A program made the translations under genes and the position numbers. From assembly GCA_025455885.1 (NCBI GenBank), contig JALOLR010000012.1, forward strand, positions 1-64,000: DNA of 64,000 nt, in the 5' to 3' direction. Numbering within the stretch: the first letter of the stretch is position 1; every line of letters starts with the position of its first letter. Of this stretch, positions 1 to 64,000 are shown in pieces. This DNA is from Acidimicrobiales bacterium (lineage in GTDB: Bacteria > Actinomycetota > Acidimicrobiia > Acidimicrobiales > Acidimicrobilacustridaceae). The notes under the pieces were generated by a model. The model searched no databases, was not told the DNA's origin, and saw only the letters and a list, made by a program, of their open reading frames with translations.

Positions 1-710
1 CCGACCTTGAGCATCTCCAGGGCCTCGGAGCGGAGCTGGCTGACGCGCGATTCGGTGACGCCCAGGAACCGGGCGAGGTCCCCCGACGTCCGCCCCTCGA
101 GGAAGTACCCGACGATCACCAGGCGGTGACGCTCCGGGAGCAGGCGCACGGCGTCCTCGAGGTACCCCATCAGCTCGCGCCCCTCGAGCACCTCGTCGGG
201 ACTCAACGAGTCCCGGTCGGTCAGCACGTCGACGAGGGTCAGCGTCTCCTCACCGCTCGTCTGGGTCGGGTGTTCGAGCGCAAGCACGACGGATCGGTAG
301 ACGCGATCGCTGAGACGGGCCAGCTCCTCGGGCTCGACGCCGAGGCCGGTCGCCATCTCGGCGGCCGAGGGGGGGCGCCCGAGCCGGGCGACGAGGGCCT
401 GCTCGACCTCCCCGAGCTGCCGAGCGAGCGCTCGCACCGACCGCGGTGCCCAGTCCGCGGCGCGGACGGCATCGAGGATCGCCCCCTTGATGCGCCGGGC
501 CGCGAAGCGGTCGAACGGCACCCCGCGGTCACCGTCCCACCGCCGAGCCGCCTCGACGAGCCCCAGCGCACCGGCGCGAGCGAGGTCCTCGCGATCGACG
601 TGGCGAGGGAAGTGGACCGAGACCTGGAAGACGATGTGCTTGACGAGAGGGAGCTGCTCCTCGACGAGGCGCGTCATGGTCGGGTCGAGCCTCGCCGCCG
701 TCTCACTCAC
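1..710 (-). CDS. fliA: RNA polymerase sigma factor, FliA/WhiG family (3' end cut by window)
   Basis: Alternative sigma-70 family factor of the sigma-28/WhiG group, which directs RNA polymerase to flagellar or developmental promoters. The frame starts at GTG 710 (MSETAARLDPTMTRLVEEQ); an internal ATG at 677 is an alternative. Region 2 is visible as KHIVFQVSVHF and DLARAGALGLVEAARRWD, followed by region 3 (RIKGAILDAVRAADWAPRSV). The region 4 helix-turn-helix, SGDLARFLGVTESRVSQL, lies near the end. About 236 residues are present; FliA proteins are about 240, so only the tail is missing. A FliA-like promoter on the same strand 84 bp upstream (794-820) argues for FliA with autoregulation rather than WhiG. 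The family call is secure; the FliA/WhiG choice is inference. Confidence 0.85.
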   Translation of the reverse strand, partial: MSETAARLDPTMTRLVEEQLPLVKHIVFQVSVHFPRHVDREDLARAGALGLVEAARRWDGDRGVPFDRFAARRIKGAILDAVRAADWAPRSVRALARQLGEVEQALVARLGRPPSAAEMATGLGVEPEELARLSDRVYRSVVLALEHPTQTSGEETLTLVDVLTDRDSLSPDEVLEGRELMGYLEDAVRLLPERHRLVIVGYFLEGRTSGDLARFLGVTESRVSQLRSEALEMLKV

Positions 711-793
711 GTCACGCCACCTCCGTCGGCCACCGTGCACCACGACCCGCGAGGAGCTGGCGGACCGACCCGCCCTCGACGAGCGACGCAAAA

Positions 794-820
794 CTACGGC
801 AGCAGTTCGCCGATGTTGAG
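794..820 (-). promoter_or_regulatory. Putative FliA (sigma-28) promoter of the sigma factor gene
   Basis: Read on the minus strand, CTCAA (816-820) is followed by exactly 15 nt and then GCCGTAG (794-800). Flagellar sigma-28 promoters have the form CTCA or TAAA, 15-17 nt, then GCCGATAA or GCCGAA. The site points at the sigma gene, whose start is 84 bp downstream. This would make the sigma factor positively autoregulated. It was found by eye and has no experimental support. Confidence 0.45.
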
Positions 821-865
821 GACCGTTCGGCCCATTTTTCGATCGTGGCCCGGACGACGCCCGGG

Positions 866-1873
866 TCAGCGGGCGGAGGGGGCCTGGGCGCCGTGGCCCT
901 CGAAGACGGCCGCCCGCACACCCCGTCGATCCAACTCGAGGAGGAACGCCAGGGGGTCGACGAGCTCCGCCAGGCCGGCCGCCCCGTCGCGGCGAAGGCG
1001 CCCGGCGAGGACCCAGTCGACCGCCACGGCCCCGACGGCACCGGCCGCGACGGCGGGACGGTCCATCGCCCCGAGGACCACCACGTCGGTGGCGCCGTCG
1101 CGTTCACCGCGCAGTTCCACCCGGATCCCGCCCGGACCACCCTCGGGGTGGGTGGGCCAGAGCATCGGCAGTCGGGCGGTGAGGCGGTCCCGGCGGGTGG
1201 CCGCCACGCGGGCGGTGACCCGGTCGACCCCGGGGAAGGCAGGGACGAGCAGGAGCGCGTCGGGCAGGGCTCCGCGATAGCAGTCCTCGGCGCCGATCGG
1301 GTCGGGGAACCAGCACAGCTCCCGACCGGAGCCACCGGGCCTCTGCTCCCACCCGCCACCCCGCCAGTCGACCGCCGTCCGGCCGAGCGCCCGATGGTGC
1401 TGGCGGGCGCACGCCGGGCCGCCCGTGCCAACCTTGGCGACGTGGACCTCCCGCACCGTGTCGAACCGGGCCGCGCCGTGGGTCGCCAGCACACAGGTCA
1501 GGCCGGGCGCGAAGCCGGCGCCGACCACCACGGACGATCCCCGCTCCCGTGCCTCGTGATCGAGGTCGAGAAGGGCACGCACGGTGTCGATGTCGTCGCT
1601 CGTCGAGACCACCGGTGTCCCGCGGCGGAGGAACGCCACCGCCTGGTCGGGGTGGACGCTGCCCGGCCCGGCCAGCACCGCGGCATCGACGTCGAGCGGA
1701 TCGGTGAGCGCTCCGGGGTCGGCGATCGCTCCGTCGCCCAGGCTGGTCGCCACGGCGTGGAGCCGATCCGACCGTTCGTCGCGCAGGACGACCTCGTCGA
1801 CACCGGTCGACAGCAGCTGGCGGGCCAGGCGGGCGCCGACCGCGCCGACCCCCAGGATGGCGACCCGGGTCAC
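866..1873 (-). CDS. Saccharopine dehydrogenase-like NAD(P)-binding oxidoreductase
   Basis: 335-residue oxidoreductase. An N-terminal Rossmann fold is clear: MTRVAILGVGAVGARLARQL carries the GxGxxG loop at residues 8-13, and VVSTSDDIDTVRALLDLD follows near residue 90, as in saccharopine dehydrogenase/homospermidine synthase relatives. The C-terminal half is less conserved and no substrate can be named. The GTG start (1873) overlaps the stop of the small upstream gene by GTGA, so the two are probably translationally coupled. The downstream neighbour on the same strand is the FliA-like sigma factor, but the functional link is unknown. The name reflects fold, not a demonstrated reaction. Confidence 0.6.
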   Translation of the reverse strand: MTRVAILGVGAVGARLARQLLSTGVDEVVLRDERSDRLHAVATSLGDGAIADPGALTDPLDVDAAVLAGPGSVHPDQAVAFLRRGTPVVSTSDDIDTVRALLDLDHEARERGSSVVVGAGFAPGLTCVLATHGAARFDTVREVHVAKVGTGGPACARQHHRALGRTAVDWRGGGWEQRPGGSGRELCWFPDPIGAEDCYRGALPDALLLVPAFPGVDRVTARVAATRRDRLTARLPMLWPTHPEGGPGGIRVELRGERDGATDVVVLGAMDRPAVAAGAVGAVAVDWVLAGRLRRDGAAGLAELVDPLAFLLELDRRGVRAAVFEGHGAQAPSAR

Positions 1874-2007
1874 GTCAGCTCGGGGCCGGACAGCTCCCGC
1901 CAGCCCCCGGACTGAGGGGGCGTTCCCCCGGTGCCCCGCAGGCGCAGCGCCGCGGCGACCAGCGTCGCGAAACCAAGAGCCATGAACGCACGGCGGATCA
2001 TCTTCAT
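1870..2007 (-). CDS. 45-residue membrane protein starting 2 nt after tRNA-Ile
   Basis: Small open frame reading MKMIRRAFMALGFATLVAAA and then LRLRGTGGTPPQSGG, ending in GWRELSGPELT. One hydrophobic helix spans residues 8-21 behind a basic N terminus (N-in anchor), followed by a Gly/Pro-rich tail. Its TGA overlaps the GTG of the next gene (GTGA), which strongly suggests it is translated. Start choices are ATG 2007, 2001 or 1983. The tRNA-Ile 3' end is at 2010, so tRNA 3' processing would leave an almost leaderless mRNA. Actinobacteria often keep a tiny membrane protein (the DLW-39 type) near gyrA and tRNA-Ile; membership of that family is a guess. Confidence 0.65.
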   Translation of the reverse strand: MKMIRRAFMALGFATLVAAALRLRGTGGTPPQSGGWRELSGPELT

Positions 2008-2009
2008 CG

Positions 2010-2083
<74 letters not shown>

Positions 2084-2099
2084 GCTGGGGCAAACGCGC

Positions 2100-2129
2100 A
2101 CGATAACGGATCGCTCGGAGGCGGACCAA
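2100..2129 (-). promoter_or_regulatory. Putative promoter of tRNA-Ile
   Basis: On the minus strand a -35-like TTGGTC (2124-2129) and a -10-like TATCGT (2100-2105) are separated by 18 nt. The -10 ends 16 nt before the mature tRNA 5' end. Hexamers and spacing fit a housekeeping sigma promoter; the call rests on sequence alone. Confidence 0.5.
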
Positions 2130-2160
2130 AGGGGTCGCCGCGGCCCTGACCGCGCCACCG

Positions 2161-2775
2161 TCACCGATCGCCGCGGGCGCGGCGGGCCGTCTCGAGCTCG
2201 ATGACCGTGGCCCGGATCCCGCCCGTGAGACCCGAGATCAGGTTGAACAGGACGCTGAACGTGACGGCGAACAACGCCCCGGTGACGACCAGCACGAGAC
2301 CGGCGATGACCGACCCGCGCAGGATCTGCATCCCGTCGATCACGAAGCTCTCCTCGGCGAGGAGCTGGGCCACGAAGTTCTCGAACTTGCCGATCGTGCC
2401 GGTGGCGACCGCCACCCGCCAGAGGACGATGCCCGCCACGACCAGGATCAACCAGAGGGACAGGGAGAGGAACAGCGCCACCTTCAGCACCGACCACGGG
2501 TCGATCCGGGTGAGGATCCGCTGGACCTGGCGGGCCTCGATCCGCGAGCGACCCGGGCCCGGGGTCCGCTTCGGCGCCTCGGAACGGGGGACCGCGAACC
2601 CCGGGGACCCGGAGGGCTCCGGCGGCCCCGATGGCGTCACCGGCCGGGCCCGCGCCGGCGCCGGACCCACGACCGGCGCGGAGATCTGCGCCGTGGGCGG
2701 ACCATCCGGGGCGTCCACCGACGACGAGTCCGCTCCCACGAGGGGCGGAGTGTCGATCCGGGGGTCGAGCGACAT
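2161..2775 (-). CDS. DUF3566 domain membrane protein
   Basis: 204-residue protein. The Pro/Ala-rich, presumably disordered N terminus covers about residues 1-75. The DUF3566 core begins at RQVQRILTRIDPWSVLKVAL, with a membrane helix around SLSLWLILVVAGIVLW and a second one, VIAGLVLVVTGALFAVTFSV, near the C terminus. DUF3566 proteins typically follow gyrA in actinobacteria; their role is unknown. ATG 2775 was preferred to an upstream in-frame GTG (2793) because a TACACT hexamer sits 7 nt before it, the pattern of a leaderless transcript. A TadE-like gene and gyrA lie upstream on the same strand. Confidence 0.85.
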   Translation of the reverse strand: MSLDPRIDTPPLVGADSSSVDAPDGPPTAQISAPVVGPAPARARPVTPSGPPEPSGSPGFAVPRSEAPKRTPGPGRSRIEARQVQRILTRIDPWSVLKVALFLSLSLWLILVVAGIVLWRVAVATGTIGKFENFVAQLLAEESFVIDGMQILRGSVIAGLVLVVTGALFAVTFSVLFNLISGLTGGIRATVIELETARRARGDR

Positions 2776-2782
2776 CGGGCCG

Positions 2783-2788
2783 AGTGTA
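2783..2788 (-). promoter_or_regulatory. -10 element (TACACT) of a leaderless DUF3566 transcript
   Basis: TACACT on the minus strand ends 7 nt before ATG 2775. Transcription would begin at or next to the start codon. This arrangement recurs in the window, which is the main support. Confidence 0.45.
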
Positions 2789-2818
2789 GGCACCTCGGCC
2801 GTCCGATCCCCGCCAGCC

Positions 2819-3211
2819 TCACCAGGAGAGCCGGGCCCGCGCCACCGCCTCGACGTCGCCGATGCGGACCGTCACCTCGACCTCCTCCCCCACGTCGACG
2901 AACTCGACGAGCGCACCGCCGTTGGCGTCGGCCACCTCGACCGCGGCCTCACGGCCCTCCGCGGCACCGGCCAGTGCGGCGGCGTCGGCGGCGGTGTGGG
3001 CCCGCGCCCGGTCGGTGACGACCCCGCCGACGCGCACCACACCGACGGCGAGCACCGCGGCGATGGCCAGCACCGCCGCCGCCACGACGACCGCGCTGCC
3101 CGCGTCGCCCGGCGCCCCGGCGGACCTTCGCTGATGCGGCCCGGACGGGGGCGGATCGACCGCCCGGAACGGTTCGACGGACGGTTCGGACGGGAACGGG
3201 TTGTGTGCCAC
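2819..3211 (-). CDS. TadE/TadG-like membrane-anchored protein
   Basis: 130 residues. After a Pro-rich N terminus, DAGSAVVVAAAVLAIAAVLA forms a single transmembrane helix (about residues 36-62), followed by RARAHTAADAAALAGAAEGR. This helix followed by an Ala-rich TADAAALA-type segment is typical of TadE/Flp-pilus-like and Rv3660c-neighbourhood proteins exported by type II/IV-pilus-like systems. No other tad gene is adjacent, so its partner machinery lies elsewhere or is absent. GAGGAG 7 nt before GTG 3211 is a good ribosome binding site. It sits between gyrA and the DUF3566 gene on the same strand. The function is inferred from fold only. Confidence 0.6.
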   Translation of the reverse strand: MAHNPFPSEPSVEPFRAVDPPPSGPHQRRSAGAPGDAGSAVVVAAAVLAIAAVLAVGVVRVGGVVTDRARAHTAADAAALAGAAEGREAAVEVADANGGALVEFVDVGEEVEVTVRIGDVEAVARARLSW

Positions 3212-3304
3212 TGCGGGCTCCTCGGGTGGGCGGCGACCGGCGCCGTCGGGGTGGGGCGGCCGGGGCCACCGAGGAGCCGCCGGAGCGGCGAGGGTGATCG
3301 GCGC

Positions 3305-5764
<2,460 letters not shown>

Positions 5765-5831
5765 CGGTGTGGTGGGTCCTCGATGGTGTGTGGTGTGCGG
5801 CGCAGCGCGGCGCGTGATCGGGACGTCGACC

Positions 5832-7904
<2,073 letters not shown>

Positions 7905-7971
7905 CTACCAGCGCGGTGGGACCTTCCCGGGGATCTCCGCCGGGTCTCCGGGGCCCGGAACCGACGACGGA

Positions 7972-8307
7972 TCAGGCCCCCGTCCGGGGCCGGACGCGGA
8001 CCTCGACCGAGGTCACGGTCACCCCCCCGAGACCGGTTCGCACCCGCTCGAGCAGGGCAGGGCCGAGGAAGCGGATCTCGGTCGACCACGCCGGGTCCTC
8101 CACGCCCACCACCAGTACCCCGTCACGCAGCGCCAAGGGTCGGCTGTGGGCGGCCAGACGCTCACCCACGACGCCCGACCAGCCCTCGAAGAGGCGGGTC
8201 AGGGCATCGACCGGGGGCCCGCCGAGGCGTCCGACCACCCGGTCGAGGGCGGCGCCCACCGGCGCGGGCTCCTCGTCACGGTCGTCGGGCAGCGGCATCC
8301 ACGGCAC
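7972..8307 (-). CDS. DUF721 (DciA-like) protein
   Basis: 111-residue protein. DUF721 proteins in this position (between recF and gyrB in actinobacteria) are homologues of DciA, the ancestral loader/regulator of the replicative helicase DnaB. The core LTRLFEGWSGVVGERLAAHS and the later DPAWSTEIRFLGPALLERV match the W-x-x-V-V-G and sheet-helix pattern of the family. Starts at GTG 8307 or ATG 8298 are both possible; neither has a clear ribosome site. It sits 50 bp downstream of recF on the same strand, and DnaB is encoded at 36 kb in this window. Confidence 0.8.
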   Translation of the reverse strand: MPWMPLPDDRDEEPAPVGAALDRVVGRLGGPPVDALTRLFEGWSGVVGERLAAHSRPLALRDGVLVVGVEDPAWSTEIRFLGPALLERVRTGLGGVTVTSVEVRVRPRTGA

Positions 8308-8357
8308 GGCCGGAACTCTACGTTCGGATGCGGGTCACCCACCGGGGCCGATGCGGG

Positions 8358-9440
8358 TCACCCGCCGGTGGTCAACCGCCCCTCGGCCACCCGCACCACC
8401 ACGTCGGGACGGGCTCCCGGCGGGAGGCCGGCGGCGCTGCTCAACAGCGTCTGGCCGGGAGGCAGGTGGGCGAGCAGGGCCGAGGACCGGACCGGGTCGA
8501 GCTCGGAGAACACGTCGTCGAGCAACAGCACCGGCGGCGAGCCCGTCGCCTCGGTCACCACGTGGTGGGCGGCGAGGCGCAGGGCGAGCGCGAGCGAGCG
8601 CTGTTCTCCCTGGGAGGCGTGGGTCCGCGCCGGGAGCCCGGCGATGGTCAGCTCCAGGTCGTCACGGTGGGGACCCACCAGACTCACCCCGCGGCGGAGC
8701 TCGTCACGCCGAGCGCCGACCAGCGCCGCGGCGAGACCGGTCGCCCGCCACGGTGCGACGTAGGTCGCGGCCACCTCCTCGCCGCGGTGCGCGACCTGCT
8801 CGTAGGCGGTGGCGAGTGCCGGGGCCAGTCGGGCGACGAGGGACGCACGAGCGTCGGCGAGGGCCTCGCCCACCTCCGCGAGCTTGGTGTCCCACACCGC
8901 CAGGGTGAGCTCGACCTCGTCGGTGAGCCGTCCACCGGACTGCCGCAGCAGGGCGTTGCGCTGGCGCAGCACCCGTTCGAGGTCGGCGCGGAGGAGGTCG
9001 AGGCGGGGCTCGGTGGCGACGAGGGTCTCGTCGAGGTACCGACGCCGTTCGGCCGGTCCGCCCTTGACCAGCTCGAGGTCGTCGGGCGCGAACACGCTGA
9101 CCCGCAACGCCCCGAGCAGGTCGCGTGTCCTCGCCAGACGCTGCCGGTTGACCTGGACCCTCCCCCGCCCGGTCGGCGTGATCTCGGCCTCGATCAGCAG
9201 TGACCGGCCGTCGCGTTCACCCTCGGCCCGCACGACGGCCTGCGCCGCCCCACGTCGCACGAGGGCCTCGTTGGGAGCCCCCCGGAACGACGAGAGCGTC
9301 GCGAGGTACCCCACCGCCTCGAGCAGGTTGGTCTTGCCCTCACCGTTGTCGCCCAGCAGGGCGGTGAGCCCCGGGGCGAGCTCGAGCTCCGCGGACGGGT
9401 ACGACCGGAAGTCCGTCAACCAGAGGTTGCGGAGCAGCAC
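8358..9440 (-). CDS. recF: DNA replication and repair protein RecF
   Basis: 360-residue SMC-like ATPase that loads RecA at gaps together with RecO and RecR. The N terminus MLLRNLWLTDFRSYPSAEL is typical. Walker A is GDNGEGKT (30-37), the ABC signature is SQGEQRSLALALRLA, and Walker B is VLLLDDVFSELD. Start ATG 9440 lies 16 bp after the dnaN stop, so it is cotranscribed with dnaN. Length is normal for the family. It is part of the conserved dnaA-dnaN-recF-gyrB set. Confidence 0.96.
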   Translation of the reverse strand: MLLRNLWLTDFRSYPSAELELAPGLTALLGDNGEGKTNLLEAVGYLATLSSFRGAPNEALVRRGAAQAVVRAEGERDGRSLLIEAEITPTGRGRVQVNRQRLARTRDLLGALRVSVFAPDDLELVKGGPAERRRYLDETLVATEPRLDLLRADLERVLRQRNALLRQSGGRLTDEVELTLAVWDTKLAEVGEALADARASLVARLAPALATAYEQVAHRGEEVAATYVAPWRATGLAAALVGARRDELRRGVSLVGPHRDDLELTIAGLPARTHASQGEQRSLALALRLAAHHVVTEATGSPPVLLLDDVFSELDPVRSSALLAHLPPGQTLLSSAAGLPPGARPDVVVRVAEGRLTTGG

Positions 9441-9456
9441 CGGCGGTCGGCGACGT

Positions 9457-10551
9457 TCAGGAGACCCGGACGGGCATCAGGAGGTACAGGAACTCCGGCG
9501 TGCCGACGGCCCGGATGAGCGCCGGCTTGAGCGCGTCGATCGTCTCGAGGGTGATCTCGTCACCGGGGGTGACGTCGATGCCGGCGATCAGGTACTCGGG
9601 GTTGAACGCCACGGTGAGCTCGTTGCCGTCGTAGTGGGCGTCGACCTCCTCGCGGGCCTGCCCGACGTCCTGGGTGATGGCGATCAGCTCGAGGGTCTCG
9701 CCGTTCATGACGAGGCGCACCGGCGTCGCCTCGCGAGCGAGCAGGCGGACCCGGCGGAGCGCGTCGAGCAGGACCTCCCTGCCGACCCGGAGCTGATTCG
9801 GCTGGCTGGCGGGGATGAGCCCTCGGTAGTTCGGGAAGTCGCCCTCGATCAGGCGGCTCGTGACCCGCACGTCGCCCACCTCGAAGGCCACGTCACGCTC
9901 CCCCAGGCGGAGCGTCACCGACGTCGCGGACCCGAGCAGACGGGACAGCTCGCGTAGGGCCGTGGACGGGACGAGCACCTGTTGGCCCTCGTCGAGCACC
10001 GACGTGCCGGGAAGGTCGCGGACCGCCAGCCGATAGCTGTCGGTGGCGACCAGGCGCAATCCGTCGCCCTCGGCGGCCAGCAACACGCCGGTGAGGATTG
10101 GCCTCGACTCGTCGCTGCTCGCCGCGGACACGACCTCACGCAGGGCGTCCGCCAGCGCGGTGGCGTCGAGCTCGACCGACCGGTCAGCCGGTTCGGGGAG
10201 GTTCGGGAACTCCTGGGCGGGGATCGTGCGCACCGCGAACTGGGAACGCCCCGACGTGATCCGGGCCTCGTCCTCGGCGACCTCGACGGTGACCGCACCC
10301 GGCGGCAGCGCCCGGGTGATGTCGGACAACAGCTTGGCCGGGACCACAGCGATCCCGTCGACGTCGCCGCTCACCGCCGTGCGCACCGAGATGGTGAGAT
10401 CGAGGTCGCTCCCGGTGACCGAGAGCTGGTCGCCCTTCACCTCGAGGCGCAACCCGGTCAGGACCGGCAGGGAGCTGCCTCGGCTGGTGACCGCACGCCC
10501 GGCGGCGTTGAGTGCCTCGACCAGGGGGTCGCGCTCGCATCGGAACTTCAC
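9457..10551 (-). CDS. dnaN: DNA polymerase III beta subunit (sliding clamp)
   Basis: 364-residue sliding clamp that tethers the replicative polymerase to DNA as a ring-shaped dimer. It starts MKFRCERDPLVEALNAAGRA and ends EFLYLLMPVRVS, the usual C terminus that shapes the partner-binding pocket. The central segment SRLIEGDFPNYRGLIPAS is a clear beta-clamp hallmark. It lies directly downstream of the oriC region and dnaA, in the normal order and strand. Confidence 0.97.
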   Translation of the reverse strand: MKFRCERDPLVEALNAAGRAVTSRGSSLPVLTGLRLEVKGDQLSVTGSDLDLTISVRTAVSGDVDGIAVVPAKLLSDITRALPPGAVTVEVAEDEARITSGRSQFAVRTIPAQEFPNLPEPADRSVELDATALADALREVVSAASSDESRPILTGVLLAAEGDGLRLVATDSYRLAVRDLPGTSVLDEGQQVLVPSTALRELSRLLGSATSVTLRLGERDVAFEVGDVRVTSRLIEGDFPNYRGLIPASQPNQLRVGREVLLDALRRVRLLAREATPVRLVMNGETLELIAITQDVGQAREEVDAHYDGNELTVAFNPEYLIAGIDVTPGDEITLETIDALKPALIRAVGTPEFLYLLMPVRVS

Positions 10552-10807
10552 ACCGGCTCGCTTTCTGCTGGACCTACAGGATGATGATCTCTCGACAGCG
10601 GTAGTAGTAGGGGGTGTGGATCGTGGAAAACCCCGCGTCGTCCCTGCTCAGGGCGGTTCTTCGGCCGCGCATGTCGTCCACAGCGGTGCACAGCGCGTCG
10701 GGTCGGGCGGCGGTCGCGGTGGATGACGGCGATGTCGTCCACCGGTCGGGCGCGCCGCGGCGCGGTGTCGTCCACCGGGTTGTCCCCAGGGTCGGTCGAC
10801 GGGGGCG
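10552..10807. other. Probable origin of replication (oriC) between dnaA and dnaN
   Basis: 256 bp without a gene. It contains several related sites: TGTCGTCCACAG (10672-10683), TGTCGTCCACCGG (10733-10745 and 10766-10778), TTGTCCCCAG (10780-10789), a reversed GGTGGATGA (10719-10727), and TGTGGATCG (10615-10623). These are high-GC variants of the DnaA box TTATCCACA. The last one abuts a run of TAG triplets (separate entry). The position is the usual actinobacterial one, and gene orientation diverges around this region. No strongly AT-rich stretch is present; the least GC-rich part is about 10561-10610, next to dnaN. Confidence 0.85.
10602..10623 (-). other. DnaA-trio type basal unwinding element of oriC
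   Basis: On the minus strand the order is a DnaA-box-like CGATCCACA (10615-10623), a GC run CCCC (10611-10614), then CTACTACTA (10602-10610), whose complement is TAGTAGTAG. This is the layout described for Bacillus subtilis: DnaA box, GC-rich spacer, then 3'-GAT repeats (DnaA-trios) that DnaA binds on single-stranded DNA to open the duplex. It predicts that strand opening begins at about 10602 and runs toward dnaN. Confidence 0.55.
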
Positions 10808-12247
10808 TCATCCGGCCTTGATCCTCTGGATGAGCTCGGTCACCTGGTCGTAGATCTGACGACGTTCCTTCATCAGGCCGCCGATCTTCTCGACGGCGTG
10901 GATGACGGTCGTGTGGTCCCGGCCCCCGAACTCGCGGGCGATGGCGGGGTAGCTGAGGTCGGTGAGCTCCCGGAACACGTACATGCTGATCTGGCGGGCG
11001 GTGACGAGGGGTCGGCGCCGGCTCTTGCCGGTGATCTCCTCGATCGGGTAGCCGAACATCTCGGCGGTCCGTTCGAGGATGAGATCGGGGGTGATCGGCC
11101 GCGGCTTGGTGTCGGACAGGATGTCGTCGAGCACCTCCTGGACCAACGGGACCGAGAGGGGCTGACGGGTGAGGCTGCCGTAGGCGCACACCCGGATCAG
11201 GGCGCCCTCGAGCTCGCGGATGTTGTTCGTGATGTGGGTGGCGATGAACTCGAGGACCTCGGCGGGCGGGTCCACCGGTTCACGCTCGGCCTTCTTGCGC
11301 AGGATGGCCAGGCGGGTCTCGAGCTCGGGGTGGTTGATCTCGGTCGTCAACCCCATCTTGAACCGGCTCCGGAGCCGGTCCTCCAGCGTGGAGATGGCGT
11401 CAGGAGGTCGGTCGGAGGACAACACCACCTGGCGGTCGGCCTGGTGGAGGGACTCGAAGGTGTGGAAGAGCTCCTCCTGGAGCTGCTCGCGACCCTCGAT
11501 GAACTGGATGTCGTCGAGGAGCAGCACGTCGACGGCCCGGTAGTGCTCCTTGAAGTCGGCCATGCGGGCTCGCCCGAGGCGGATGGCGTCGACGAACTGG
11601 TTCAGGAACTGCTCGGTGGAGACGTAGCGGACCCGGTAGGACGGGTAGTTGACGGCCACATAGTTGGCGATGGCCTGGAGGAGGTGGGTCTTGCCCAGGC
11701 CGGCGTCGCCGTAGATGAACAACGGGTTGTAGGACCGGGCCGGGGTCTCGGCGACGCTGAGGGCGGCGGCGTGGGCGAAGCGGTTCGACGTGCCGGTGAC
11801 GAAGGCCTCGAACGTGTAGCGGCTGTTGACCGGCTGTCCGGGGAGGGCCCCGCTGCGGGTGTCACCGATGTCGGCGGCCGGACGATCGGGGAGCGGAACG
11901 GGCGATCGAAACCCGGTGTCGGGGGCGAGGAGCTCGTCGTCGAGGCTGGGGACGGCACTGTGGACATCGTCGAGGTCCGAGGCGTCGTCGTCGGCGATGG
12001 CGGTGCGCACCTGGAGCTCGAGGCGCAGGCCCGGCCGTCCGATGTCGGCCAGCGCCCCTTCCACCAGGGTGAGGTACCGGTGCTCGATCTTGTCCTTCAC
12101 GACGCTGCTGGGTACGGCGAGGCTGAGCCGGCCGTCGTGCAGGTCGAGCGGCGCGACGGATGAGAACGTCGTGAGCCAGACCGCTTCCGAGACCTGTTCC
12201 CTGAGCACGTCGGCGCAGGCTGTCCACAGCGGTTCGGCTTGATCCAC
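10808..12247 (-). CDS. dnaA: Chromosomal replication initiator DnaA
   Basis: Initiator ATPase that binds DnaA boxes and melts oriC. Domain I begins PLWTACADVLREQVSEAVW. The AAA+ domain shows Walker A GDAGLGKTHLLQ and Walker B VLLLDDIQFIEG. Domain IV has the signature helix GGRDHTTVIHAVEKI near the C terminus. The frame is open to a TTG at 12307 (499 residues). I prefer GTG 12247 (479 residues), because it places domain I about seven residues from the N terminus as in homologues, and because the extra 60 nt are packed with DnaA-box-like sites, one of which contains the TTG itself. The rest of the gene is unambiguous. Confidence 0.95.
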   Translation of the reverse strand: MDQAEPLWTACADVLREQVSEAVWLTTFSSVAPLDLHDGRLSLAVPSSVVKDKIEHRYLTLVEGALADIGRPGLRLELQVRTAIADDDASDLDDVHSAVPSLDDELLAPDTGFRSPVPLPDRPAADIGDTRSGALPGQPVNSRYTFEAFVTGTSNRFAHAAALSVAETPARSYNPLFIYGDAGLGKTHLLQAIANYVAVNYPSYRVRYVSTEQFLNQFVDAIRLGRARMADFKEHYRAVDVLLLDDIQFIEGREQLQEELFHTFESLHQADRQVVLSSDRPPDAISTLEDRLRSRFKMGLTTEINHPELETRLAILRKKAEREPVDPPAEVLEFIATHITNNIRELEGALIRVCAYGSLTRQPLSVPLVQEVLDDILSDTKPRPITPDLILERTAEMFGYPIEEITGKSRRRPLVTARQISMYVFRELTDLSYPAIAREFGGRDHTTVIHAVEKIGGLMKERRQIYDQVTELIQRIKAG

Positions 12248-12307
12248 CTGTACGGGCGCCTTCGATCGACGAGCTCGGTCCACAGCCACGTCCACACGTG
12301 TGGACAA
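12221..12307. promoter_or_regulatory. DnaA-box cluster at the dnaA start (probable autoregulation)
   Basis: Four box-like sites lie within 87 bp: TGTCCACAG (12221-12229), CGGTCCACAG (12276-12285), CGTCCACAC (12289-12297) and, reversed, TTGTCCACA (12299-12307), a perfect match to the high-GC consensus. Such clusters in a dnaA leader let DnaA-ATP repress its own gene. Three of the four lie upstream of the preferred start at 12247. Confidence 0.6.
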
Positions 12308-12401
12308 CGGATCGGACCGCTGCCCGCGGGCACTGCGTGCGGGACGTTCCGGACGTGGCCCCGCCGGGTCGGCCGAGGCCGGATCGACGGGTGCCGGACC
12401 G

Positions 12402-12447
12402 TAGCATCCCGGCGATGTTGCCGCACCGGCCGCGCGCCCTCTACCGT
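12402..12447 (+). promoter_or_regulatory. Candidate promoter elements upstream of rpmH
   Basis: Two -10-like hexamers, TAGCAT (12402-12407) and TACCGT (12442-12447), point toward rpmH in the 239-bp gap between dnaA and rpmH. The second would give a leader of roughly 90 nt that includes an in-frame GTG for a long form of rnpA at 12501. Neither has a clear -35. Nothing else was recognised in the gap apart from the DnaA boxes at its left edge. Confidence 0.35.
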
Positions 12448-12546
12448 GTGCACAGCCGTCACCGGGCCGCCTCGTTCGTCGCGGCCGGTGGGCACCACTC
12501 GTGACAGACCTGGGCCAACGTCGGCCGTTCGGTCGAGGAGGCAGAC

Positions 12547-12681
12547 GTGAAGCGCACCTACCAACCCAACAAGCGGCGCCGGGCCAAGCGGCACGGGTTC
12601 CGTCACCGCATGTCGACCCGCGCTGGTCGAAGCGTGCTCCGGGCCCGTCGGCTCAAGGGCCGTCAGCGCCTCTCGGCCTGA
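12547..12681 (+). CDS. rpmH: 50S ribosomal protein L34
   Basis: 44-residue ribosomal protein reading [20 protein letters not shown] then [20 protein letters not shown], the invariant L34 pattern, including the actinobacterial start [15 protein letters not shown] about 6 nt before GTG 12547 is a strong ribosome site. It is the first gene of the rpmH-rnpA-yidD-yidC-jag group. Its stop TGA (12679-12681) overlaps the likely first codon of rnpA. Confidence 0.97.
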
Positions 12682-13028
12682 TCTGGCGCATCCGTGACCG
12701 CCAGACGTTCCTCGACCTCCGCCGGCACGGTCGACGCGTCCGGAACGGCCCCGTCACGGTGATCCACCTCGCCGAACCGACCGGTACCCCCGGCCAGCCA
12801 CCACGATTCGCGTTTGCAGTCCCACGCAAAGTGGGAAACGCGGTGCACCGGAACCGGGTGCGCCGGGTGATCCGGGGTCGATTGACCACTCGCTGGCCCG
12901 CGTCGACGGCTTCCCCGGTCACCGGGGCGTATCTCGTCACCCTTCGCGCCGATGCGGCCACACTCAGCCCTCACGAGGTGGCCGACCACGTCGAGGCGTG
13001 CCTCGACCGGCTGGGAGCACGATCATGA
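12678..13028 (+). CDS. rnpA: Ribonuclease P protein component
   Basis: Basic protein subunit of RNase P, which matures tRNA 5' ends. The core [20 protein letters not shown] and the RNR motif [19 protein letters not shown] are intact. The start is problematic. No ATG, GTG or TTG lies in frame between GTG 12501 and the conserved core. Either translation begins at CTG 12678 (116 residues, LIWRIRDR), overlapping the rpmH stop, or at GTG 12501, giving a 175-residue protein whose gene contains all of rpmH in another frame, as reported for Thermus. The short form is annotated here. The stop overlaps the ATG of yidD (ATGA). Confidence 0.88.
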
Positions 13029-13279
13029 CCACCGTCACCCGCCCCCGACCCGCCTCCCTCGTCGCCCGCGCGCTGCACGCCCTCATCCGCGGCTACCAAT
13101 GGGTCTTCGCCTGGCGGCCGTCGCCGTGCCGCTACGACCCGTCCTGTTCCACCTACGCCCTCGAAGCCCTCGAGGTGCACGGTTCCGTCCGAGGCTCCTG
13201 GTTCGCCGTCCGGCGCCTGGCTCGCTGCCACCCCTGGGGTGGCCACGGATGGGACCCCGTCCCCCCTCGGAAGGCCTAG
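13025..13279 (+). CDS. yidD: Membrane protein insertion efficiency factor YidD
   Basis: 84-residue small protein. The family signature is [20 protein letters not shown] followed by [12 protein letters not shown] and [17 protein letters not shown], with the conserved cysteines present. YidD is a membrane-associated helper of Sec/YidC insertion. ATG 13025 overlaps the rnpA stop; an upstream in-frame start (12998) would only add residues from within rnpA. yidC begins 3 bp after its stop. Confidence 0.93.
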
Positions 13280-13282
13280 CCC

Positions 13283-14464
13283 ATGCAGGTGTTCTTCGAA
13301 GCGTTCGGCACGGCCCTGGCCTTCTTCTACGACCTGGTGCCGAACTACGCGTTCGCCATCGTGATGCTGACGCTCTGCGTGATGATCGTCGTCACGCCGC
13401 TGACCCTCAAGGGCACGCGGTCGATGATGATGATGCAACAGCTCCAGCCGGAGATGAAGAAGATCCAGACCCGCTACAAGGACGACCGCCAGAAGCTCAA
13501 CGAGGAGCTGCTGAAGTTCTACAAGGAGAACAGCATCAACCCGCTGGGCGGGTGCCTTCCCCTCCTCGTGCAGATGCCGGTCTTCCTGGTGCTCTACCAG
13601 GTGCTGTCCGGGCTGACCCGAAGGGTCAGCGACGTCGGGTACGACGTCGGCTGGTCGGTGAACCAGTTCGTGGCGGGGATCCCGATCACGAAGCCTCCCT
13701 CGATCGATCGTGCGTTCGATCCGGCCTTCATCGAGCCCTCGACCTCGCTCTACCAGAGCCTCGCCGGGGCCACCACCATGCCGGCCCTGGGGCTCGACCT
13801 GAGTGAGAGCGCCAGCCAGGCGCTCCAGATCGGCCTGCTGCACGCCATCCCCTACCTGGCCCTGATCCTCATCGTCGGAGCCACCGGGTTCATCCAGCAG
13901 CGCCAGATCCAGGGCCGCAACACCGGGGCGTCGATCAACCCCCAGCAGCAGATGATCATGAAGATCATGCCGATCTTCCTGCCGGTCATCTCGTTCGGGC
14001 TCCCCTCCGGCCTGGTCATCTACTTCGCGGTCTCCAACCTCTACCGCATCGGGCAGCAGGCATTCATCACCCGCAGCATCTACGGCGGCAAGGGTGCCGT
14101 CCGCCCCGAGGGTTCCGAGCCCCTGGAGGTGACCCCCCAGCCCACGTTCCGGGAGATGTTCGGGCTCGCCAAGAAGAACGCCGCCAACGCCGCGGAGAAC
14201 AAGGCCAAGAAGAAGGTCCCGGCCAAGAGCGGGGCCACCGCGCGCGCCACCGTGAAGACCTCGGCCAAGGCGACGCCGAAGTCGACCGCCAAGGCGACCC
14301 CGAAGGCCGCATCGTCGACGACCGCCAAGCCGGCGAAGTCGACCGCCAAGGGTTCGGACGCCTCGAGCGGGCGACGCACCACACCGAAGAAGCCCTCGTC
14401 GGGCAACGGTGGGGCCACCCCGCCGACCCTGCAACCGCGGGCTCGCAAGAACAAGAAGGGCTAG
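13283..14464 (+). CDS. yidC: Membrane protein insertase YidC
   Basis: 393-residue Oxa1/YidC/Alb3 insertase that integrates membrane proteins alone or with SecYEG. Membrane helices are seen at YAFAIVMLTLCVMIVVTPL, PLGGCLPLLVQMPVFLVLYQ, HAIPYLALILIVGATGFI and LPVISFGLPSGLVIYFAVSN. The cytoplasmic loop MMMMQQLQPEMKKIQTRYKD and KENSINPLGGCLP are family hallmarks. There is no N-terminal lipoprotein signal. The C-terminal 90 residues are a Lys/Ala/Thr-rich tail, probably for ribosome binding. GGAAGG ends 7 nt before ATG 13283. Confidence 0.96.
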   Translation: MQVFFEAFGTALAFFYDLVPNYAFAIVMLTLCVMIVVTPLTLKGTRSMMMMQQLQPEMKKIQTRYKDDRQKLNEELLKFYKENSINPLGGCLPLLVQMPVFLVLYQVLSGLTRRVSDVGYDVGWSVNQFVAGIPITKPPSIDRAFDPAFIEPSTSLYQSLAGATTMPALGLDLSESASQALQIGLLHAIPYLALILIVGATGFIQQRQIQGRNTGASINPQQQMIMKIMPIFLPVISFGLPSGLVIYFAVSNLYRIGQQAFITRSIYGGKGAVRPEGSEPLEVTPQPTFREMFGLAKKNAANAAENKAKKKVPAKSGATARATVKTSAKATPKSTAKATPKAASSTTAKPAKSTAKGSDASSGRRTTPKKPSSGNGGATPPTLQPRARKNKKG

Positions 14465-14472
14465 GCAGAATC

Positions 14473-15387
14473 GTGGAGTGGGTCGAGACCACAGGAAAGA
14501 CGCTGGAGGACGCCAAGGAGGCGGCCCTCGACCAATTGGGGGTGACCGAGGACGAGACCGAGTTCGAGGTCCTCGCCGAACCGAAGCAGGGCCTCTTCGG
14601 GCGCACCCGAGGTGAGGCCCGGGTGCGGGCGCGGATCCGTCCGGTGCAGCCCCGGCCCAAGGTCGAGCGCCGGGATCGCAAGCGTCGGGGCGGGAAGGCC
14701 GAGAACGGTCGCTCCCCGAAGGGTGCGAAGCCCACGTCGGGGAACGGCACCACGACCGAGCCCACCGAGCCCACCGGGGCCGCCTCCCCTGCCGAGGGCC
14801 GCCCGACCCGCGACACCGCGCCATCGGCCACCGGCGACGCACCTGATCGCTCGACCTCGGGTTCCTCTCGACGTCGTTCCGACACCACCAAGGGAGCTCC
14901 AGTGAGCGAAAGTGACCAGAACGTCGATCTCGAGGCCCACACGGCCATCGTCACCGAGTTCGTGATCGGGCTCGTCGATGCCTTCGGCTACGACGCGTCC
15001 GTCGAGGCCGACGCCCTCGACGACGAGAACGTCGAGGTCCGCGTCGACGGCCAGGATCTGGGTCTCCTCGTCGGCCCCAAGGGCGCCACTCTGGCCGCCG
15101 TCCAGGAGCTGTCCCGCACGGTCGTGCACCGCAAGGTGCCGGGCACCGCCGAGGGTCGGGTCAGGGTGGACGTCGCCGGCTACCGCCAGCGACGCCGCGA
15201 AGCCCTCGAGCGCTTCGTCGTGCAGGTGGCCGAGCAGGTGAGGGAGTCCGGTGTGGCCAAGGCGCTCGAGCCGATGGGCCCGCCCGATCGCAAGGTGGTG
15301 CACGACACCGTCAACGAGATCGAAGGAGTGGGCACGATCTCCGAGGGCGAGGAGCCCCGGCGCCGCGTCGTCGTCGTCCCCAGCTGA
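14473..15387 (+). CDS. jag: RNA-binding protein Jag/KhpB
   Basis: 304-residue RNA-binding protein. Three parts are visible: a Jag-N domain (residues 1-55, VETTGKTLEDAKEAALDQLG and EPKQGLFGRTRGEARVR), a long Pro/Thr/Ser-rich linker (about 60-150), and C-terminal KH (LLVGPKGATLAAVQELSR) and R3H (RKVVHDTVNEIEGVGTISEG) domains. KhpB/Jag binds RNA with KhpA and influences cell elongation and division in Gram-positives. GTG 14473 lies 8 bp after yidC, so it is cotranscribed. The linker is longer than in most homologues. Confidence 0.93.
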   Translation: MEWVETTGKTLEDAKEAALDQLGVTEDETEFEVLAEPKQGLFGRTRGEARVRARIRPVQPRPKVERRDRKRRGGKAENGRSPKGAKPTSGNGTTTEPTEPTGAASPAEGRPTRDTAPSATGDAPDRSTSGSSRRRSDTTKGAPVSESDQNVDLEAHTAIVTEFVIGLVDAFGYDASVEADALDDENVEVRVDGQDLGLLVGPKGATLAAVQELSRTVVHRKVPGTAEGRVRVDVAGYRQRRREALERFVVQVAEQVRESGVAKALEPMGPPDRKVVHDTVNEIEGVGTISEGEEPRRRVVVVPS

Positions 15388-15406
15388 CCACCTCACGCCG
15401 TCCTCC

Positions 15407-15433
15407 GAGGCCCGCCCGTCCGGGGCGGGCCTC
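15407..15433 (+). terminator. Hairpin after jag
   Basis: A perfect 11-bp stem GAGGCCCGCCC/GGGCGGGCCTC encloses GTCCG. It has no T-run. It lies between the jag stop and the convergent rsmG stop and could end transcription from both sides. Confidence 0.6.
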
Positions 15434-15446
15434 GTCGCGTCCGGGA

Positions 15447-15462
15447 TGTTCCACGTGGAACA
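15447..15462. other. parS centromere site (left)
   Basis: TGTTCCACGTGGAACA is a perfect 16-bp palindrome and matches the bacterial parS consensus TGTTNCACGTGNAACA. ParB loads here and spreads as a CTP-dependent clamp. It ends one base before the rsmG stop codon. Confidence 0.95.
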
Positions 15463-15463
15463 G

Positions 15464-16078
15464 TCAGAAGAGGGGCCGCTTGGCCGGCATCCCGTCCCGA
15501 CGGGGGTAGCGATCCGGGCACGGACCGGTGGCATGGAGGTGCTGGATGCCGTCGACGAGCTCGCCCCGCCGGAGGCCGAGCTCGGCAAGGCCCTCCTCGG
15601 GCCAGCGGGGCGGAGCGTCCGGCGGTTCGCTCACCAGCAGCAGCCCGTCGGGGCCCAGGAACCCGACGGCGCACTCCGCCACGACCCCCGGGGGGCCGAA
15701 GGACCGGGCGACGACCGCCTGATAGGCCCCTCGTTCGCCCGGGAGTCGGGCCACCACTTCGGCGCGGCCGTGCCGGGCGGTCACCCGGTCGGCCAGGCCC
15801 AGGCGGGCCACGGCGGTGTGCAGGACCTCGACGCGGCGAGCTTGCGCGTCGAGGAGGGTGACGAGGAGATCCGGTCGCTGCTCGGCGATCACCAGACCGG
15901 GGAGGCCGTTGCCCGATCCGAGATCGAGCACGCGGCCGGTCGTGTCCCCCAGGGCGTGGACGAAGCGCTCGGCGTGGGCGAGGTGGTCGGCGATGGGGCC
16001 CGGGCCGAGGGCCCCGATCGCCTGGGCCTCCTCGAGCACGGTGGTCAGGTCGGCGGACATGGGGGCACAGTGGGTCAC
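15464..16078 (-). CDS. rsmG: 16S rRNA (guanine-N7)-methyltransferase RsmG
   Basis: SAM-dependent enzyme that methylates G527 of 16S rRNA. The SAM-binding loop is RVLDLGSGNGLPGLVIAEQR, and the next motif, VTLLDAQARRVEVLHTAV, supplies the acidic ribose-binding residue. 204 residues from GTG 16078, or 198 from ATG 16060; neither has a good ribosome site. Loss of this enzyme gives low-level streptomycin resistance in other bacteria. Orientation is unusual: rsmG normally lies in line between jag and parA, but here it is on the opposite strand, with one parS site 1 bp beyond its stop and another 27 bp before its start. Confidence 0.92.
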   Translation of the reverse strand: MTHCAPMSADLTTVLEEAQAIGALGPGPIADHLAHAERFVHALGDTTGRVLDLGSGNGLPGLVIAEQRPDLLVTLLDAQARRVEVLHTAVARLGLADRVTARHGRAEVVARLPGERGAYQAVVARSFGPPGVVAECAVGFLGPDGLLLVSEPPDAPPRWPEEGLAELGLRRGELVDGIQHLHATGPCPDRYPRRDGMPAKRPLF

Positions 16079-16105
16079 CGACCCGGGCCGTGTCCACTCC
16101 GTCGC

Positions 16106-16121
16106 TGTTCCACGTGAAACA
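16106..16121. other. parS centromere site (right)
   Basis: TGTTCCACGTGAAACA matches the parS consensus with one break in symmetry. It sits between the divergent starts of rsmG and parA, 644 bp from the left parS and in inverted symmetry with it. Confidence 0.95.
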
Positions 16122-16243
16122 CGGTCGAGGGTCCTTGACCTGAGCCGGTGGCGGAGCGAGGATGGCCGCGGCTCGTTCCGGACCGGGGTGGGTCGTTCGG
16201 CGTCGGGGGTCGCCCGGCGTTCGCCTCACCTCCCGAGTGGTGC

Positions 16244-17209
16244 ATGGAACCCCTGGAACATCCGATCCCCGAGACACCGACTCGTCTCGAGCCCCTTGAT
16301 GAGCCCGCAGCCGAGTCTGCTGTCGAGCCCGACAGCCCGTCCGCCACGGACGCCGTCCCCACGGTGAGCATCCCGCCCGGCCTCCCCACCGAGATCGTCA
16401 CCGCCGGCACGCCGATCTCCCGGGAGCGGGACTTCCCCCGGGTGATCGCGGTGGCCAACCAGAAGGGCGGCGTGGGCAAGACCACCACCGCCGTCAACCT
16501 GAGCGCCTGCCTTGCCGAGCTGGGCTATCGGACGCTCGTCGTGGACCTGGACCCCCAGGGGAACGCGTCCACGGGGCTCGGGATCAATCCGCGCGAGCTC
16601 GAGTTCTCGATGTACGACGTGCTGCTCGCCGACACACCCCTCGAGGACTGCATCGAGGGCAGCTCGGTGCGCAACCTGTTCGTGGCGCCGGCCAGCCTCG
16701 ATCTGGCCGGGGCGGAGATCGAGCTGGTTCCCGCCTTCAGCCGCGAGCTGAAGCTGCGCAACGCCCTGGCCACCGTGCACGACGACTACGACTTCGTCTT
16801 CATCGACTGCCCGCCGTCGCTCGGTCTGCTCACCGTGAACGCCCTGGCTGCCGCCTCGGAGGTGCTCGTGCCCATCCAGTGCGAGTACTACGCCCTGGAA
16901 GGCCTCGGCCAGCTGCTGCGCAACGTCGAGCTGGTCCAGAAGAACCTGAACCCGTCGCTCGACGTCAGCGCCATCGTCCTGGTGATGTACGACGCCCGGA
17001 CGAAGTTGGCCGACCAGGTGGCGCTCGAGGTGCGGGCCCACTTCGGGGAGAAGGTGTGCCGGCAGGTCGTGCCTCGCACCGTGCGGTTGTCGGAGGCGCC
17101 GTCGTTCGGCCAACCGATCATCACGTTCGATCCGAGCAGCCGGGGCGCCATCGCCTACCGGCAATTGGCCAAGGAGGTCAGCGGTGGCGCGCCGAAGCGG
17201 GTTGGGTAA
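16244..17209 (+). CDS. parA: Chromosome-partitioning ATPase ParA
   Basis: Walker-type ATPase that moves ParB-parS complexes along the nucleoid. The deviant Walker A is NQKGGVGKTTTAVNLSACL, the switch is VVDLDPQGNASTGLG, and Walker B is FVFIDCPPSLGLLTVNALA. With ATG 16244 it has 321 residues, of which about the first 65 are an acidic Pro/Glu-rich extension before RVIAVANQKGG. A GTG at 16148 would add 32 poorly conserved residues. The last 26 bp overlap parB, so the two are translationally coupled. Confidence 0.95.
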   Translation: MEPLEHPIPETPTRLEPLDEPAAESAVEPDSPSATDAVPTVSIPPGLPTEIVTAGTPISRERDFPRVIAVANQKGGVGKTTTAVNLSACLAELGYRTLVVDLDPQGNASTGLGINPRELEFSMYDVLLADTPLEDCIEGSSVRNLFVAPASLDLAGAEIELVPAFSRELKLRNALATVHDDYDFVFIDCPPSLGLLTVNALAAASEVLVPIQCEYYALEGLGQLLRNVELVQKNLNPSLDVSAIVLVMYDARTKLADQVALEVRAHFGEKVCRQVVPRTVRLSEAPSFGQPIITFDPSSRGAIAYRQLAKEVSGGAPKRVG

Positions 17210-18080
17210 GGGACTGGGAGCACTCATCCCCACCGAGGACGGCGAGGAGGTCGCGGTCGACCGTCCCGACGCCCATCTCCGGGAGCTCGGGGTCGACCAG
17301 ATCGTCCCGAACCCGTACCAGCCCCGGCGGGTCTTCGACGAGGAGGAGCTGGTGAGCCTGGCGGCCTCGATCCGAGCCGTCGGTGTCCTGCAGCCGGTCC
17401 TGGTCCGCCCGGTGGGGACCGACCGCTTCGAGCTCGTCGCCGGGGAGCGCCGGTGGCGGGCCGCGCAGCGCGCCGGGCTGCGGGTCGTCCCGGCGGTCGT
17501 CCGTCCGACCGAGGACGTCCGCTCGCTCGAGCAGGCCCTCGTCGAGAACCTCCACCGCGCCGACCTCAACCCGCTCGAGGAGGCGGCCGCCTACCAGCAG
17601 CTGATCTCGGAGTTCGATCACACCCAGGAGGAAGTGGCCAGCCGGGTGGGGCGGAGCCGGTCAGCGGTGGCCAACACCCTTCGACTGCTCCACCTGCCCC
17701 CCGAGCTCCAGCGCCTCCTCCACGACGGCAGCCTGTCGGCCGGGCACGCCCGGGCCCTCCTGGGCTGCACCGATCCGGCCGTGCAGGAGCGACTCGCGCA
17801 GCAGGCGGTCCGTGAGGGACTGACCGTCCGCGAGGTCGAGGAGGCCGTGCGCCGATCCCAGGAGCCCGACGCGCCCGTCTCCCCGACGACGCCGGGGGTG
17901 GCGGCCGTGCGGCCCGCCGCGGTCCTCGAGCTCGAGGAGCTCCTCTCGGACCTGCTCGACACCCGGGTGCACGTCACGGTGGGCGCCAAGCGGGGGCGTC
18001 TCGTCGTCGACTTCGCGACCCTCGAGGACCTCGAGCGGATCTCGCAGGTGATCGCCCGCGGCCCCCGGTCCGAGGGCTGA
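17184..18080 (+). CDS. parB: Chromosome-partitioning protein ParB
   Basis: 298-residue CTP-dependent DNA clamp that binds parS. The N terminus is the classic MARRSGLGKGLGALIP. The CTP-binding fold includes IVPNPYQPRRVFDEEEL and the arginine-patch motif LVAGERRWRAAQRAG. The central helix-turn-helix is TQEEVASRVGRSRSAVANTL. A dimerisation domain closes the protein. Two parS sites are 1-2 kb upstream. It ends just before a hairpin shared with the convergent cwlM-like gene. Confidence 0.96.
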   Translation: MARRSGLGKGLGALIPTEDGEEVAVDRPDAHLRELGVDQIVPNPYQPRRVFDEEELVSLAASIRAVGVLQPVLVRPVGTDRFELVAGERRWRAAQRAGLRVVPAVVRPTEDVRSLEQALVENLHRADLNPLEEAAAYQQLISEFDHTQEEVASRVGRSRSAVANTLRLLHLPPELQRLLHDGSLSAGHARALLGCTDPAVQERLAQQAVREGLTVREVEEAVRRSQEPDAPVSPTTPGVAAVRPAAVLELEELLSDLLDTRVHVTVGAKRGRLVVDFATLEDLERISQVIARGPRSEG

Positions 18081-18085
18081 GGATC

Positions 18086-18109
18086 AAGCCTCGGTGACGG
18101 TCGAGGCTT
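18086..18109. terminator. Hairpin between convergent parB and cwlM-like genes
   Basis: Stem AAGCCTCG/CGAGGCTT (8 bp, perfect) encloses an 8-nt loop. It could serve both strands. It is followed by a tract with CTCCACAGCCTGTGG and CCTGTGGTCAACC, which resembles degenerate DnaA boxes but was not called as such. Confidence 0.55.
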
Positions 18110-18174
18110 CTCCACAGCCTGTGGCCAAACCTGTGGTCAACCTCGACGTCGGGGTGTGATCCGCACCGCCGCCG

Positions 18175-19158
18175 TCAACCCTCGACCGGCGCGGCCACCC
18201 AGGTCCGGACGGCCTCGACCAGGTTCACGGCCAGGCCGGCACTGCGCTCCACGACCACGGTGGGAGGACCGAGGATGCATACCACGGCCGGCATCCTCGT
18301 CTCCCTGAGAACCGGGAGGCGCAGGCCGGCGGCCGTGCCGGCCACCAGCCCCGTGGCCTCGGGCAGGCCGGAGGCGACCAGTGCGGCCAGCGTCGCCCCG
18401 CCGACCGAGCGGAACCCGGTCGTCTCGTAGAACGCCACCCGACAGGTCGGTTCGGCGTCCATCTCCAGACCGATGAAGAGCTCGGCCTCGAAGGCGTTGG
18501 CCTCGCGGGCCTGGGTCGATGCGTCGGGATGGTTCAGCACGGCGACCACCGCGCCGGCGTCCTGGAGGAGTCGACTGACGCTGGACGCCAGCGCGTCGAG
18601 GCCTCCCTGGTGCCCGACGACCACCCGCCGCGCGTCGAGGCTCGGGGGTGAGGACCGCAGCCGTTCGAGCTCCCGGACACCGGCGACCGTGGCCGACTCG
18701 GTGCGGCCACCGAGACGGGCGAGCGCCGCGCACACCTCGGGCCCGCAGCGGGCGTCGACGGTGAGCCCGGCGTTGCGCTGGAACTGGGTCAGGGCCCGTT
18801 CGGTCTCGGGGCCCAGGATGCCGTCGACCCACCCGGCGTCGAAGCCGAGGGCGCCGAGCGACTGCTGCAGCTCGTGGACGTCGTCGCCGCGGAGCATGGG
18901 CGTGCGGAGGTAGAGAAGGCGGTCGCCGAGGCGGTAGCCGGATTCCACGAGCGCCTGCCAGGTGAGGGTGTCGCACGTCCCGCTGACGAGCAGGCCCCGG
19001 CGTTCCTGGAACGCGGCGACGGCCGCGCTGGTCGACGGTCCGAACGTGCCGCCCTCGGAGCGGTCGACGGGATGTCCTGCCGCGGACAGGCGACGCTGGA
19101 CGTCGGCGACCGCCGCGCCGCTGTCACCCGGCCCCAGGGGGAGGTGGTCGTCGTCGAT
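18175..19158 (-). CDS. cwlM: CwlM-like peptidoglycan-binding pseudo-amidase
   Basis: Two peptidoglycan-binding (PGBD_1) repeats (GDSGAAVADVQRRLSAAGH with GTFGPSTSAAVAAFQ; GDDVHELQQSLGALGFDA with GILGPETERALTQFQ) precede an amidase_3-like domain. Zinc-site residues are degraded: GHQGG keeps one His, but the usual SIHAN is GLEMD and the terminal catalytic Glu region reads PAVVCILGPP. So it is probably a regulator, like mycobacterial CwlM, which sits in the same trxB-trxA-cwlM-parB order and controls MurA after PknB phosphorylation. No ATG, GTG or TTG precedes the first repeat. The frame runs back in phase to the trxA stop; ATC 19158 or CTG 19137 are the only rare-start candidates, and GTG 18948 would delete the first repeat. 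The start is uncertain. Confidence 0.8.
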   Translation of the reverse strand: MDDDHLPLGPGDSGAAVADVQRRLSAAGHPVDRSEGGTFGPSTSAAVAAFQERRGLLVSGTCDTLTWQALVESGYRLGDRLLYLRTPMLRGDDVHELQQSLGALGFDAGWVDGILGPETERALTQFQRNAGLTVDARCGPEVCAALARLGGRTESATVAGVRELERLRSSPPSLDARRVVVGHQGGLDALASSVSRLLQDAGAVVAVLNHPDASTQAREANAFEAELFIGLEMDAEPTCRVAFYETTGFRSVGGATLAALVASGLPEATGLVAGTAAGLRLPVLRETRMPAVVCILGPPTVVVERSAGLAVNLVEAVRTWVAAPVEG

Positions 19159-19194
19159 GGCGGTGCCCGCAGGGTCCGGTGAGGTCTGGACGGC

Positions 19195-19521
19195 TCAGAG
19201 GAAGGGGCGCAGGTCCTCGAGGAGCTGGCCCTTGCCCTTGGCGCCCACGATGCGGGCGGCTTCCTGGCCGTCCTTGAAGACGATCATGGTGGGGATGCTC
19301 ATGACCCCGTAGCGCATGGCGGTGTTGGGGTTGTCGTCGACGTTGAGCTTGGACACCGACAGCTTGCCGGCCTGTTCGGTGGCGATCTCTTCCAGGATGG
19401 GGGCGATCATCTTGCAGGGCCCGCACCACTCGGCCCAGAAGTCGACGATGACCGGTTCGGTGGCGGCGCCGATCTGCTCGTCGAAGGTGGCGTCGGAGAG
19501 GGTGGAGATGGCGTCGGACAT
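19195..19521 (-). CDS. trxA: Thioredoxin
   Basis: 108-residue cytosolic disulfide reductase. The active site is EWCGPCKM (Cys33, Cys36), with the cis-Pro loop MSIPTMIVFKDG. Start ATG 19521 has GAGG 6 nt upstream. It lies downstream of trxB, its reductase, on the same strand with an 80-bp gap. The cwlM-like frame continues in the same phase directly after its TGA. Confidence 0.97.
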   Translation of the reverse strand: MSDAISTLSDATFDEQIGAATEPVIVDFWAEWCGPCKMIAPILEEIATEQAGKLSVSKLNVDDNPNTAMRYGVMSIPTMIVFKDGQEAARIVGAKGKGQLLEDLRPFL

Positions 19522-19601
19522 GGGGAACCTCGATGGTGGGGAGGGTGGATGGCGGGTGTCGATCGGGCGACCACGGTACCGCCCGTGGGCCCGGGCGGGG
19601 G

Positions 19602-20567
19602 TCAGTGGTCCTGGGCTTCGAGCCAGCGTTCGGCGTCGATCGCCGCCATGCAGCCCGAGCCGGCGGCGGTGATGGCCTGGCGGTAGACGTGGTCCTGGAC
19701 GTCGCCGCAGGCGAAGACGCCGTCGACGTCGGTGTGGGACCCGTCGTGGGTGACGAGGTAGCCCGTCTCCTCCATCTGGAGCTGGCCCTTGAACAGGTCG
19801 GTGTTGGGCTTGTGACCGATGGCGACGAACAGCCCGGAGACGGCGAGGGAGCTCTCCTCGCCGGTGACGGTGTCGCGCAGGCGGATGCCCTCCACCGTCG
19901 TGTCGCCGTCGATCCCGACAACGGTGCTGTTCCACTGAAAGCGAATCTTGTCATTGGCGCGGGCCCGGTCCTGCATGATCTTGGAGGCGCGGAGCTCGTC
20001 GCGGCGATGTACGAGGGTCACCGAGCGGGCGAACTTGGTGAGGAACAGGGCCTCCTCGAGTGCCGAGTCGCCGCCGCCCACGACGGCGATGTCGTGGTCT
20101 CGGAAGAAGAAGCCGTCGCAGGTCGCGCACGTCGAGAGGCCGTGGCCGAGCAGCCGGCTCTCCTCGGGCAGGCCGAGCAGGAGGGACTGCGCGCCGGTGG
20201 AGACGATGACCGAGTGGGCACGGTGGCTGGGCTCGGCGGCGTCGGGATCGCCCACCCAGACCCCGAACGGGCGGGCCGACAGGTCGACGCGGCTCACCTT
20301 CTCGGTGCGGATCTCGGTCCCGAAGCGGGCGGCCTGCTCCCGGAAGCGCATCATGAGCTCCGGGCCCATGATCCCGTCGGGCCAGCCCGGGAAGTTCTCG
20401 ACCTCGGTGGTGAGCATGAGCTGACCACCCGGCTGGTCCGATGTCGACGACGGCTCGCCCTCGAAGAGGAGCGGCTCGAGGTTGGCCCGGGCGGTGTAGA
20501 TGGCTGCAGTGAGCCCGGCCGGACCCGAGCCGATGATGATCACGTTGCGGATGCGGGAATCGGTCAT
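19602..20567 (-). CDS. trxB: Thioredoxin-disulfide reductase
   Basis: 321-residue NADPH-dependent flavoenzyme that reduces thioredoxin. The FAD loop is [12 protein letters not shown] (13-18). The redox pair is STCATCDG (Cys147, Cys150). The NADPH loop is [14 protein letters not shown] (164-169). The C-terminal FAD contact is [20 protein letters not shown]. Low-molecular-weight TrxR length and layout. The ATG start is supported by homology. It probably forms an operon with trxA, which may also supply electrons to the arsenate reductases encoded in this window. Confidence 0.97.
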
Positions 20568-20637
20568 TGGGGCTCCGGGGAGAAGGGATACCTGCCGGGG
20601 GTATGGGGAACCCAGCGGGTCGGGGGATTGTTCCCGA

Positions 20638-21099
20638 TCAGACGGGGACCGGTCGTCGGCGTCGGTAGACGAGCGCGCCGCCCGCCACGAAGAGCACGCC
20701 GAGGATGAGATAGGGCAGCCAGACGCCGGAGGGCAGGGCCTCGTCCATGAGTCTGACCACTCCGATCAGTGCCATCACGATGACGATGGTCGCCACGACG
20801 GCGAGGAAGAGCCCGAAGACGGCCCCGCGGGCGACCTTGGTGATCGGGCCGGTGGTCTTGTCGCGGACGGTGCCGACGAGCTCCACGATGGTGTCGGCGG
20901 CCTGGGCGGGCCACTCCCCGGCTGCGAGGCCGATCGGCGGGCGGGTGTCACGCGGGTCGGCGGTGGGGGAGGTGGTCGGGGACGGCGCCGAGGCGGTCGG
21001 CGCGCTCGAGGCCGGCGAGGGGGTGGTGCCCGGGTCCGGTGCTCCCACTGGTCCGGGCCCGGGCGCGGGTCCGGACCCGTCGTCGCCACTCGTCTCCAT
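20638..21099 (-). CDS. Pro/Thr-rich membrane protein of unknown function
   Basis: 153 residues. The first 55 are rich in Pro, Ser, Thr and Gly. A segment [20 protein letters not shown] precedes two membrane helices, [20 protein letters not shown] (about 97-115) and [20 protein letters not shown] (about 126-145), and a basic tail RRRRPVPV. This resembles the small membrane proteins found near trxB and kinases in actinobacteria, sometimes labelled holin-like, but no function can be assigned. ATG 21099 is the first start after which the sequence becomes protein-like; the frame is open upstream but compositionally unlike a protein. Confidence 0.6.
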
Positions 21100-21110
21100 G
21101 GGGCCGGAGC

Positions 21111-22292
21111 CTAGCCCTGGGGGCCCGACCCGATGCCCGGTACGGCGGACCGTGCGGTGACGAGCGACAGCACCTCTCGGCCGAGCGCGGTGGTCGCCAC
21201 GAGGGTGGCCGCCACGATCAGCGCGGCGAGCACGAGGATCAGGGCCGCCAGGGTGGCCCGCCGTGGCCGACCGCCCCGCGCGGGCTCGGCTCGGCTCGCC
21301 GCCGTCCGTCCGGCCGGGCTCGGTGGGAGGGTCGGCGGCGTCCGCGCCACGATCGTGTCGTCGACGGTCGGGGAGGGAGGCGGGGGCGACGGCGGGACGA
21401 GCGCGGTCGCCGGGACCGCCGGACCCGGCTCGCCCCGTGGGACGACGGTGTGGTCGTCCGGACGGGCAGGCTCGCCGCGGAGGGCTCGCCGGAGGTCGTC
21501 CGCGCTGGCGAAGCGATCGTCGGGATGGCGGGCCAGGGCACGGACGATGGCGGCGTCGAGCTCGGGAGCCACGCCGGCGACCTTCGTCGTGGGCGGGTCG
21601 GGCACCTGGGTGAGCCGGGCGAGGGCCACGGTCGCAGGGCTGTCCCCGCCGAAGGGGGGCGCACCGGTCAGGCACTCGTAGAGGACGGCGCCCAGCGCGT
21701 AGACGTCGGTGCGGGCGTCGACGCCGCGGCCCTCGACCTGCTCCGGGGCGAGGTACTTCACGGTGCCCAGGAGCGTGGAGGTCGTGGTGAGGTCGGGGTC
21801 GTCGAGCAGCTTGGCGATCCCGAAGTCGGTCACGAGGAGTCGGCCGTCGTCGGCGAGCAGGACGTTGGCCGGCTTGATGTCACGGTGCACGAGCCCGGCC
21901 CGGTGCGCGCAGGTGAGTGCCGCACCCACCTCGTCGCCGATCAGCACCACCTCGACGGGGTCGAGGCGGCCGCGTCGGTCGAGGAACGTGCGCAGGGTCT
22001 GGCCCCGAACCATCTCCATGACGATGGCGTCGAGCCCGCCGTCACTGACGACGTCGTGCACCGCGACGATGTTGGGGTGTACGAGGCGGGCGGCGGCGAC
22101 ACCCTCGCGGCGGAACCGGTGCTGGAAGCCGGGGTCGTCGGCGAGGTGCGGGTGCAGCACCTTGACGGCCACCTCGTGGTGGCGGGTCGTGTCGGTGGCC
22201 TCCCAGACCTCGGCCATCCCCCCTCGGGCGATGGGGCGGTCGAGGAGGTAGCGCCCGCCGATGAGACGACCCGGACCGATGCCGCGGGTCAC
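21111..22292 (-). CDS. Membrane-anchored serine/threonine protein kinase
   Basis: 393 residues. A PknB-type (Hanks) kinase domain occupies about 14-275 and has every catalytic element: Gly loop ARGGMAEVW, Lys44 (VAVKVL), VHRDIKPANVLL (Asp138), TDFGIAK (156-158), and YLAPEQ for the APE motif. A Pro-rich juxtamembrane segment is followed by one helix, LILVLAALIVAATLVATTAL, near residues 350-370, and only about 22 external residues. It has no PASTA or other sensor domain. In mycobacteria this spot carries murJ with a fused pseudokinase domain; here a free, apparently active kinase lies near a CwlM-like protein, a known kinase substrate type. That link is inference. Confidence 0.9.
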   Translation of the reverse strand: MTRGIGPGRLIGGRYLLDRPIARGGMAEVWEATDTTRHHEVAVKVLHPHLADDPGFQHRFRREGVAAARLVHPNIVAVHDVVSDGGLDAIVMEMVRGQTLRTFLDRRGRLDPVEVVLIGDEVGAALTCAHRAGLVHRDIKPANVLLADDGRLLVTDFGIAKLLDDPDLTTTSTLLGTVKYLAPEQVEGRGVDARTDVYALGAVLYECLTGAPPFGGDSPATVALARLTQVPDPPTTKVAGVAPELDAAIVRALARHPDDRFASADDLRRALRGEPARPDDHTVVPRGEPGPAVPATALVPPSPPPPSPTVDDTIVARTPPTLPPSPAGRTAASRAEPARGGRPRRATLAALILVLAALIVAATLVATTALGREVLSLVTARSAVPGIGSGPQG

Positions 22293-22314
22293 GTGTCGAC
22301 GGGTCGACGTCCCG

Positions 22315-23160
22315 TCACGTCGCGGGGTGCAGGAAGCACACGCCGATCACCCCGGGCCCGCCGTGGGCGCCGATGACCGCCCCGATCTTGCCCACCCGGA
22401 TGGTGTCGCGGGGGTGGAGGTGGGAGATCATGTCGAGGAACTCGTCGATGTCGCCCGCCTCGCCGTGCAGCACCGCCACCGATTCCACCGCCCCGGCTTC
22501 CTCGAGCTTGTCGCGAAGTGCTTCGAGGGCGCGCTTGCGGGTGCGGGGCTTGCCCGCCTCGGCGACCGCTCCGTCCACGATGCGGATCAGCGGCTTCACG
22601 GACAGCATCGAGCCGAGCATGGCCTGCGCCCCGCCGATGCGACCGCCCTTCTTGAGGTTGTCGAGGGTGTTCAGCGCGCCGTAGACGTCGGAACGGGGGA
22701 TCATCGCCTCGACGAGGGCGACGACGGCGTCGGCGTCGGCGCCCGCCGCGGCCTGCTCGGCGGCGGCGAGGACCATGGTGCCGAGGCCGCCGGTGATGGA
22801 GCGGCTGTCGATCACTCGGACGTCGACCTGGCCCTCGAGCGCCTTGGCGGCGGCCTGCGCCGACTGCATCGTGGCGGACAGGGCGCTCGACAGGTTGATG
22901 CAGACGACGGCGTCGGCACCGTCGTCGGCGGCGGCGCGGAAGGCCTGCTCGAACCGCCCGGGGGACGGGGCGGCCGTCTCGGGCAGGAGGCCGGTGCTGT
23001 CCATCAGCGCGTAGAACCGCTCGACGCTGAGCTCCTCGCGGTCGACGTACTCGTCCGTCCCGAACCGGATGCTCAGCGGTACCACCGCGATCCCGTGCTT
23101 CGTGACGTCGTCGTCGCTCAGATCGCACGCGCTGTCGGTGACGATGCGGACTCCGCTCAT
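22315..23160 (-). CDS. DegV family fatty-acid-binding protein
   Basis: 281-residue DegV (EDD-fold) protein. DegV proteins bind fatty acids; in Firmicutes they are FakB subunits that present fatty acids to the FakA kinase. Family signatures are VRIVTDSACDLS at the N terminus, INLSSALSATMQSAQAAA in the middle, NTLDNLKKGGRIGGAQAMLG, and SVKPLIRIVDG. ATG 23160 gives the expected length, although the frame stays open far upstream on this strand inside the next gene. No FakA homologue is nearby. It lies between the DUF6049 protein and the kinase. Confidence 0.9.
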   Translation of the reverse strand: MSGVRIVTDSACDLSDDDVTKHGIAVVPLSIRFGTDEYVDREELSVERFYALMDSTGLLPETAAPSPGRFEQAFRAAADDGADAVVCINLSSALSATMQSAQAAAKALEGQVDVRVIDSRSITGGLGTMVLAAAEQAAAGADADAVVALVEAMIPRSDVYGALNTLDNLKKGGRIGGAQAMLGSMLSVKPLIRIVDGAVAEAGKPRTRKRALEALRDKLEEAGAVESVAVLHGEAGDIDEFLDMISHLHPRDTIRVGKIGAVIGAHGGPGVIGVCFLHPAT

Positions 23161-23213
23161 GGTTCCCCCTGGTTCCGGCTGACAGGCGGAGCGTACCGCC
23201 CCGCTCCTGTGCG

Positions 23214-25292
23214 TCAGGTGCGATCGCGGGGGGCGGCCAGCGCCGGATGGGCGGAGTCGACGAGGGCCTTGGCCCGTCGGGTCCGGCGGAAGTGGCGGGC
23301 CCACCAGACCAGGAGGAACACCCCGGCGCCGACCGAGAGCACCAGGCCGATCCCCGAGATGGCCGTCGAGCGCACGGTGAACTGGGTGTTGGTGATCTCG
23401 AGGATCCCGTCCGGGGAGCGGACGTCGACGCGCAGGGGGAACGCACCCGACGCCCGCGTGGTGACCTGCACGTCGAGGCGGGTGGTGGTGGCCGCGGGGA
23501 GGAGCGCGTCGATGACGTTGCCGTCGGGGAACTCGAGCTTGTCGCTCTCGAGGACGACGTCCACCCTGACGGGCAGGGTCGAGCGGTTCTCGAGGTTGAG
23601 GGGGATCTTCCCGGACCGGGAGGTGAGGGTGACGAACTGTTGGAGGGGGGCGACGATCTCCGAGGTGATGCCGTCGATGCCCGAGCTGATCCCGTCGAGG
23701 ATCGCGGTGCGTTCGGCCGGCGTGAGATCGGCTGCGCCGGACAGGAGCAGCGCCTGGTCGAGTGGTGCCGACACGTTGCCGACGGGTTCGGTGAGCGACC
23801 GGAAGCCCTCCACCTCCCGGGCGGTGGCGCGGAGCTGGGTGGGGTAGTCGCCGAGCGACCCGGGGGGCGGCGAGAGGTAGGGGCGGACGAGGGTCGTGGT
23901 GCGGCCCTGGGTCTGCGTGGTGGCGGTCTGCGTGGTGCGGAAGAGGTCGTCGAGGGTGACCGGGCCGACGACGGCCCGCCCGTCGCCCCCCGGGGGGGTC
24001 CGCTCGGTGAGCCCTGCGAGCACGACCTCCAGGGAGACGGGGTCGACGTCGACGCCGAGGTCGAGGGCCACGCCCCGGTTCACGGCGGGCTGGTCGTTGT
24101 AGAGCACGGCGAGGTCGGCGAGCAGCAGGTGGCCGTTCAGGACGGGATCGTCGGAGGCCGTCAGCCGGGCGGTCAGCTCCTGGTCGGCGGTGATGGCCTG
24201 GATCGTCGCACCGGCGCTGTCGGTGATGTCGAAGAGCTCGGTGAAGGTGACGTTGCCCTCGCCTTCGGGGAGGGGGCCGAGCTGGTCGGCGGGCACCACC
24301 AGTCGGTCGAGGCCGAGGTCGTTCAGCCGGGTCAGGGCCTCGGGGGTGAGGGTGGGGTCGGCCACGGCGGTGCGACCGTCCGGCGTCGTGGTGAGGGCGG
24401 CGGAGAGGGCGGCCGATCCCGCGGCGATCTGGGTGTCGAGCTCGGCGAGCATCCCGTCGGCCACCCACGCGCCGGTGTCGAGGCCGACGTAGGGGCTCCC
24501 GAGGAGTTGGCGTCCGGTCAGGGCGGCGGCCAGCTCGGTCACGGCGCCGCGGTCCCCGGGGTCCTGTTCGAGGGCCACCAGGACCGCCGGGGTGGGATCG
24601 ACGGTGAGGGGGACGGCCGGCCAGTCGGCGAGCGCGGTCATCACCGCCGTCACCTCGGTCGCCTGTTCGGCGGTGAGCGTCGGCGTTCCTGCGGCGTCGG
24701 GCCGGACGGGTTCGTCGAGCGCCACGACCGTCCCCACGGCGAGGGACGGACCGTCGGTGTCGTCGGTGGGGAGTCGGATCAGGTGGGTGACGAAGCGGCC
24801 GATCTCCCCGCCGGACGGTGTGGTGGCGGTGACGACGACCGGGTGGACCCCCGGTCGGGTGAGGACGACGCCGCCGTCGGGGGCGGGGCCCGTCCGGCTC
24901 ACCGGGATGGTGATCGGGATCGATCCGTCGGCGAGGGGGGTCGCCGTGGCCAGCTCGACCGGTGCGGGTCCGGGGCCGATCGTCGGGCCGAGGTCCTCGC
25001 CGCGGATCGAGCGGTCGAATCGGATGCGCCCGTCGACGGCGGCGTGCACCTCGGCGCGCAGCACGGTGTCGACCGGGAGTCCGTTGCGACGGACCCGGAG
25101 CGTGAACTGCCCGGTGGGCGCGACCCACGGGGTCTGGCCGACGAGTCGGAGGGAACTGGCGGGGGCGACGCCGGTCGCGGGCTGAGCGCCGGTCGGAGCG
25201 GTCACCACCGGCACTGCGAGCGCGACGAGGGCGGTCCCGGCCAGGAGGGCACGGGCGAGACGGGCCCCGCCCCGAGGCGAGGGACGGGTCAT
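23214..25292 (-). CDS. Exported DUF6049-like membrane protein
   Basis: 692-residue envelope protein. A signal sequence, LARALLAGTALVALAVPVVT, occupies residues 10-30. A long extracytoplasmic portion rich in Thr, Val and Pro follows, and one membrane helix (SGIGLVLSVGAGVFLLVWWA) lies near the C terminus, with a basic cytoplasmic tail RHFRRTRRAK. Topology, length and position (between pcnA and the trxB region, where mycobacteria have Rv3909) match the DUF6049 family, which has no established function but lies beside murJ in many actinobacteria. ATG 25292 overlaps the stop of the GNAT gene upstream; the open extension to 25451 would remove the signal peptide from the N terminus. Confidence 0.75.
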   Translation of the reverse strand: MTRPSPRGGARLARALLAGTALVALAVPVVTAPTGAQPATGVAPASSLRLVGQTPWVAPTGQFTLRVRRNGLPVDTVLRAEVHAAVDGRIRFDRSIRGEDLGPTIGPGPAPVELATATPLADGSIPITIPVSRTGPAPDGGVVLTRPGVHPVVVTATTPSGGEIGRFVTHLIRLPTDDTDGPSLAVGTVVALDEPVRPDAAGTPTLTAEQATEVTAVMTALADWPAVPLTVDPTPAVLVALEQDPGDRGAVTELAAALTGRQLLGSPYVGLDTGAWVADGMLAELDTQIAAGSAALSAALTTTPDGRTAVADPTLTPEALTRLNDLGLDRLVVPADQLGPLPEGEGNVTFTELFDITDSAGATIQAITADQELTARLTASDDPVLNGHLLLADLAVLYNDQPAVNRGVALDLGVDVDPVSLEVVLAGLTERTPPGGDGRAVVGPVTLDDLFRTTQTATTQTQGRTTTLVRPYLSPPPGSLGDYPTQLRATAREVEGFRSLTEPVGNVSAPLDQALLLSGAADLTPAERTAILDGISSGIDGITSEIVAPLQQFVTLTSRSGKIPLNLENRSTLPVRVDVVLESDKLEFPDGNVIDALLPAATTTRLDVQVTTRASGAFPLRVDVRSPDGILEITNTQFTVRSTAISGIGLVLSVGAGVFLLVWWARHFRRTRRAKALVDSAHPALAAPRDRT

Positions 25293-26020
25293 CCGGTCGA
25301 CTCGGCGGCCGCCGGGTCGAGGCGATGCTCGAGCACCGCCAGCCCGTGGGGCTCCGGGCGGAACCCGAGGTGCTCGTAGAGGCGCAGCGCCCGCCCGTTG
25401 GCCTCCTGGGTGTTCACGAGCACCGAGGTGCACCCCCGTCGGCGGCACCACCCCAGGGCGTCGCCGACCAGGCCGGTGCCGATGCCGGCGCCGTCGTGGC
25501 TCGGGCTCACCGCGAGGCGCTGGAGGTAGCCGAGCCCGCCGGCGCGGCCGGTGACGTGGTAGCCGACGACGGTCCGGTCGTCGACGGCGACCCGGAACCG
25601 GTGGGTGGGGGTGGCGGCGCGGGCGTCGGCCAGGCCGCCGCGGTCGAAGCGCCAGAAGGCGTCGAAGGCCGCTCGGTCGACGTCGAGGACGGCGTCGACG
25701 TCACGCTCCCGGCCGCGTCGGAACCGGACCCGGGGGTGCCGTGAGATCGGAAGCGCACGCAGGGGGTGGCGAAGCAGGTGGAGGCGCTCGTGCACGACGA
25801 AGCCGTGGGCGAGGAAGGGTGCCTGCTCGAGGGGGGTGAGCGCGGGGGTGAGCACCGCCCGGTACCCCTGGCCGGTGAGCTCGTCGAGCGATCGGTTCAA
25901 CGCGCTGCGGGTGGGGGTCACGCCGGGGACCGGGCTCAGCAACGCGACGGTGTGGTCGCCCCTCCAGGGGCCCATCCGCAGGCGGTCCGGGTTGGCGGAC
26001 AGGGTGTCGAGTCGTCGCAT
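25289..26020 (-). CDS. GNAT family N-acetyltransferase
   Basis: 243 residues with an N-terminal acetyltransferase-like half and a typical C-terminal GNAT core. The acetyl-CoA loop reads YLQRLAVSPSHDGAGIGTGL (R/Q-x-x-G-x-G/A region around 170-185), followed by VLVNTQEANGRALRLYEHLG, the classic motif B/D segment. The substrate is unknown. ATG 26020 has GAGG nine bases upstream. It is divergent from a deacetylase-fold gene 68 bp away, and its stop overlaps the DUF6049 start (ATGA). Confidence 0.85.
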   Translation of the reverse strand: MRRLDTLSANPDRLRMGPWRGDHTVALLSPVPGVTPTRSALNRSLDELTGQGYRAVLTPALTPLEQAPFLAHGFVVHERLHLLRHPLRALPISRHPRVRFRRGRERDVDAVLDVDRAAFDAFWRFDRGGLADARAATPTHRFRVAVDDRTVVGYHVTGRAGGLGYLQRLAVSPSHDGAGIGTGLVGDALGWCRRRGCTSVLVNTQEANGRALRLYEHLGFRPEPHGLAVLEHRLDPAAAESTG

Positions 26021-26076
26021 GGTGCCGGCCTCACGATACGACCGTTGGACCCTGGGGTTCCGTGCAGCGGCATCGG

Positions 26077-26082
26077 TATCGT
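26077..26082 (+). promoter_or_regulatory. -10 element (TATCGT) of a leaderless deacetylase transcript
   Basis: TATCGT ends 6 nt before GTG 26089. A second TATCGT faces the opposite way at about 26034-26039 for the GNAT gene, so the 68-bp gap may hold two back-to-back promoters. Confidence 0.45.
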
Positions 26083-26088
26083 TCGGAG

Positions 26089-27102
26089 GTGACCATCCTC
26101 GTGGCCTCGCACCCGCAGTTCCTCCTCCACGACACCGGTCACGGCCACCCCGAACGTCCCGCCCGCCTGACGGCGGTGATGGCGGGTCTCGACGCGGCCG
26201 GCCTCCGCGAGGAGATGGTGGTCTTCGAGCCGGAGCCGGCGCCATGGGAGGCCGTCGAGCGGGTGCACCCCGGTCGCTACCTGCTCGCCCTCGAGGAGCT
26301 GGCGGCGGTGGGCGGCGGGCACCTCGATGCCGACACGGTCGTCAGCGAGGACAGCTTCGCAGCCCTGCTCCGGGCCGCCGGGGCCGGGCTCGACGCGGTG
26401 GCCCGCCTCGATGCCGGCGAGGGGGACGCGGCGTTCTGCGCGGTTCGCCCACCCGGTCACCACGCCACTCCGCGCAAGGCGATGGGGTTCTGCCTCGCCA
26501 ACAACGTGGCGGTCACCGCGGCGGCGTTGGCCGACCGGGGGGAGCGGGTGCTCGTGGTCGACTACGACGCCCACCACGGCAACGGCACCCAGGACGCCTT
26601 CTACGGCGACCCCCGGGTGGTGTACGTGTCGTTCCACGAGTACCCGCTCTACCCCGGGACCGGCGCGATCGACGAGGTCGGCTGGGGTGAGGGGTCGGGG
26701 AGCACCGTCAACTTCCCGCTGCCCCAGGGGGCGACGGGTGACGTGTTCCGTGCGGGGCTCGACGAGGTCGTCCGGCCTCTCGTCGAGCGGTGGGAGCCGA
26801 CCTGGTTGATCATCTCGGCGGGCTTCGACGCCCACCGCCTCGATCCCCTCACCGGGTTGGCGCTCTCGGCCGGCGACTACGCCGACCTCACCGCCGACCT
26901 CGCCGGGATGGTGCCGGGGGGGCGGTGCATCGTCTATCTGGAGGGGGGCTACGACCTCGACGCGCTCGCCATGTCGAGCGGCGCTGCGCTCAGCGCGCTC
27001 GCCGGCGGGTCGTACCGGCCCGAGCCGGCGACGTCGGGAGGTCCCGGCCGGTCGGTCGTGGCCGCCGTGGGCCGCATGCGCTCCGCCGCCGGCTTCGACT
27101 GA
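26089..27102 (+). CDS. Histone deacetylase/acetoin-utilisation family hydrolase
   Basis: 337-residue arginase-deacetylase fold enzyme. Catalytic and zinc-site segments are intact: RPPGHHATPRKAMGFC (His pair), VDYDAHHGNGTQDAFYGD (zinc Asp and His), SAGFDAHRLDPL (zinc Asp) and the final YLEGGYDL with the transition-state Tyr. Bacterial members remove acetyl groups from polyamines or protein lysines, or act in acetoin metabolism; the sequence does not choose between them. GTG 26089 is favoured over 26062 by the alignment-like start TILVASHPQFLLHDTGHGHP and by a -10 element 6 nt upstream. A divergent acetyltransferase adjoins it. Confidence 0.93.
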   Translation: MTILVASHPQFLLHDTGHGHPERPARLTAVMAGLDAAGLREEMVVFEPEPAPWEAVERVHPGRYLLALEELAAVGGGHLDADTVVSEDSFAALLRAAGAGLDAVARLDAGEGDAAFCAVRPPGHHATPRKAMGFCLANNVAVTAAALADRGERVLVVDYDAHHGNGTQDAFYGDPRVVYVSFHEYPLYPGTGAIDEVGWGEGSGSTVNFPLPQGATGDVFRAGLDEVVRPLVERWEPTWLIISAGFDAHRLDPLTGLALSAGDYADLTADLAGMVPGGRCIVYLEGGYDLDALAMSSGAALSALAGGSYRPEPATSGGPGRSVVAAVGRMRSAAGFD

Positions 27103-27165
27103 CGCCCCGGTCGTCGTCGGTCCTCGAGGGTTCCGACGCCGCCCGTCGGCACGCGACCCCGCCGG

Positions 27166-27171
27166 TAGCCT
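27166..27171 (+). promoter_or_regulatory. -10 element (TAGCCT) of pcnA
   Basis: TAGCCT ends 8 nt before GTG 27180, consistent with a leaderless or nearly leaderless mRNA. It lies in the 77-bp gap after the deacetylase gene. Confidence 0.45.
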
Positions 27172-27179
27172 CCACCGCC

Positions 27180-28565
27180 GTGATCCCCGATCGTCTGAAG
27201 CCCGTGCTCGATCGGGTGGCGCCGCTCGCCGAGCGCTTCGCCGCCGACGGCTTCGCGCTGTACCTGGTGGGGGGCGTGGTGCGTGACCTGCTGTTGGGAC
27301 GCGATCTCGCCGGGGGCCGCGACATCGACCTGACCACCGACGCCCGTCCCGCCGACACCAAGCGGCTGGTGAAGGGGTGGGCCGAGTCGGTGTGGAGCCA
27401 GGGCGAGCGCTTCGGGACGATCGGCTGTCGGGTCGACGGCTGGGACTACGAGATCACCACCCACCGGGCGGAGGCCTACGCGCCGGACTCACGCAAGCCC
27501 GAGGTGGTGTTCGCCGACGCCGTCGAGGCCGATCTCTCCCGGCGGGACTTCACGGTCAACGCCATGGCGCTGCGGTTGCCCGAGCCGGAGCTCGTCGATC
27601 CCTTCGACGGCGCCGCCGACCTCGTGGCGCGTCGCCTGCGCACCCCACTCTCCCCGGAGGAGTCGTTCTCGGACGACCCGCTACGGATGCTGCGGGCGGC
27701 CCGTTTCGTCGCCGGCTACGGCCTGGAGCCGGCCCCCGAGCTCGTGTCGGCCGTGGAGGCGATGGCGGACCGCCTGGGCATCGTCTCCGCGGAGCGGATC
27801 CGCGACGAGTTCGACAAGCTCGTCGTGGTGCCGGATCCCGCGCCCGGCCTGTGGTTCCTCGTCGAGACCGGACTCGTCGACCAGTTCCTGCCCGAGCTGG
27901 CGAAGATGCGCCTCGAGCAGGACCCGATCCACCGCCACAAGGACGTGCTCACCCACACCATCGCCGTGGTGGGCAACACCCGTCCGGAGCGGATCGTGCG
28001 CCTCGCCGCGCTCTACCACGACGTCGGGAAGCCCCGGACGCGGTCGTTCGACCAGGGCAAGGTCTCGTTCCACCACCACGAGGTGGTCGGTGCCCGCATG
28101 ACCCGGGAGCGGATGAAGGCGCTCAAGTACTCGACCGACGACATCGAGGCCGTCTCGCGTCTGGTGTACCTGCACCTCCGCTTCCACACCTACAAGATGG
28201 GCTGGACCGATTCGGCGGTGCGCCGCTTCGTCCGCGATGCCGGTCCGCTGCTCCCGGAGCTGATCGAGCTCACGCGATGCGACTGCACCACGCGCAACGA
28301 GCGCAAGGCCCGCGTCCTGGCCCAGCGCATGGACCACCTCGAGGAGCGCATCGAGGAGCTCGCCGCACGCGAGGAGCTGGCCGCCCTCCGTCCCGATCTC
28401 GACGGGAACGCCGTGATGGCCCACCTGCAGCTCGCCCCGGGCCCGGAGGTGGGGAGGGCGCTCGACTTCCTCCTCGAGCTGCGCCTCGACGAGGGTCCCC
28501 TCGGCGAGGAGGAAGCCACCCGCCGCCTCGACGCCTGGTGGGCGGCCCAGCAGCAGGGCCGCTGA
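27180..28565 (+). CDS. pcnA: CCA tRNA nucleotidyltransferase / poly(A) polymerase family
   Basis: 461-residue class II nucleotidyltransferase that adds or repairs the tRNA 3' CCA end. The active site is YLVGGVVRDLLLGR and GRDIDLTTDARP (catalytic DxD). RRDFTVNAMAL and DPLRMLRAARF are diagnostic, and an HD domain follows (HTIAVV, AALYHDVGKPRTRS). The one tRNA in this window does not encode CCA, so the activity is needed. GTG 27180 gives the expected N terminus; the open frame from 26790 is overlap with the preceding gene. Confidence 0.95.
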   Translation: MIPDRLKPVLDRVAPLAERFAADGFALYLVGGVVRDLLLGRDLAGGRDIDLTTDARPADTKRLVKGWAESVWSQGERFGTIGCRVDGWDYEITTHRAEAYAPDSRKPEVVFADAVEADLSRRDFTVNAMALRLPEPELVDPFDGAADLVARRLRTPLSPEESFSDDPLRMLRAARFVAGYGLEPAPELVSAVEAMADRLGIVSAERIRDEFDKLVVVPDPAPGLWFLVETGLVDQFLPELAKMRLEQDPIHRHKDVLTHTIAVVGNTRPERIVRLAALYHDVGKPRTRSFDQGKVSFHHHEVVGARMTRERMKALKYSTDDIEAVSRLVYLHLRFHTYKMGWTDSAVRRFVRDAGPLLPELIELTRCDCTTRNERKARVLAQRMDHLEERIEELAAREELAALRPDLDGNAVMAHLQLAPGPEVGRALDFLLELRLDEGPLGEEEATRRLDAWWAAQQQGR

Positions 28566-28574
28566 GCCGGCGGG

Positions 28575-29285
28575 TCAGATGCCTTCCTTGCGGGCCCGCA
28601 GCACCAGGGTGGCCGGCACCCGGCGCATGGCCTCGCTCCAGTAACGACGGCGACCGCCCTGGGGGGTGGGGCCCGGTTCGAGGACGGCGTCGACGCGGAA
28701 GTTGGCCCGGTGGAAGGCGCCGAACACCTCGGCGAGGCTCCGCGGGTACACGACGGCGGCGTCCTCGCCCCGGGGCGAGCGATCGAGGTAGGTGTGCACC
28801 ACCCGGAACGGGTCGTCGGCCCTGGGTTCGAGCAGGAGGAACGCCGGGTGGGGGAGCGAGCAGGTGAGCGCCCCGCCGGTGCGCAGCACGCGGTGGGCCT
28901 GGCGCAGCACCCGGTCGAGGTCGGACTGGCGGCCCAGCTCGTAGACCGAGACGACGCCGTCGACGGTGTCGGCCCGGATGAAGGCCAGGTCGGCGAGGTC
29001 GCCGTGGTGGAGCTCCAGGCGCCGTTCGAGGCGGTCGGCGCGGTCGCGGGCCTCGTCGAGGGCCCGATGGTCGTTGTCGACGACGATCACGTGCGCGCCC
29101 TGGCCGGCCAGTGCGACGGCGGCCTGGCCTCCGCCGGCGCCGAGCACGAGCAGCCGCTTGCCCGAGACGTGACCGATGAGGCGCAGCTCGTCCTCGTCGG
29201 CGATGTCGGGGCCGTAGACGACGACGTCGTCGGGGAGCTCGGGGTCCCCGGCCGGGAAGCTCGCGGCAGCGCTCGGCGATGGCAT
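28575..29285 (-). CDS. Class I SAM-dependent methyltransferase
   Basis: 236-residue Rossmann-fold methyltransferase. Motif I is KRLLVLGAGGGQAAVALAGQ, motif II ends VIVVDNDHRALDEARDRADR, and motif IV lies at DTVDGVVSVYELG, followed by HRVLRTGGALTCSLPHPAF. The substrate is not predictable from the sequence. ATG 29285 is preferred to an upstream GTG (29315). It is convergent with pcnA (gap 9 bp) and divergent from the DUF5318 gene. Confidence 0.85.
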   Translation of the reverse strand: MPSPSAAASFPAGDPELPDDVVVYGPDIADEDELRLIGHVSGKRLLVLGAGGGQAAVALAGQGAHVIVVDNDHRALDEARDRADRLERRLELHHGDLADLAFIRADTVDGVVSVYELGRQSDLDRVLRQAHRVLRTGGALTCSLPHPAFLLLEPRADDPFRVVHTYLDRSPRGEDAAVVYPRSLAEVFGAFHRANFRVDAVLEPGPTPQGGRRRYWSEAMRRVPATLVLRARKEGI

Positions 29286-29318
29286 CCCACCAGTCTCCCA
29301 GACCGCTGCCCGCACTCC

Positions 29319-29356
29319 GCGGACGGCGCTGCGCCGATGGTGCGGACGGCGCTGCG
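29319..29356. repeat. 15-bp direct repeat in a divergent promoter region
   Basis: GCGGACGGCGCTGCG occurs at 29319-29333 and exactly again at 29342-29356, a 23-bp period. It lies in the 146-bp gap between the divergent methyltransferase and DUF5318/ponA genes. Two-turn spacing would suit a tandem operator. Confidence 0.6.
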
Positions 29357-29417
29357 GCGGGGATGCGCACGGCGGTCCCGGCGCCCCCGCGCCGCCCGAC
29401 GGACCCCCCGTCCTGGG

Positions 29418-29423
29418 TACCCT
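29418..29423 (+). promoter_or_regulatory. -10 element (TACCCT) of the DUF5318-ponA operon
   Basis: TACCCT ends 8 nt before GTG 29432, the leaderless arrangement seen elsewhere in the window. Confidence 0.4.
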
Positions 29424-29431
29424 CGGTCCTC

Positions 29432-29830
29432 GTGAGCTTCGGACCCGGTGCGATCAAGGGGGCAGCGTCTCCCGGTGAGATCGACTACCGCTTGGCGCGC
29501 CAGCACCTGGTGGCGGAGTACCGGCGGGGACGCCTCGCCCGCCACGAGGTGTGCGACGCCCACCCCGAGCTCGTGCGCGCCGCTCGTGAGGTGGGTGAGC
29601 CCTCCCGTCTCGACTGCCCGATCTGCGACGACCACAAGCTCGTCCTGGTCTCCTACGTCTTCGGCCCCCGCCTCCCCAGCCACGGTCGCTGCATCACCTC
29701 GGCCGCCGAGTTGAAGGGCTTCGCCCGGCGCTCCGGCGAGTTCTCCTGCTACGTCGTCGAGGTCTGCCCGGCGTGCCACTGGAACCACCTCGCCCGCACG
29801 TTCGTGCTGAGCCCGGCCCGCTCGGCGTGA
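29432..29830 (+). CDS. DUF5318 family protein, zinc-ribbon-like
   Basis: 132 residues. The conserved N-terminal region IDYRLARQHLVAEYRRGRL is followed by two Cys pairs, LDCPICDDHK and VEVCPACHWNH, spaced like a zinc ribbon, and by LVSYVFGPRLPSHGRC. DUF5318 genes sit immediately before ponA in actinobacteria (Rv0049-Rv0050 in M. tuberculosis) and the order is kept here: ponA starts 7 bp after its stop. No function is established. GTG 29432 was chosen because the protein then starts like family members; the frame upstream is open but not protein-like. Confidence 0.85.
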   Translation: MSFGPGAIKGAASPGEIDYRLARQHLVAEYRRGRLARHEVCDAHPELVRAAREVGEPSRLDCPICDDHKLVLVSYVFGPRLPSHGRCITSAAELKGFARRSGEFSCYVVEVCPACHWNHLARTFVLSPARSA

Positions 29831-29837
29831 GGCGCTG

Positions 29838-32030
29838 ATGGCCGCCTCTCCGTCCTCCGGCGCGCGTCCGGTCGGCCGGCGCGAGCGTCGCCGTCGCCGC
29901 CGTGCCGAGCAGGGCACGGTGGTGTGGCGCTGGCGGCGGGCCTGGTTCGTGCTCGCCGTGCTCTTCGTGTTCGCCGTGTCGGGAGCGGGCTATCTCTTCA
30001 GCCAGGTGCCGCTTCCCGACACCGACCCGCCGCAGCTGCAGACGACCTTCATCTGTCCTGCCGAGGTGACCACCGACTGCAACCAGGACAACTCGATCGC
30101 GCAGCTGAGCGGCGGGGTCGACCGGGTCAACGTCACCTACGACCGGTTGCCGCCGGTGCTCATCGACGCCGTGCTGGCCGCCGAGGACCGGGAGTTCTAC
30201 GACCACAGCGGCGTCGACCCCGTCGGCATCGCCCGGGCGTTGTGGGCCAACCTCCGCAACCAGGACGTCCAGCAGGGCGGGTCCACCATCACCCAGCAGT
30301 ACGTCAAGAACGTGTATCTCACCCAGGAGCGCACCTACACCCGCAAGATCAGGGAGGCGGCCCTGGCCGTCAAGCTCGAGCGGGAGCTGCCGAAGCAGGA
30401 GATCCTGCTGCGCTACCTCAACACCATCTACTTCGGTCGCGGCGCGTACGGGGTCGAGGCGGCGTCGCGCACGTACTTCGACAAGCCCGTGGAGCAGCTC
30501 ACCCTCCCCGAGGCGGCCTACCTCGCCGGGCTCATCCGGGCCCCCGAGACGGCCGACGCCAACCGGGCGGCCGACGACGCCGTCAACGCCTCGAACCTCC
30601 TCACCGCCACGCGGCGTCGCGACTCGGTGCTCGACGCCATGCTCGAGGTGGGCTCCATCACACCGGAGGAGCACGCCGCGGCCACGGCCTCGGCGTTCGA
30701 GACGGTCGTCCCCCGCACGGTCCAGCGGAACTTCGGTCGGGTCGCCAACCCCGAGTGGGGCACGGAGTACTACGTGGACCACGTCCGCCAGTGGCTCGTC
30801 CGTGAGGCGGGCTTCACGGACGAACAGGTCTTCGGCGGCGGTCTGCGGGTGTACTCCACCATCCAGATGGATCGGCAGCGGGCGGCCGCGGAGGCCGTGA
30901 ACTCCACCCTGGACGACCCGGACGACCCGGCGGGTGCCCTGGTGGCCATCGACGACGTGGGTGCGGTGCGGGCCATGTACGGGGGCGACGACTACCAGGC
31001 GTCGGAGGTCAACCTGGCCACCGGCGTCCTCGGGGGTGGTGGGGGTCGTCAACCGGGGTCGTCGTTCAAGCCGTTCGCGCTGGCCGAGGCCGTCGCCCAG
31101 GGCATCCCCCTCGACAAGACCTACAACGCGCCCGCCAAGCTCGTGATCCCCGACGCCAACGAGGGTGAGGACTGGGAGGTCGGCAACTACGGCGACGCCG
31201 GGCTCGGTCGACTGGACCTCGTCGAGGCGACGGCGAAGTCGTCGAACACGGCGTACGCCCAGTTGATGCTGGAGGTCGGTCCCGAGAACGTGGTGGCCAT
31301 GGCGAAGCGGTTGGGCATCACCAGCCCCCTGGATCCGTATCCGGCCACGGTCCTCGGCACCGAGGAGGTCTCCGTGCTCGACATGGCCTCCGCCTACTCG
31401 ACCTTCGCGGACGGTGGCGTCCACATCGATCCCTACGTCGTGACCCGTGTGACCGACGCCCTCGGGGTGGTGCTGTGGGAGAACGAGGTGACGCCCGACC
31501 GGGTGCTCGACGCCGAGCAGGTGAAGCAGGTCAACTGGGCGCTCAACCAGGTCGTCGAGGGCGGGACGGGCACCGAGGCCCGGTTCGGCCAGCCGGCGGC
31601 CGGCAAGACGGGCACCACCGACGAGTACAAGGACGCATGGTTCGTCGGTTACACGTGTCGGCTCACCGCGGCGGTGTGGGTCGGGTACCCCGGTACCGAG
31701 GAACGGCTGATGAAGGACGTGAAGGGCATCGAGGTCACCGGGGGCTCGTTGCCGGCGGAGATCTGGCGGAAGTTCATGGTCGAGGCCACCGACGGCCTCG
31801 AGGCCTGTGAGTTCGAGCGGCCCGCGGCCGGCTCCGAGGTGCAACCCGACGACACCACGCCCCCGGCGGCGCCGCCGCCGTCCGAGGCCCCGCCCGCCGA
31901 CGAGCCTCCTCCGCCCACTACCGCGCCGCCGACCACGGCCCCCGCGCCGCCGCCGACCACCGCGCCGCCCCCGACGCGCCCCCCGCCCTCGACGGCGCCG
32001 CCGGGCACCCCCACGACGCTCGCCGGCTGA
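29838..32030 (+). CDS. ponA: Class A bifunctional penicillin-binding protein (PonA)
   Basis: 730-residue peptidoglycan glycosyltransferase/transpeptidase. A basic cytoplasmic N terminus (RRERRRRRRAEQG) precedes a membrane helix (AWFVLAVLFVFAVSGAGYLF). The GT51 domain has the catalytic AAEDREFYDHSGVDPVGIAR and QGGSTITQQYVKNVYL. The transpeptidase domain has SSFKPFAL (SxxK), SSNTAY (SxN) and GKTGTTDEYKDAWFVGY (KTG). A Pro/Thr-rich extracellular tail of about 60 residues (PPTTAPAPPPTTAPP) ends the protein. All catalytic residues are present. It is expected to be an essential wall synthase under Ser/Thr kinase control, as in mycobacteria. Confidence 0.96.
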   Translation: MAASPSSGARPVGRRERRRRRRAEQGTVVWRWRRAWFVLAVLFVFAVSGAGYLFSQVPLPDTDPPQLQTTFICPAEVTTDCNQDNSIAQLSGGVDRVNVTYDRLPPVLIDAVLAAEDREFYDHSGVDPVGIARALWANLRNQDVQQGGSTITQQYVKNVYLTQERTYTRKIREAALAVKLERELPKQEILLRYLNTIYFGRGAYGVEAASRTYFDKPVEQLTLPEAAYLAGLIRAPETADANRAADDAVNASNLLTATRRRDSVLDAMLEVGSITPEEHAAATASAFETVVPRTVQRNFGRVANPEWGTEYYVDHVRQWLVREAGFTDEQVFGGGLRVYSTIQMDRQRAAAEAVNSTLDDPDDPAGALVAIDDVGAVRAMYGGDDYQASEVNLATGVLGGGGGRQPGSSFKPFALAEAVAQGIPLDKTYNAPAKLVIPDANEGEDWEVGNYGDAGLGRLDLVEATAKSSNTAYAQLMLEVGPENVVAMAKRLGITSPLDPYPATVLGTEEVSVLDMASAYSTFADGGVHIDPYVVTRVTDALGVVLWENEVTPDRVLDAEQVKQVNWALNQVVEGGTGTEARFGQPAAGKTGTTDEYKDAWFVGYTCRLTAAVWVGYPGTEERLMKDVKGIEVTGGSLPAEIWRKFMVEATDGLEACEFERPAAGSEVQPDDTTPPAAPPPSEAPPADEPPPPTTAPPTTAPAPPPTTAPPPTRPPPSTAPPGTPTTLAG

Positions 32031-32051
32031 GGCCCCGGGCTCCACGTCGGC

Positions 32052-32071
32052 GCGCCCCGCCGCCGGGGCGC
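32052..32071 (+). terminator. Hairpin after ponA
   Basis: GCGCCCC (32052-32058) pairs with GGGGCGC (32065-32071) around a 6-nt loop. There is no T-run, as is common in this genome. It lies 22 bp after the ponA stop and before the panB promoter. Confidence 0.45.
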
Positions 32072-32104
32072 AGCGCCATCTGGCGGTCCGCCGTCGACCG
32101 TGGG

Positions 32105-32110
32105 TAGCGT
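32105..32110 (+). promoter_or_regulatory. -10 element (TAGCGT) upstream of panB
   Basis: TAGCGT lies 52 nt before the panB ATG. Downstream of it GGAGG (ending about 8 nt before ATG 32163) gives a normal leader with a ribosome site, unlike the leaderless cases. Confidence 0.4.
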
Positions 32111-32162
32111 TCGGGTACCGCCGGCAGCCGAGGGGCGCCGGACGGACAACTGGAGGCTCAGA

Positions 32163-33026
32163 ATGAGCGCACGTCACACCGTGCCCTCCGTCCAGGCCCG
32201 CAAGGCCGGACGGGGTGGCGAACCGCTGGTGATGGTGACCGCCTACGACGCTCCCGGGGCGCGGATGGTCGACGAGGCCGGGGTCGACATGATCCTGGTG
32301 GGCGACTCGTTGGCCATGGTGGTGCTCGGCTACGACGACACCCTGTCGGTGACCGTCGAGGACATGGCGCACCACACGGCCGCAGTGGCCCGGGCGAAGC
32401 CGTCGGCGTTGGTGGTGGCCGACCTCCCGTGGCTCAGCTACCACGTCTCGGTGCCGGACACCGTGGTCAACGCGGCGTCGCTGGTGCGGGCGGGCGCCCA
32501 GGCGGTGAAGCTCGAGGGCGGCCGCAAGCGGGTGCCGATGGTGGAGGCGCTCGTCGATGCCGAGATCCCGGTCATGGGCCACATCGGGCTCACCCCCCAG
32601 TCGGTGAACGCCATGGGCGGGTTCAAGGTGCAGGGTCGACGCCATGCCGCGGCGCTCGCCCTCGTCGACGACGCCAAGGCGCTGGCCCACGCCGGTTGCT
32701 TCGCCCTCGTCCTCGAGGGCATTCCCGACGAGGTCGCTGCCATGGTCACCGACGCCGTCGACATCCCCACGATCGGGATCGGGGCCGGCGCCCACTGCGA
32801 CGGCCAGGTGCTCGTGCTGCACGACCTGTTGGGCATCGAGGACCGCATCACCCCCAAGTTCGTGCGCCGCTACGCCTCGGTGAAGGCCGATGCGGTGGAC
32901 GCCATCGGCCGGTTCGCCCGTGACGTGCGCGAGGGGCGATTCCCGGCGGCCGACGAGAGCTACCACCTGTCCGGCGCCGAGGCCGAGAGCCTGGGCCTGT
33001 ACGGGAGCGCTGCCGAGACCGCGTGA
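32163..33026 (+). CDS. panB: 3-methyl-2-oxobutanoate hydroxymethyltransferase
   Basis: 287-residue first enzyme of pantothenate/CoA synthesis; it transfers a hydroxymethyl group from methylene-tetrahydrofolate to alpha-ketoisovalerate. Signatures are VMVTAYDAPGARMVDEAGVD, ILVGDSLAMVVLGYDDTLSV (metal-binding Asp), KLEGG, and GHIGLTPQSVNAMGGFKVQG. The C-terminal IPTIGIGAGAHCDGQVLVLH is highly conserved. ATG 32163 has a GGAGG site. No panC or panD is adjacent. Its stop overlaps the next gene (GTGA). Confidence 0.96.
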   Translation: MSARHTVPSVQARKAGRGGEPLVMVTAYDAPGARMVDEAGVDMILVGDSLAMVVLGYDDTLSVTVEDMAHHTAAVARAKPSALVVADLPWLSYHVSVPDTVVNAASLVRAGAQAVKLEGGRKRVPMVEALVDAEIPVMGHIGLTPQSVNAMGGFKVQGRRHAAALALVDDAKALAHAGCFALVLEGIPDEVAAMVTDAVDIPTIGIGAGAHCDGQVLVLHDLLGIEDRITPKFVRRYASVKADAVDAIGRFARDVREGRFPAADESYHLSGAEAESLGLYGSAAETA

Positions 33027-33634
33027 CCGGCCCGATGTCGGCGAGGGGTCGTTCCCCCGGAGCACGGTGGGCCCGATCCGCGGTGCTCGCGCTCGCCCTC
33101 CTCGCCCTCCTCGCGGCGACGGCGCTGTCGGGTTGTTCGGACGAGTCGCCCTCCGCCGGCCCGTCGCTGGTGGCGCCCGAGGGCTTCACGGCCGTCACGC
33201 TGCTCGTCACGCGAGCCGACGGCGAGGTGGTCGAGTGGTGCGTCTGGTTGGCCGACGACGCCGCCGAACGGGCCCGGGGGCTGATGGAGGTCACGGACCC
33301 CGGACTCGGGGGCAGGGCGGGGATGGCGTTCGTGTGGCCCGACGACACGAGCGGCAGCTTCTACATGCGCAACACCCGCCTCCCGCTGTCGATCGCCTTC
33401 ATCGACGCCTCGGGGCGGGTGGTGTCCGAGGCCGACATGGAACCGTGCCCCGACGAGGTGGCGGACTGTCCGCTCACCGGCGCGGCCGGGCCCTATCGGT
33501 GGGCCCTCGAGGTGCCCCAGGGCGGGTTGGCCCGACTCGGGATCGAGGAGGACAGCACCCTGCGGTTGGCCGGGGACTGCGCGTCGGGGCCGTCGTCGGC
33601 GCCGACCGGGGCGGGCCCCGTCGCCGCGGTGTGA
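33023..33634 (+). CDS. DUF192 lipoprotein
   Basis: 203 residues. A lipoprotein signal peptide, LALALLALLAATALSGC, ends in the lipobox Cys. The DUF192 domain follows: VWLADDAAERARGLMEVT, GMAFVWPDDTSGSFYMRNT, LPLSIAFIDASGRVV and a C-terminal YRWALEVPQGGLARLGI. DUF192 proteins are small secreted beta-rich domains of unknown function. The GTG at 33023 overlaps the panB stop, which suggests coupling. It would be anchored on the outer face of the membrane. Confidence 0.85.
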   Translation: MTGPMSARGRSPGARWARSAVLALALLALLAATALSGCSDESPSAGPSLVAPEGFTAVTLLVTRADGEVVEWCVWLADDAAERARGLMEVTDPGLGGRAGMAFVWPDDTSGSFYMRNTRLPLSIAFIDASGRVVSEADMEPCPDEVADCPLTGAAGPYRWALEVPQGGLARLGIEEDSTLRLAGDCASGPSSAPTGAGPVAAV

Positions 33635-33774
33635 GCCGGGCGGCCGAACGTCGGGTCGGCGCACCCTCGGCCCACTCGGGGATCCGTCCGCTGTCCCACC
33701 CCCCGGGCACACTGCTCTCGTCGGGCCGGCCGGTCGGCCCCACGCAACGGCGTCGTCCACGAGCCGGCGCGAAG

Positions 33775-33837
33775 CGTCGGGACACCTGGCGCCGGGACAG
33801 CTGACGTCGGGACGGCTCCGGTGCGCAGTCGGGACGC
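33775..33837. repeat. Short tandem-like TCGGGAC repeats upstream of rpsF
   Basis: The 327-bp gap between the DUF192 gene and rpsF holds four copies of (T/C)CGGGAC, starting at 33777, 33792, 33807 and 33829. The first three are spaced exactly 15 bp apart. They lie 27-90 bp upstream of the candidate rpsF -10 element, so an activator or repressor binding array is possible. The rest of the gap shows no open frame that looks coding and no RNA gene that I could recognise. Confidence 0.45.
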
Positions 33838-33863
33838 CTTTGGGAACCAGGCGCCCCGTCCGG

Positions 33864-33869
33864 TAGGGT
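33864..33869 (+). promoter_or_regulatory. -10 element (TAGGGT) of the rpsF operon
   Basis: TAGGGT lies 93 nt before the rpsF ATG, implying a leader of about 85 nt. The leader has GC-rich complementary segments (33900-33945) that could fold; an S6:S18-binding leader is known upstream of rpsF in other bacteria but could not be verified here. GGGAGG lies 12 nt before ATG 33962. Confidence 0.45.
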
Positions 33870-33961
33870 CCCAGGGTCCAATCAAGCCCTGCTCCGTGCT
33901 GACGGGGCCCCGCTGGTCCCCGAGGAGGGCCCACGGGTCCAGAGGGAGGTGTGCGCTCGCC

Positions 33962-34306
33962 ATGCGGGCCTACGAACTCATGATCATCTTCGACGGCGAT
34001 CTCGACGACGCCGCCGTGACCGAACAGCTGGCCTCCGTCGACACGGCCGTCCAGGCCGGCGGCGGGCGCATCGCCAACCGCGACCTGTGGGGCCGTCGGC
34101 GTTTCGCCTACGAGATCAACCACAAGTGGGAAGGCATCTACGTCGTGCTCGAGATCGTGACCGAGGGTCGCGACCTGCACGAGGTCGAGCGTCAGCTCCA
34201 TCTCGCGGACGCCGTCGTCCGCCACAAGGCACTGCGCCTCCCCGACCGTGAAGCGGCCCGTCGTGGCCTCGTCGGCGAGGCGACCCCGGTCGCCGAGGCC
34301 GGCTGA
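33962..34306 (+). CDS. rpsF: 30S ribosomal protein S6
   Basis: 114-residue primary component of the S6:S18 pair on the 30S platform. Family pattern: MRAYELMIIFDGDLDDAAVT, GGRIANRDLWGRRRFAYEIN and EGIYVVLEIV, with the C-terminal LHLADAVVRHKALRLP. It is the first gene of rpsF-ssb-rpsR-rplI. ATG 33962 has GGGAGG upstream; the open frame from 33821 is leader. Confidence 0.96.
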   Translation: MRAYELMIIFDGDLDDAAVTEQLASVDTAVQAGGGRIANRDLWGRRRFAYEINHKWEGIYVVLEIVTEGRDLHEVERQLHLADAVVRHKALRLPDREAARRGLVGEATPVAEAG

Positions 34307-34323
34307 GTCAGGAGGTCCGTTCC

Positions 34324-34782
34324 ATGGCAGATGCACAGACGACGTTGGTGGGGAACTGCACCCGCGATCCCGAGCTGCGGTTCACCGCCTCGGGGATGCA
34401 GGTGACCACCCTGGGTCTGGCGGTCAACAACCGCCGCAAGAACAACCAGACGGGTGAGTGGGAGGAGGAGACGTCGTTCGTCGACGTCACCTGCTTCGGG
34501 CAGATGGCCGAGAACGTGGCCGAGTCCTGCACCAAGGGCAGCCGTGTGCTGGTCACCGGCCGCCTGCGGGTGCGCACCTACGACAAGCGGGACGGGGGCA
34601 CCGGGGTCTCCGTCGAGGTCGTGGCCGACGAGATCGGCCCGAGCCTGCGGTGGGCGACCGCCCAGATCACCCGCAACGAGCGGCGCGAGGGCGGCTACGA
34701 CGGCGGGCCGGGCGCGAGCGCTCCCCGTCCCCAGGCCAGCGCCCCGGCCGCCGGCTACGACACCGACGAGGAGCCCTTCTGA
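34324..34782 (+). CDS. ssb: Single-stranded DNA-binding protein
   Basis: 152-residue replication/repair protein. The OB fold begins [20 protein letters not shown] and includes [20 protein letters not shown] and [20 protein letters not shown]. The C-terminal tail ends DTDEEPF, the acidic partner-binding tip. AGGAGG lies 6 nt before ATG 34324. TGATG overlap with rpsR (34780-34784) indicates coupling. Confidence 0.96.
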
Positions 34783-35243
34783 TGGCGAAGACCACCGCCC
34801 CCAAGCGGGGCAAGAACAAGGACAACGCTCGCAGGAGCAAGAAGAAGATCAGCGTCCTGAACCAGGAGAAGATCGACTACGTCGATTACAAGGACATCAA
34901 CCTCCTGCGTCGCTTCATGTCCGATCGGGCCAAGATCCGGGCCCGTCGCGTCACCGGCAACGACTCCCAGCAGCAGCGCGAGATCGCCCGGGCCATCAAG
35001 AACGCCCGGGAGATGGCCCTGCTCCCCTACGCCACGAAGGTCACGACGCAGCGAGGCGGTCGTGACCGTGGCGAGCGCGGCGACCGGGGCGACCGGGGCG
35101 ATCGCGGGCCCCGTCCCGAGGCCGCCATCGAGACCGAGACCGTGGCCGTCGAGGGTGTGACCGTCGACGGTGAGGAGACCTTCGAGGTCGTCGAGACCGT
35201 CGAGGCCGTCGAGGCCACGATCGCGGAGGAGGCGTCGGAGTGA
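34782..35243 (+). CDS. rpsR: 30S ribosomal protein S18 with a long C-terminal extension
   Basis: 153 residues, about twice the usual 75-90. The S18 core is complete: [40 protein letters not shown], and [20 protein letters not shown]. After YATKV a tail of about 60 residues follows, first Arg/Gly/Asp repeats ([19 protein letters not shown]), then an acidic Val/Glu segment ([20 protein letters not shown]). The reading frame is uninterrupted up to the GTGA overlap with rplI, so it is not a sequencing artefact at the end. It starts inside the ssb stop. Confidence 0.95.
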
Positions 35244-35686
35244 AGCTCCTGTTGCGAGCCGACGTCCAGGGCGTCGGCAAGAAGGGCGACCTCGTGGAGG
35301 TCGCCGACGGCTACGGACGCAACTTCCTGCTCCCGAAGGGCTTCGCCGTCGTGGCCTCGCCGGGCGTCGAGCAGCAGGCCGCGGCGATGCGCCGCAGCCG
35401 TGACCTGAAGGACGCCGCCGACCGCGCCGGCGCGGAGGAGATCGCCAAGGTGCTCGTCCCCGCCGTCGTCACGGTCACCGAGCGTGCATCCGAGGAAGGC
35501 CGGCTCTTCGGGTCGGTGTCGTCCCACGACGTCCTCGTGGCCGTGGCCGAGCAGACCGGCATCGAGCTCGAGCGCCGCCACCTGCTCCTCGACGAGGCCA
35601 TCAAGACCGTCGGCACCCACGCCGTGCCGGTCCGCCTGCACAGCGACGTGGAGTTCCAGGTGACCCTCGAGGTGGTCGCGGGCTGA
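35240..35686 (+). CDS. rplI: 50S ribosomal protein L9
   Basis: 148-residue ribosomal protein. The N-terminal rRNA-binding domain reads [20 protein letters not shown] followed by [12 protein letters not shown] long connecting helix ([20 protein letters not shown]) joins the C-terminal domain, [23 protein letters not shown] 35240 overlaps the rpsR stop. It is the last gene of the operon, ending 27 bp before a strong hairpin. Confidence 0.96.
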
Positions 35687-35713
35687 GTCGCCGCGACCGT
35701 CGGGTGCTCCAGC

Positions 35714-35742
35714 GAGGGGGCCGGCCGCGAGGCCGGCCCCTC
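35714..35742 (+). terminator. Terminator hairpin after rplI
   Basis: GAGGGGGCCGGCC pairs with GGCCGGCCCCTC (one bulged G) around loop GCGA. The stem is about 12 bp and GC-only at its core. It follows the last gene of the rpsF operon. Confidence 0.7.
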
Positions 35743-35837
35743 GCCGTTCCCGCCCCCACCAGCGGCTTCGTGCCCAGCGTGACGACCGACACTTTTGCGC
35801 TCCAAGTCGTGCTCGGGGGCTCGGATCACAGTGACAC

Positions 35838-35982
35838 TCGTCCACAGACGGCGGCACTGCTGAACCGGGTGCACTGTCGCGCGGGGTGGGGAGACTCTTG
35901 CCATGTCCGGCATGGGCTCGTCTGACCCCGATCTTCTGTGCCCGCCCACAGCCGGCGGAGGTTGTCCACAGCCCGTCCACAG
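35838..35982. promoter_or_regulatory. DnaA-box-like sites in the 368-bp gap upstream of dnaB
   Basis: The gap 35687-36054 has no gene. It contains TCGTCCACAG (35838-35847), a perfect high-GC DnaA box TTGTCCACA (35962-35970) and CGTCCACAG (35974-35982). The last two lie 72-93 bp before the dnaB ATG. They could tie expression of the replicative helicase to DnaA, or titrate DnaA near the origin. Confidence 0.5.
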
Positions 35983-36054
35983 GGCTGTACGGGAAAAGTC
36001 CCAGGGTTGTCCGTCTAGCGATGCACAGCCCGGATGGGCGAGGGTGGCAGCGCC

Positions 36055-37413
36055 ATGACCTTCCCCGACGACGACCGTCCCGCGCCCCCCTCGGCACGGG
36101 TCCCCCCGCAGAACCTCCAGGCCGAGGAGTCCCTCCTCGGGGCGATGCTCCTGTCGAAGGACGCCATCGCCGTGGCCGCCGAGACGCTCGAGGCCGAGAA
36201 CTTCTACAAGCCGGCCCACGGGCACATCTTCGACGCCATCACCTCTCTCAGTGCCGCCGGCGAACCCGCTGATCCGGTCACCGTGGCGGACGAGCTGCGT
36301 CGCGCCGGCCTGCTCGACGCCGTCGGCGGTTCGGCCACGCTCGTCACGCTCCAGGCGGCCACGCCGGCGATCTCCAACGCCGCCCGCTACGCCAAGATCA
36401 TCGAGGAGCACGCCCTGCTGCGCCGGCTCATCGGCGTGGCCGGTGAGATCGCCGAGATGGGGTTCAGCCTCCCCGACGACGTCACCAAGACGATCGACAC
36501 CGCCGAGTCCATGGTCTTCGAGGTCGCCCAGCGCCGCGTGACCGACTCGATGGCCCCCATCCACGACCTGCTCACCGAGAACCTCGATCGCCTCGAGAGC
36601 CTCTACGACAAGGGCGACGCCATCACCGGCCTGCCGAGCGGCTTCGTCGACCTCGACGAGCTCCTCTCGGGGCTCCAGCCCAACGCCCTGCTCGTGCTCG
36701 GTGCTCGTCCGTCGATGGGCAAGACCGCCCTGGCGCTGGGCATCGCCACCCATGCCGCCATCGAGGCACGGCGTCCGGTCCTGGTCTTCAGCCTCGAGAT
36801 GGGCCAGCTCGAGCTGACCCAGCGCATGTTGTGCGCCGAAGCGCGGGTCGACTCGAAGAAGGTGCGCAACGGCAACCTCAACGAGGCCGACTGGGGCAAG
36901 ATCGCCCACGCCACCGGGCGCCTCGCCGAGGCCCCGATCTGGATCGACGACAACCCCAACCTGACGATCATGGAGATCCGCTCCAAGGCCCGCCGTCTGC
37001 GCAGCCGACTCGGCGACCTGGGCCTCGTGGTCGTCGACTACCTCCAGCTGATGACGGGCCGCTCGAACGCCGAGAACCGCCAGGTCGAGGTGTCGGAGAT
37101 CTCCCGGGGCCTGAAGATCCTCGCCCGTGAGCTCGAGTGCCCGGTGCTGGCGCTCTCCCAGCTCTCGCGTGGGCTCGAGATGCGGGCCGACAAGCGGCCG
37201 ATGCTCGCCGACCTCCGCGAGAGCGGATCCATCGAACAGGACGCCGACGTGGTGATGTTCATCTACCGCGACGACGTCTACAACCTCGATTCCCCCGACC
37301 GGGGCACCGCCGAGATCCTGGTGTCGAAGCACCGCAACGGCCCCACCGGGGTGGTCCGGCTGGCCTTCCTCGACCACTACACCAAGTTCGCCAACATGGC
37401 CCGGGGGTCCTGA
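36055..37413 (+). CDS. dnaB: Replicative DNA helicase DnaB
   Basis: 452-residue hexameric 5'-3' helicase of the replication fork. The N-terminal domain reads PPQNLQAEESLLGAMLLSKD. The RecA-like motor shows LVLGARPSMGKTALALGIAT (Walker A), VLVFSLEMGQLELTQRMLCA, LVVVDYLQLM (Walker B) and PVLALSQLSRGLE. It contains no intein, unlike several actinobacterial homologues. ATG 36055 has GAGGGTGG upstream. It stands alone after the rpsF operon, a common arrangement. Confidence 0.97.
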   Translation: MTFPDDDRPAPPSARVPPQNLQAEESLLGAMLLSKDAIAVAAETLEAENFYKPAHGHIFDAITSLSAAGEPADPVTVADELRRAGLLDAVGGSATLVTLQAATPAISNAARYAKIIEEHALLRRLIGVAGEIAEMGFSLPDDVTKTIDTAESMVFEVAQRRVTDSMAPIHDLLTENLDRLESLYDKGDAITGLPSGFVDLDELLSGLQPNALLVLGARPSMGKTALALGIATHAAIEARRPVLVFSLEMGQLELTQRMLCAEARVDSKKVRNGNLNEADWGKIAHATGRLAEAPIWIDDNPNLTIMEIRSKARRLRSRLGDLGLVVVDYLQLMTGRSNAENRQVEVSEISRGLKILARELECPVLALSQLSRGLEMRADKRPMLADLRESGSIEQDADVVMFIYRDDVYNLDSPDRGTAEILVSKHRNGPTGVVRLAFLDHYTKFANMARGS

Positions 37414-37436
37414 GACCCGACGTCGCGGTTCGGGTC
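37414..37436 (+). terminator. Hairpin directly after dnaB
   Basis: GACCCGA (37414-37420) pairs with TCGGGTC (37430-37436) around a 9-nt loop, starting at the base after the stop codon. There is a short TCGTTC follow-on but no real T-run. Confidence 0.5.
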
Positions 37437-37490
37437 GTTCGCCCGTGTCCTCTCGGAGGTGCGGTGTCTACCGTCGATGTGTGACGTGCG

Positions 37491-40079
37491 GTGCGTGAAC
37501 CGGTCGATGCGCGGGGCCTGAGCTCGGAGGAGGCCGTCGCGCGTCGGCGAGCCGACGGATCCAACGCCCTGCCGTCGCCCCGGCCGCCTCCGGCGTGGCG
37601 AGAGTTCGTCGGCGAGTTCACGCACTTCTTCGCGCTGCTCTTCTGGGTGGCGAGCGGCTTGGCGTTCGTCGCCGGCCTGCCCCAGCTCGGCGTCGCCGTG
37701 CTGCTCGTGCTCGTGCTCAACGCCGTCTTCGGGTTCGTGCAACAGCAGCGGGCCGAGCGCGCCGCGGAGCGCCTGAAGGACCTGCTGCCCAGGCGAGCCA
37801 CGGTGGTCCGCGACGGAGTGGCACGGGTCGTCCCCGCCGAGGACCTGGTACGGGGTGATCTGGTGAAGCTGGTCGAGGGGGATCTCGTCTCGGCCGACGC
37901 CGACATCGTCGAGGCTCACGGGCTCGCCGTCGACGTCTCGTCGCTGACGGGGGAGAGCGTTCCCGATCACCCTGGCGTCGGGTCGTCGGTGTTCGCCGGG
38001 TCCTTCGTGGTCGAGGGCGAGTCGTTCGCGGTCGTCACCGCCACCGGGGCGCGCACCCGGCTCGCCGAGATCGCCGGGATCACGTTCACGGCACATGCCC
38101 CCGTGACACCGCTGCGACGGGAGCTGGACCGCCTGGCGAAGACCCTGGCCGTCGTCGCCGTCGTCGTGGGCATCGCCTTCTTCGTCGTGTCGCTCGTGGT
38201 CGGGACGCCGGCCTCGGACGGTTTCCTGTTCGCCGTCGGCGTGACGGTGGCGGTGGTGCCGTGCGGCCTGCTGCCGACCGTCACGCTGTCCCTCGCCATC
38301 GGCGCACAGCGCATGGCGGGTCGACACGCGTTGGTCCGCAACCTCGAAGCCGTCGAGACGTTGGGTTCGACGACCTTCATCTGCACGGACAAGACCGGCA
38401 CGCTCACCCGCAACGAGATGGCGGTGGTCGAGGTGTGGGCTCCGCAGGGACGGGCCCGGATCACCGGGGAGGGCTACGAACCCGTCGCCGAGGTGACGTG
38501 CGAACCCTCGGAGGCCCGAGCCGCGGTCCGCCACATCGCCTCGGTCGGTCGCGCCTGTTCGAGCGGACGCATCGTCGAGTCGGCAGGACGGTGGGGTCAT
38601 CACGGGGACCCCATGGAGGCCGCCCTGGATGCGCTCGCCCACCGTGTCGGCGCTGACGACGTGATCGGGCAGGTGACCGCTCGGTTCCCGTTCGATCCGC
38701 GGAGGCGTCGCATGTCGGTCGTCGTGGGCGACTCGGTGCTGGTCAAGGGCGCTCCCGATGCTCTGCTCGGATCGTGCGGCCCCGTCCCGGGAGCGCAGGA
38801 GGCGCTGGAGCGGATGGCCGGGGAGGGCCTCCGGGTCCTGGCGCTCGCCACCCGGTCGATCGACGGGGCCGAGGTGCCTGCGACCGCCGAGGCGGCCGAG
38901 CGGGATCTCGAGCTCCTGGGGCTCGTCGGACTGGAGGATCCCCCCCGGCAGGAAGCGGCGGCCGCCCTCGCCGCGTGTCGGCGCGCCGGGGTGTCCGTCG
39001 CCATGGTGACCGGCGACCACCCGGCCACCGCGGCGGCGATCGCCCGTGAGGTCGGGCTGGCCGGCAACCAGCCCGTGGTCGTGCTCGGCGAGGCGCTCCC
39101 CGCGGACGACGCCGACCTCGGGGTGCTGGTGGATCAGGACGGCATCGTGGTCGCACGCGTCGCCCCCGAGGACAAGCTCCGCATCGCTCGGGCGCTGCAG
39201 GTCCGCGGGCACGTGGTCGCCATGACCGGTGACGGGGTCAACGACGCGCCGGCGCTGCGCGAGGCGGCCATCGGGGTGGCCATGGGCGCCTCGGGCACCG
39301 ATGTGGCCCGTGAGGCCGCGGATCTCGTGCTGCTCGACGACGACTTCGCCACGATCGTGGTCGCCATCGAGCAGGGCCGTGCGACGTTCGCGAACATCCG
39401 CCGGTTCCTCACCTACCACCTCACGGACAACGTCGCCGAGTTGGCCCCGTTCGTCGTGTGGGCGCTGTCCGGGGGGCGGTTCCCCTTGGCCATCGGGGTG
39501 CTCCAGGTGTTGGCGCTCGACATCGGTACGGACATCGCCCCGGCGCTGGCGCTGGGCGCCGAGCCCCCCGCGCCGCACCTGCTCGACCGGAAGCCCACCC
39601 GTCGCCACCTCGTCGATCGGGGGCTCCTGGTACGCGCGTTCGCCTGGTTGGGGCCGACGGAGGCCGCGGTCTCCCTGGCCGCGTTCGTCGCGACCTTCCT
39701 GGCGGTGGGGTGGCGACCGGGCGAGAGCTTCCCCGAGGGCCCCGTCATGGCGGCCGCGTCCGGAGCGGCCTTCACGGGCATCGTCCTCGGGCAGATGGCC
39801 AACGCCGTCGCCTGCCGGAGCACCCGCGAGCCTGTGTGGCGGCTGCGAGGCCGACGCAACCCTCTGCTGTGGTACGCCCTCGTCGCCGAGGCGGCGATGC
39901 TCCTGATCTTCCTCCTCGTCGAGCCGGTCGCGTCCCTGCTCGATCAGGCCCCGCCGAGCAGCGCCGGCGTCGCGGTGGCGGCGCTGGCCCTTCCGGCGGT
40001 CGTGGTCGTCGATGCCGTCCAGAAGCGGATGCGATGGCGCGGGGTGAGCTCTTCGCCGGCGCCGCCGAGGGGGTCGTGA
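37491..40079 (+). CDS. P-type cation-transporting ATPase (P2-like) with altered TM4 motif
   Basis: 862-residue ion pump. Actuator motif SSLTGESVPD, phosphorylation site FICTDKTGTLTRNEM (Asp300), nucleotide-binding VKGAPD, and hinge VVAMTGDGVNDAPALREAAI are all present. Ten helices are predicted, with the C-terminal cation-ATPase domain after TYHLTDNVAELAPFVVW. In helix 4 the usual PEGLLPTVTL of Na/K- and Ca-type pumps is PCGLLPTVTL (Cys258), which removes a key ion-binding Glu. In helix 6 DIGTDIAPALALG keeps an acidic pair. So the ion is uncertain. GTG 37491 follows a TACCGT hexamer (37469-37474). It is not cotranscribed with dnaB. Confidence 0.9.
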   Translation: MREPVDARGLSSEEAVARRRADGSNALPSPRPPPAWREFVGEFTHFFALLFWVASGLAFVAGLPQLGVAVLLVLVLNAVFGFVQQQRAERAAERLKDLLPRRATVVRDGVARVVPAEDLVRGDLVKLVEGDLVSADADIVEAHGLAVDVSSLTGESVPDHPGVGSSVFAGSFVVEGESFAVVTATGARTRLAEIAGITFTAHAPVTPLRRELDRLAKTLAVVAVVVGIAFFVVSLVVGTPASDGFLFAVGVTVAVVPCGLLPTVTLSLAIGAQRMAGRHALVRNLEAVETLGSTTFICTDKTGTLTRNEMAVVEVWAPQGRARITGEGYEPVAEVTCEPSEARAAVRHIASVGRACSSGRIVESAGRWGHHGDPMEAALDALAHRVGADDVIGQVTARFPFDPRRRRMSVVVGDSVLVKGAPDALLGSCGPVPGAQEALERMAGEGLRVLALATRSIDGAEVPATAEAAERDLELLGLVGLEDPPRQEAAAALAACRRAGVSVAMVTGDHPATAAAIAREVGLAGNQPVVVLGEALPADDADLGVLVDQDGIVVARVAPEDKLRIARALQVRGHVVAMTGDGVNDAPALREAAIGVAMGASGTDVAREAADLVLLDDDFATIVVAIEQGRATFANIRRFLTYHLTDNVAELAPFVVWALSGGRFPLAIGVLQVLALDIGTDIAPALALGAEPPAPHLLDRKPTRRHLVDRGLLVRAFAWLGPTEAAVSLAAFVATFLAVGWRPGESFPEGPVMAAASGAAFTGIVLGQMANAVACRSTREPVWRLRGRRNPLLWYALVAEAAMLLIFLLVEPVASLLDQAPPSSAGVAVAALALPAVVVVDAVQKRMRWRGVSSSPAPPRGS

Positions 40080-40092
40080 GGCGGGTCGTCGC

Positions 40093-40098
40093 TACCGT
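40093..40098 (+). promoter_or_regulatory. -10 element (TACCGT) of the amidohydrolase gene
   Basis: TACCGT ends 6 nt before an in-frame GTG (40105). The stronger start, ATG 40144, has its own GAGGAGGGG site, so this promoter serves the gene whichever start is used. Confidence 0.4.
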
Positions 40099-40143
40099 GG
40101 TCCCGTGGCGTCCGCACCGAGGTCGCCCGGTCGAGGAGGGGTG

Positions 40144-41823
40144 ATGGCCGAGCACGACGTGGTGATCCGCGGGGGCACGGTGGTCGACGGGACCGGCGCG
40201 CCGCGGCGGCGCGCCGACGTGGCCATCGACGGGACGGTGGTGACCCGGGTCGGCGACGTCGACGGCCGCGGTCGCCGGGAGCTCGACGCCGACGGCCTGC
40301 TCGTCACGCCGGGGTGGGTGGACGTGCACACCCACTACGACGGCCAGGCCACCTGGGACCCGATGCTCACCCCGTCCTCGTGGCACGGGGTGACGACCGT
40401 GGTGGCCGGCAACTGCGGGGTCGGCTTCGCGCCCGTCCGGCCCGATCGCCACGAGTGGTTGGTGGCGCTCATGGAGGGGGTCGAGGACATCCCGGGCACC
40501 GCTCTGCACGAGGGCATCACCTGGGAGTGGGAGTCCTTCCCCGAGTACCTCGACGCCCTCGAACGCTCCCCCAAGGCCATCGACCTGGCGGCACAGGTGC
40601 CCCACGCCGCGCTGCGGGGCTACGTGATGGGTGACCGCGGTGCCGAGCACGACGCCCGACCCACCGACGCGGAGATCGAGGTGATGGGTCGGCTGGCCGC
40701 CGAGGCCGTCGTGGCCGGGGCACTCGGCTTCTCCACCTCCCGGACGGTCGCGCACCGCTCGACCGACGGGCGGCCCACCCCCAGCCTCACCGCCGGAGCC
40801 GACGAGCTCCTCGGCATCGCCCGCGCGGTGGGGGCCACCGGTCGGGGCGTGTTCCAGGCGGTGGCCGACTTCGACGACCTCGACGGGGAGTTCGCCCTCC
40901 TGCGGGCGATGGCCGAGGTGGGCGGTCGCCCCCTGTCGATCACCACGCTGCAGCGCCCCGATCAGCCCGTTGACGCCTATCGGAGGTTGCTCGACCTCAT
41001 CGACGCCGCCGCCGCTGCCGGCCTGGAGATCCGCGGCCAGGTGGCGTCGCGGCCCGTGGGGCTGATCCTGAGCCTCGAGGGGCGGGTCCATCCCCTCCTC
41101 GGGTCGTCCACGTACCGGTCCCTCGCCGGGCGGCCCCACGCCGAGATGGTTGCCGAGCTGGGCCGGCCCGAGGTGCGCGCCGCGGTCCTCGCCGAGCTGG
41201 CCGACCCGGCCACGGACCTGCTCGCCCGGCTGGGCCCGGCCTTCGCCCTCGGAACCGAGCCCCGGTACGACCCGCGTCCCGAGGAGGCCCTCGACCTCGC
41301 CGACGCGTACGACGTGCTCGTCGCCGACGGGGGCACGGGCACCTTGTACGTGCCGGTCATGAACTATGCGGAGGGCGACCTCCGCGCCGTCCGCGAGATG
41401 CTCGTGCACCGTCGCACCGTCCCGGGCCTGGGCGACGCCGGCGCGCACTGCACGATGATCTGCGACGCCAGCTTCCCCACCCACCTCCTGTCGTACTGGG
41501 GCCGCGACGTCGCCGAGGAGCAGCGACTCCCGGTGGAGTGGATCGTGGCGCAGCAGTGTGCCGCCACCGCGGCGCTGGTCGGTCTGGGTGACCGGGGCGT
41601 GCTCGTGCCGGGCCGACGCGCCGACGTGAACCTGATCGACCTCGACGCCCTGGGCTTCGGGCGGCCCGAGATGCTCCACGACCTGCCCGCCGGCGGGAAG
41701 CGCCTCGTCCAGCGACCCACGGGCTACCGGGCGACGCTGGTGGCCGGCCGGGTCGTGATGTCCGACGGCGAGCCCACCGGTGAGCTGCCCGGCACCCTGG
41801 TCCGCGGCGCCCGCCCGGCCTGA
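40144..41823 (+). CDS. N-acyl-D-amino-acid deacylase family amidohydrolase
   Basis: 559-residue metal-dependent hydrolase of the amidohydrolase_3/D-aminoacylase type. The N-terminal beta domain ([20 protein letters not shown]) leads to the metal motif [18 protein letters not shown] (HxH). [23 protein letters not shown] and [20 protein letters not shown] are typical of D-aminoacylases and relatives. The C terminus ([20 protein letters not shown]) closes the beta domain. True substrates may be N-acyl-D-amino acids or other amides. ATG 40144 with a strong ribosome site is preferred; GTG 40105 is an alternative leaderless start. Confidence 0.88.
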
Positions 41824-41901
41824 GCCGTCCACCTCCGCCCGAGCTGCTCCGCCCCGGGGGAGCCACCGTCGCGGGTGGCTTCCACGATGAACGCCGAGTT
41901 C

Positions 41902-41919
41902 ACTCAATCGATCTTGAGT
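41902..41919. promoter_or_regulatory. ArsR-type operator of the arsenic operon
   Basis: ACTCAA, 6 nt, TTGAGT: a perfect 6-bp inverted repeat containing TCAA-N6-TTGA, the core of ArsR/SmtB operators. It lies 29 bp before ATG 41949, in one of the few locally AT-richer stretches, so a bound repressor would block the promoter. Confidence 0.75.
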
Positions 41920-41948
41920 CATCGGCGCCGGCGCGCCATGATGGCGAC

Positions 41949-42614
41949 ATGGACGGGGACGATCTCGAGTGCCGGGCGGCGCGGCATGCGGCGCTCGGTG
42001 AGCCCGCCCGGCTGGCCATCGTCGAGGAGCTGCTCGTCTCCGACCGCGCCCCCGTCGAGCTGACCCGCCGGCTGGGGCTGGCGTCGAACCTCCTCGCCCA
42101 TCATCTCGACGTGTTGGAGCGGGTGGGCCTGGTCGAGCGGTCCCGCTCGAGCGGCGACGGGCGACGCCGCTACGTGCACCTGCACCGATCGGTGCTCGAG
42201 ACGCTGGTGCCGTCCCCGACGGTCGCCGTCGGTCCGGCGCTCTTCGTCTGCTCCGCCAACTCGGCGCGCTCCCAGCTCGCCGCCGGGCTCTGGCGGGCCG
42301 CGACCGGCGCCGAAGCCCTGTCGGCGGGCACGCACCCGGCCGGGGAGGTCCACCCCGGCGCCGTGGCCGCCGCCGAGCGTTGCGGCGTCGACCTCTCGGG
42401 CGCCGTGCCCCGTTCCCTCGCCGAGGTCGAGTCGCTCCCCTCGCTGGTCGTCACCGTCTGCGACCGGGCGCACGAGGAGCTCGACCCGTCGGACTCGTGG
42501 TGGCACTGGTCGGTCCCCGATCCCGTGGCCCTCGGCACCGAAGGCGCGTTCGACGCCACCGTCGCCGAGCTGCGGGCCAGGGTCGGGTCGGTCGTCGGGA
42601 GGAGTGCGGCGTGA
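41949..42614 (+). CDS. ArsR-family repressor fused to an arsenate reductase (LMW-PTP) domain
   Basis: 221 residues with two domains. Residues 8-85 form an ArsR winged helix (LGEPARLAIVEELLVSDRAP, LGLASNLLAHHLDVLERVGL). Residues 95-215 form a low-molecular-weight phosphatase/ArsC domain with the catalytic P-loop LFVCSANSARSQLA (Cys101-x5-Arg107) and VTVCDRAHEEL. The repressor part lacks the As(III)-binding CVC motif of classical ArsR (Cys8 is its only Cys), so sensing may use cysteines of the reductase domain. It begins the operon behind an ArsR-type operator. Its stop overlaps the aquaporin start (GTGA). Fusions of this kind exist in databases; the sensing idea is inference. Confidence 0.9.
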   Translation: MDGDDLECRAARHAALGEPARLAIVEELLVSDRAPVELTRRLGLASNLLAHHLDVLERVGLVERSRSSGDGRRRYVHLHRSVLETLVPSPTVAVGPALFVCSANSARSQLAAGLWRAATGAEALSAGTHPAGEVHPGAVAAAERCGVDLSGAVPRSLAEVESLPSLVVTVCDRAHEELDPSDSWWHWSVPDPVALGTEGAFDATVAELRARVGSVVGRSAA

Positions 42615-43363
42615 CCGACGATCTCAGGCCCACCGAGGCCGACCTCGAGGTCGCCGTCGAGACCGGGACCGGGTCCTTCGGCCTCGACCTCGGGCGGCGC
42701 CTCGCCGCCGAGGCGCTCGGCACCGGGCTGCTGATCGTGGCCGTCATCGGGTCGGGGATCATGGCCGAGCGCCTGTCGAGCGGGGACGTCGGCCTCCAGC
42801 TCCTCGAGAACGCGATCGCCACTGCGGGAGCGCTGGTCGCCCTGATCCTCGTCTTCGGCTCGGTGTCCGGCGCGCACTTCAACCCGGTGGTCACCCTCCT
42901 CGACCGGTTCCTCGGCACCACCACCACTCGCGACACGGGTCTCTACGTGGTCGCCCAGGTCGTCGGCGCCTGTCTGGGGGCGATGTTGGTCAACCTCATG
43001 TTCGAGCTGCCGGCGGTGAACCTCTCGACGAAGGACCGGTCGTCGGGGGCGTTGTGGCTCTCCGAGGTGGTGGCCACGGCGACGCTGCTGCTCGTCATCC
43101 AGGGGTGCGTGCGTTCCGGGAAGGCCCGGATGGTGCCCTTCGCGGTCGCCGCCTGGATCGGCGGCGCCTACTGGTTCACGTCGTCGACGAGCTTCGCCAA
43201 CCCGGCGGTGACGGTGGCCCGGATGTTGTCGGACACCTTCGCCGGGGTCGCCCCGTCGTCGGCCCCCCCGTTCATCGCCATGCAGCTCGTCGGGGCCGTC
43301 GTCGCGTTCGGTCTCGTGCGCTTCTTCTACCCGACCGCCGAACCGGAGGATCCCGATGAGTGA
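42611..43363 (+). CDS. aqpS: Aquaporin (MIP family), AqpS-like arsenite channel
   Basis: 250-residue six-helix channel with a hydrophilic N terminus of about 28 residues. Pore motifs are GAHFNPVVTLLDRF (NPV replacing the first NPA) and SFANPAVTVARML (second NPA). In Sinorhizobium meliloti AqpS lets arsenite leave the cell down its gradient and replaces a pump; the operon here, flanked by arsC genes and without arsB or acr3, points to the same role. GTG 42611 overlaps the upstream stop, and its own stop overlaps the next ATG. Confidence 0.88.
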   Translation: MTDDLRPTEADLEVAVETGTGSFGLDLGRRLAAEALGTGLLIVAVIGSGIMAERLSSGDVGLQLLENAIATAGALVALILVFGSVSGAHFNPVVTLLDRFLGTTTTRDTGLYVVAQVVGACLGAMLVNLMFELPAVNLSTKDRSSGALWLSEVVATATLLLVIQGCVRSGKARMVPFAVAAWIGGAYWFTSSTSFANPAVTVARMLSDTFAGVAPSSAPPFIAMQLVGAVVAFGLVRFFYPTAEPEDPDE

Positions 43364-43790
43364 CGAGCGACCCGAGGTGCTGTTCGTGTGCGTCCACAAC
43401 GCCGGTCGGTCCCAGATGGCCGCCGCGCTGCTGGCTCACCACGCCGGCGATGCCGTCGTGGTCCGATCGGCGGGCACCGCCCCGGCCGAGGAGATCAACC
43501 CGGCGGTGGTCGAGGCGATGGCCGAGCTGGGCATCGACCTGCACGCCGCGGGGGCACGACCCAAGCGCCTCGAGGACGCGGCCGTCGAGGCCTCCGACGT
43601 GGTCATCACGATGGGGTGCGGTGACGAGTGCCCGTTCTACCCGGGCACCCGGTACCTCGACTGGGAGCTCGACGACCCGGCCGGACAGGGCGTCGACGCC
43701 GTCCGACCGATCCGCGACGAGATCGACCGCCGCGTCCGCGGCCTCCTCGCAGAGCTGTCGCCCACCACCCCGACCGGAGAGCGCCCATGA
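43356..43790 (+). CDS. arsC: Arsenate reductase, LMW-phosphatase type
   Basis: 144-residue cytosolic enzyme reducing arsenate to arsenite. The P-loop is VLFVCVHNAGRSQMAAALL (Cys12, Arg18). The redox helix reads MGCGDECPFYPGTRYLDW with Cys88 and Cys92. This MGCGDxCPxYPG form is shared with the actinobacterial ArsC enzymes that use thioredoxin or mycothiol/mycoredoxin. Its ATG overlaps the aquaporin stop (reading 43356-43363), and its stop overlaps the next arsC. Thioredoxin and its reductase are encoded at 19-20 kb. Confidence 0.93.
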   Translation: MSDERPEVLFVCVHNAGRSQMAAALLAHHAGDAVVVRSAGTAPAEEINPAVVEAMAELGIDLHAAGARPKRLEDAAVEASDVVITMGCGDECPFYPGTRYLDWELDDPAGQGVDAVRPIRDEIDRRVRGLLAELSPTTPTGERP

Positions 43791-44440
43791 CCGACACCGA
43801 GATCGACGATCTCCCCCTGAGCTACCGCCAGATGGCCCGCAGCGTGGCGGTCCGCCTGGAGCGCGAGTTCGCGGGCGTCTTCGGCCGCGAGACCATCGAG
43901 CGCTTCGTGGTCGACTCCCACAACCTCCTCATCCCCACGTCGAAGGTCCCGAACTTCCTCCCGCTCCTCGCGGAGCGCTTCGCACGTGAACGTCTCGACG
44001 CGCTGGCCCGGGTCGACGATCCCGACGCCACCGGCACTCCGGGCGTCCTGTTCCTGTGCGTGCACAACGCCGGCCGCTCCCAGATGGCGGCCGGCTGGTT
44101 GCGCCACCTCGGCGGTGAAGGGGTGACGGTCTGGTCCGGGGGGTCGGAGCCCGCGTCGGAGGTCAACCCGGCGGCGATCGAGGCGATGGCCGAGGTGGGG
44201 ATCGACATCACCGAGGAGTTCCCCAAGCCGTGGACCGACGAGGTGGTCCGCGCCGCGGACGTCGTCGTCACGATGGGGTGCGGCGACGCCTGCCCCGTCT
44301 ACCCGGGCACCCGCTACGAGGACTGGGCCCTCGAGGACCCCGCCGGCCAGGACGTGGCCGCGGTGCGGCCGATCCGCGACGAGATCCGGGGGCGGGTCGA
44401 GGCGCTCATGACGTCGTTGGGTGTGGTCCCGGCCGAGTGA
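43787..44440 (+). CDS. arsC: Arsenate reductase with an N-terminal helical domain
   Basis: 217 residues. Residues 10-75 are a three-helix domain (YRQMARSVAVRLEREFAG, RETIERFVVDSHNLLI, FLPLLAERFARERLDALA) seen before some actinobacterial ArsC proteins. Residues 85-215 are a second complete LMW-phosphatase-type reductase: P-loop LFLCVHNAGRSQMAAGWL (Cys91, Arg97) and MGCGDACPVYPGTRYEDW. ATGA overlap with the preceding arsC. Together with the fused regulator, the operon encodes three ArsC-fold domains, which may differ in electron donor. Confidence 0.92.
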   Translation: MTDTEIDDLPLSYRQMARSVAVRLEREFAGVFGRETIERFVVDSHNLLIPTSKVPNFLPLLAERFARERLDALARVDDPDATGTPGVLFLCVHNAGRSQMAAGWLRHLGGEGVTVWSGGSEPASEVNPAAIEAMAEVGIDITEEFPKPWTDEVVRAADVVVTMGCGDACPVYPGTRYEDWALEDPAGQDVAAVRPIRDEIRGRVEALMTSLGVVPAE

Positions 44441-44502
44441 CCGCGTCGTCCGGGGTCCTGCGGTCCGGGTGCCGGGCCGTCGAGGGCGTCGACCCGGCCC
44501 GG

Positions 44503-44508
44503 TAGGGT
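44503..44508 (+). promoter_or_regulatory. -10 element (TAGGGT) upstream of arsI
   Basis: TAGGGT lies 35 nt before ATG-like GTG 44544, and GGAGG sits 8-12 nt before the start. The 103-bp gap after the second arsC thus seems to hold a separate promoter. No TCAA-N6-TTGA operator was seen here. Confidence 0.4.
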
Positions 44509-44543
44509 GATCGTTCATCCGTCGATGCCGTGGAGGTACCGCC

Positions 44544-44993
44544 GTGGCCAGGGTCCAGCTCGCACTCGATGTCACCGACCTCGAGGGGTCGGTCGCCTTC
44601 TACACCGCGTTGTTCGGGGTCGGCCCCGCCAAGCGCAAGCCGGGGTACGCCAACTTCGAGGTCGCCGACCCGCCGCTGAAGCTGGTCCTGTTCGAGTCGG
44701 AGGTCGGGGGTCGTCTGAACCACCTGGGCGTGGAGACCGACGGTGCGCCGGAGGTCGAGGCGGCCGACGCCCGCCTCCGAGGTGCAGGGCTCGACACCAC
44801 CGGGGTCGACGACACCATCTGCTGCTATGCCGAGAAGGTGGAGACCTGGGTCAGTGACCCCGACGGTGCCCGGTGGGAGTGGTACGTGAAGACCGCCGAC
44901 GCCGACGACATGGGCCAGGGTGGAACCGTCGAGGAGGCGGTGTGCTGCGCGGCCCCCGCCGAGCCCGTCGTGCTGGGCCGCACGGGACCCTGA
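44544..44993 (+). CDS. arsI: ArsI-like C-As lyase (CadI/ArsI extradiol dioxygenase family)
   Basis: 149-residue vicinal-oxygen-chelate protein. ArsI cleaves the C-As bond of trivalent organoarsenicals such as methylarsenite, using Fe(II). The proposed iron ligands are in place: Gln5 (MARVQLALDV), His60 (RLNHLGVE) and Glu112 (ARWEWYV). The vicinal cysteine pair that binds the arsenical is Cys93-Cys94 in DTICCYAEKVETWV. The tail carries another pair (EEAVCCAAP). The cadmium-induced CadI name is used for the same family, but the context and the Cys pair favour ArsI. Confidence 0.85.
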   Translation: MARVQLALDVTDLEGSVAFYTALFGVGPAKRKPGYANFEVADPPLKLVLFESEVGGRLNHLGVETDGAPEVEAADARLRGAGLDTTGVDDTICCYAEKVETWVSDPDGARWEWYVKTADADDMGQGGTVEEAVCCAAPAEPVVLGRTGP

Positions 44994-45772
44994 TCTTCGG
45001 CGCCCGGAGGCGGGCGCGCCGGGAGCGCTACGCGGCGGGGTTCCTCCCCGAGTGGCGCGCCCTGCTCGCCGAGAGGGTGGTCCACTGGAACCTCCTCTCC
45101 GACGACGAGCGGACGCGCCTCGAGGCGCTGGCGCTCGGGCTCATCGCCGAGAAGCGTTGGGAGGCGGCGCGCGGGTTCGCACTGACCGACGAGATGCGGG
45201 TGCTCATCGCCGCGCAGGCGGCGCTGCTCGTCCTCGGTCTCCCCGACGACTCCTACCGCGACGTCGGTTCGATCCTCGTGCACCCCACCACGATGGTGCT
45301 CACCGGACCCCGGTCCCAGGGCGGCGGCCTCGTGTCCGACCACCCGATGCCCATCCTCGGCCAGGCCTCGTTCCAGGGTCCGGTCGTCATCGTGTGGGAC
45401 ACGGTCCGGTCCGAGGCCCGGCATCCCGGGCGGGGCCACAACGTCGTGTTCCACGAGTTCGCCCACAAGCTCGACATGCTCGACGGCACCGTGGACGGCA
45501 CACCGCCGCTCGCCGACCGGGACCGCTTCGATCGCTGGGTGGAGGTCTGCACCGCCGTCTACGAACGGGTGGTGGTGGGCGAGGGCGGCCGGACGCTACG
45601 GGCCTACGCGGGGGTGAACCCCGGGGAGTTCTTCGCGGTCGCCACCGAGGCGTTCTTCGACGCACCGGGCACCCTCCGGGCCGAGCACCCGGATCTCTAC
45701 GAAGTCCTCGCCGACTTCTACCGGCAGGACCCGGCGGCGCGGGAGCTCAGAACGCCTGACGGGGCAGGGTGA
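44942..45772 (+). CDS. MtfA-like zinc-dependent peptidase
   Basis: 276 residues from GTG 44942, which overlaps the last 52 bp of arsI. The zinc motif is HNVVFHEFAHKLDMLDG (HExxH), and the downstream glutamate ligand lies in NPGEFFAVATEAFFDAPGTL, both diagnostic of the M90/MtfA (DUF980) family. YRDVGSILVHPTTMVLTGP is also conserved. E. coli MtfA is a cytosolic peptidase that controls the Mlc repressor; the actinobacterial role is unknown. The 3' end overlaps the convergent DapB-like gene by 26 bp. Confidence 0.85.
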   Translation: MLRGPRRARRAGPHGTLIFGARRRARRERYAAGFLPEWRALLAERVVHWNLLSDDERTRLEALALGLIAEKRWEAARGFALTDEMRVLIAAQAALLVLGLPDDSYRDVGSILVHPTTMVLTGPRSQGGGLVSDHPMPILGQASFQGPVVIVWDTVRSEARHPGRGHNVVFHEFAHKLDMLDGTVDGTPPLADRDRFDRWVEVCTAVYERVVVGEGGRTLRAYAGVNPGEFFAVATEAFFDAPGTLRAEHPDLYEVLADFYRQDPAARELRTPDGAG

Positions 45773-46802
45773 GCGGCAGGTCGAGCGAGCTCACCAGCCC
45801 CGGCGCCGCGGCGACCACGGCGGGGACGGCGTTCACGGTCCGCATGGTGGTCGCCACCATCCCCTGGTCGGAGAAGGTCTCGGTGGTCCCCATCATCAGC
45901 TCGCAGACCGAGTCGGGTTCGCCGTCGATCGTGATCCGGTAGGTGCCGTTGCGGTCGGCCGCCGGCCACTCCGGGGCGAGGTCGGCGGCCATGCGGTTCA
46001 CGTGCTCGATCACGATGGCGTCGCGGCCGTCCACCACCCCGATGGTCTCGAACCGGATGGCGCCGACCGTCCCCGCCTCGATCGTGCCGCAGGCCACCTC
46101 GAGGCGGCGGGGGGTGAGGGACCGTTCGAAGGTCTCGCGGATCTCGTCGAGCTCGACCTCGAGGGCGTCGGCGACCATGCGCACCGGCGGTCCCCACGTG
46201 CCGAGCTGGGCGCCCCTGGTGGCCATGAGAGGGGTGTGGTCGAGCTCGTGGCCGAACCCCATGACCTCACGCATCATGAACTCGACCGGGTACTCGTCGT
46301 AGCTGAAGAACTCCTGGACCCGCACCGAGGTGATGCGGGTCGACATCGTCAGCAACGTCAGCACGAGCTGGTCGGCGGCGAAGCCGGGTTCGATGCCCGA
46401 CGCGTAGAGCGACGCCCCACCCTCGGCCGCCGCTGCGCCGAGCCGGTCGCGTGTGGCCGGCGCCGCGGCCGGCGGGTAGACGAGGCCGGGCGAGGACACC
46501 GTGACGACGTTGATGCCGGCGCGCAGGAGGCGTTCGTAGTCGGGCACGGCGACGGCATCCAGCTCGGGACCGCTCGCCGTGTACACGACGCAGTCCGGGC
46601 GGGCGGCGACCAGCGCGTCGGCGTCACCGGTGGCGGCGATCCCGACGGGGTCGATGCCGGCGAGGGTGCCTGCGTCGACGCCCGCCTTGGCCTCGGAGTG
46701 GACCCACACCCCGGTCAGCTCCAGGTCGTGGCGCCGCGCGATCGCCGGGATGGCGAGCGAGCCCACCCCTCCGGTCCCCCACACCTGCACATCCAGCGTC
46801 AT
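45747..46802 (-). CDS. Dihydrodipicolinate-reductase-like NAD(P)-binding oxidoreductase
   Basis: 351 residues. The N-terminal Rossmann loop reads [33 protein letters not shown] and [20 protein letters not shown] match the DapB-like/2,4-diaminopentanoate dehydrogenase group common in actinobacteria. This is not the lysine-pathway DapB (about 250 residues), and its substrate is unknown. ATG 46802 is preferred; the frame upstream is open but not protein-like. It is divergent from the aldolase gene across a 197-bp gap, in which only weak promoter-like sequence (TACAGACT, near 46908) was seen. Confidence 0.75.
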
Positions 46803-46999
46803 GTCGCCCCCTCGTCGATGCCCCCCGGCGTCCCGATCCGCCCCAGCCTGCACGTCCTCCCGGCGGGGTGCCACTCCCTGCTGGAGGAGCGGGCCGTCCA
46901 GGTGGTACAGACTGGGGGAGCGGGGCCGTGCGGGTCCCGACCGCGGCACCGGCGTCGCCGGCAGGCGGGCGTCAACCTCGACCAGACGGGATCCCCCTC

Positions 47000-47887
47000 G
47001 TGAACGATGCTCAGTTCCAGAAGGTCAAGTCCGCCGACGGCTTCATCGCCGCCCTCGACCAGAGCGGGGGGAGCACCCCCAAGGCGCTGAAGTTGTACGG
47101 GCTCGACGAGTCCGCCTACGGCAACGAGGCGGAGATGTTCGACCGGATCCACGAGATGCGCAGCCGCATCATCACCAGCCCGTCGTTCTCCGGCGACCGG
47201 ATCCTCGGGGCGATCCTGTTCGACATGACGATGGAGCGCGAGATCGCCGGCAAGGGCACCGCCGAGTTCCTCTGGGAGGACAAGGGCGTGGTGCCGTTCC
47301 TGAAGGTCGACAAGGGCCTGGCCGACGAGGCCGACGGCGCGCAGGTCATGAAGCCGATCCCCGACCTCGACGACCAGCTCAGCCGGGCCAACGGCCACGG
47401 CGTGTTCGGCACCAAGATGCGCTCGGTCATCAAGCTGGCCGACCCGGCGGGGGTCGACGCCGTGGTGAGCCAGCAGTTCGAGATCGGGGCGACGATCCTC
47501 GACGCCGGCCTGGTCCCGATCATCGAGCCCGAGGTCGACATCAACAGCCCCGAGAAGGGCGGTGCCGAGGAGCTGTTGAAGGCGGCCATCCTCGCCGAGC
47601 TCGACGCCGTGGGCGCCGACCGCCACGTGATGTTGAAGCTCACCCTCCCCGAGGTCGACGGGTTCTACACCGATCTCGTCGAGCACCCCAAGGTGCTGCG
47701 CGTGGTGGCGCTCTCGGGCGGCTACACGCGGGAGGACGCCAATGCCCGCCTCGCCCGGAACCACGGTGTGGTGGCCAGCTTCTCGAGGGCGCTCACCGAG
47801 GGCCTGACCGCCCAGCAGAGCGACGCCGAGTTCGACGCCGCCCTCGACGCGGCGATCGCCAGCATCTACGCGGCGTCCATCACCTGA
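47000..47887 (+). CDS. fda: Class I fructose-bisphosphate aldolase
   Basis: 295-residue Schiff-base aldolase of the compact bacterial type. [20 protein letters not shown] near the N terminus, [40 protein letters not shown] and [14 protein letters not shown] (Schiff-base region) are diagnostic. It cleaves fructose 1,6-bisphosphate in glycolysis, or forms it in gluconeogenesis. GTG 47000 gives the standard length. Most actinobacteria use class II enzymes, so this may be a second aldolase; that cannot be checked here. Confidence 0.92.
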
Positions 47888-47905
47888 CCCTCCCTCCCCG
47901 AGCCG

Positions 47906-47911
47906 TAGGGT
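47906..47911 (+). promoter_or_regulatory. -10 element (TAGGGT) of the DUF1275 gene
   Basis: TAGGGT ends 7 nt before GTG 47919, the leaderless arrangement. Confidence 0.45.
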
Positions 47912-47918
47912 CGCCGGG

Positions 47919-48650
47919 GTGCCGTCCGCGTCGCCGTCGCCGCTGAGCGGGAGCCTCGCCTTCGCGGCGATCCTCGCCGCAGTGGCCGGGTTCGTCGACG
48001 CCCACGGCTTCGTGAACGTCGCCCCGGTCTTCGTGGCGAACATGAGCGGCAACCTCGTCCTGCTCGGCATCGCCGCAGGGGAGGGCGCATGGGGGGTGGT
48101 GGCCCGCCACGGCACCGCGATCGCGGCGTTCGTGGTGGGCGTCGCGGTGGCCAACTTGGTCCACGAGCGGCGTCGACGGGGTGGTCGCGAGCTGCGTCCC
48201 GATCTGCTCTTCGTGGTCGAGGCGGTGCTCCTCCTGGCCGTCACGGGGTGGCTCGCCCGGTTCGGCGGTGACGGGGGGAACCTCGTCGTCGAGCCGGTGG
48301 TGGTGGGTGGCGCCCTGGCCATGGGCCTGCAGACCGCGGCGTTGCTGCGGGTGGGGTCGGTGGCGGTGGCCACCACCTACGAGTCGGGCGCGGTGGCCCG
48401 CGTGGGGGAGGGTCTGGGGAGGTCGGTGGGTTCGCCCGACGCCGCCGCCCGCCGCCACACGGTCGCCGTCCTCGCCGTCGTCCTCGCCGGCTACGTCGCC
48501 GGTGCGGCCCTGGCGGCATGGGCGGGCGCGGCGCCGGCCTGGCTGCTGCTCCCGGTCGGTGTCCTGGTGGTCTCGGCCGCCGACCTTCACCGGCGGGTCC
48601 GCTCGGCGCGGGTGCCCGGGCCGACCGCGGCCGGCTCAGAGCGGCGGTAG
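47919..48650 (+). CDS. DUF1275 (YoaK-like) membrane protein
   Basis: 243 residues with about six membrane helices. The family signature AAVAGFVDAHGFVNVAPVFV and ANMSGNLVLLGIAAGEG occupies the first 50 residues; LAMGLQTAALLRVGSVAVAT lies in the second half. DUF1275 proteins are integral membrane proteins of unknown function. GTG start with a -10 element 7 nt upstream. The last 15 bp overlap the convergent LigD polymerase gene. Confidence 0.85.
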   Translation: MPSASPSPLSGSLAFAAILAAVAGFVDAHGFVNVAPVFVANMSGNLVLLGIAAGEGAWGVVARHGTAIAAFVVGVAVANLVHERRRRGGRELRPDLLFVVEAVLLLAVTGWLARFGGDGGNLVVEPVVVGGALAMGLQTAALLRVGSVAVATTYESGAVARVGEGLGRSVGSPDAAARRHTVAVLAVVLAGYVAGAALAAWAGAAPAWLLLPVGVLVVSAADLHRRVRSARVPGPTAAGSERR

Positions 48651-49601
48651 CTCCTGGGGGAGGCCGACGAGCGGGGCGAGCGGGTCGCCCACGACGTCCA
48701 GGCGCTCTCGGGCGACGGCGACCGTCCACCGGTCCGGCGTGAGCTCCGGGTCGTCGAGCTCGTCCCAGGTGATCGGCACCGAGACGGGTGCGCCGATCGC
48801 CGCCCGGGTGCTCCACGGCGCGACCAGCGTCTTGTTGACGGCGTTCTGCGTGTAGTCGAGCCGGGCCCGCCCGCCCCGCTCGCGCGTGCTCCACTTCCAG
48901 CTCACCAGCTCGGGCACGGTGGCGCCGACGGCCCGCGACAGCGACTCCACCCAGTCACGCGTCTCGTCGAAGGCGTATCGGGGCGCCACCGGGACCCAGA
49001 TCTGGATGCCTCGGCGCCCGGTCACCTTGGCCCCGGCCCGCACGCCCAGGTGATCGAGGGCGGTCCGGTGCAGTCGGGCGAGCACGAGGAGGTCGTCGAA
49101 GGACGTGGCGGACCCGGGGTCGAGGTCGATCATCGCCCAGGTGGGGCGGTCGGGGTGCGACGCCGTCGACGTCCACGGGTGGAGCTCGACGGCGCCGTAG
49201 TTCGCCATCCACGCCATGGCCGCGGGGCTGTCGATCACGAAGTACCACCGGGTGTCGCCCGACCGGGCGCCGTCGTGGTGCCAGCGGGTGAGCCACTCCG
49301 GGGCGTGGTCGGGGACCGCCTTGTGCCAGAAGCCGGGCTCGGTCACCCCGGCCGGGAACCGGTGCAGGTTGACGGGCCGGTCGTGCAGGTAGCGCAACGC
49401 CCACGGGGACACGGTGGTGAACCAGCGGACGAGGTCGCGCTTCGTGACGTCGGCGCCGCCTTCGCGCCCCGGGAACAGGACCTTGTCGAGGTTGGTCAGC
49501 TTCAGGGTCGTGCCCTGCAGCTCCCACGTCCCGTTCGTGCCGAGCGCGTCGAGCGCGGCGAACTCGTCGGCCGTCGGTGCTTCCCACGGCGGTCCGGTCA
49601 C
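48636..49601 (-). CDS. Stand-alone LigD-type DNA polymerase/primase domain
   Basis: 321-residue archaeo-eukaryotic primase-like polymerase of the LigD-Pol family, used in non-homologous end joining. Motifs: LTNLDKVLFPG, VNLHRFPAGVTEPGFWHKAV, the catalytic TWAMIDLDPG (two Asp), ELHPWTSTASHPDRPTW, and VTGRRGIQIWVPV. Neither Ku nor an ATP-dependent ligase or nuclease domain is encoded beside it. Mycobacteria also have separate Pol proteins (PolD1/PolD2). The ATGA-like overlap with the downstream antiporter gene on the same strand (49598-49601) suggests cotranscription. Confidence 0.9.
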   Translation of the reverse strand: MTGPPWEAPTADEFAALDALGTNGTWELQGTTLKLTNLDKVLFPGREGGADVTKRDLVRWFTTVSPWALRYLHDRPVNLHRFPAGVTEPGFWHKAVPDHAPEWLTRWHHDGARSGDTRWYFVIDSPAAMAWMANYGAVELHPWTSTASHPDRPTWAMIDLDPGSATSFDDLLVLARLHRTALDHLGVRAGAKVTGRRGIQIWVPVAPRYAFDETRDWVESLSRAVGATVPELVSWKWSTRERGGRARLDYTQNAVNKTLVAPWSTRAAIGAPVSVPITWDELDDPELTPDRWTVAVARERLDVVGDPLAPLVGLPQELPPL

Positions 49602-50881
49602 CCCGCGTCCTCGTCGGCCGGGTTGCGGCGTTCTGCGTCGGCGGCGGCGGCCGCGGCCGCCGCCCGGGCCGTGGCCCGCCGGGTGCGTCGCGCCAGGACG
49701 CGCGACGCCGCGGGATCGGCGAAGCGGGTGAGGAGCGGACCGGCCACGGCCAGGACGAGCACGTAGCTGGTGGCCAGCGCGGCCAACCCGTCCTGGACCG
49801 CCGATGCGGTGGCCAGTCCGGCGATCACGATGGAGAACTCACCCCGGGCGACGAGCACGGTGCCGGCTCGGATCTGGCCACGCGCCGCCACGCCCGCCCG
49901 ACGGGCGGCCCAGGCGCCGGTCACCGTCTTCGTGACGGCGGTCAGCACGGCCAGCCCGATCGCCACGGGCAGCGCGTCGACGATCTCCCCGGGTTCGATC
50001 GTGAACGTGAAGACGACGAAGAACACGCCCGCGAAGAGGTCTCGCAGGGGCGCGAGGACGGTGCTGCCGGTGCGCGCCGCCGCCCCCGACACCGCGATGC
50101 CGACGAGGAAGGCGCCGACGGCGGCCGACACGTTGAGCAGCTCGGCGGCGCCGGCGACCACGAGAGCGAGGCCCAGCAGGCTCCAGAGGAGGACCTCGTC
50201 GGAGCGGCTGAAGACGACTCGGCCGAGGAGGTGCTCGTGGCGCACGGCGAGGAACAGGGTGAGGCCCACCACGGCGACCGCCACGACGACGGACACCGCG
50301 ACACCGGCCAGGGCCCCCCCGATGGCCAGGCCGGTCACGATCGGCAGGTAGAGGGCCATCACCAGGTCCTCGATCACGAGGACGGCCAGGACCGACGGCG
50401 TCTCCCGGTTGCCCATGCGTCCGAGGTCGTTCAACAGCTTGGCCACGATCCCCGACGAGGAGATGTAGGTGATCCCCCCGAGGAAGACCGCGCCGAGCAG
50501 CGACCATCCGAGGAGCAGCCCGACCACCACCCCGGGCGTGGCGTTCAGGACGAGGTCCACCACCCCGGCGCGAGCGGAGCTGCGCAACGAGCCGACCAGC
50601 TCGTCGGGGGTGTACTCGAGTCCGAGCAGCAGGAGGAGCAGGACGATCCCGATCTGGGAGCCCACCTCCAGGAACTCGTCGGTGACGGTGAGGTCGAACG
50701 GTCCGCCGTCGCGGAGCACCAGCCCGACGAGCAGGAACGCGGGGATGGCCGACAGGCCCAGGCGGGAGGCGCCGCGGCTCAGCGCGGCGAGGACGAGGAA
50801 CACGAGCCCCAGCTCCAGCAGGATCCGGGCGGTCTCGCCGCCGGTGGCGGCCAGGACCGTCGTGGCCGCGTGCGCGGTCAC
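49598..50881 (-). CDS. KefB-type cation:proton antiporter (CPA2)
   Basis: 427-residue, 12-13-helix exchanger. Signature segments: AIPAFLLVGLVLRDGGPFDL, GIVLLLLLLGLEYTPDEL, ISSSGIVAKLLNDLG, LVIEDLVMALYLPIV and VGAFLVGIAVSG. A short Ala/Arg-rich cytosolic tail follows; the RCK/TrkA-N domain of KefB is absent. A separate RCK_C gene precedes it by 5 bp, so the pair resembles KhtU-KhtT or CpaA-type K+/H+ antiport systems in which the regulatory subunit is a separate protein. GTG 50881 was chosen over upstream starts that lie within the RCK gene. Confidence 0.9.
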   Translation of the reverse strand: MTAHAATTVLAATGGETARILLELGLVFLVLAALSRGASRLGLSAIPAFLLVGLVLRDGGPFDLTVTDEFLEVGSQIGIVLLLLLLGLEYTPDELVGSLRSSARAGVVDLVLNATPGVVVGLLLGWSLLGAVFLGGITYISSSGIVAKLLNDLGRMGNRETPSVLAVLVIEDLVMALYLPIVTGLAIGGALAGVAVSVVVAVAVVGLTLFLAVRHEHLLGRVVFSRSDEVLLWSLLGLALVVAGAAELLNVSAAVGAFLVGIAVSGAAARTGSTVLAPLRDLFAGVFFVVFTFTIEPGEIVDALPVAIGLAVLTAVTKTVTGAWAARRAGVAARGQIRAGTVLVARGEFSIVIAGLATASAVQDGLAALATSYVLVLAVAGPLLTRFADPAASRVLARRTRRATARAAAAAAAADAERRNPADEDAG

Positions 50882-50886
50882 GGGGT

Positions 50887-51363
50887 TCAGGTCCCCAGCA
50901 GGTCGCCGGCGGCGGCGATGCCGTCCCTCGTGCCGACGAGCACCACCGTGTCGCCGCCCTGGAGCACGTCGTCGGGTCCCGGGGCGGGGACGGCGGTCCC
51001 GTCCCGGATGATGGCGATGACCGACGAGCCGGTGGTGGTGCGCATGGCGGTGTCGGCGATGCTCTTCGGGGTGAAGGCGGGTCCGAGCGGGACCCAGTCG
51101 ATGAACAGCCCCTCGATCTCCGCCGAGAGCTCGGCGAGCTGGGTGGTGACCGTCGTGCCCCCGAGGAGCTCGGCCACCGCGGAGCCCTCGGCGGCGGTGA
51201 GCTCGATCCGGCAGGCCACGGCGTCGGGGTCGTCGTCGTCGTAGACGACCACTTCGCGGCGGCCCGAGTGGCGGGAGATCACACCGACGTGGTCGCCGCT
51301 CTCGGAGGTGAAGTCGAACTCGATGCCGACGCCGGGGAGCTTGGTCTCGCGGATCTCGGGCAT
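50887..51363 (-). CDS. RCK_C (TrkA-C) regulatory subunit of a K+/H+ antiporter
   Basis: 158 residues. The C-terminal half is a TrkA-C fold (GSSVIAIIRDGTAVPAPGPD, DVLQGGDTVVLVGTRDGI). The N-terminal half (IEFDFTSESGDHVGVISRHS) is like KhtT, which gates the KhtU antiporter in response to nucleotides and pH. It is immediately upstream of the KefB-type gene on the same strand. ATG 51363 is divergent from the ABC exporter. Confidence 0.88.
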   Translation of the reverse strand: MPEIRETKLPGVGIEFDFTSESGDHVGVISRHSGRREVVVYDDDDPDAVACRIELTAAEGSAVAELLGGTTVTTQLAELSAEIEGLFIDWVPLGPAFTPKSIADTAMRTTTGSSVIAIIRDGTAVPAPGPDDVLQGGDTVVLVGTRDGIAAAGDLLGT

Positions 51364-51424
51364 CCCCCATTGTGGGTCACGGTGGCGCCGCGACGCTCCC
51401 CGCCGCCCGGGGAGGGGCGGTCGT

Positions 51425-51430
51425 TAGCCT
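51425..51430 (+). promoter_or_regulatory. -10 element (TAGCCT) of the ABC exporter
   Basis: TAGCCT ends 7 nt before GTG 51438. The intervening CCAGGAG would be too close to act as a normal ribosome site, so a leaderless start fits best. Confidence 0.45.
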
Positions 51431-51437
51431 CCAGGAG

Positions 51438-54400
51438 GTGATCGATCGGCCGGTGCCCGAGCCTGCGGCCACCGGGGGGTGGATCCGGCGGCTCGCCCCG
51501 TTCCTGGGGGCTCACCGGCGCAACGTGGTCGTGGCGCTGGGCGCTTCCGTCGTCGGACAGGGGCTGATGGCCGTCGCGCCGCTCCTGCAGAAGGTCGTGG
51601 TCGACGACGGCCTGGTGGGGCGCACCCGTCCGGTGGCGCCGTGGTTGGCGGCGTTGGCCGTCGTCGGTGTGGTGTCCTTCGGGGCGGCGGTCGTGCGCCG
51701 GTGGGTGGGCGGCCGGGTCAGCCTCGACGTGCAGTACGACCTGCGCAACGCCATCTACGAGCGACTGCAACGCCTCGACTTCGCCGGCCACGACCAGCTC
51801 CGGACGGGCCAGCTCGTGTCCCGGGCCTCCTCGGACCTCGGACTCATCCAGGGCCTGCTGGCCTTCCTGCCCATCATGTTGGGCAACCTCGTGATGGTCG
51901 CGTTGGCCCTCGTCATCATGACGGTCCTCTCCCCGGCGCTCACGCTCGTCGTCGTGGTCGCCCTCCCGTTGCTCGGGTTCGTGGCGCTGCGGCTCCGGCG
52001 GAAGGTCTTCCCGGCGACCTGGGACGCGCAGCAGCGCATGGGCGAGGTGGCCGGCGTCGTCGACGAGGCGGTCAGCGGGGTTCGGGTCGTGAAGGGGTTC
52101 GGCCAGGAGGACCGTGAGCTGGCCCACCTGGCCGAGACCGCCGAGGGCCTCTACGCCGCACGGGTCAGGCTGGTGCGCCTCCAGGCGAGGTTCACCTCGA
52201 CGATGCAGGCCATCCCGGCGCTGGCCCAGGTGGCGGTCCTCGCCCTGGGTGGGTGGATGGCGATCGAGGGCAACCTGACCCTCGGCACCTTCCTGGCCTT
52301 CTCGGCCTACCTGGTGCAGCTCGTCGCCCCCGTGCGGATGCTGGCGGGGCTCTTCACGGTCGGCCAGCAGGCGCGGGCGGGTGCCGAGCGGATCCTCGAC
52401 GTCCTCGACGCCAACGCCGTCGTCGTCGAGGCACCCGGGGCCGTCGACCTGCCCGACGCCGTGGGCGAGGTGCGCTTCGAGGACGTCCGGTTCGGCTACA
52501 CCCGCAGCCAACCGGTGCTCGACGGGCTCGACCTGCGCGTGCGCCCGGGAGAGGTCGTGGCCCTCGTCGGCACCAGTGGGTCGGGGAAGTCCACGATCAC
52601 CGCGTTGCTGCCCCGGTTCTACGACGTCGCCGCCGGCCGGGTGACGCTCGACGGACACGACGTCCGCGACCTCACGCTCGACTCCCTCCGCCGTCAGGTG
52701 GGCGTCGTGTTCGAGGACGCCTTCCTCTTCTCCGACACGGTGCGGGCGAACATCGCCTACGGGCGGCCGGAGGCGACCGACGCCGAGGTCGTGGCGGCGG
52801 CGGCCGCCGCCGGGGCCGCCGGGTTCGTGGCGGCGCTCCCCGACGGCTACGACACGTTGGTCGGCGAGCGCGGTCTGTCGCTCTCGGGCGGGCAGCGCCA
52901 ACGCCTGGCCTTGGCCCGCGCCATCCTCACGGACCCGCGGGTCCTCGTGCTCGACGACGCCACCTCGGCGGTCGACGTGACCACCGAGGAGGCCATCCAC
53001 GCCACCCTCCGGCGACTCATGCGGGACCGGACCACGATCCTCATCGCCCATCGGCGCTCCACGCTGCGCCTGGCCCACCGGATCGTGGTCCTCGACGCGG
53101 GGCGGGCGGTGGCCGACGGCACCCACGAGGAGCTGATCGCCACCAGTGCCGTCTACCGCGACCTGTTCTCCGGTCCCGACGACGAGGTGGAGGGTCTCGG
53201 TCCCCTCGCCGACGACGTCGTCGACGAGGAACGCCGCGAGGAGCTGCTCGCCGTGGCGGTGACCGAGGCGGCGTGGCCGGTGGACGCGCTCGACGGGCAA
53301 CCGCGGGCCTCGGCGATCGTCGACGGTCCGGCCCGCAACCCAGGTCCCGGTGGCGGGCAGATGGCGTCGATGGCGCTGAGCGCCACACCGGACATGCTGG
53401 CCGCGCTCGACCGGCTCCCGCCCGCCGACGACACCCCCGGCGTCGACGTCGCGGCGGTGACCGCCGACGATCCCGGGCCGTTCCGGATCCGCCGGTTCGT
53501 CCGACCGTGGGTGCTCGGCCTGGCCGTCGGGCTGGGTCTCGTCGTGCTCGACACGGTGCTCACGCTGCTCGGACCGGTGTTCGTCAGCCGGGGCATCGAC
53601 GACGGCATCACCCCGGGCGACCCGGCGGCGCTCTGGCTCGCCGTCGGGCTCTTCCTCGCCGCGGTCGTGACCGACTGGGGCGTGGTCTGGGCCTACACCG
53701 CGGTCACGGGACGCACCGCCGAGCGGATGCTCTATGCGCTCCGTCTCAAGATCTTCGGCCACCTCCAGCGGATGTCGCTGCACTACTACGACGACGAGCT
53801 CGACGGCCGGCTCATGACCCGTATGACGACCGACGTCGAGGCGCTGTCCCAGCTCGTGCAGACCGGGCTCGTCAACGCCGTCGTCGGCGTGTTCACGTGC
53901 GTCGGGGTCTTCGTGTTCCTCGTCGTCCTGTCGCCTCCGCTGGCGCTCGCCGCGGCCACGGTCCTCCCGCCGCTGGTGGTGGCGACGTGGTGGTACCGGC
54001 GCCGGTCCTCGGCGTCCTACGAGAAGGCCCGGGAGGCGATCGCCGACGTGAACGCCAACCTCCAGGAGAGCCTGTCGGGGGTGCGGGTCGCGCAGGCCTA
54101 CTCCCGCGAGGACCGCAACATCACGGGGTTCCGCTCGGTCAACCGGCGCTACCTCGAGCACCGGGTCGGCGCGCAGCGCCTGGTCGCCCTGTACTTCCCC
54201 TTCATCCTGCTGCTCTCCGACCTCGGCGCGGTGGTGGTGCTCGGCGCCGGGTCGGTGCTCGAGCAGGAGGGTGTGGTGACGACCGGCGTCGTCATCGCGT
54301 TCCTGCTCTACCTCAACCAGTTCTTCTCCCCGCTCCAGCAGCTCTCCCAGGTCCTCGACACCTGGCAGCAGGCCTCGGCGTCGGTGGTCAAGATCGAGGA

Positions 54401-55265
54401 GCTGTTGGCCACCCCGTCGAGCACGCCACCCCCCGCCCGACCGGTCGACCCGGGGCGCCTCCGCGGCGAGATCCGGCTGCAGGACGTCCACTTCCGCTAC
54501 GAGCCGGTCACCGGGGGCGGCGGTGCCGGCCGCGCCGAGACGACCGAGGCCCTGTCCGGTGTCGACCTGCACGTCCGCGCCGGCGAGACGGTGGCCCTGG
54601 TGGGCGAGACCGGCGCCGGGAAGTCGACGATCGTGAAGCTGCTGGCCCGCTTCTACGACCCCACCGGCGGACGGGTGACCGTGGACGGCATCGACCTGCG
54701 TGACATCGACCTCGGCGCCTTCCGGCGTCAACTCGGGGTGGTGCCCCAGGAGGCGTTCCTGTTCACGGGCACGGTGCGCGACAACATCGCCTACGGCCGT
54801 CCGGGCGCCCGCGCGGCCGAGGTGGAGGCCGCCGCCCGGGCCGTCGGGGCCCACGACTTCGTGGCCTCGTTGCCCCAGGGGTACCTCACGCCGGTCAGCG
54901 AGCGGGGCCGGTCGCTGTCGTCGGGCCAGCGCCAGCTCATCGCCCTGGCCCGGGCCCGACTCGTCGATCCGGCGATCCTGCTCCTCGACGAGGCGACCTC
55001 GCAGCTCGACCTGGCCAGCGAGGCCCGGGTCCAGCGGGCCATGACGGCCGCCTCGACGGGACGTACCACCGTGGTGGTGGCCCACCGCCTGCCCACCGCC
55101 CGCCGAGCCGACCGCATCGTGGTGATCGGCGACGGCCGCATCCTCGAGGAGGGGCCCCACGATGTCCTCGTGACCTCCGGGGGTCCCTACGCGGCGATGT
55201 GGGCGGCGTTCGCGGACTCGGCCGACGCTCCGGCCGTCGGCACCGTCGGGGTCCCGACGGCGTGA
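51438..55265 (+). CDS. Single-chain fused ABC exporter (TMD-NBD-TMD-NBD)
   Basis: 1275-residue multidrug/lipid-type exporter; both halves, normally separate genes, are one polypeptide. Half 1: six helices, Walker A GTSGSGKST (378-386), signature LSLSGGQRQRL (482-486), Walker B VLVLDDATSAVD, with Asp507 in place of the catalytic Glu. Half 2: six helices, Walker A GETGAGKST (1056-1063), signature LSSGQ (about 1160) and Walker B LLLDEATSQLD with the normal Glu1185. One degenerate and one consensus ATP site is typical of heterodimeric exporters. An acidic linker of about 130 residues (about 575-700) joins the halves. GTG 51438 is preferred to GTG 51372 because a -10 element lies between them. Confidence 0.93.
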   Translation: MIDRPVPEPAATGGWIRRLAPFLGAHRRNVVVALGASVVGQGLMAVAPLLQKVVVDDGLVGRTRPVAPWLAALAVVGVVSFGAAVVRRWVGGRVSLDVQYDLRNAIYERLQRLDFAGHDQLRTGQLVSRASSDLGLIQGLLAFLPIMLGNLVMVALALVIMTVLSPALTLVVVVALPLLGFVALRLRRKVFPATWDAQQRMGEVAGVVDEAVSGVRVVKGFGQEDRELAHLAETAEGLYAARVRLVRLQARFTSTMQAIPALAQVAVLALGGWMAIEGNLTLGTFLAFSAYLVQLVAPVRMLAGLFTVGQQARAGAERILDVLDANAVVVEAPGAVDLPDAVGEVRFEDVRFGYTRSQPVLDGLDLRVRPGEVVALVGTSGSGKSTITALLPRFYDVAAGRVTLDGHDVRDLTLDSLRRQVGVVFEDAFLFSDTVRANIAYGRPEATDAEVVAAAAAAGAAGFVAALPDGYDTLVGERGLSLSGGQRQRLALARAILTDPRVLVLDDATSAVDVTTEEAIHATLRRLMRDRTTILIAHRRSTLRLAHRIVVLDAGRAVADGTHEELIATSAVYRDLFSGPDDEVEGLGPLADDVVDEERREELLAVAVTEAAWPVDALDGQPRASAIVDGPARNPGPGGGQMASMALSATPDMLAALDRLPPADDTPGVDVAAVTADDPGPFRIRRFVRPWVLGLAVGLGLVVLDTVLTLLGPVFVSRGIDDGITPGDPAALWLAVGLFLAAVVTDWGVVWAYTAVTGRTAERMLYALRLKIFGHLQRMSLHYYDDELDGRLMTRMTTDVEALSQLVQTGLVNAVVGVFTCVGVFVFLVVLSPPLALAAATVLPPLVVATWWYRRRSSASYEKAREAIADVNANLQESLSGVRVAQAYSREDRNITGFRSVNRRYLEHRVGAQRLVALYFPFILLLSDLGAVVVLGAGSVLEQEGVVTTGVVIAFLLYLNQFFSPLQQLSQVLDTWQQASASVVKIEELLATPSSTPPPARPVDPGRLRGEIRLQDVHFRYEPVTGGGGAGRAETTEALSGVDLHVRAGETVALVGETGAGKSTIVKLLARFYDPTGGRVTVDGIDLRDIDLGAFRRQLGVVPQEAFLFTGTVRDNIAYGRPGARAAEVEAAARAVGAHDFVASLPQGYLTPVSERGRSLSSGQRQLIALARARLVDPAILLLDEATSQLDLASEARVQRAMTAASTGRTTVVVAHRLPTARRADRIVVIGDGRILEEGPHDVLVTSGGPYAAMWAAFADSADAPAVGTVGVPTA

Positions 55266-55272
55266 CCGATCG

Positions 55273-56577
<1,305 letters not shown>

Positions 56578-56583
56578 GTCCCG

Positions 56584-56589
56584 AGGCTA
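56584..56589 (-). promoter_or_regulatory. -10 element (TAGCCT) of ino1
   Basis: TAGCCT on the minus strand ends 6 nt before ATG 56577. The expected -35 region falls at about 56607-56612, at the edge of the palindrome described next. Confidence 0.5.
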
Positions 56590-56610
56590 GGGCTTCCTGA
56601 ACGGTTGATC

Positions 56611-56635
56611 TTGTCTGTACAGTGATACTGAACAA
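56611..56635. promoter_or_regulatory. Operator-like imperfect palindrome between ino1 and lysR
   Basis: TTGT at 56611 and ACAA at 56632-56635 bracket an imperfect inverted repeat (arms TTGTCTGTA and TTGTTCAGTA) with CTGTACAG inside. It is AT-rich against a 72% GC background and overlaps the ino1 promoter region 23 bp before the lysR start. A LysR-type site (T-N11-A within a dyad) is the natural reading. Confidence 0.55.
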
Positions 56636-56657
56636 TTGACCCGGCGGGTCCGCCGGG

Positions 56658-57581
56658 GTGAGGAGTCGAGAGGTGCGGGACGCGACACCGCTGCCGGCGG
56701 TCACGGTGGCGCAGCTCTCCTATCTGGTGGCGGTGGCCGAGTCGGCCACCTTCTCGGTCGCCGCCGAGTCGGTGGGGGTCACCACCTCGGCGCTGTCGCA
56801 GGGCCTCGCCGAGCTCGAACGGCGCGTCGGCGTGACCTTGTTCGAGCGGGTCGGTCGCCGCCAGGTCCTGCGTGAGGAGGCCGGAGAGGTCGTCGCCTAT
56901 GCCCGGCGCGTCGTGGCCGAAACCGCCGACCTCGGTCGGTGGGCGGCGGCGGTGCGCGCCGGCGGGGCGGGGCGACTCCGGGTGGGCATGATCGATGCCG
57001 CCGCCCTCCACCACTGCGTCGACGCGCTGCGGGGCTTCCGGCGTGCCCACGCCGGGGTGGACCTGCGCCTCCGGGTCGGTCCCTCCGGGGAGCTGGTTGA
57101 CCAGCTCCTCGCGGGGGCCCTCGACCTCGCGGTGGTGGTGGAACCTCCCTTCGTCGACCCGTCCCTGGAGCTCCAGCCGCTGGTCGAGGAGCCGCTGGTG
57201 GTGGTGCCGGCCGAGGGCGCGACACGCGCAGGGGGCGGGCTCGGGGATCCGGCCGGGTGGGGGCCGTGGGTGCTGTTCCCCACCGGGTCGCACACGCGCA
57301 CCGTGATCGAGGAGGCGTTGCGGGCCCGCGGGGCCCCGAGGCAGGTCGTGGCCGAGTCCCACCAGCCCGAGGTGCTGCGTGAGATGGCCCGCCTGGGAGT
57401 GGGGTGGACCGTCCTGCCCGAGATCCAGGCCCACGGCCGGCGGTCGAGGGCCGGGGATGCGCCGCTGGTCGAGCTCGCCGCGCGTCGCCTGGTGCTCGCC
57501 CGCCGGCGGGGCCGCCTCGCCAACCCGCCCGCCGAGGCCCTCGTCGACCGGCTGGGTCCGCCACCCGGCGCGGGATCCTGA
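56658..57581 (+). CDS. LysR-family transcriptional regulator
   Basis: 307 residues from GTG 56658 (302 from GTG 56673). The winged helix-turn-helix is AQLSYLVAVAESATFSVAAE and SVGVTTSALSQGLAELERRV, followed by GVTLFERVGRRQVLREEAGE. The effector-binding domain begins RLRVGMIDAAALHHCVDALR and includes GALDLAVVVEPPF. It is divergent from ino1 with an operator-like palindrome between them, so it may control inositol synthesis and itself. The effector is unknown. Confidence 0.9.
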   Translation: MRSREVRDATPLPAVTVAQLSYLVAVAESATFSVAAESVGVTTSALSQGLAELERRVGVTLFERVGRRQVLREEAGEVVAYARRVVAETADLGRWAAAVRAGGAGRLRVGMIDAAALHHCVDALRGFRRAHAGVDLRLRVGPSGELVDQLLAGALDLAVVVEPPFVDPSLELQPLVEEPLVVVPAEGATRAGGGLGDPAGWGPWVLFPTGSHTRTVIEEALRARGAPRQVVAESHQPEVLREMARLGVGWTVLPEIQAHGRRSRAGDAPLVELAARRLVLARRRGRLANPPAEALVDRLGPPPGAGS

Positions 57582-57651
57582 CGGGCGACGCTGGTAGGGT
57601 GGGGGCACATACCGTCCGGGGTATCGCCCCGGGCAGGACGGGGACGGTGCC

Positions 57652-58929
57652 GTGCACGCACGACTCGAAGGGCTGGGGCGGGTCGCTCCCGACGTCGCCC
57701 GGGGGATCCACCGGCTCAACTCGGCCATCGCCGACGCGCTGCCGGCCCAGATCATCTCGCGGTTCAACCGCCTCCCCGGCGCCGACGTCATGCTCATCGG
57801 CCCCCGGACCTCACGGGTGGTCATCGACGTGCAGCACCCCGACCGGCCGGCGCAGACCCGGGTCGACGTCGTCACCCTGCGCACGGTCACCGAGGCCCTC
57901 GTCGATGAGATCGCCCTCGGCCTGCTGAAGGGCAACCAGGCCGCGCTCGCCCGGTCGCACTTCCAGGAGGCGAACCGCCACGCCCGGCGCCTGGCCGAGG
58001 CCGCCGACGCCGGCGAGATCGATCTCGCCCCCGAGGTGTTCTGCGCCCCGCCCGACCCCCCGGTGGCGGTCGCCCGTCTCGGAACCGTGCGCACCCGGGG
58101 CGGAGAGGCCGACCACCTGGCCTTCCCCAGCGGCTTCGTGCCGCCCCCCGCGCTGGAGGCGTCGGCCACGTGGGGCGACTACCCCGCCAACGCCAGCGTC
58201 CACGTCTACGCCCTCGAGCTCGACGTGGACGCGCCCTGGCTGATCAACGTCCACGGCTTCAAGCAGGGCCTCCCCGAGGACCTGTTCCTCTTCCGCTCCG
58301 CGGCCACCCGTGACCGCTTCGGCGTCAACGTCGTGCACCCGGTGCTGCCCATGAGCGGGCTGCGGGCCAGCGTCGGTGCCCCGCAGATCCCCGGCACGGA
58401 CTTCGGTGCCAACGTCGTGGGCTTCGCCCAGGCGGTGTGGGACGTGCGGCGCACGATCCGCTGGATCCGCTCCCGCTCGGACGCGCCGATCATCCTGCAC
58501 GGGGTGTCCCTCGGGTCCTACGTGGTGTCGATGGTGTCCGGGCTCGAAGAGGGTCTGGCCGGGGTGATCGCCGGTCTGCCGGTGTCGGACTACCCGCGGC
58601 TGATGCGCCGCCACGCCCGCCGCATGGAGCTGCCCGAGGACGATCTCGCGCTGGTCGACGACCCGGCGCTCGACCGCCTGTTCGCGCCGGTGTCGCCGTT
58701 CAGCGTGACCTCGAAGGTGCCGCCCGACCGGCGCTACATCTACGCCGGCAAGATCGACCAGATCTCCTCCACCCAGCAGGCCCTCGACCTGTGGGAGCAC
58801 TGGGGGTCGGGTTCGATCCACTGGTTCGACGGCGGCCACCTGGGCGGAGCGATCTGGGACCGGGGCGTGAAGCGCTACATCGACGCCGCGGTGGGCGAGG
58901 CGGCGGGCACGGTCGCACCGGCCGTCTGA
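57652..58929 (+). CDS. Alpha/beta hydrolase family protein
   Basis: 425 residues. The N-terminal 150 residues are of unknown type. The catalytic part contains PWLINVHGFKQG (oxyanion side), the nucleophile elbow IILHGVSLGSYV (Ser286), IAGLPVSDYPRLM, and DGGHLGG (His396). It probably hydrolyses an ester or lipid, since two wax-ester/triacylglycerol synthases and an acyl-CoA synthetase follow. The start GTG 57652 is the first codon of a protein-like N terminus; TAGGGT at 57595-57600 may be its -10 element. Confidence 0.8.
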   Translation: MHARLEGLGRVAPDVARGIHRLNSAIADALPAQIISRFNRLPGADVMLIGPRTSRVVIDVQHPDRPAQTRVDVVTLRTVTEALVDEIALGLLKGNQAALARSHFQEANRHARRLAEAADAGEIDLAPEVFCAPPDPPVAVARLGTVRTRGGEADHLAFPSGFVPPPALEASATWGDYPANASVHVYALELDVDAPWLINVHGFKQGLPEDLFLFRSAATRDRFGVNVVHPVLPMSGLRASVGAPQIPGTDFGANVVGFAQAVWDVRRTIRWIRSRSDAPIILHGVSLGSYVVSMVSGLEEGLAGVIAGLPVSDYPRLMRRHARRMELPEDDLALVDDPALDRLFAPVSPFSVTSKVPPDRRYIYAGKIDQISSTQQALDLWEHWGSGSIHWFDGGHLGGAIWDRGVKRYIDAAVGEAAGTVAPAV

Positions 58930-58976
58930 GGCACCGGCGCCGGGCCCGCACCGTGGTCGGCCCGGGTGCGTCGCGG

Positions 58977-58982
58977 TAGCGT
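58977..58982 (+). promoter_or_regulatory. -10 element (TAGCGT) upstream of the first WS/DGAT gene
   Basis: TAGCGT lies 48 nt before GTG 59031, giving a leader with a purine run GTAGGGGGGG before the start. It lies in the 101-bp gap after the hydrolase gene. Confidence 0.35.
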
Positions 58983-59030
58983 CCCGGGCCGGGGGAGCCA
59001 GGTCCGGAAGGTACGACGTAGGGGGGGTAC

Positions 59031-60440
59031 GTGGAGCGGATGTCCGGCGCGGACGCCACGTTCGTCCATCTCGAGCGGATGGGCGAGCCGTGCCACACGC
59101 TGAAGGTGATGGTGCTCGACACGAGCGAGCGGGGCTACCCGGTCACCCTCCGCGAGATGCGTGCCGCGATCTCGGCGCACCTCCCCGGGTACCCGAGGGC
59201 GCGCCAACGGGTGGTCGTCCCCCCGCTGTTCAAGAGCCTGCCCTTCTGGGTCGACGATCCCGACTTCGACCTCGACCTTCACCTCTCCGAGCGGGCCCTG
59301 CCGGCACCGGGCACGCGCCGCCAACTCGACGACGTGTGCTCCTCGCTGGCCAGCGACCGCCTCGACCTGGCCCGTCCCCTGTGGGACGCCACCCTGGTGC
59401 ACGGGCTGGAGGGCGGCGAGCAGGCCGTCGTGTTCCGCCTCCACCACGCCCTGTCCGACGGCATGGGGGTGGTGCGGCTCTTCGAGCAGATCACGACCGA
59501 CGCCCCCGGTCCGGGTGTGCCGTCGCCCCGGGATGACTGGCGACCGGCTCCGTTGCCGTCGGGGCGCGAGCTCGTCACCTCGGTGGTCGCCGGCGTGCCG
59601 GGGCGCCTCGGCGCGGCCGGCGAGATGGTGCGCTGGGAGTGGCGCAACCGGGCCACGGTGCTCGGCGAACGGCGGACGTTCGCACGCCGGGACGACCTGG
59701 TCCCGTCGGGGCTCAGCGTGCCCTACACGTGGATGAACCCCCGGTTCGGGACGAGGCGGCTGTGCGCCAGCTCCTCGCTGCCGTTGGCCGACTTCCGGTT
59801 CGTGAAGGAACGGGTCGGGACGTCGCTCAACTCGGTGCTCCTGGCCGTCCTCGCCGGAGCCATCCGTGCCGAGAGCGCGGCCCGGGGCCTCGACGTCGAC
59901 CACGACGCGGTCTGCGCCCTCGGCGTCGCCATCGACCCACCGGGCAGCGAACGCCTCTACGGCAACAACATCTCGAACATGTACGTGAGCCTCCACACCA
60001 GCGAGGCCGATCCGCTCGAGCGGCTGGGGAAGGTGAGCCGGTCGGCCTCGGACACGGTGGCGCTGCGTCGCGAGGCCCTGGACGGCCGGCCCCACACCTT
60101 CAGCGACCTGACCCCACGCCTCGGTCCCGCCCTGGGCGAGCTGCTCGCCTATCGGGTGAAGCGCACCGCGGCCAACCTGGCCGCCGGCAACGTGCCCGGG
60201 CCGGCGACGACGCGCTACCTCGGCGACGTCCGGGTGAGCGACCTCGTCAGCTACGCCGTGGTCGTGCTCAACGCGGGTCTCGAGCTGACCGTCTACAGCT
60301 ACGACGGGGCCATGAAGTTCGGTCTCCTGGTCGCCCCGGAGGTGCACCGCCACCCCCACGAGTTCCTCGATCGGATCGCCGACTCGCTCGCCGAGTTGAT
60401 GGACGTGTCCCGGGGCCTCCCGGCCCGCGTCGTTACGTGA
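59031..60440 (+). CDS. Wax ester synthase/diacylglycerol acyltransferase (WS/DGAT) 1
   Basis: 469-residue bifunctional acyltransferase making wax esters or triacylglycerol from acyl-CoA. N terminus MERMSGADATFVHLERMGEP. The catalytic HHxxxDG motif is FRLHHALSDGMGVVRLF (His138, His139). Second-half signatures NNISNMYVSLHT and GNVPGPATTRYLGD are typical. GTG 59031 starts a protein of normal length. The last 8 bp overlap the end of the second WS/DGAT on the opposite strand. Confidence 0.92.
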   Translation: MERMSGADATFVHLERMGEPCHTLKVMVLDTSERGYPVTLREMRAAISAHLPGYPRARQRVVVPPLFKSLPFWVDDPDFDLDLHLSERALPAPGTRRQLDDVCSSLASDRLDLARPLWDATLVHGLEGGEQAVVFRLHHALSDGMGVVRLFEQITTDAPGPGVPSPRDDWRPAPLPSGRELVTSVVAGVPGRLGAAGEMVRWEWRNRATVLGERRTFARRDDLVPSGLSVPYTWMNPRFGTRRLCASSSLPLADFRFVKERVGTSLNSVLLAVLAGAIRAESAARGLDVDHDAVCALGVAIDPPGSERLYGNNISNMYVSLHTSEADPLERLGKVSRSASDTVALRREALDGRPHTFSDLTPRLGPALGELLAYRVKRTAANLAAGNVPGPATTRYLGDVRVSDLVSYAVVVLNAGLELTVYSYDGAMKFGLLVAPEVHRHPHEFLDRIADSLAELMDVSRGLPARVVT

Positions 60441-61905
60441 TGTCGGCGGCGCCCGCCCTGGTGTCGGCGACGGCCCCGGCGCCGCCGAGGGGGTCCTCGA
60501 CGGGGGTGGGCTCGCCCAGCCCCGCCGATGCCATGAGCTCGCCGAGCGCGCCGGGGAACCTCCCGGCGATGGTCCACACGTCGGGCACCACGTCGGGGTC
60601 GACGTGCAGCCCGATGTCGACGCGGTCCATGTAGCTGAAGAGGGTGATGTTCAACCCCATCGACTCGGTGATGACGCTCGTCGAGTAGATGCCGGTGATG
60701 CGGGCCCCGCCGGTGTAGAGCGGGAACGGGGGGCCGGGCACGTTGGAGACGAGGGTGTTCATGATGGTGGGCCCTCGCGACACGACGCCGGTGCGGGCCA
60801 GGGCGGTGATGGTGGTGTTGAGGACGGCCGGGGGCGCCACCTCCCCCATGGACGGGATCTCGGTGGCGCGGACCGCCCGCATCATCTCCTTGGCCCCCTG
60901 GCTGCTGGCGTGGATCGTCATGAGACGCTCGCCGGGATCCTCGACCGTCGTGGCCAACGACACGACCATGATCGCCACCTGGTTGTCGGCGGTCTGGTCC
61001 CCTTCGGCGCGGGTGGACAGCGGGACCCCGGACACCAGGGGCCGGTCGGGGAGCTCGCCCCGGTCGATCAGGTACGAGCGCAGCGCCCCTGCGACGACGG
61101 CGAGGACCACGTCGTTGATCTTCACCCCGTAGTGGGTCTTCAGGGCCTTCACGTCCTGCATGGCGAGCGAGCACATCCCGAGGCGCCGTCGGGGGCCGAC
61201 GCTGCCGTTGAGGAGGGTCTTCGGCACCGACAGCGGCACGATCGCGCGGCCCTCCCGGGCCTCCTGGACGAGGGTGACGCCGCGACGGGCGGTCCGACCC
61301 GCGTAGGCGAGGCTCCGCAGCGGGGCCATGGCGACGTTGCCGACCGCCCCGGTGAGCAGCGCCGCATCGGAGGGGGGAGGCCCGGCTCGCTCGACCTCGT
61401 CCTCCGACGGGATCGCCGGCGGCTCGGCGTCGGGGGCGAAGTCGAGCAGCGCCGAGGCGAGGCTGGCGCCGGCCACCCCGTCGAGCAGGCAGTGGTGGTA
61501 CTTCATCAGCAACGCCACCCGGTCGTTGGGGAGCCCCTCGATGAACCAGGTCTCCCACAGCGGGTGACGTCGGTCGAGCTGGCGGCTGAGCACCCGACCG
61601 GTGAGCAGGGCCAGCTCCTCCATCCCGCCCGGGGCGGGGACGGCCACGTGGTGGAGGTGGCGGTCGATGTCGAACTCCTCGTCGTCGACCCAGATCGGCC
61701 GGTCGAGCCCGAGGGGCACCTCGTGGAGCTTCCACGTGAACTTCGGCGCCAGCGGGAGGCGTGTGGTGAGGATCTCGCGCATCTTGAGGAAGTCGAAATC
61801 CGGCGCGTCGCTCCGGTCGAGGATCGTGAGCCCTCCGACGTGCTGGTGCCAGTTGGGCTGCTCCATGGAGAGGAACAGCGAGTCGGTGCCGCTGAGACGC
61901 TTCAT
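60433..61905 (-). CDS. Wax ester synthase/diacylglycerol acyltransferase (WS/DGAT) 2
   Basis: 490-residue enzyme of the same family but clearly diverged from its neighbour. It starts MKRLSGTDSLFLSMEQPNWH. The catalytic motif is MKYHHCLLDGVAGASLASAL (His137, His138, Asp142). Later signatures are LGMCSLAMQDVKALKTHYGV, KINDVVLAVVAGALRSYL and TLVSNVPGPPFPLYTGG. Its ATG overlaps the stop of the acyl-CoA synthetase (ATGA), so the two are cotranscribed and the synthetase may supply its acyl-CoA. Convergent with WS/DGAT 1. Confidence 0.93.
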   Translation of the reverse strand: MKRLSGTDSLFLSMEQPNWHQHVGGLTILDRSDAPDFDFLKMREILTTRLPLAPKFTWKLHEVPLGLDRPIWVDDEEFDIDRHLHHVAVPAPGGMEELALLTGRVLSRQLDRRHPLWETWFIEGLPNDRVALLMKYHHCLLDGVAGASLASALLDFAPDAEPPAIPSEDEVERAGPPPSDAALLTGAVGNVAMAPLRSLAYAGRTARRGVTLVQEAREGRAIVPLSVPKTLLNGSVGPRRRLGMCSLAMQDVKALKTHYGVKINDVVLAVVAGALRSYLIDRGELPDRPLVSGVPLSTRAEGDQTADNQVAIMVVSLATTVEDPGERLMTIHASSQGAKEMMRAVRATEIPSMGEVAPPAVLNTTITALARTGVVSRGPTIMNTLVSNVPGPPFPLYTGGARITGIYSTSVITESMGLNITLFSYMDRVDIGLHVDPDVVPDVWTIAGRFPGALGELMASAGLGEPTPVEDPLGGAGAVADTRAGAADIT

Positions 61906-63524
61906 CGGGCGGCCTCCCCCTCGACGACCCGCGTGGCCCACGCGTAGTCGGGCTTGCCGTTGGGATTGCGCTCGACCTCGTCCACCCACACCACCTCGCG
62001 GGGGATCTTGTAGCCGGCGAGCTGTTCCGCGCAGTGGTCGTGGAGCTCGCCGAGCTTGGGGCGTCGCTCGCCCCGGGGGGAGGCGACGGCGACGACGCGC
62101 CGTCCCCAGCGCTCGTCGGGGACGCCGATGACGATGGTGTCGAACACGTCGGGATGGGCCTTGAGCACGGACTCGACCTCCTCGGGGAAGACCTTCTCTC
62201 CCCCTGTGTTGATGCTGACCGATCCTCGTCCGAGGACGGTGATCGCGCCGTCGGCCTCGATGGTCGCCATGTCGCCGGGGAGCACCCAGCGCTCGCCGCC
62301 GATCTCGACGAAGGTGGCCCGGGACTTCTCCTCGTCCTTGTAGTAGCCGAGGGGGAGCCGGCCCTTGCGGGCGAGTCGGCCGATCACCCCCGACCCCGGT
62401 TCGACGGGCCGGTCGTCCTCGTCGAGCACCGTCGTGTCGGGACCCATGTGGAAGCTGGGGGCGTTCCCGGTGGTCTCGCCGCCCATCGTGGCCTTGGTGC
62501 CGGCCACGCCGGTCTCCGACGACCCGAAGCCGTCGACCACCACCAGGTTCGGCAGCTCGGCGCGCAGGGCGTCGCGGACCGCCGGGCTGAGCACCGCGCC
62601 CCCGGAGGCGACGACGAACAGCGAGCTGAGGTCGAACGAGCCCTTGGCCTCGCCGATGGCGTCGGCCAGGGGGCGGGCCATGGCGTCGCCGACCAGGACG
62701 CAGATCATCGCCGAGTGCCGCTCGACGGCGCCGAGGAGCTCGTAGGGGTCGAAGCGCCCGGGGGACAACAGGACCGCCGTGTTGCCGCACAGCATCGTGC
62801 CGAGCGATCCCCACAGCGCGCTGACGTGCATCAGCGGCGGGGCCTGGATCTGGACGCCCGGGACCTCGGGGACCCGACCGGGCAGCTCGGACGGGTCGGC
62901 GATCGGGGTGCCGAGCCCGCTCGGGTCGCCGCCTCCGAGTGCCGCGAAGAAGAGGTCGTCGTGGCGCCACATCACCCCCTTGGGCAGCCCGGTGGTGCCG
63001 CCCGTGTAGGCGATGTAGAGGTCGTCGTCCCGGCGGTCGTGGCCCGCCGGCCGTTCCGGGGAGGACCCGGCGAGGGCGTGCTCGTAGCTCACCGAGCGTT
63101 CGGGGGCCGGTGCGTCGGAGTCGTCGTCGATCACCACGACGTGGCGCAGCGTCGGGCAGGCCTCCCGCACGGCGTCGACCCGGGGTGCGAACTCGCGGTG
63201 CACCACCACGGCCACCGCGTCGGCGTTGTCGAAGAGGTACTGCAGCTCGCGTTCGACGTAGCGGTAGTTGACGTTCACCGGCACCGCCCGGATCTTGAAC
63301 GCCGCGAAGGTCGCCTCGAGGTACTCGGTGCCGTTGCGCAGGAGCAGGGCCACGTGGTCACCGGGACCCACCCCCTCGTCGAGGAGGTGGCGGGCCAGGC
63401 GGTTGGCCCGCTCGTCGAGCTCGGCGAAGGTGAGGTCCCGGGCGGGCGTGGACACGGCCAGCCGCTCGGGGACGACGTCCACGACGGACTCGAAGAGGTC
63501 GGCGAGGTTGAAGGTGCCGGTCAT
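61902..63524 (-). CDS. Acyl-CoA synthetase (AMP-forming)
   Basis: 540-residue ANL-superfamily enzyme that activates fatty acids to acyl-CoA. The P-loop is YIAYTGGTTGLPKGVMWRHD, A5 is DGFGSSETGVAGTKA, and the hinge region reads GRGSVSINTGGEKVFPEEVE. The C-terminal catalytic Lys is in NPNGKPDYAWA. AGGAG 6 nt before ATG 63524 fixes the start; the open frame beyond it to 63776 is not protein-like. Operon with WS/DGAT 2, consistent with storage-lipid synthesis. Confidence 0.93.
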   Translation of the reverse strand: MTGTFNLADLFESVVDVVPERLAVSTPARDLTFAELDERANRLARHLLDEGVGPGDHVALLLRNGTEYLEATFAAFKIRAVPVNVNYRYVERELQYLFDNADAVAVVVHREFAPRVDAVREACPTLRHVVVIDDDSDAPAPERSVSYEHALAGSSPERPAGHDRRDDDLYIAYTGGTTGLPKGVMWRHDDLFFAALGGGDPSGLGTPIADPSELPGRVPEVPGVQIQAPPLMHVSALWGSLGTMLCGNTAVLLSPGRFDPYELLGAVERHSAMICVLVGDAMARPLADAIGEAKGSFDLSSLFVVASGGAVLSPAVRDALRAELPNLVVVDGFGSSETGVAGTKATMGGETTGNAPSFHMGPDTTVLDEDDRPVEPGSGVIGRLARKGRLPLGYYKDEEKSRATFVEIGGERWVLPGDMATIEADGAITVLGRGSVSINTGGEKVFPEEVESVLKAHPDVFDTIVIGVPDERWGRRVVAVASPRGERRPKLGELHDHCAEQLAGYKIPREVVWVDEVERNPNGKPDYAWATRVVEGEAAR

Positions 63525-63733
63525 CGTTGTCTCCTGGCCGGGCGGACGGATCGGGGCGGACAGCGTCGTGAGGCCCGTTCCCCACCTCGCGTCGGCGTGG
63601 CTCGGGGATCGACGGACACGGCACCCTCCCTGTCCCGCCAGCCTGGTCCCCGGGGCCGGAGGGCGCCAGGGCCGATCGACCCCGTCGGGGGAGAACCCCG
63701 AGGGGCCGCCGCCCGCCGCTACCGTCGGCGCCG
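63525..63733. other. Divergent intergenic region (209 bp)
   Basis: The gap between the acyl-CoA synthetase and the last gene shows GC-rich sequence with no RNA gene or convincing operator. A TACCGT -10 element for the rightward gene is at 63720-63725. No clear promoter for the synthetase could be picked out. Confidence 0.5.
63720..63725 (+). promoter_or_regulatory. -10 element (TACCGT) of the last gene
   Basis: TACCGT ends 8 nt before ATG 63734, the same leaderless layout as in other genes here. Confidence 0.4.
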
Positions 63734-64000
63734 ATGCCCGACGTCGACACCGGGGTCCCGACGGCCCCGAACGCACCTGTGCCCCGGCGCCGGTCGGTGC
63801 CCCTGGTGGCGGTCGTGGCCGCCGTGGTCGTGGTGGTCGTCGCGGTGGCGGTGGTGCTGGTCGGCCGCGTCGGCGACGACGAGCCGGCTGGGGTCGAGGC
63901 CGCCGAGGAGCTCGTCGCGGCCTTCGAGCGCCAGCTCGACGCCACCTACCGCCTGGACGGCGAGTTCGTCCGGACCCGGGCCGACGGGGAGCGCCTCGAG
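63734..64000 (+). CDS. Membrane-anchored protein, 3' part beyond the window
   Basis: The first 89 residues are present. A Pro-rich N terminus and basic PRRR precede one strong membrane helix, VPLVAVVAAVVVVVVAVAVV (about 22-43). The outside portion begins GDDEPAGVEAAEELVAAFER and then QLDATYRLDGEFVRTRADGE. Topology suggests an extracellular or cell-wall-facing domain. It is not recognisable as a family from what is visible. Confidence 0.65.
   Translation, partial: MPDVDTGVPTAPNAPVPRRRSVPLVAVVAAVVVVVVAVAVVLVGRVGDDEPAGVEAAEELVAAFERQLDATYRLDGEFVRTRADGERLE

Follow-up and report, generated by a model that had tools for sequence, protein, structure and literature searches.

Organization of the rsmG Region

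The window, i.e., the whole 64-kb stretch of DNA that was analysed, belongs to the genome designated here as G000, a draft assembly of 3.29 Mb in 33 contigs, the genus of which is referred to as g1. The region of interest comprises, in this order, jag (+), parS1, rsmG (-), parS2, parA (+), and parB (+) (Table 1). Neighboring genes of the locus were named by tblastn with the open reading frames of the window, and those that we take to be dnaA, recF, and dnaN are among them. The locus contains the components of a chromosomal ParABS system, namely a ParA ATPase, a ParB with N-terminal, HTH, and C-terminal domains, and parS sites in the vicinity, together with dnaA. The product of the reversed gene scores 60 bits against the GidB profile, compared with a curated cut-off of 27, as is characteristic of the RsmG (GidB) 16S rRNA methyltransferase.

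Table 1. Positions of genes and predicted elements of the rsmG region, numbered from the first nucleotide of the window.
Feature	Position	Strand	Description
jag/khpB homologue	14473..15387	+	PF14804, PF01424 above cut-offs; left neighbor in normal orientation
GC-rich stem-loop after jag stop, 12-bp stem	15406..15434	+	Inverted repeat I10; terminator-like, no T-run
parS1	15447..15462		TGTTCCACGTGGAACA; predicted parS, 1 bp past rsmG stop
rsmG (gidB), inverted	15464..16060	-	PF02527, E 2.4e-16; ATG start preferred, GTG at 16078 possible
Promoter-like element for rsmG	16067..16096	-	TGGACA-N18-CACTGT; 6 bp before ATG; putative
parS2	16106..16121		TGTTCCACGTGAAACA; predicted parS, 13 bp before element ahead of parA
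Promoter-like element ahead of parA	16135..16163	+	TTGACC-N17-(N)AGGAT; conserved in family
parA	16244..17209	+	PF13614, 1.6e-66 (scanned as 16148-17209); ATG at 16244 from sequence
parB	17184..18080	+	PF02195, PF17762, PF23552

With a GTG start, rsmG would span 15464-16078 (-). The ATG is the more likely start, since in the congener G001 (locus L031), the only other genome of g1 in the sample, an ATG is preceded, likewise at 6 bp, by a comparable element (TGGACA-N17-CATTGT). The initial annotation placed one parS 1 bp beyond the rsmG stop, which is exact, and the other 27 bp before the start, which is exact for the GTG, whereas the distance from the preferred ATG is 45 bp.

When up to three mismatches to the 16-bp consensus are allowed, parS1 and parS2 are the sole matches in the window, compared with a mean of 0.01 parS-like matches in 100 shuffled controls. 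With no more than one mismatch to TGTTYCACGTGRAACA, they are also the only two sites in all 33 contigs of G000. As a pair, they form a 17-bp inverted repeat with a 94% match, positioned at both ends of the rsmG segment.

The stem-loop that follows jag has a fold z of -2.67 in G000 and is separated from parS1 by 12 bp, as compared to 10 bp in G001. By a loose criterion, a stem is present behind jag in G000 and in 24 of the 30 other family genomes, G001 included, but in only six of the 31 genomes from other families of the order. A TTGACC-N17-AGGAT-like element between rsmG and parA is found in G000, in 26 of the 30 other family genomes (again including G001), but in only six of the 31 from other families. 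The spacing of 13 bp between parS2 and TTGACC is shared by G000 and G001 with G332 and G313, in which rsmG is collinear. A strict sigma-70 promoter scan of the rsmG region matched neither the rsmG nor the parA element, and a strict terminator scan of the region gave no match, the jag stem-loop included. Judging from their sequences, the stem-loop may serve as a terminator and the parA-side element as a promoter.

Orientation of rsmG in Related Genomes

In the relatives, rsmG was located by profile and the resulting loci were compared. The gene is collinear with its neighbors in 171 of the 172 relatives examined, the sole exception being G001, in agreement with the initial annotation, according to which rsmG normally reads with jag and parA and is found here on the opposite strand. 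Collinear genes are present in 29 of the 30 other family genomes and in all of those examined from other families of the order (31/31), other orders of the class (41/41), and other classes of the phylum (70/70). The gene-order comparison suggested in the initial annotation reveals no single orientation fixed throughout the class, but an inversion limited to G000 and G001, and no relative was found with an inverted rsmG that lacks flanking parS, since parS also brackets the gene in G001. We conclude that rsmG has truly been inverted, that this state is derived, and that the change is genus-level; it is a rare departure from an arrangement kept by those 171 relatives.

The family sample consisted of 37 genomes, of which the 31 with an rsmG match (G000 and 30 others) were all examined, and the remaining six were left out of the orientation count. 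The 72 loci from the class outside the family include 12 from one search and 60 picked among the best-scoring matches listed in another search, in which 263 of 296 genomes had an rsmG match. In seven loci, three from the family and four from the order, jag or parA is missing at the end of the contig or of the locus. The 70 genomes from outside the class were drawn from 127 with a match, as the 30 best and 40 further down; jag is absent from the stretch in 26 of them and parA in one. A second rsmG-like match of G017, located at a contig end (L003), was not counted. A scan of genome contigs with the RsmG of the window yielded only four distant matches, one in Phycisphaerales and three in Corallococcus, and no close relative. 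The six family genomes with no rsmG match (G008, G009, G013, G015, G319, and G320) have no parS either (≤1 mismatch), so that their assemblies may lack the locus altogether.

Since G000 is a draft of 33 contigs, an inverted order created by the assembly itself could be considered. Such an artefact is extremely unlikely, as the independent assembly of the congener has the same order in a contig of 868 kb.

The order in G001 is jag, parS, a stretch of 1.4 kb, reversed rsmG, parS, and parA. The proteins of the two congeners are diverged, with an identity of 53-54% for RsmG, 73-74% for ParB, and 85% for ParA, so that the inverted orientation they share is old. The 1.4-kb stretch lies between parS1 and the rsmG stop (L031, 12360-13778), and due to its presence the tight boundary between parS1 and rsmG is known from one genome only. 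A repeated or mobile element was considered for this stretch and rejected, as a comparison with the 37 family genomes gave only short matches, in six other genomes and none longer than about 50 bases; its seven open frames have no Pfam match.

Position of the parS Sites

The usual arrangement in the family is a parS pair behind rsmG. With up to one mismatch allowed, parS is located behind rsmG in all 29 collinear family genomes and between jag and rsmG in none of the 28 in which the jag side is visible. In other families of the order, parS is present behind rsmG in 28 of 31 genomes, before it in none, and three genomes show no site. At the same threshold, the gap between jag and rsmG is free of parS in all 59 collinear genomes of the order in which it can be seen; the 60th, G003, was left out of this count because its contig begins inside rsmG.

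Whole-genome searches of the 37 family genomes (≤1 mismatch) found two sites in 24, three in two, four in one, one in four, and none in six. Exactly two are present in G000, in G001, and in 22 of the 35 other genomes. In 13 of the 29 collinear family genomes, the starts of two sites are separated by exactly 48 bp, and the position of parS in collinear members ranges from overlapping the rsmG stop to about 75 bp. The parS1 of G000, at 1 bp from the stop, is within this range. In G323, a second parS-like pair, 50 bp apart, is found on a different contig (C60); this genome has 6% contamination, and the pair may belong to the par locus of the contaminant.

Unlike in the order of the window, where parS lies between rsmG and parA, the site is mostly found between jag and rsmG in the remaining orders of the class (23 of 41 examined), and behind rsmG in nine of 41; it seems that parS changed sides of rsmG during the evolution of the class. 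In three loci of family f37, which has genomes of about 1 Mb (L071, L078, and L110), the parS sequence is part of the coding region of rsmG, at its 3' end.

Descent of the Inverted rsmG

The RsmG proteins of G000 and G001 group with genera g4 and g12, both in a tree that includes rows from other families (support 98/93) and in a family-only tree with all 19 g12 rows (96/95). In the former tree, the two proteins are paired (96/93), but inside g12 (96/99), whereas in the latter neither their place in g12 nor their pairing is supported at 80. Both form long branches. In the tree of joined ParA, ParB, and partial Jag proteins, G000 and G001 are paired (93/92) and positioned beside g4 plus g12 (100/99); this tree rests mainly on ParA and ParB, since homology of the Jag pieces does not extend to every row, those of G000 and G001 aligning over 15 residues only. 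A vertical descent of the inverted gene is compatible with these results.

Alternatively, rsmG might have been lost and then have re-entered in reverse between the parS sites, with either a relative or another part of the genome as its source. Such a history could be read from the one RsmG tree that puts the inverted genes among g12 rows, a position that the tree resting mainly on ParA and ParB does not give to G000 and G001. It is, nevertheless, unlikely, since that nesting is unsupported when all g12 rows are present, AU tests reject neither a g12 clade (p 0.20) nor one of g12 plus g4 (p 0.37), and parS1 lies as tight to the rsmG stop as it does in collinear relatives.

Mechanism of the Inversion

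We consider it likely that a single inversion of about 0.65 kb, which took place on the stem of the genus, flipped rsmG together with the proximal parS; one event would then account for both congeners. The ancestral order would have been jag > rsmG > parS1 parS2 > parAB, and the flipped unit, self-contained between the stem-loop and the promoter-like element, would have consisted of rsmG and the parS located directly behind its stop codon. With the left breakpoint between the jag stem-loop and rsmG, and the right one between the two parS of the pair, the outcome would be jag > parS1 < rsmG parS2 > parAB. In such an arrangement, parS1 would represent the ancestral site closer to rsmG, moved by the inversion, whereas parS2 would be the one closer to parA, left in place with the element before parA. 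The jag stem-loop would have stayed on the jag side, and rsmG would now be read from a putative promoter in the divergent gap between rsmG and parA, beside parS2.

The location of rsmG between two parS sites would thus result from the splitting of the pair. That the pair was split rather than added to is suggested by the two sites in each congener, a number shared with most of the other family genomes. The inversion was probably tolerated because it cut no operon: jag ends in a stem-loop of its own, and parAB has a separate promoter-like element located after parS2. The spacers are too diverged for placing the breakpoints. In the 27 genomes of the family and order with two or more parS and with the element on the parA side, the interval from one outer parS to the other makes up a median of 31% (12-95%) of the room in which a right breakpoint would spare both parS and that element. 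Since about a third of uniformly distributed breakpoints sparing parS would land there, finding parS at both ends is not much of a coincidence once an inversion is given.

Another conceivable ancestor had only one parS, of which the staggered breaks of an inversion made a second copy, so that each end received one; four of the 29 collinear family genomes indeed have one parS (≤1 mismatch). This course of events is very improbable and needless, as G004, G014, and all 19 examined genomes of g12, the sister group in the joined-protein tree, already have at least two.

In the initial annotation, it was proposed that the palindromic parS sites themselves acted as short inverted homology, and that the segment was flipped by recombination between them, possibly reversibly. 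The inverted repeat that they form and the bracketing of rsmG by parS in both congeners are in keeping with this proposal, which nonetheless appears improbable. It requires a prior state with parS on each side of rsmG, and the jag side is free of parS (≤1 mismatch) in every one of the 59 collinear genomes of the same order in which it is visible. Among the 102 loci of the class set, none has parS on both sides of rsmG within 400 bp; eight of the 70 genomes from other classes do have such sites, and rsmG is uninverted in all eight. Flanking parS are therefore neither likely to be ancestral here nor enough to flip rsmG. Furthermore, a 16-bp site offers little length for homologous recombination. 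Reversibility gains no support either, as the same orientation is shared by the two diverged congeners (n=2).

We can speculate that palindromic parS near the origin, bridged by ParB, act as breakpoints that aid short inversions, the flip of rsmG being one product of a process that perhaps still occurs at low frequency. Although the probability of such a role seems slight, it would mean that centromere sites reshape their own neighborhood. The split of an ancestral pair by one inversion remains our preferred reading, and we regard what is seen in g1 as an ordinary rearrangement, most likely with one parS carried along, in an interesting setting.

Comparison with Known Systems

Invertible DNA segments, as in site-specific phase variation, consist of a short segment located between inverted repeats. 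The rsmG segment of G000 has the same layout, although its repeats are 16-bp predicted ParB sites, and, unlike in such systems, the same orientation is found in both genomes of g1 (n=2). A live genetic switch has no support so far, and the segment looks like a single old rearrangement instead. A literature search on parS with rsmG or gidB did not list any account of rsmG being inverted at parS. The arrangement in g1 indicates that the two sites of a parS pair, for which distances of tens of bases are usual in the family, can come to lie about 0.66 kb apart (2.1 kb in G001). It also decouples rsmG from parAB with neither being lost, and thus provides a natural test of parS spacing and parAB expression.

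The chromosomal ParABS system of the phylum (jag-rsmG/gidB-parA-parB) is similar to that of G000 in its genes, in its parS consensus, and in its place beside yidC, rnpA, and dnaA. In G000, however, rsmG points the other way, and the two parS of the pair lie on either side of the gene. The part of a study of the mycobacterial gidB-parA-parB region considered here (PMC2346475) describes two parS in this stretch, as in G000, and promoters upstream of individual genes; in M. bovis BCG, a parS overlaps the -10 hexamer upstream of gidB. According to the same source, the mycobacterial sites precede parB by about 1.75 kb and by 0.9-1.0 kb; from these distances, they probably lie on both sides of gidB. 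In contrast to G000, all eight ORFs of the mycobacterial region are described there as divergent to dnaA, and hence they are mutually collinear (PMC2346475).
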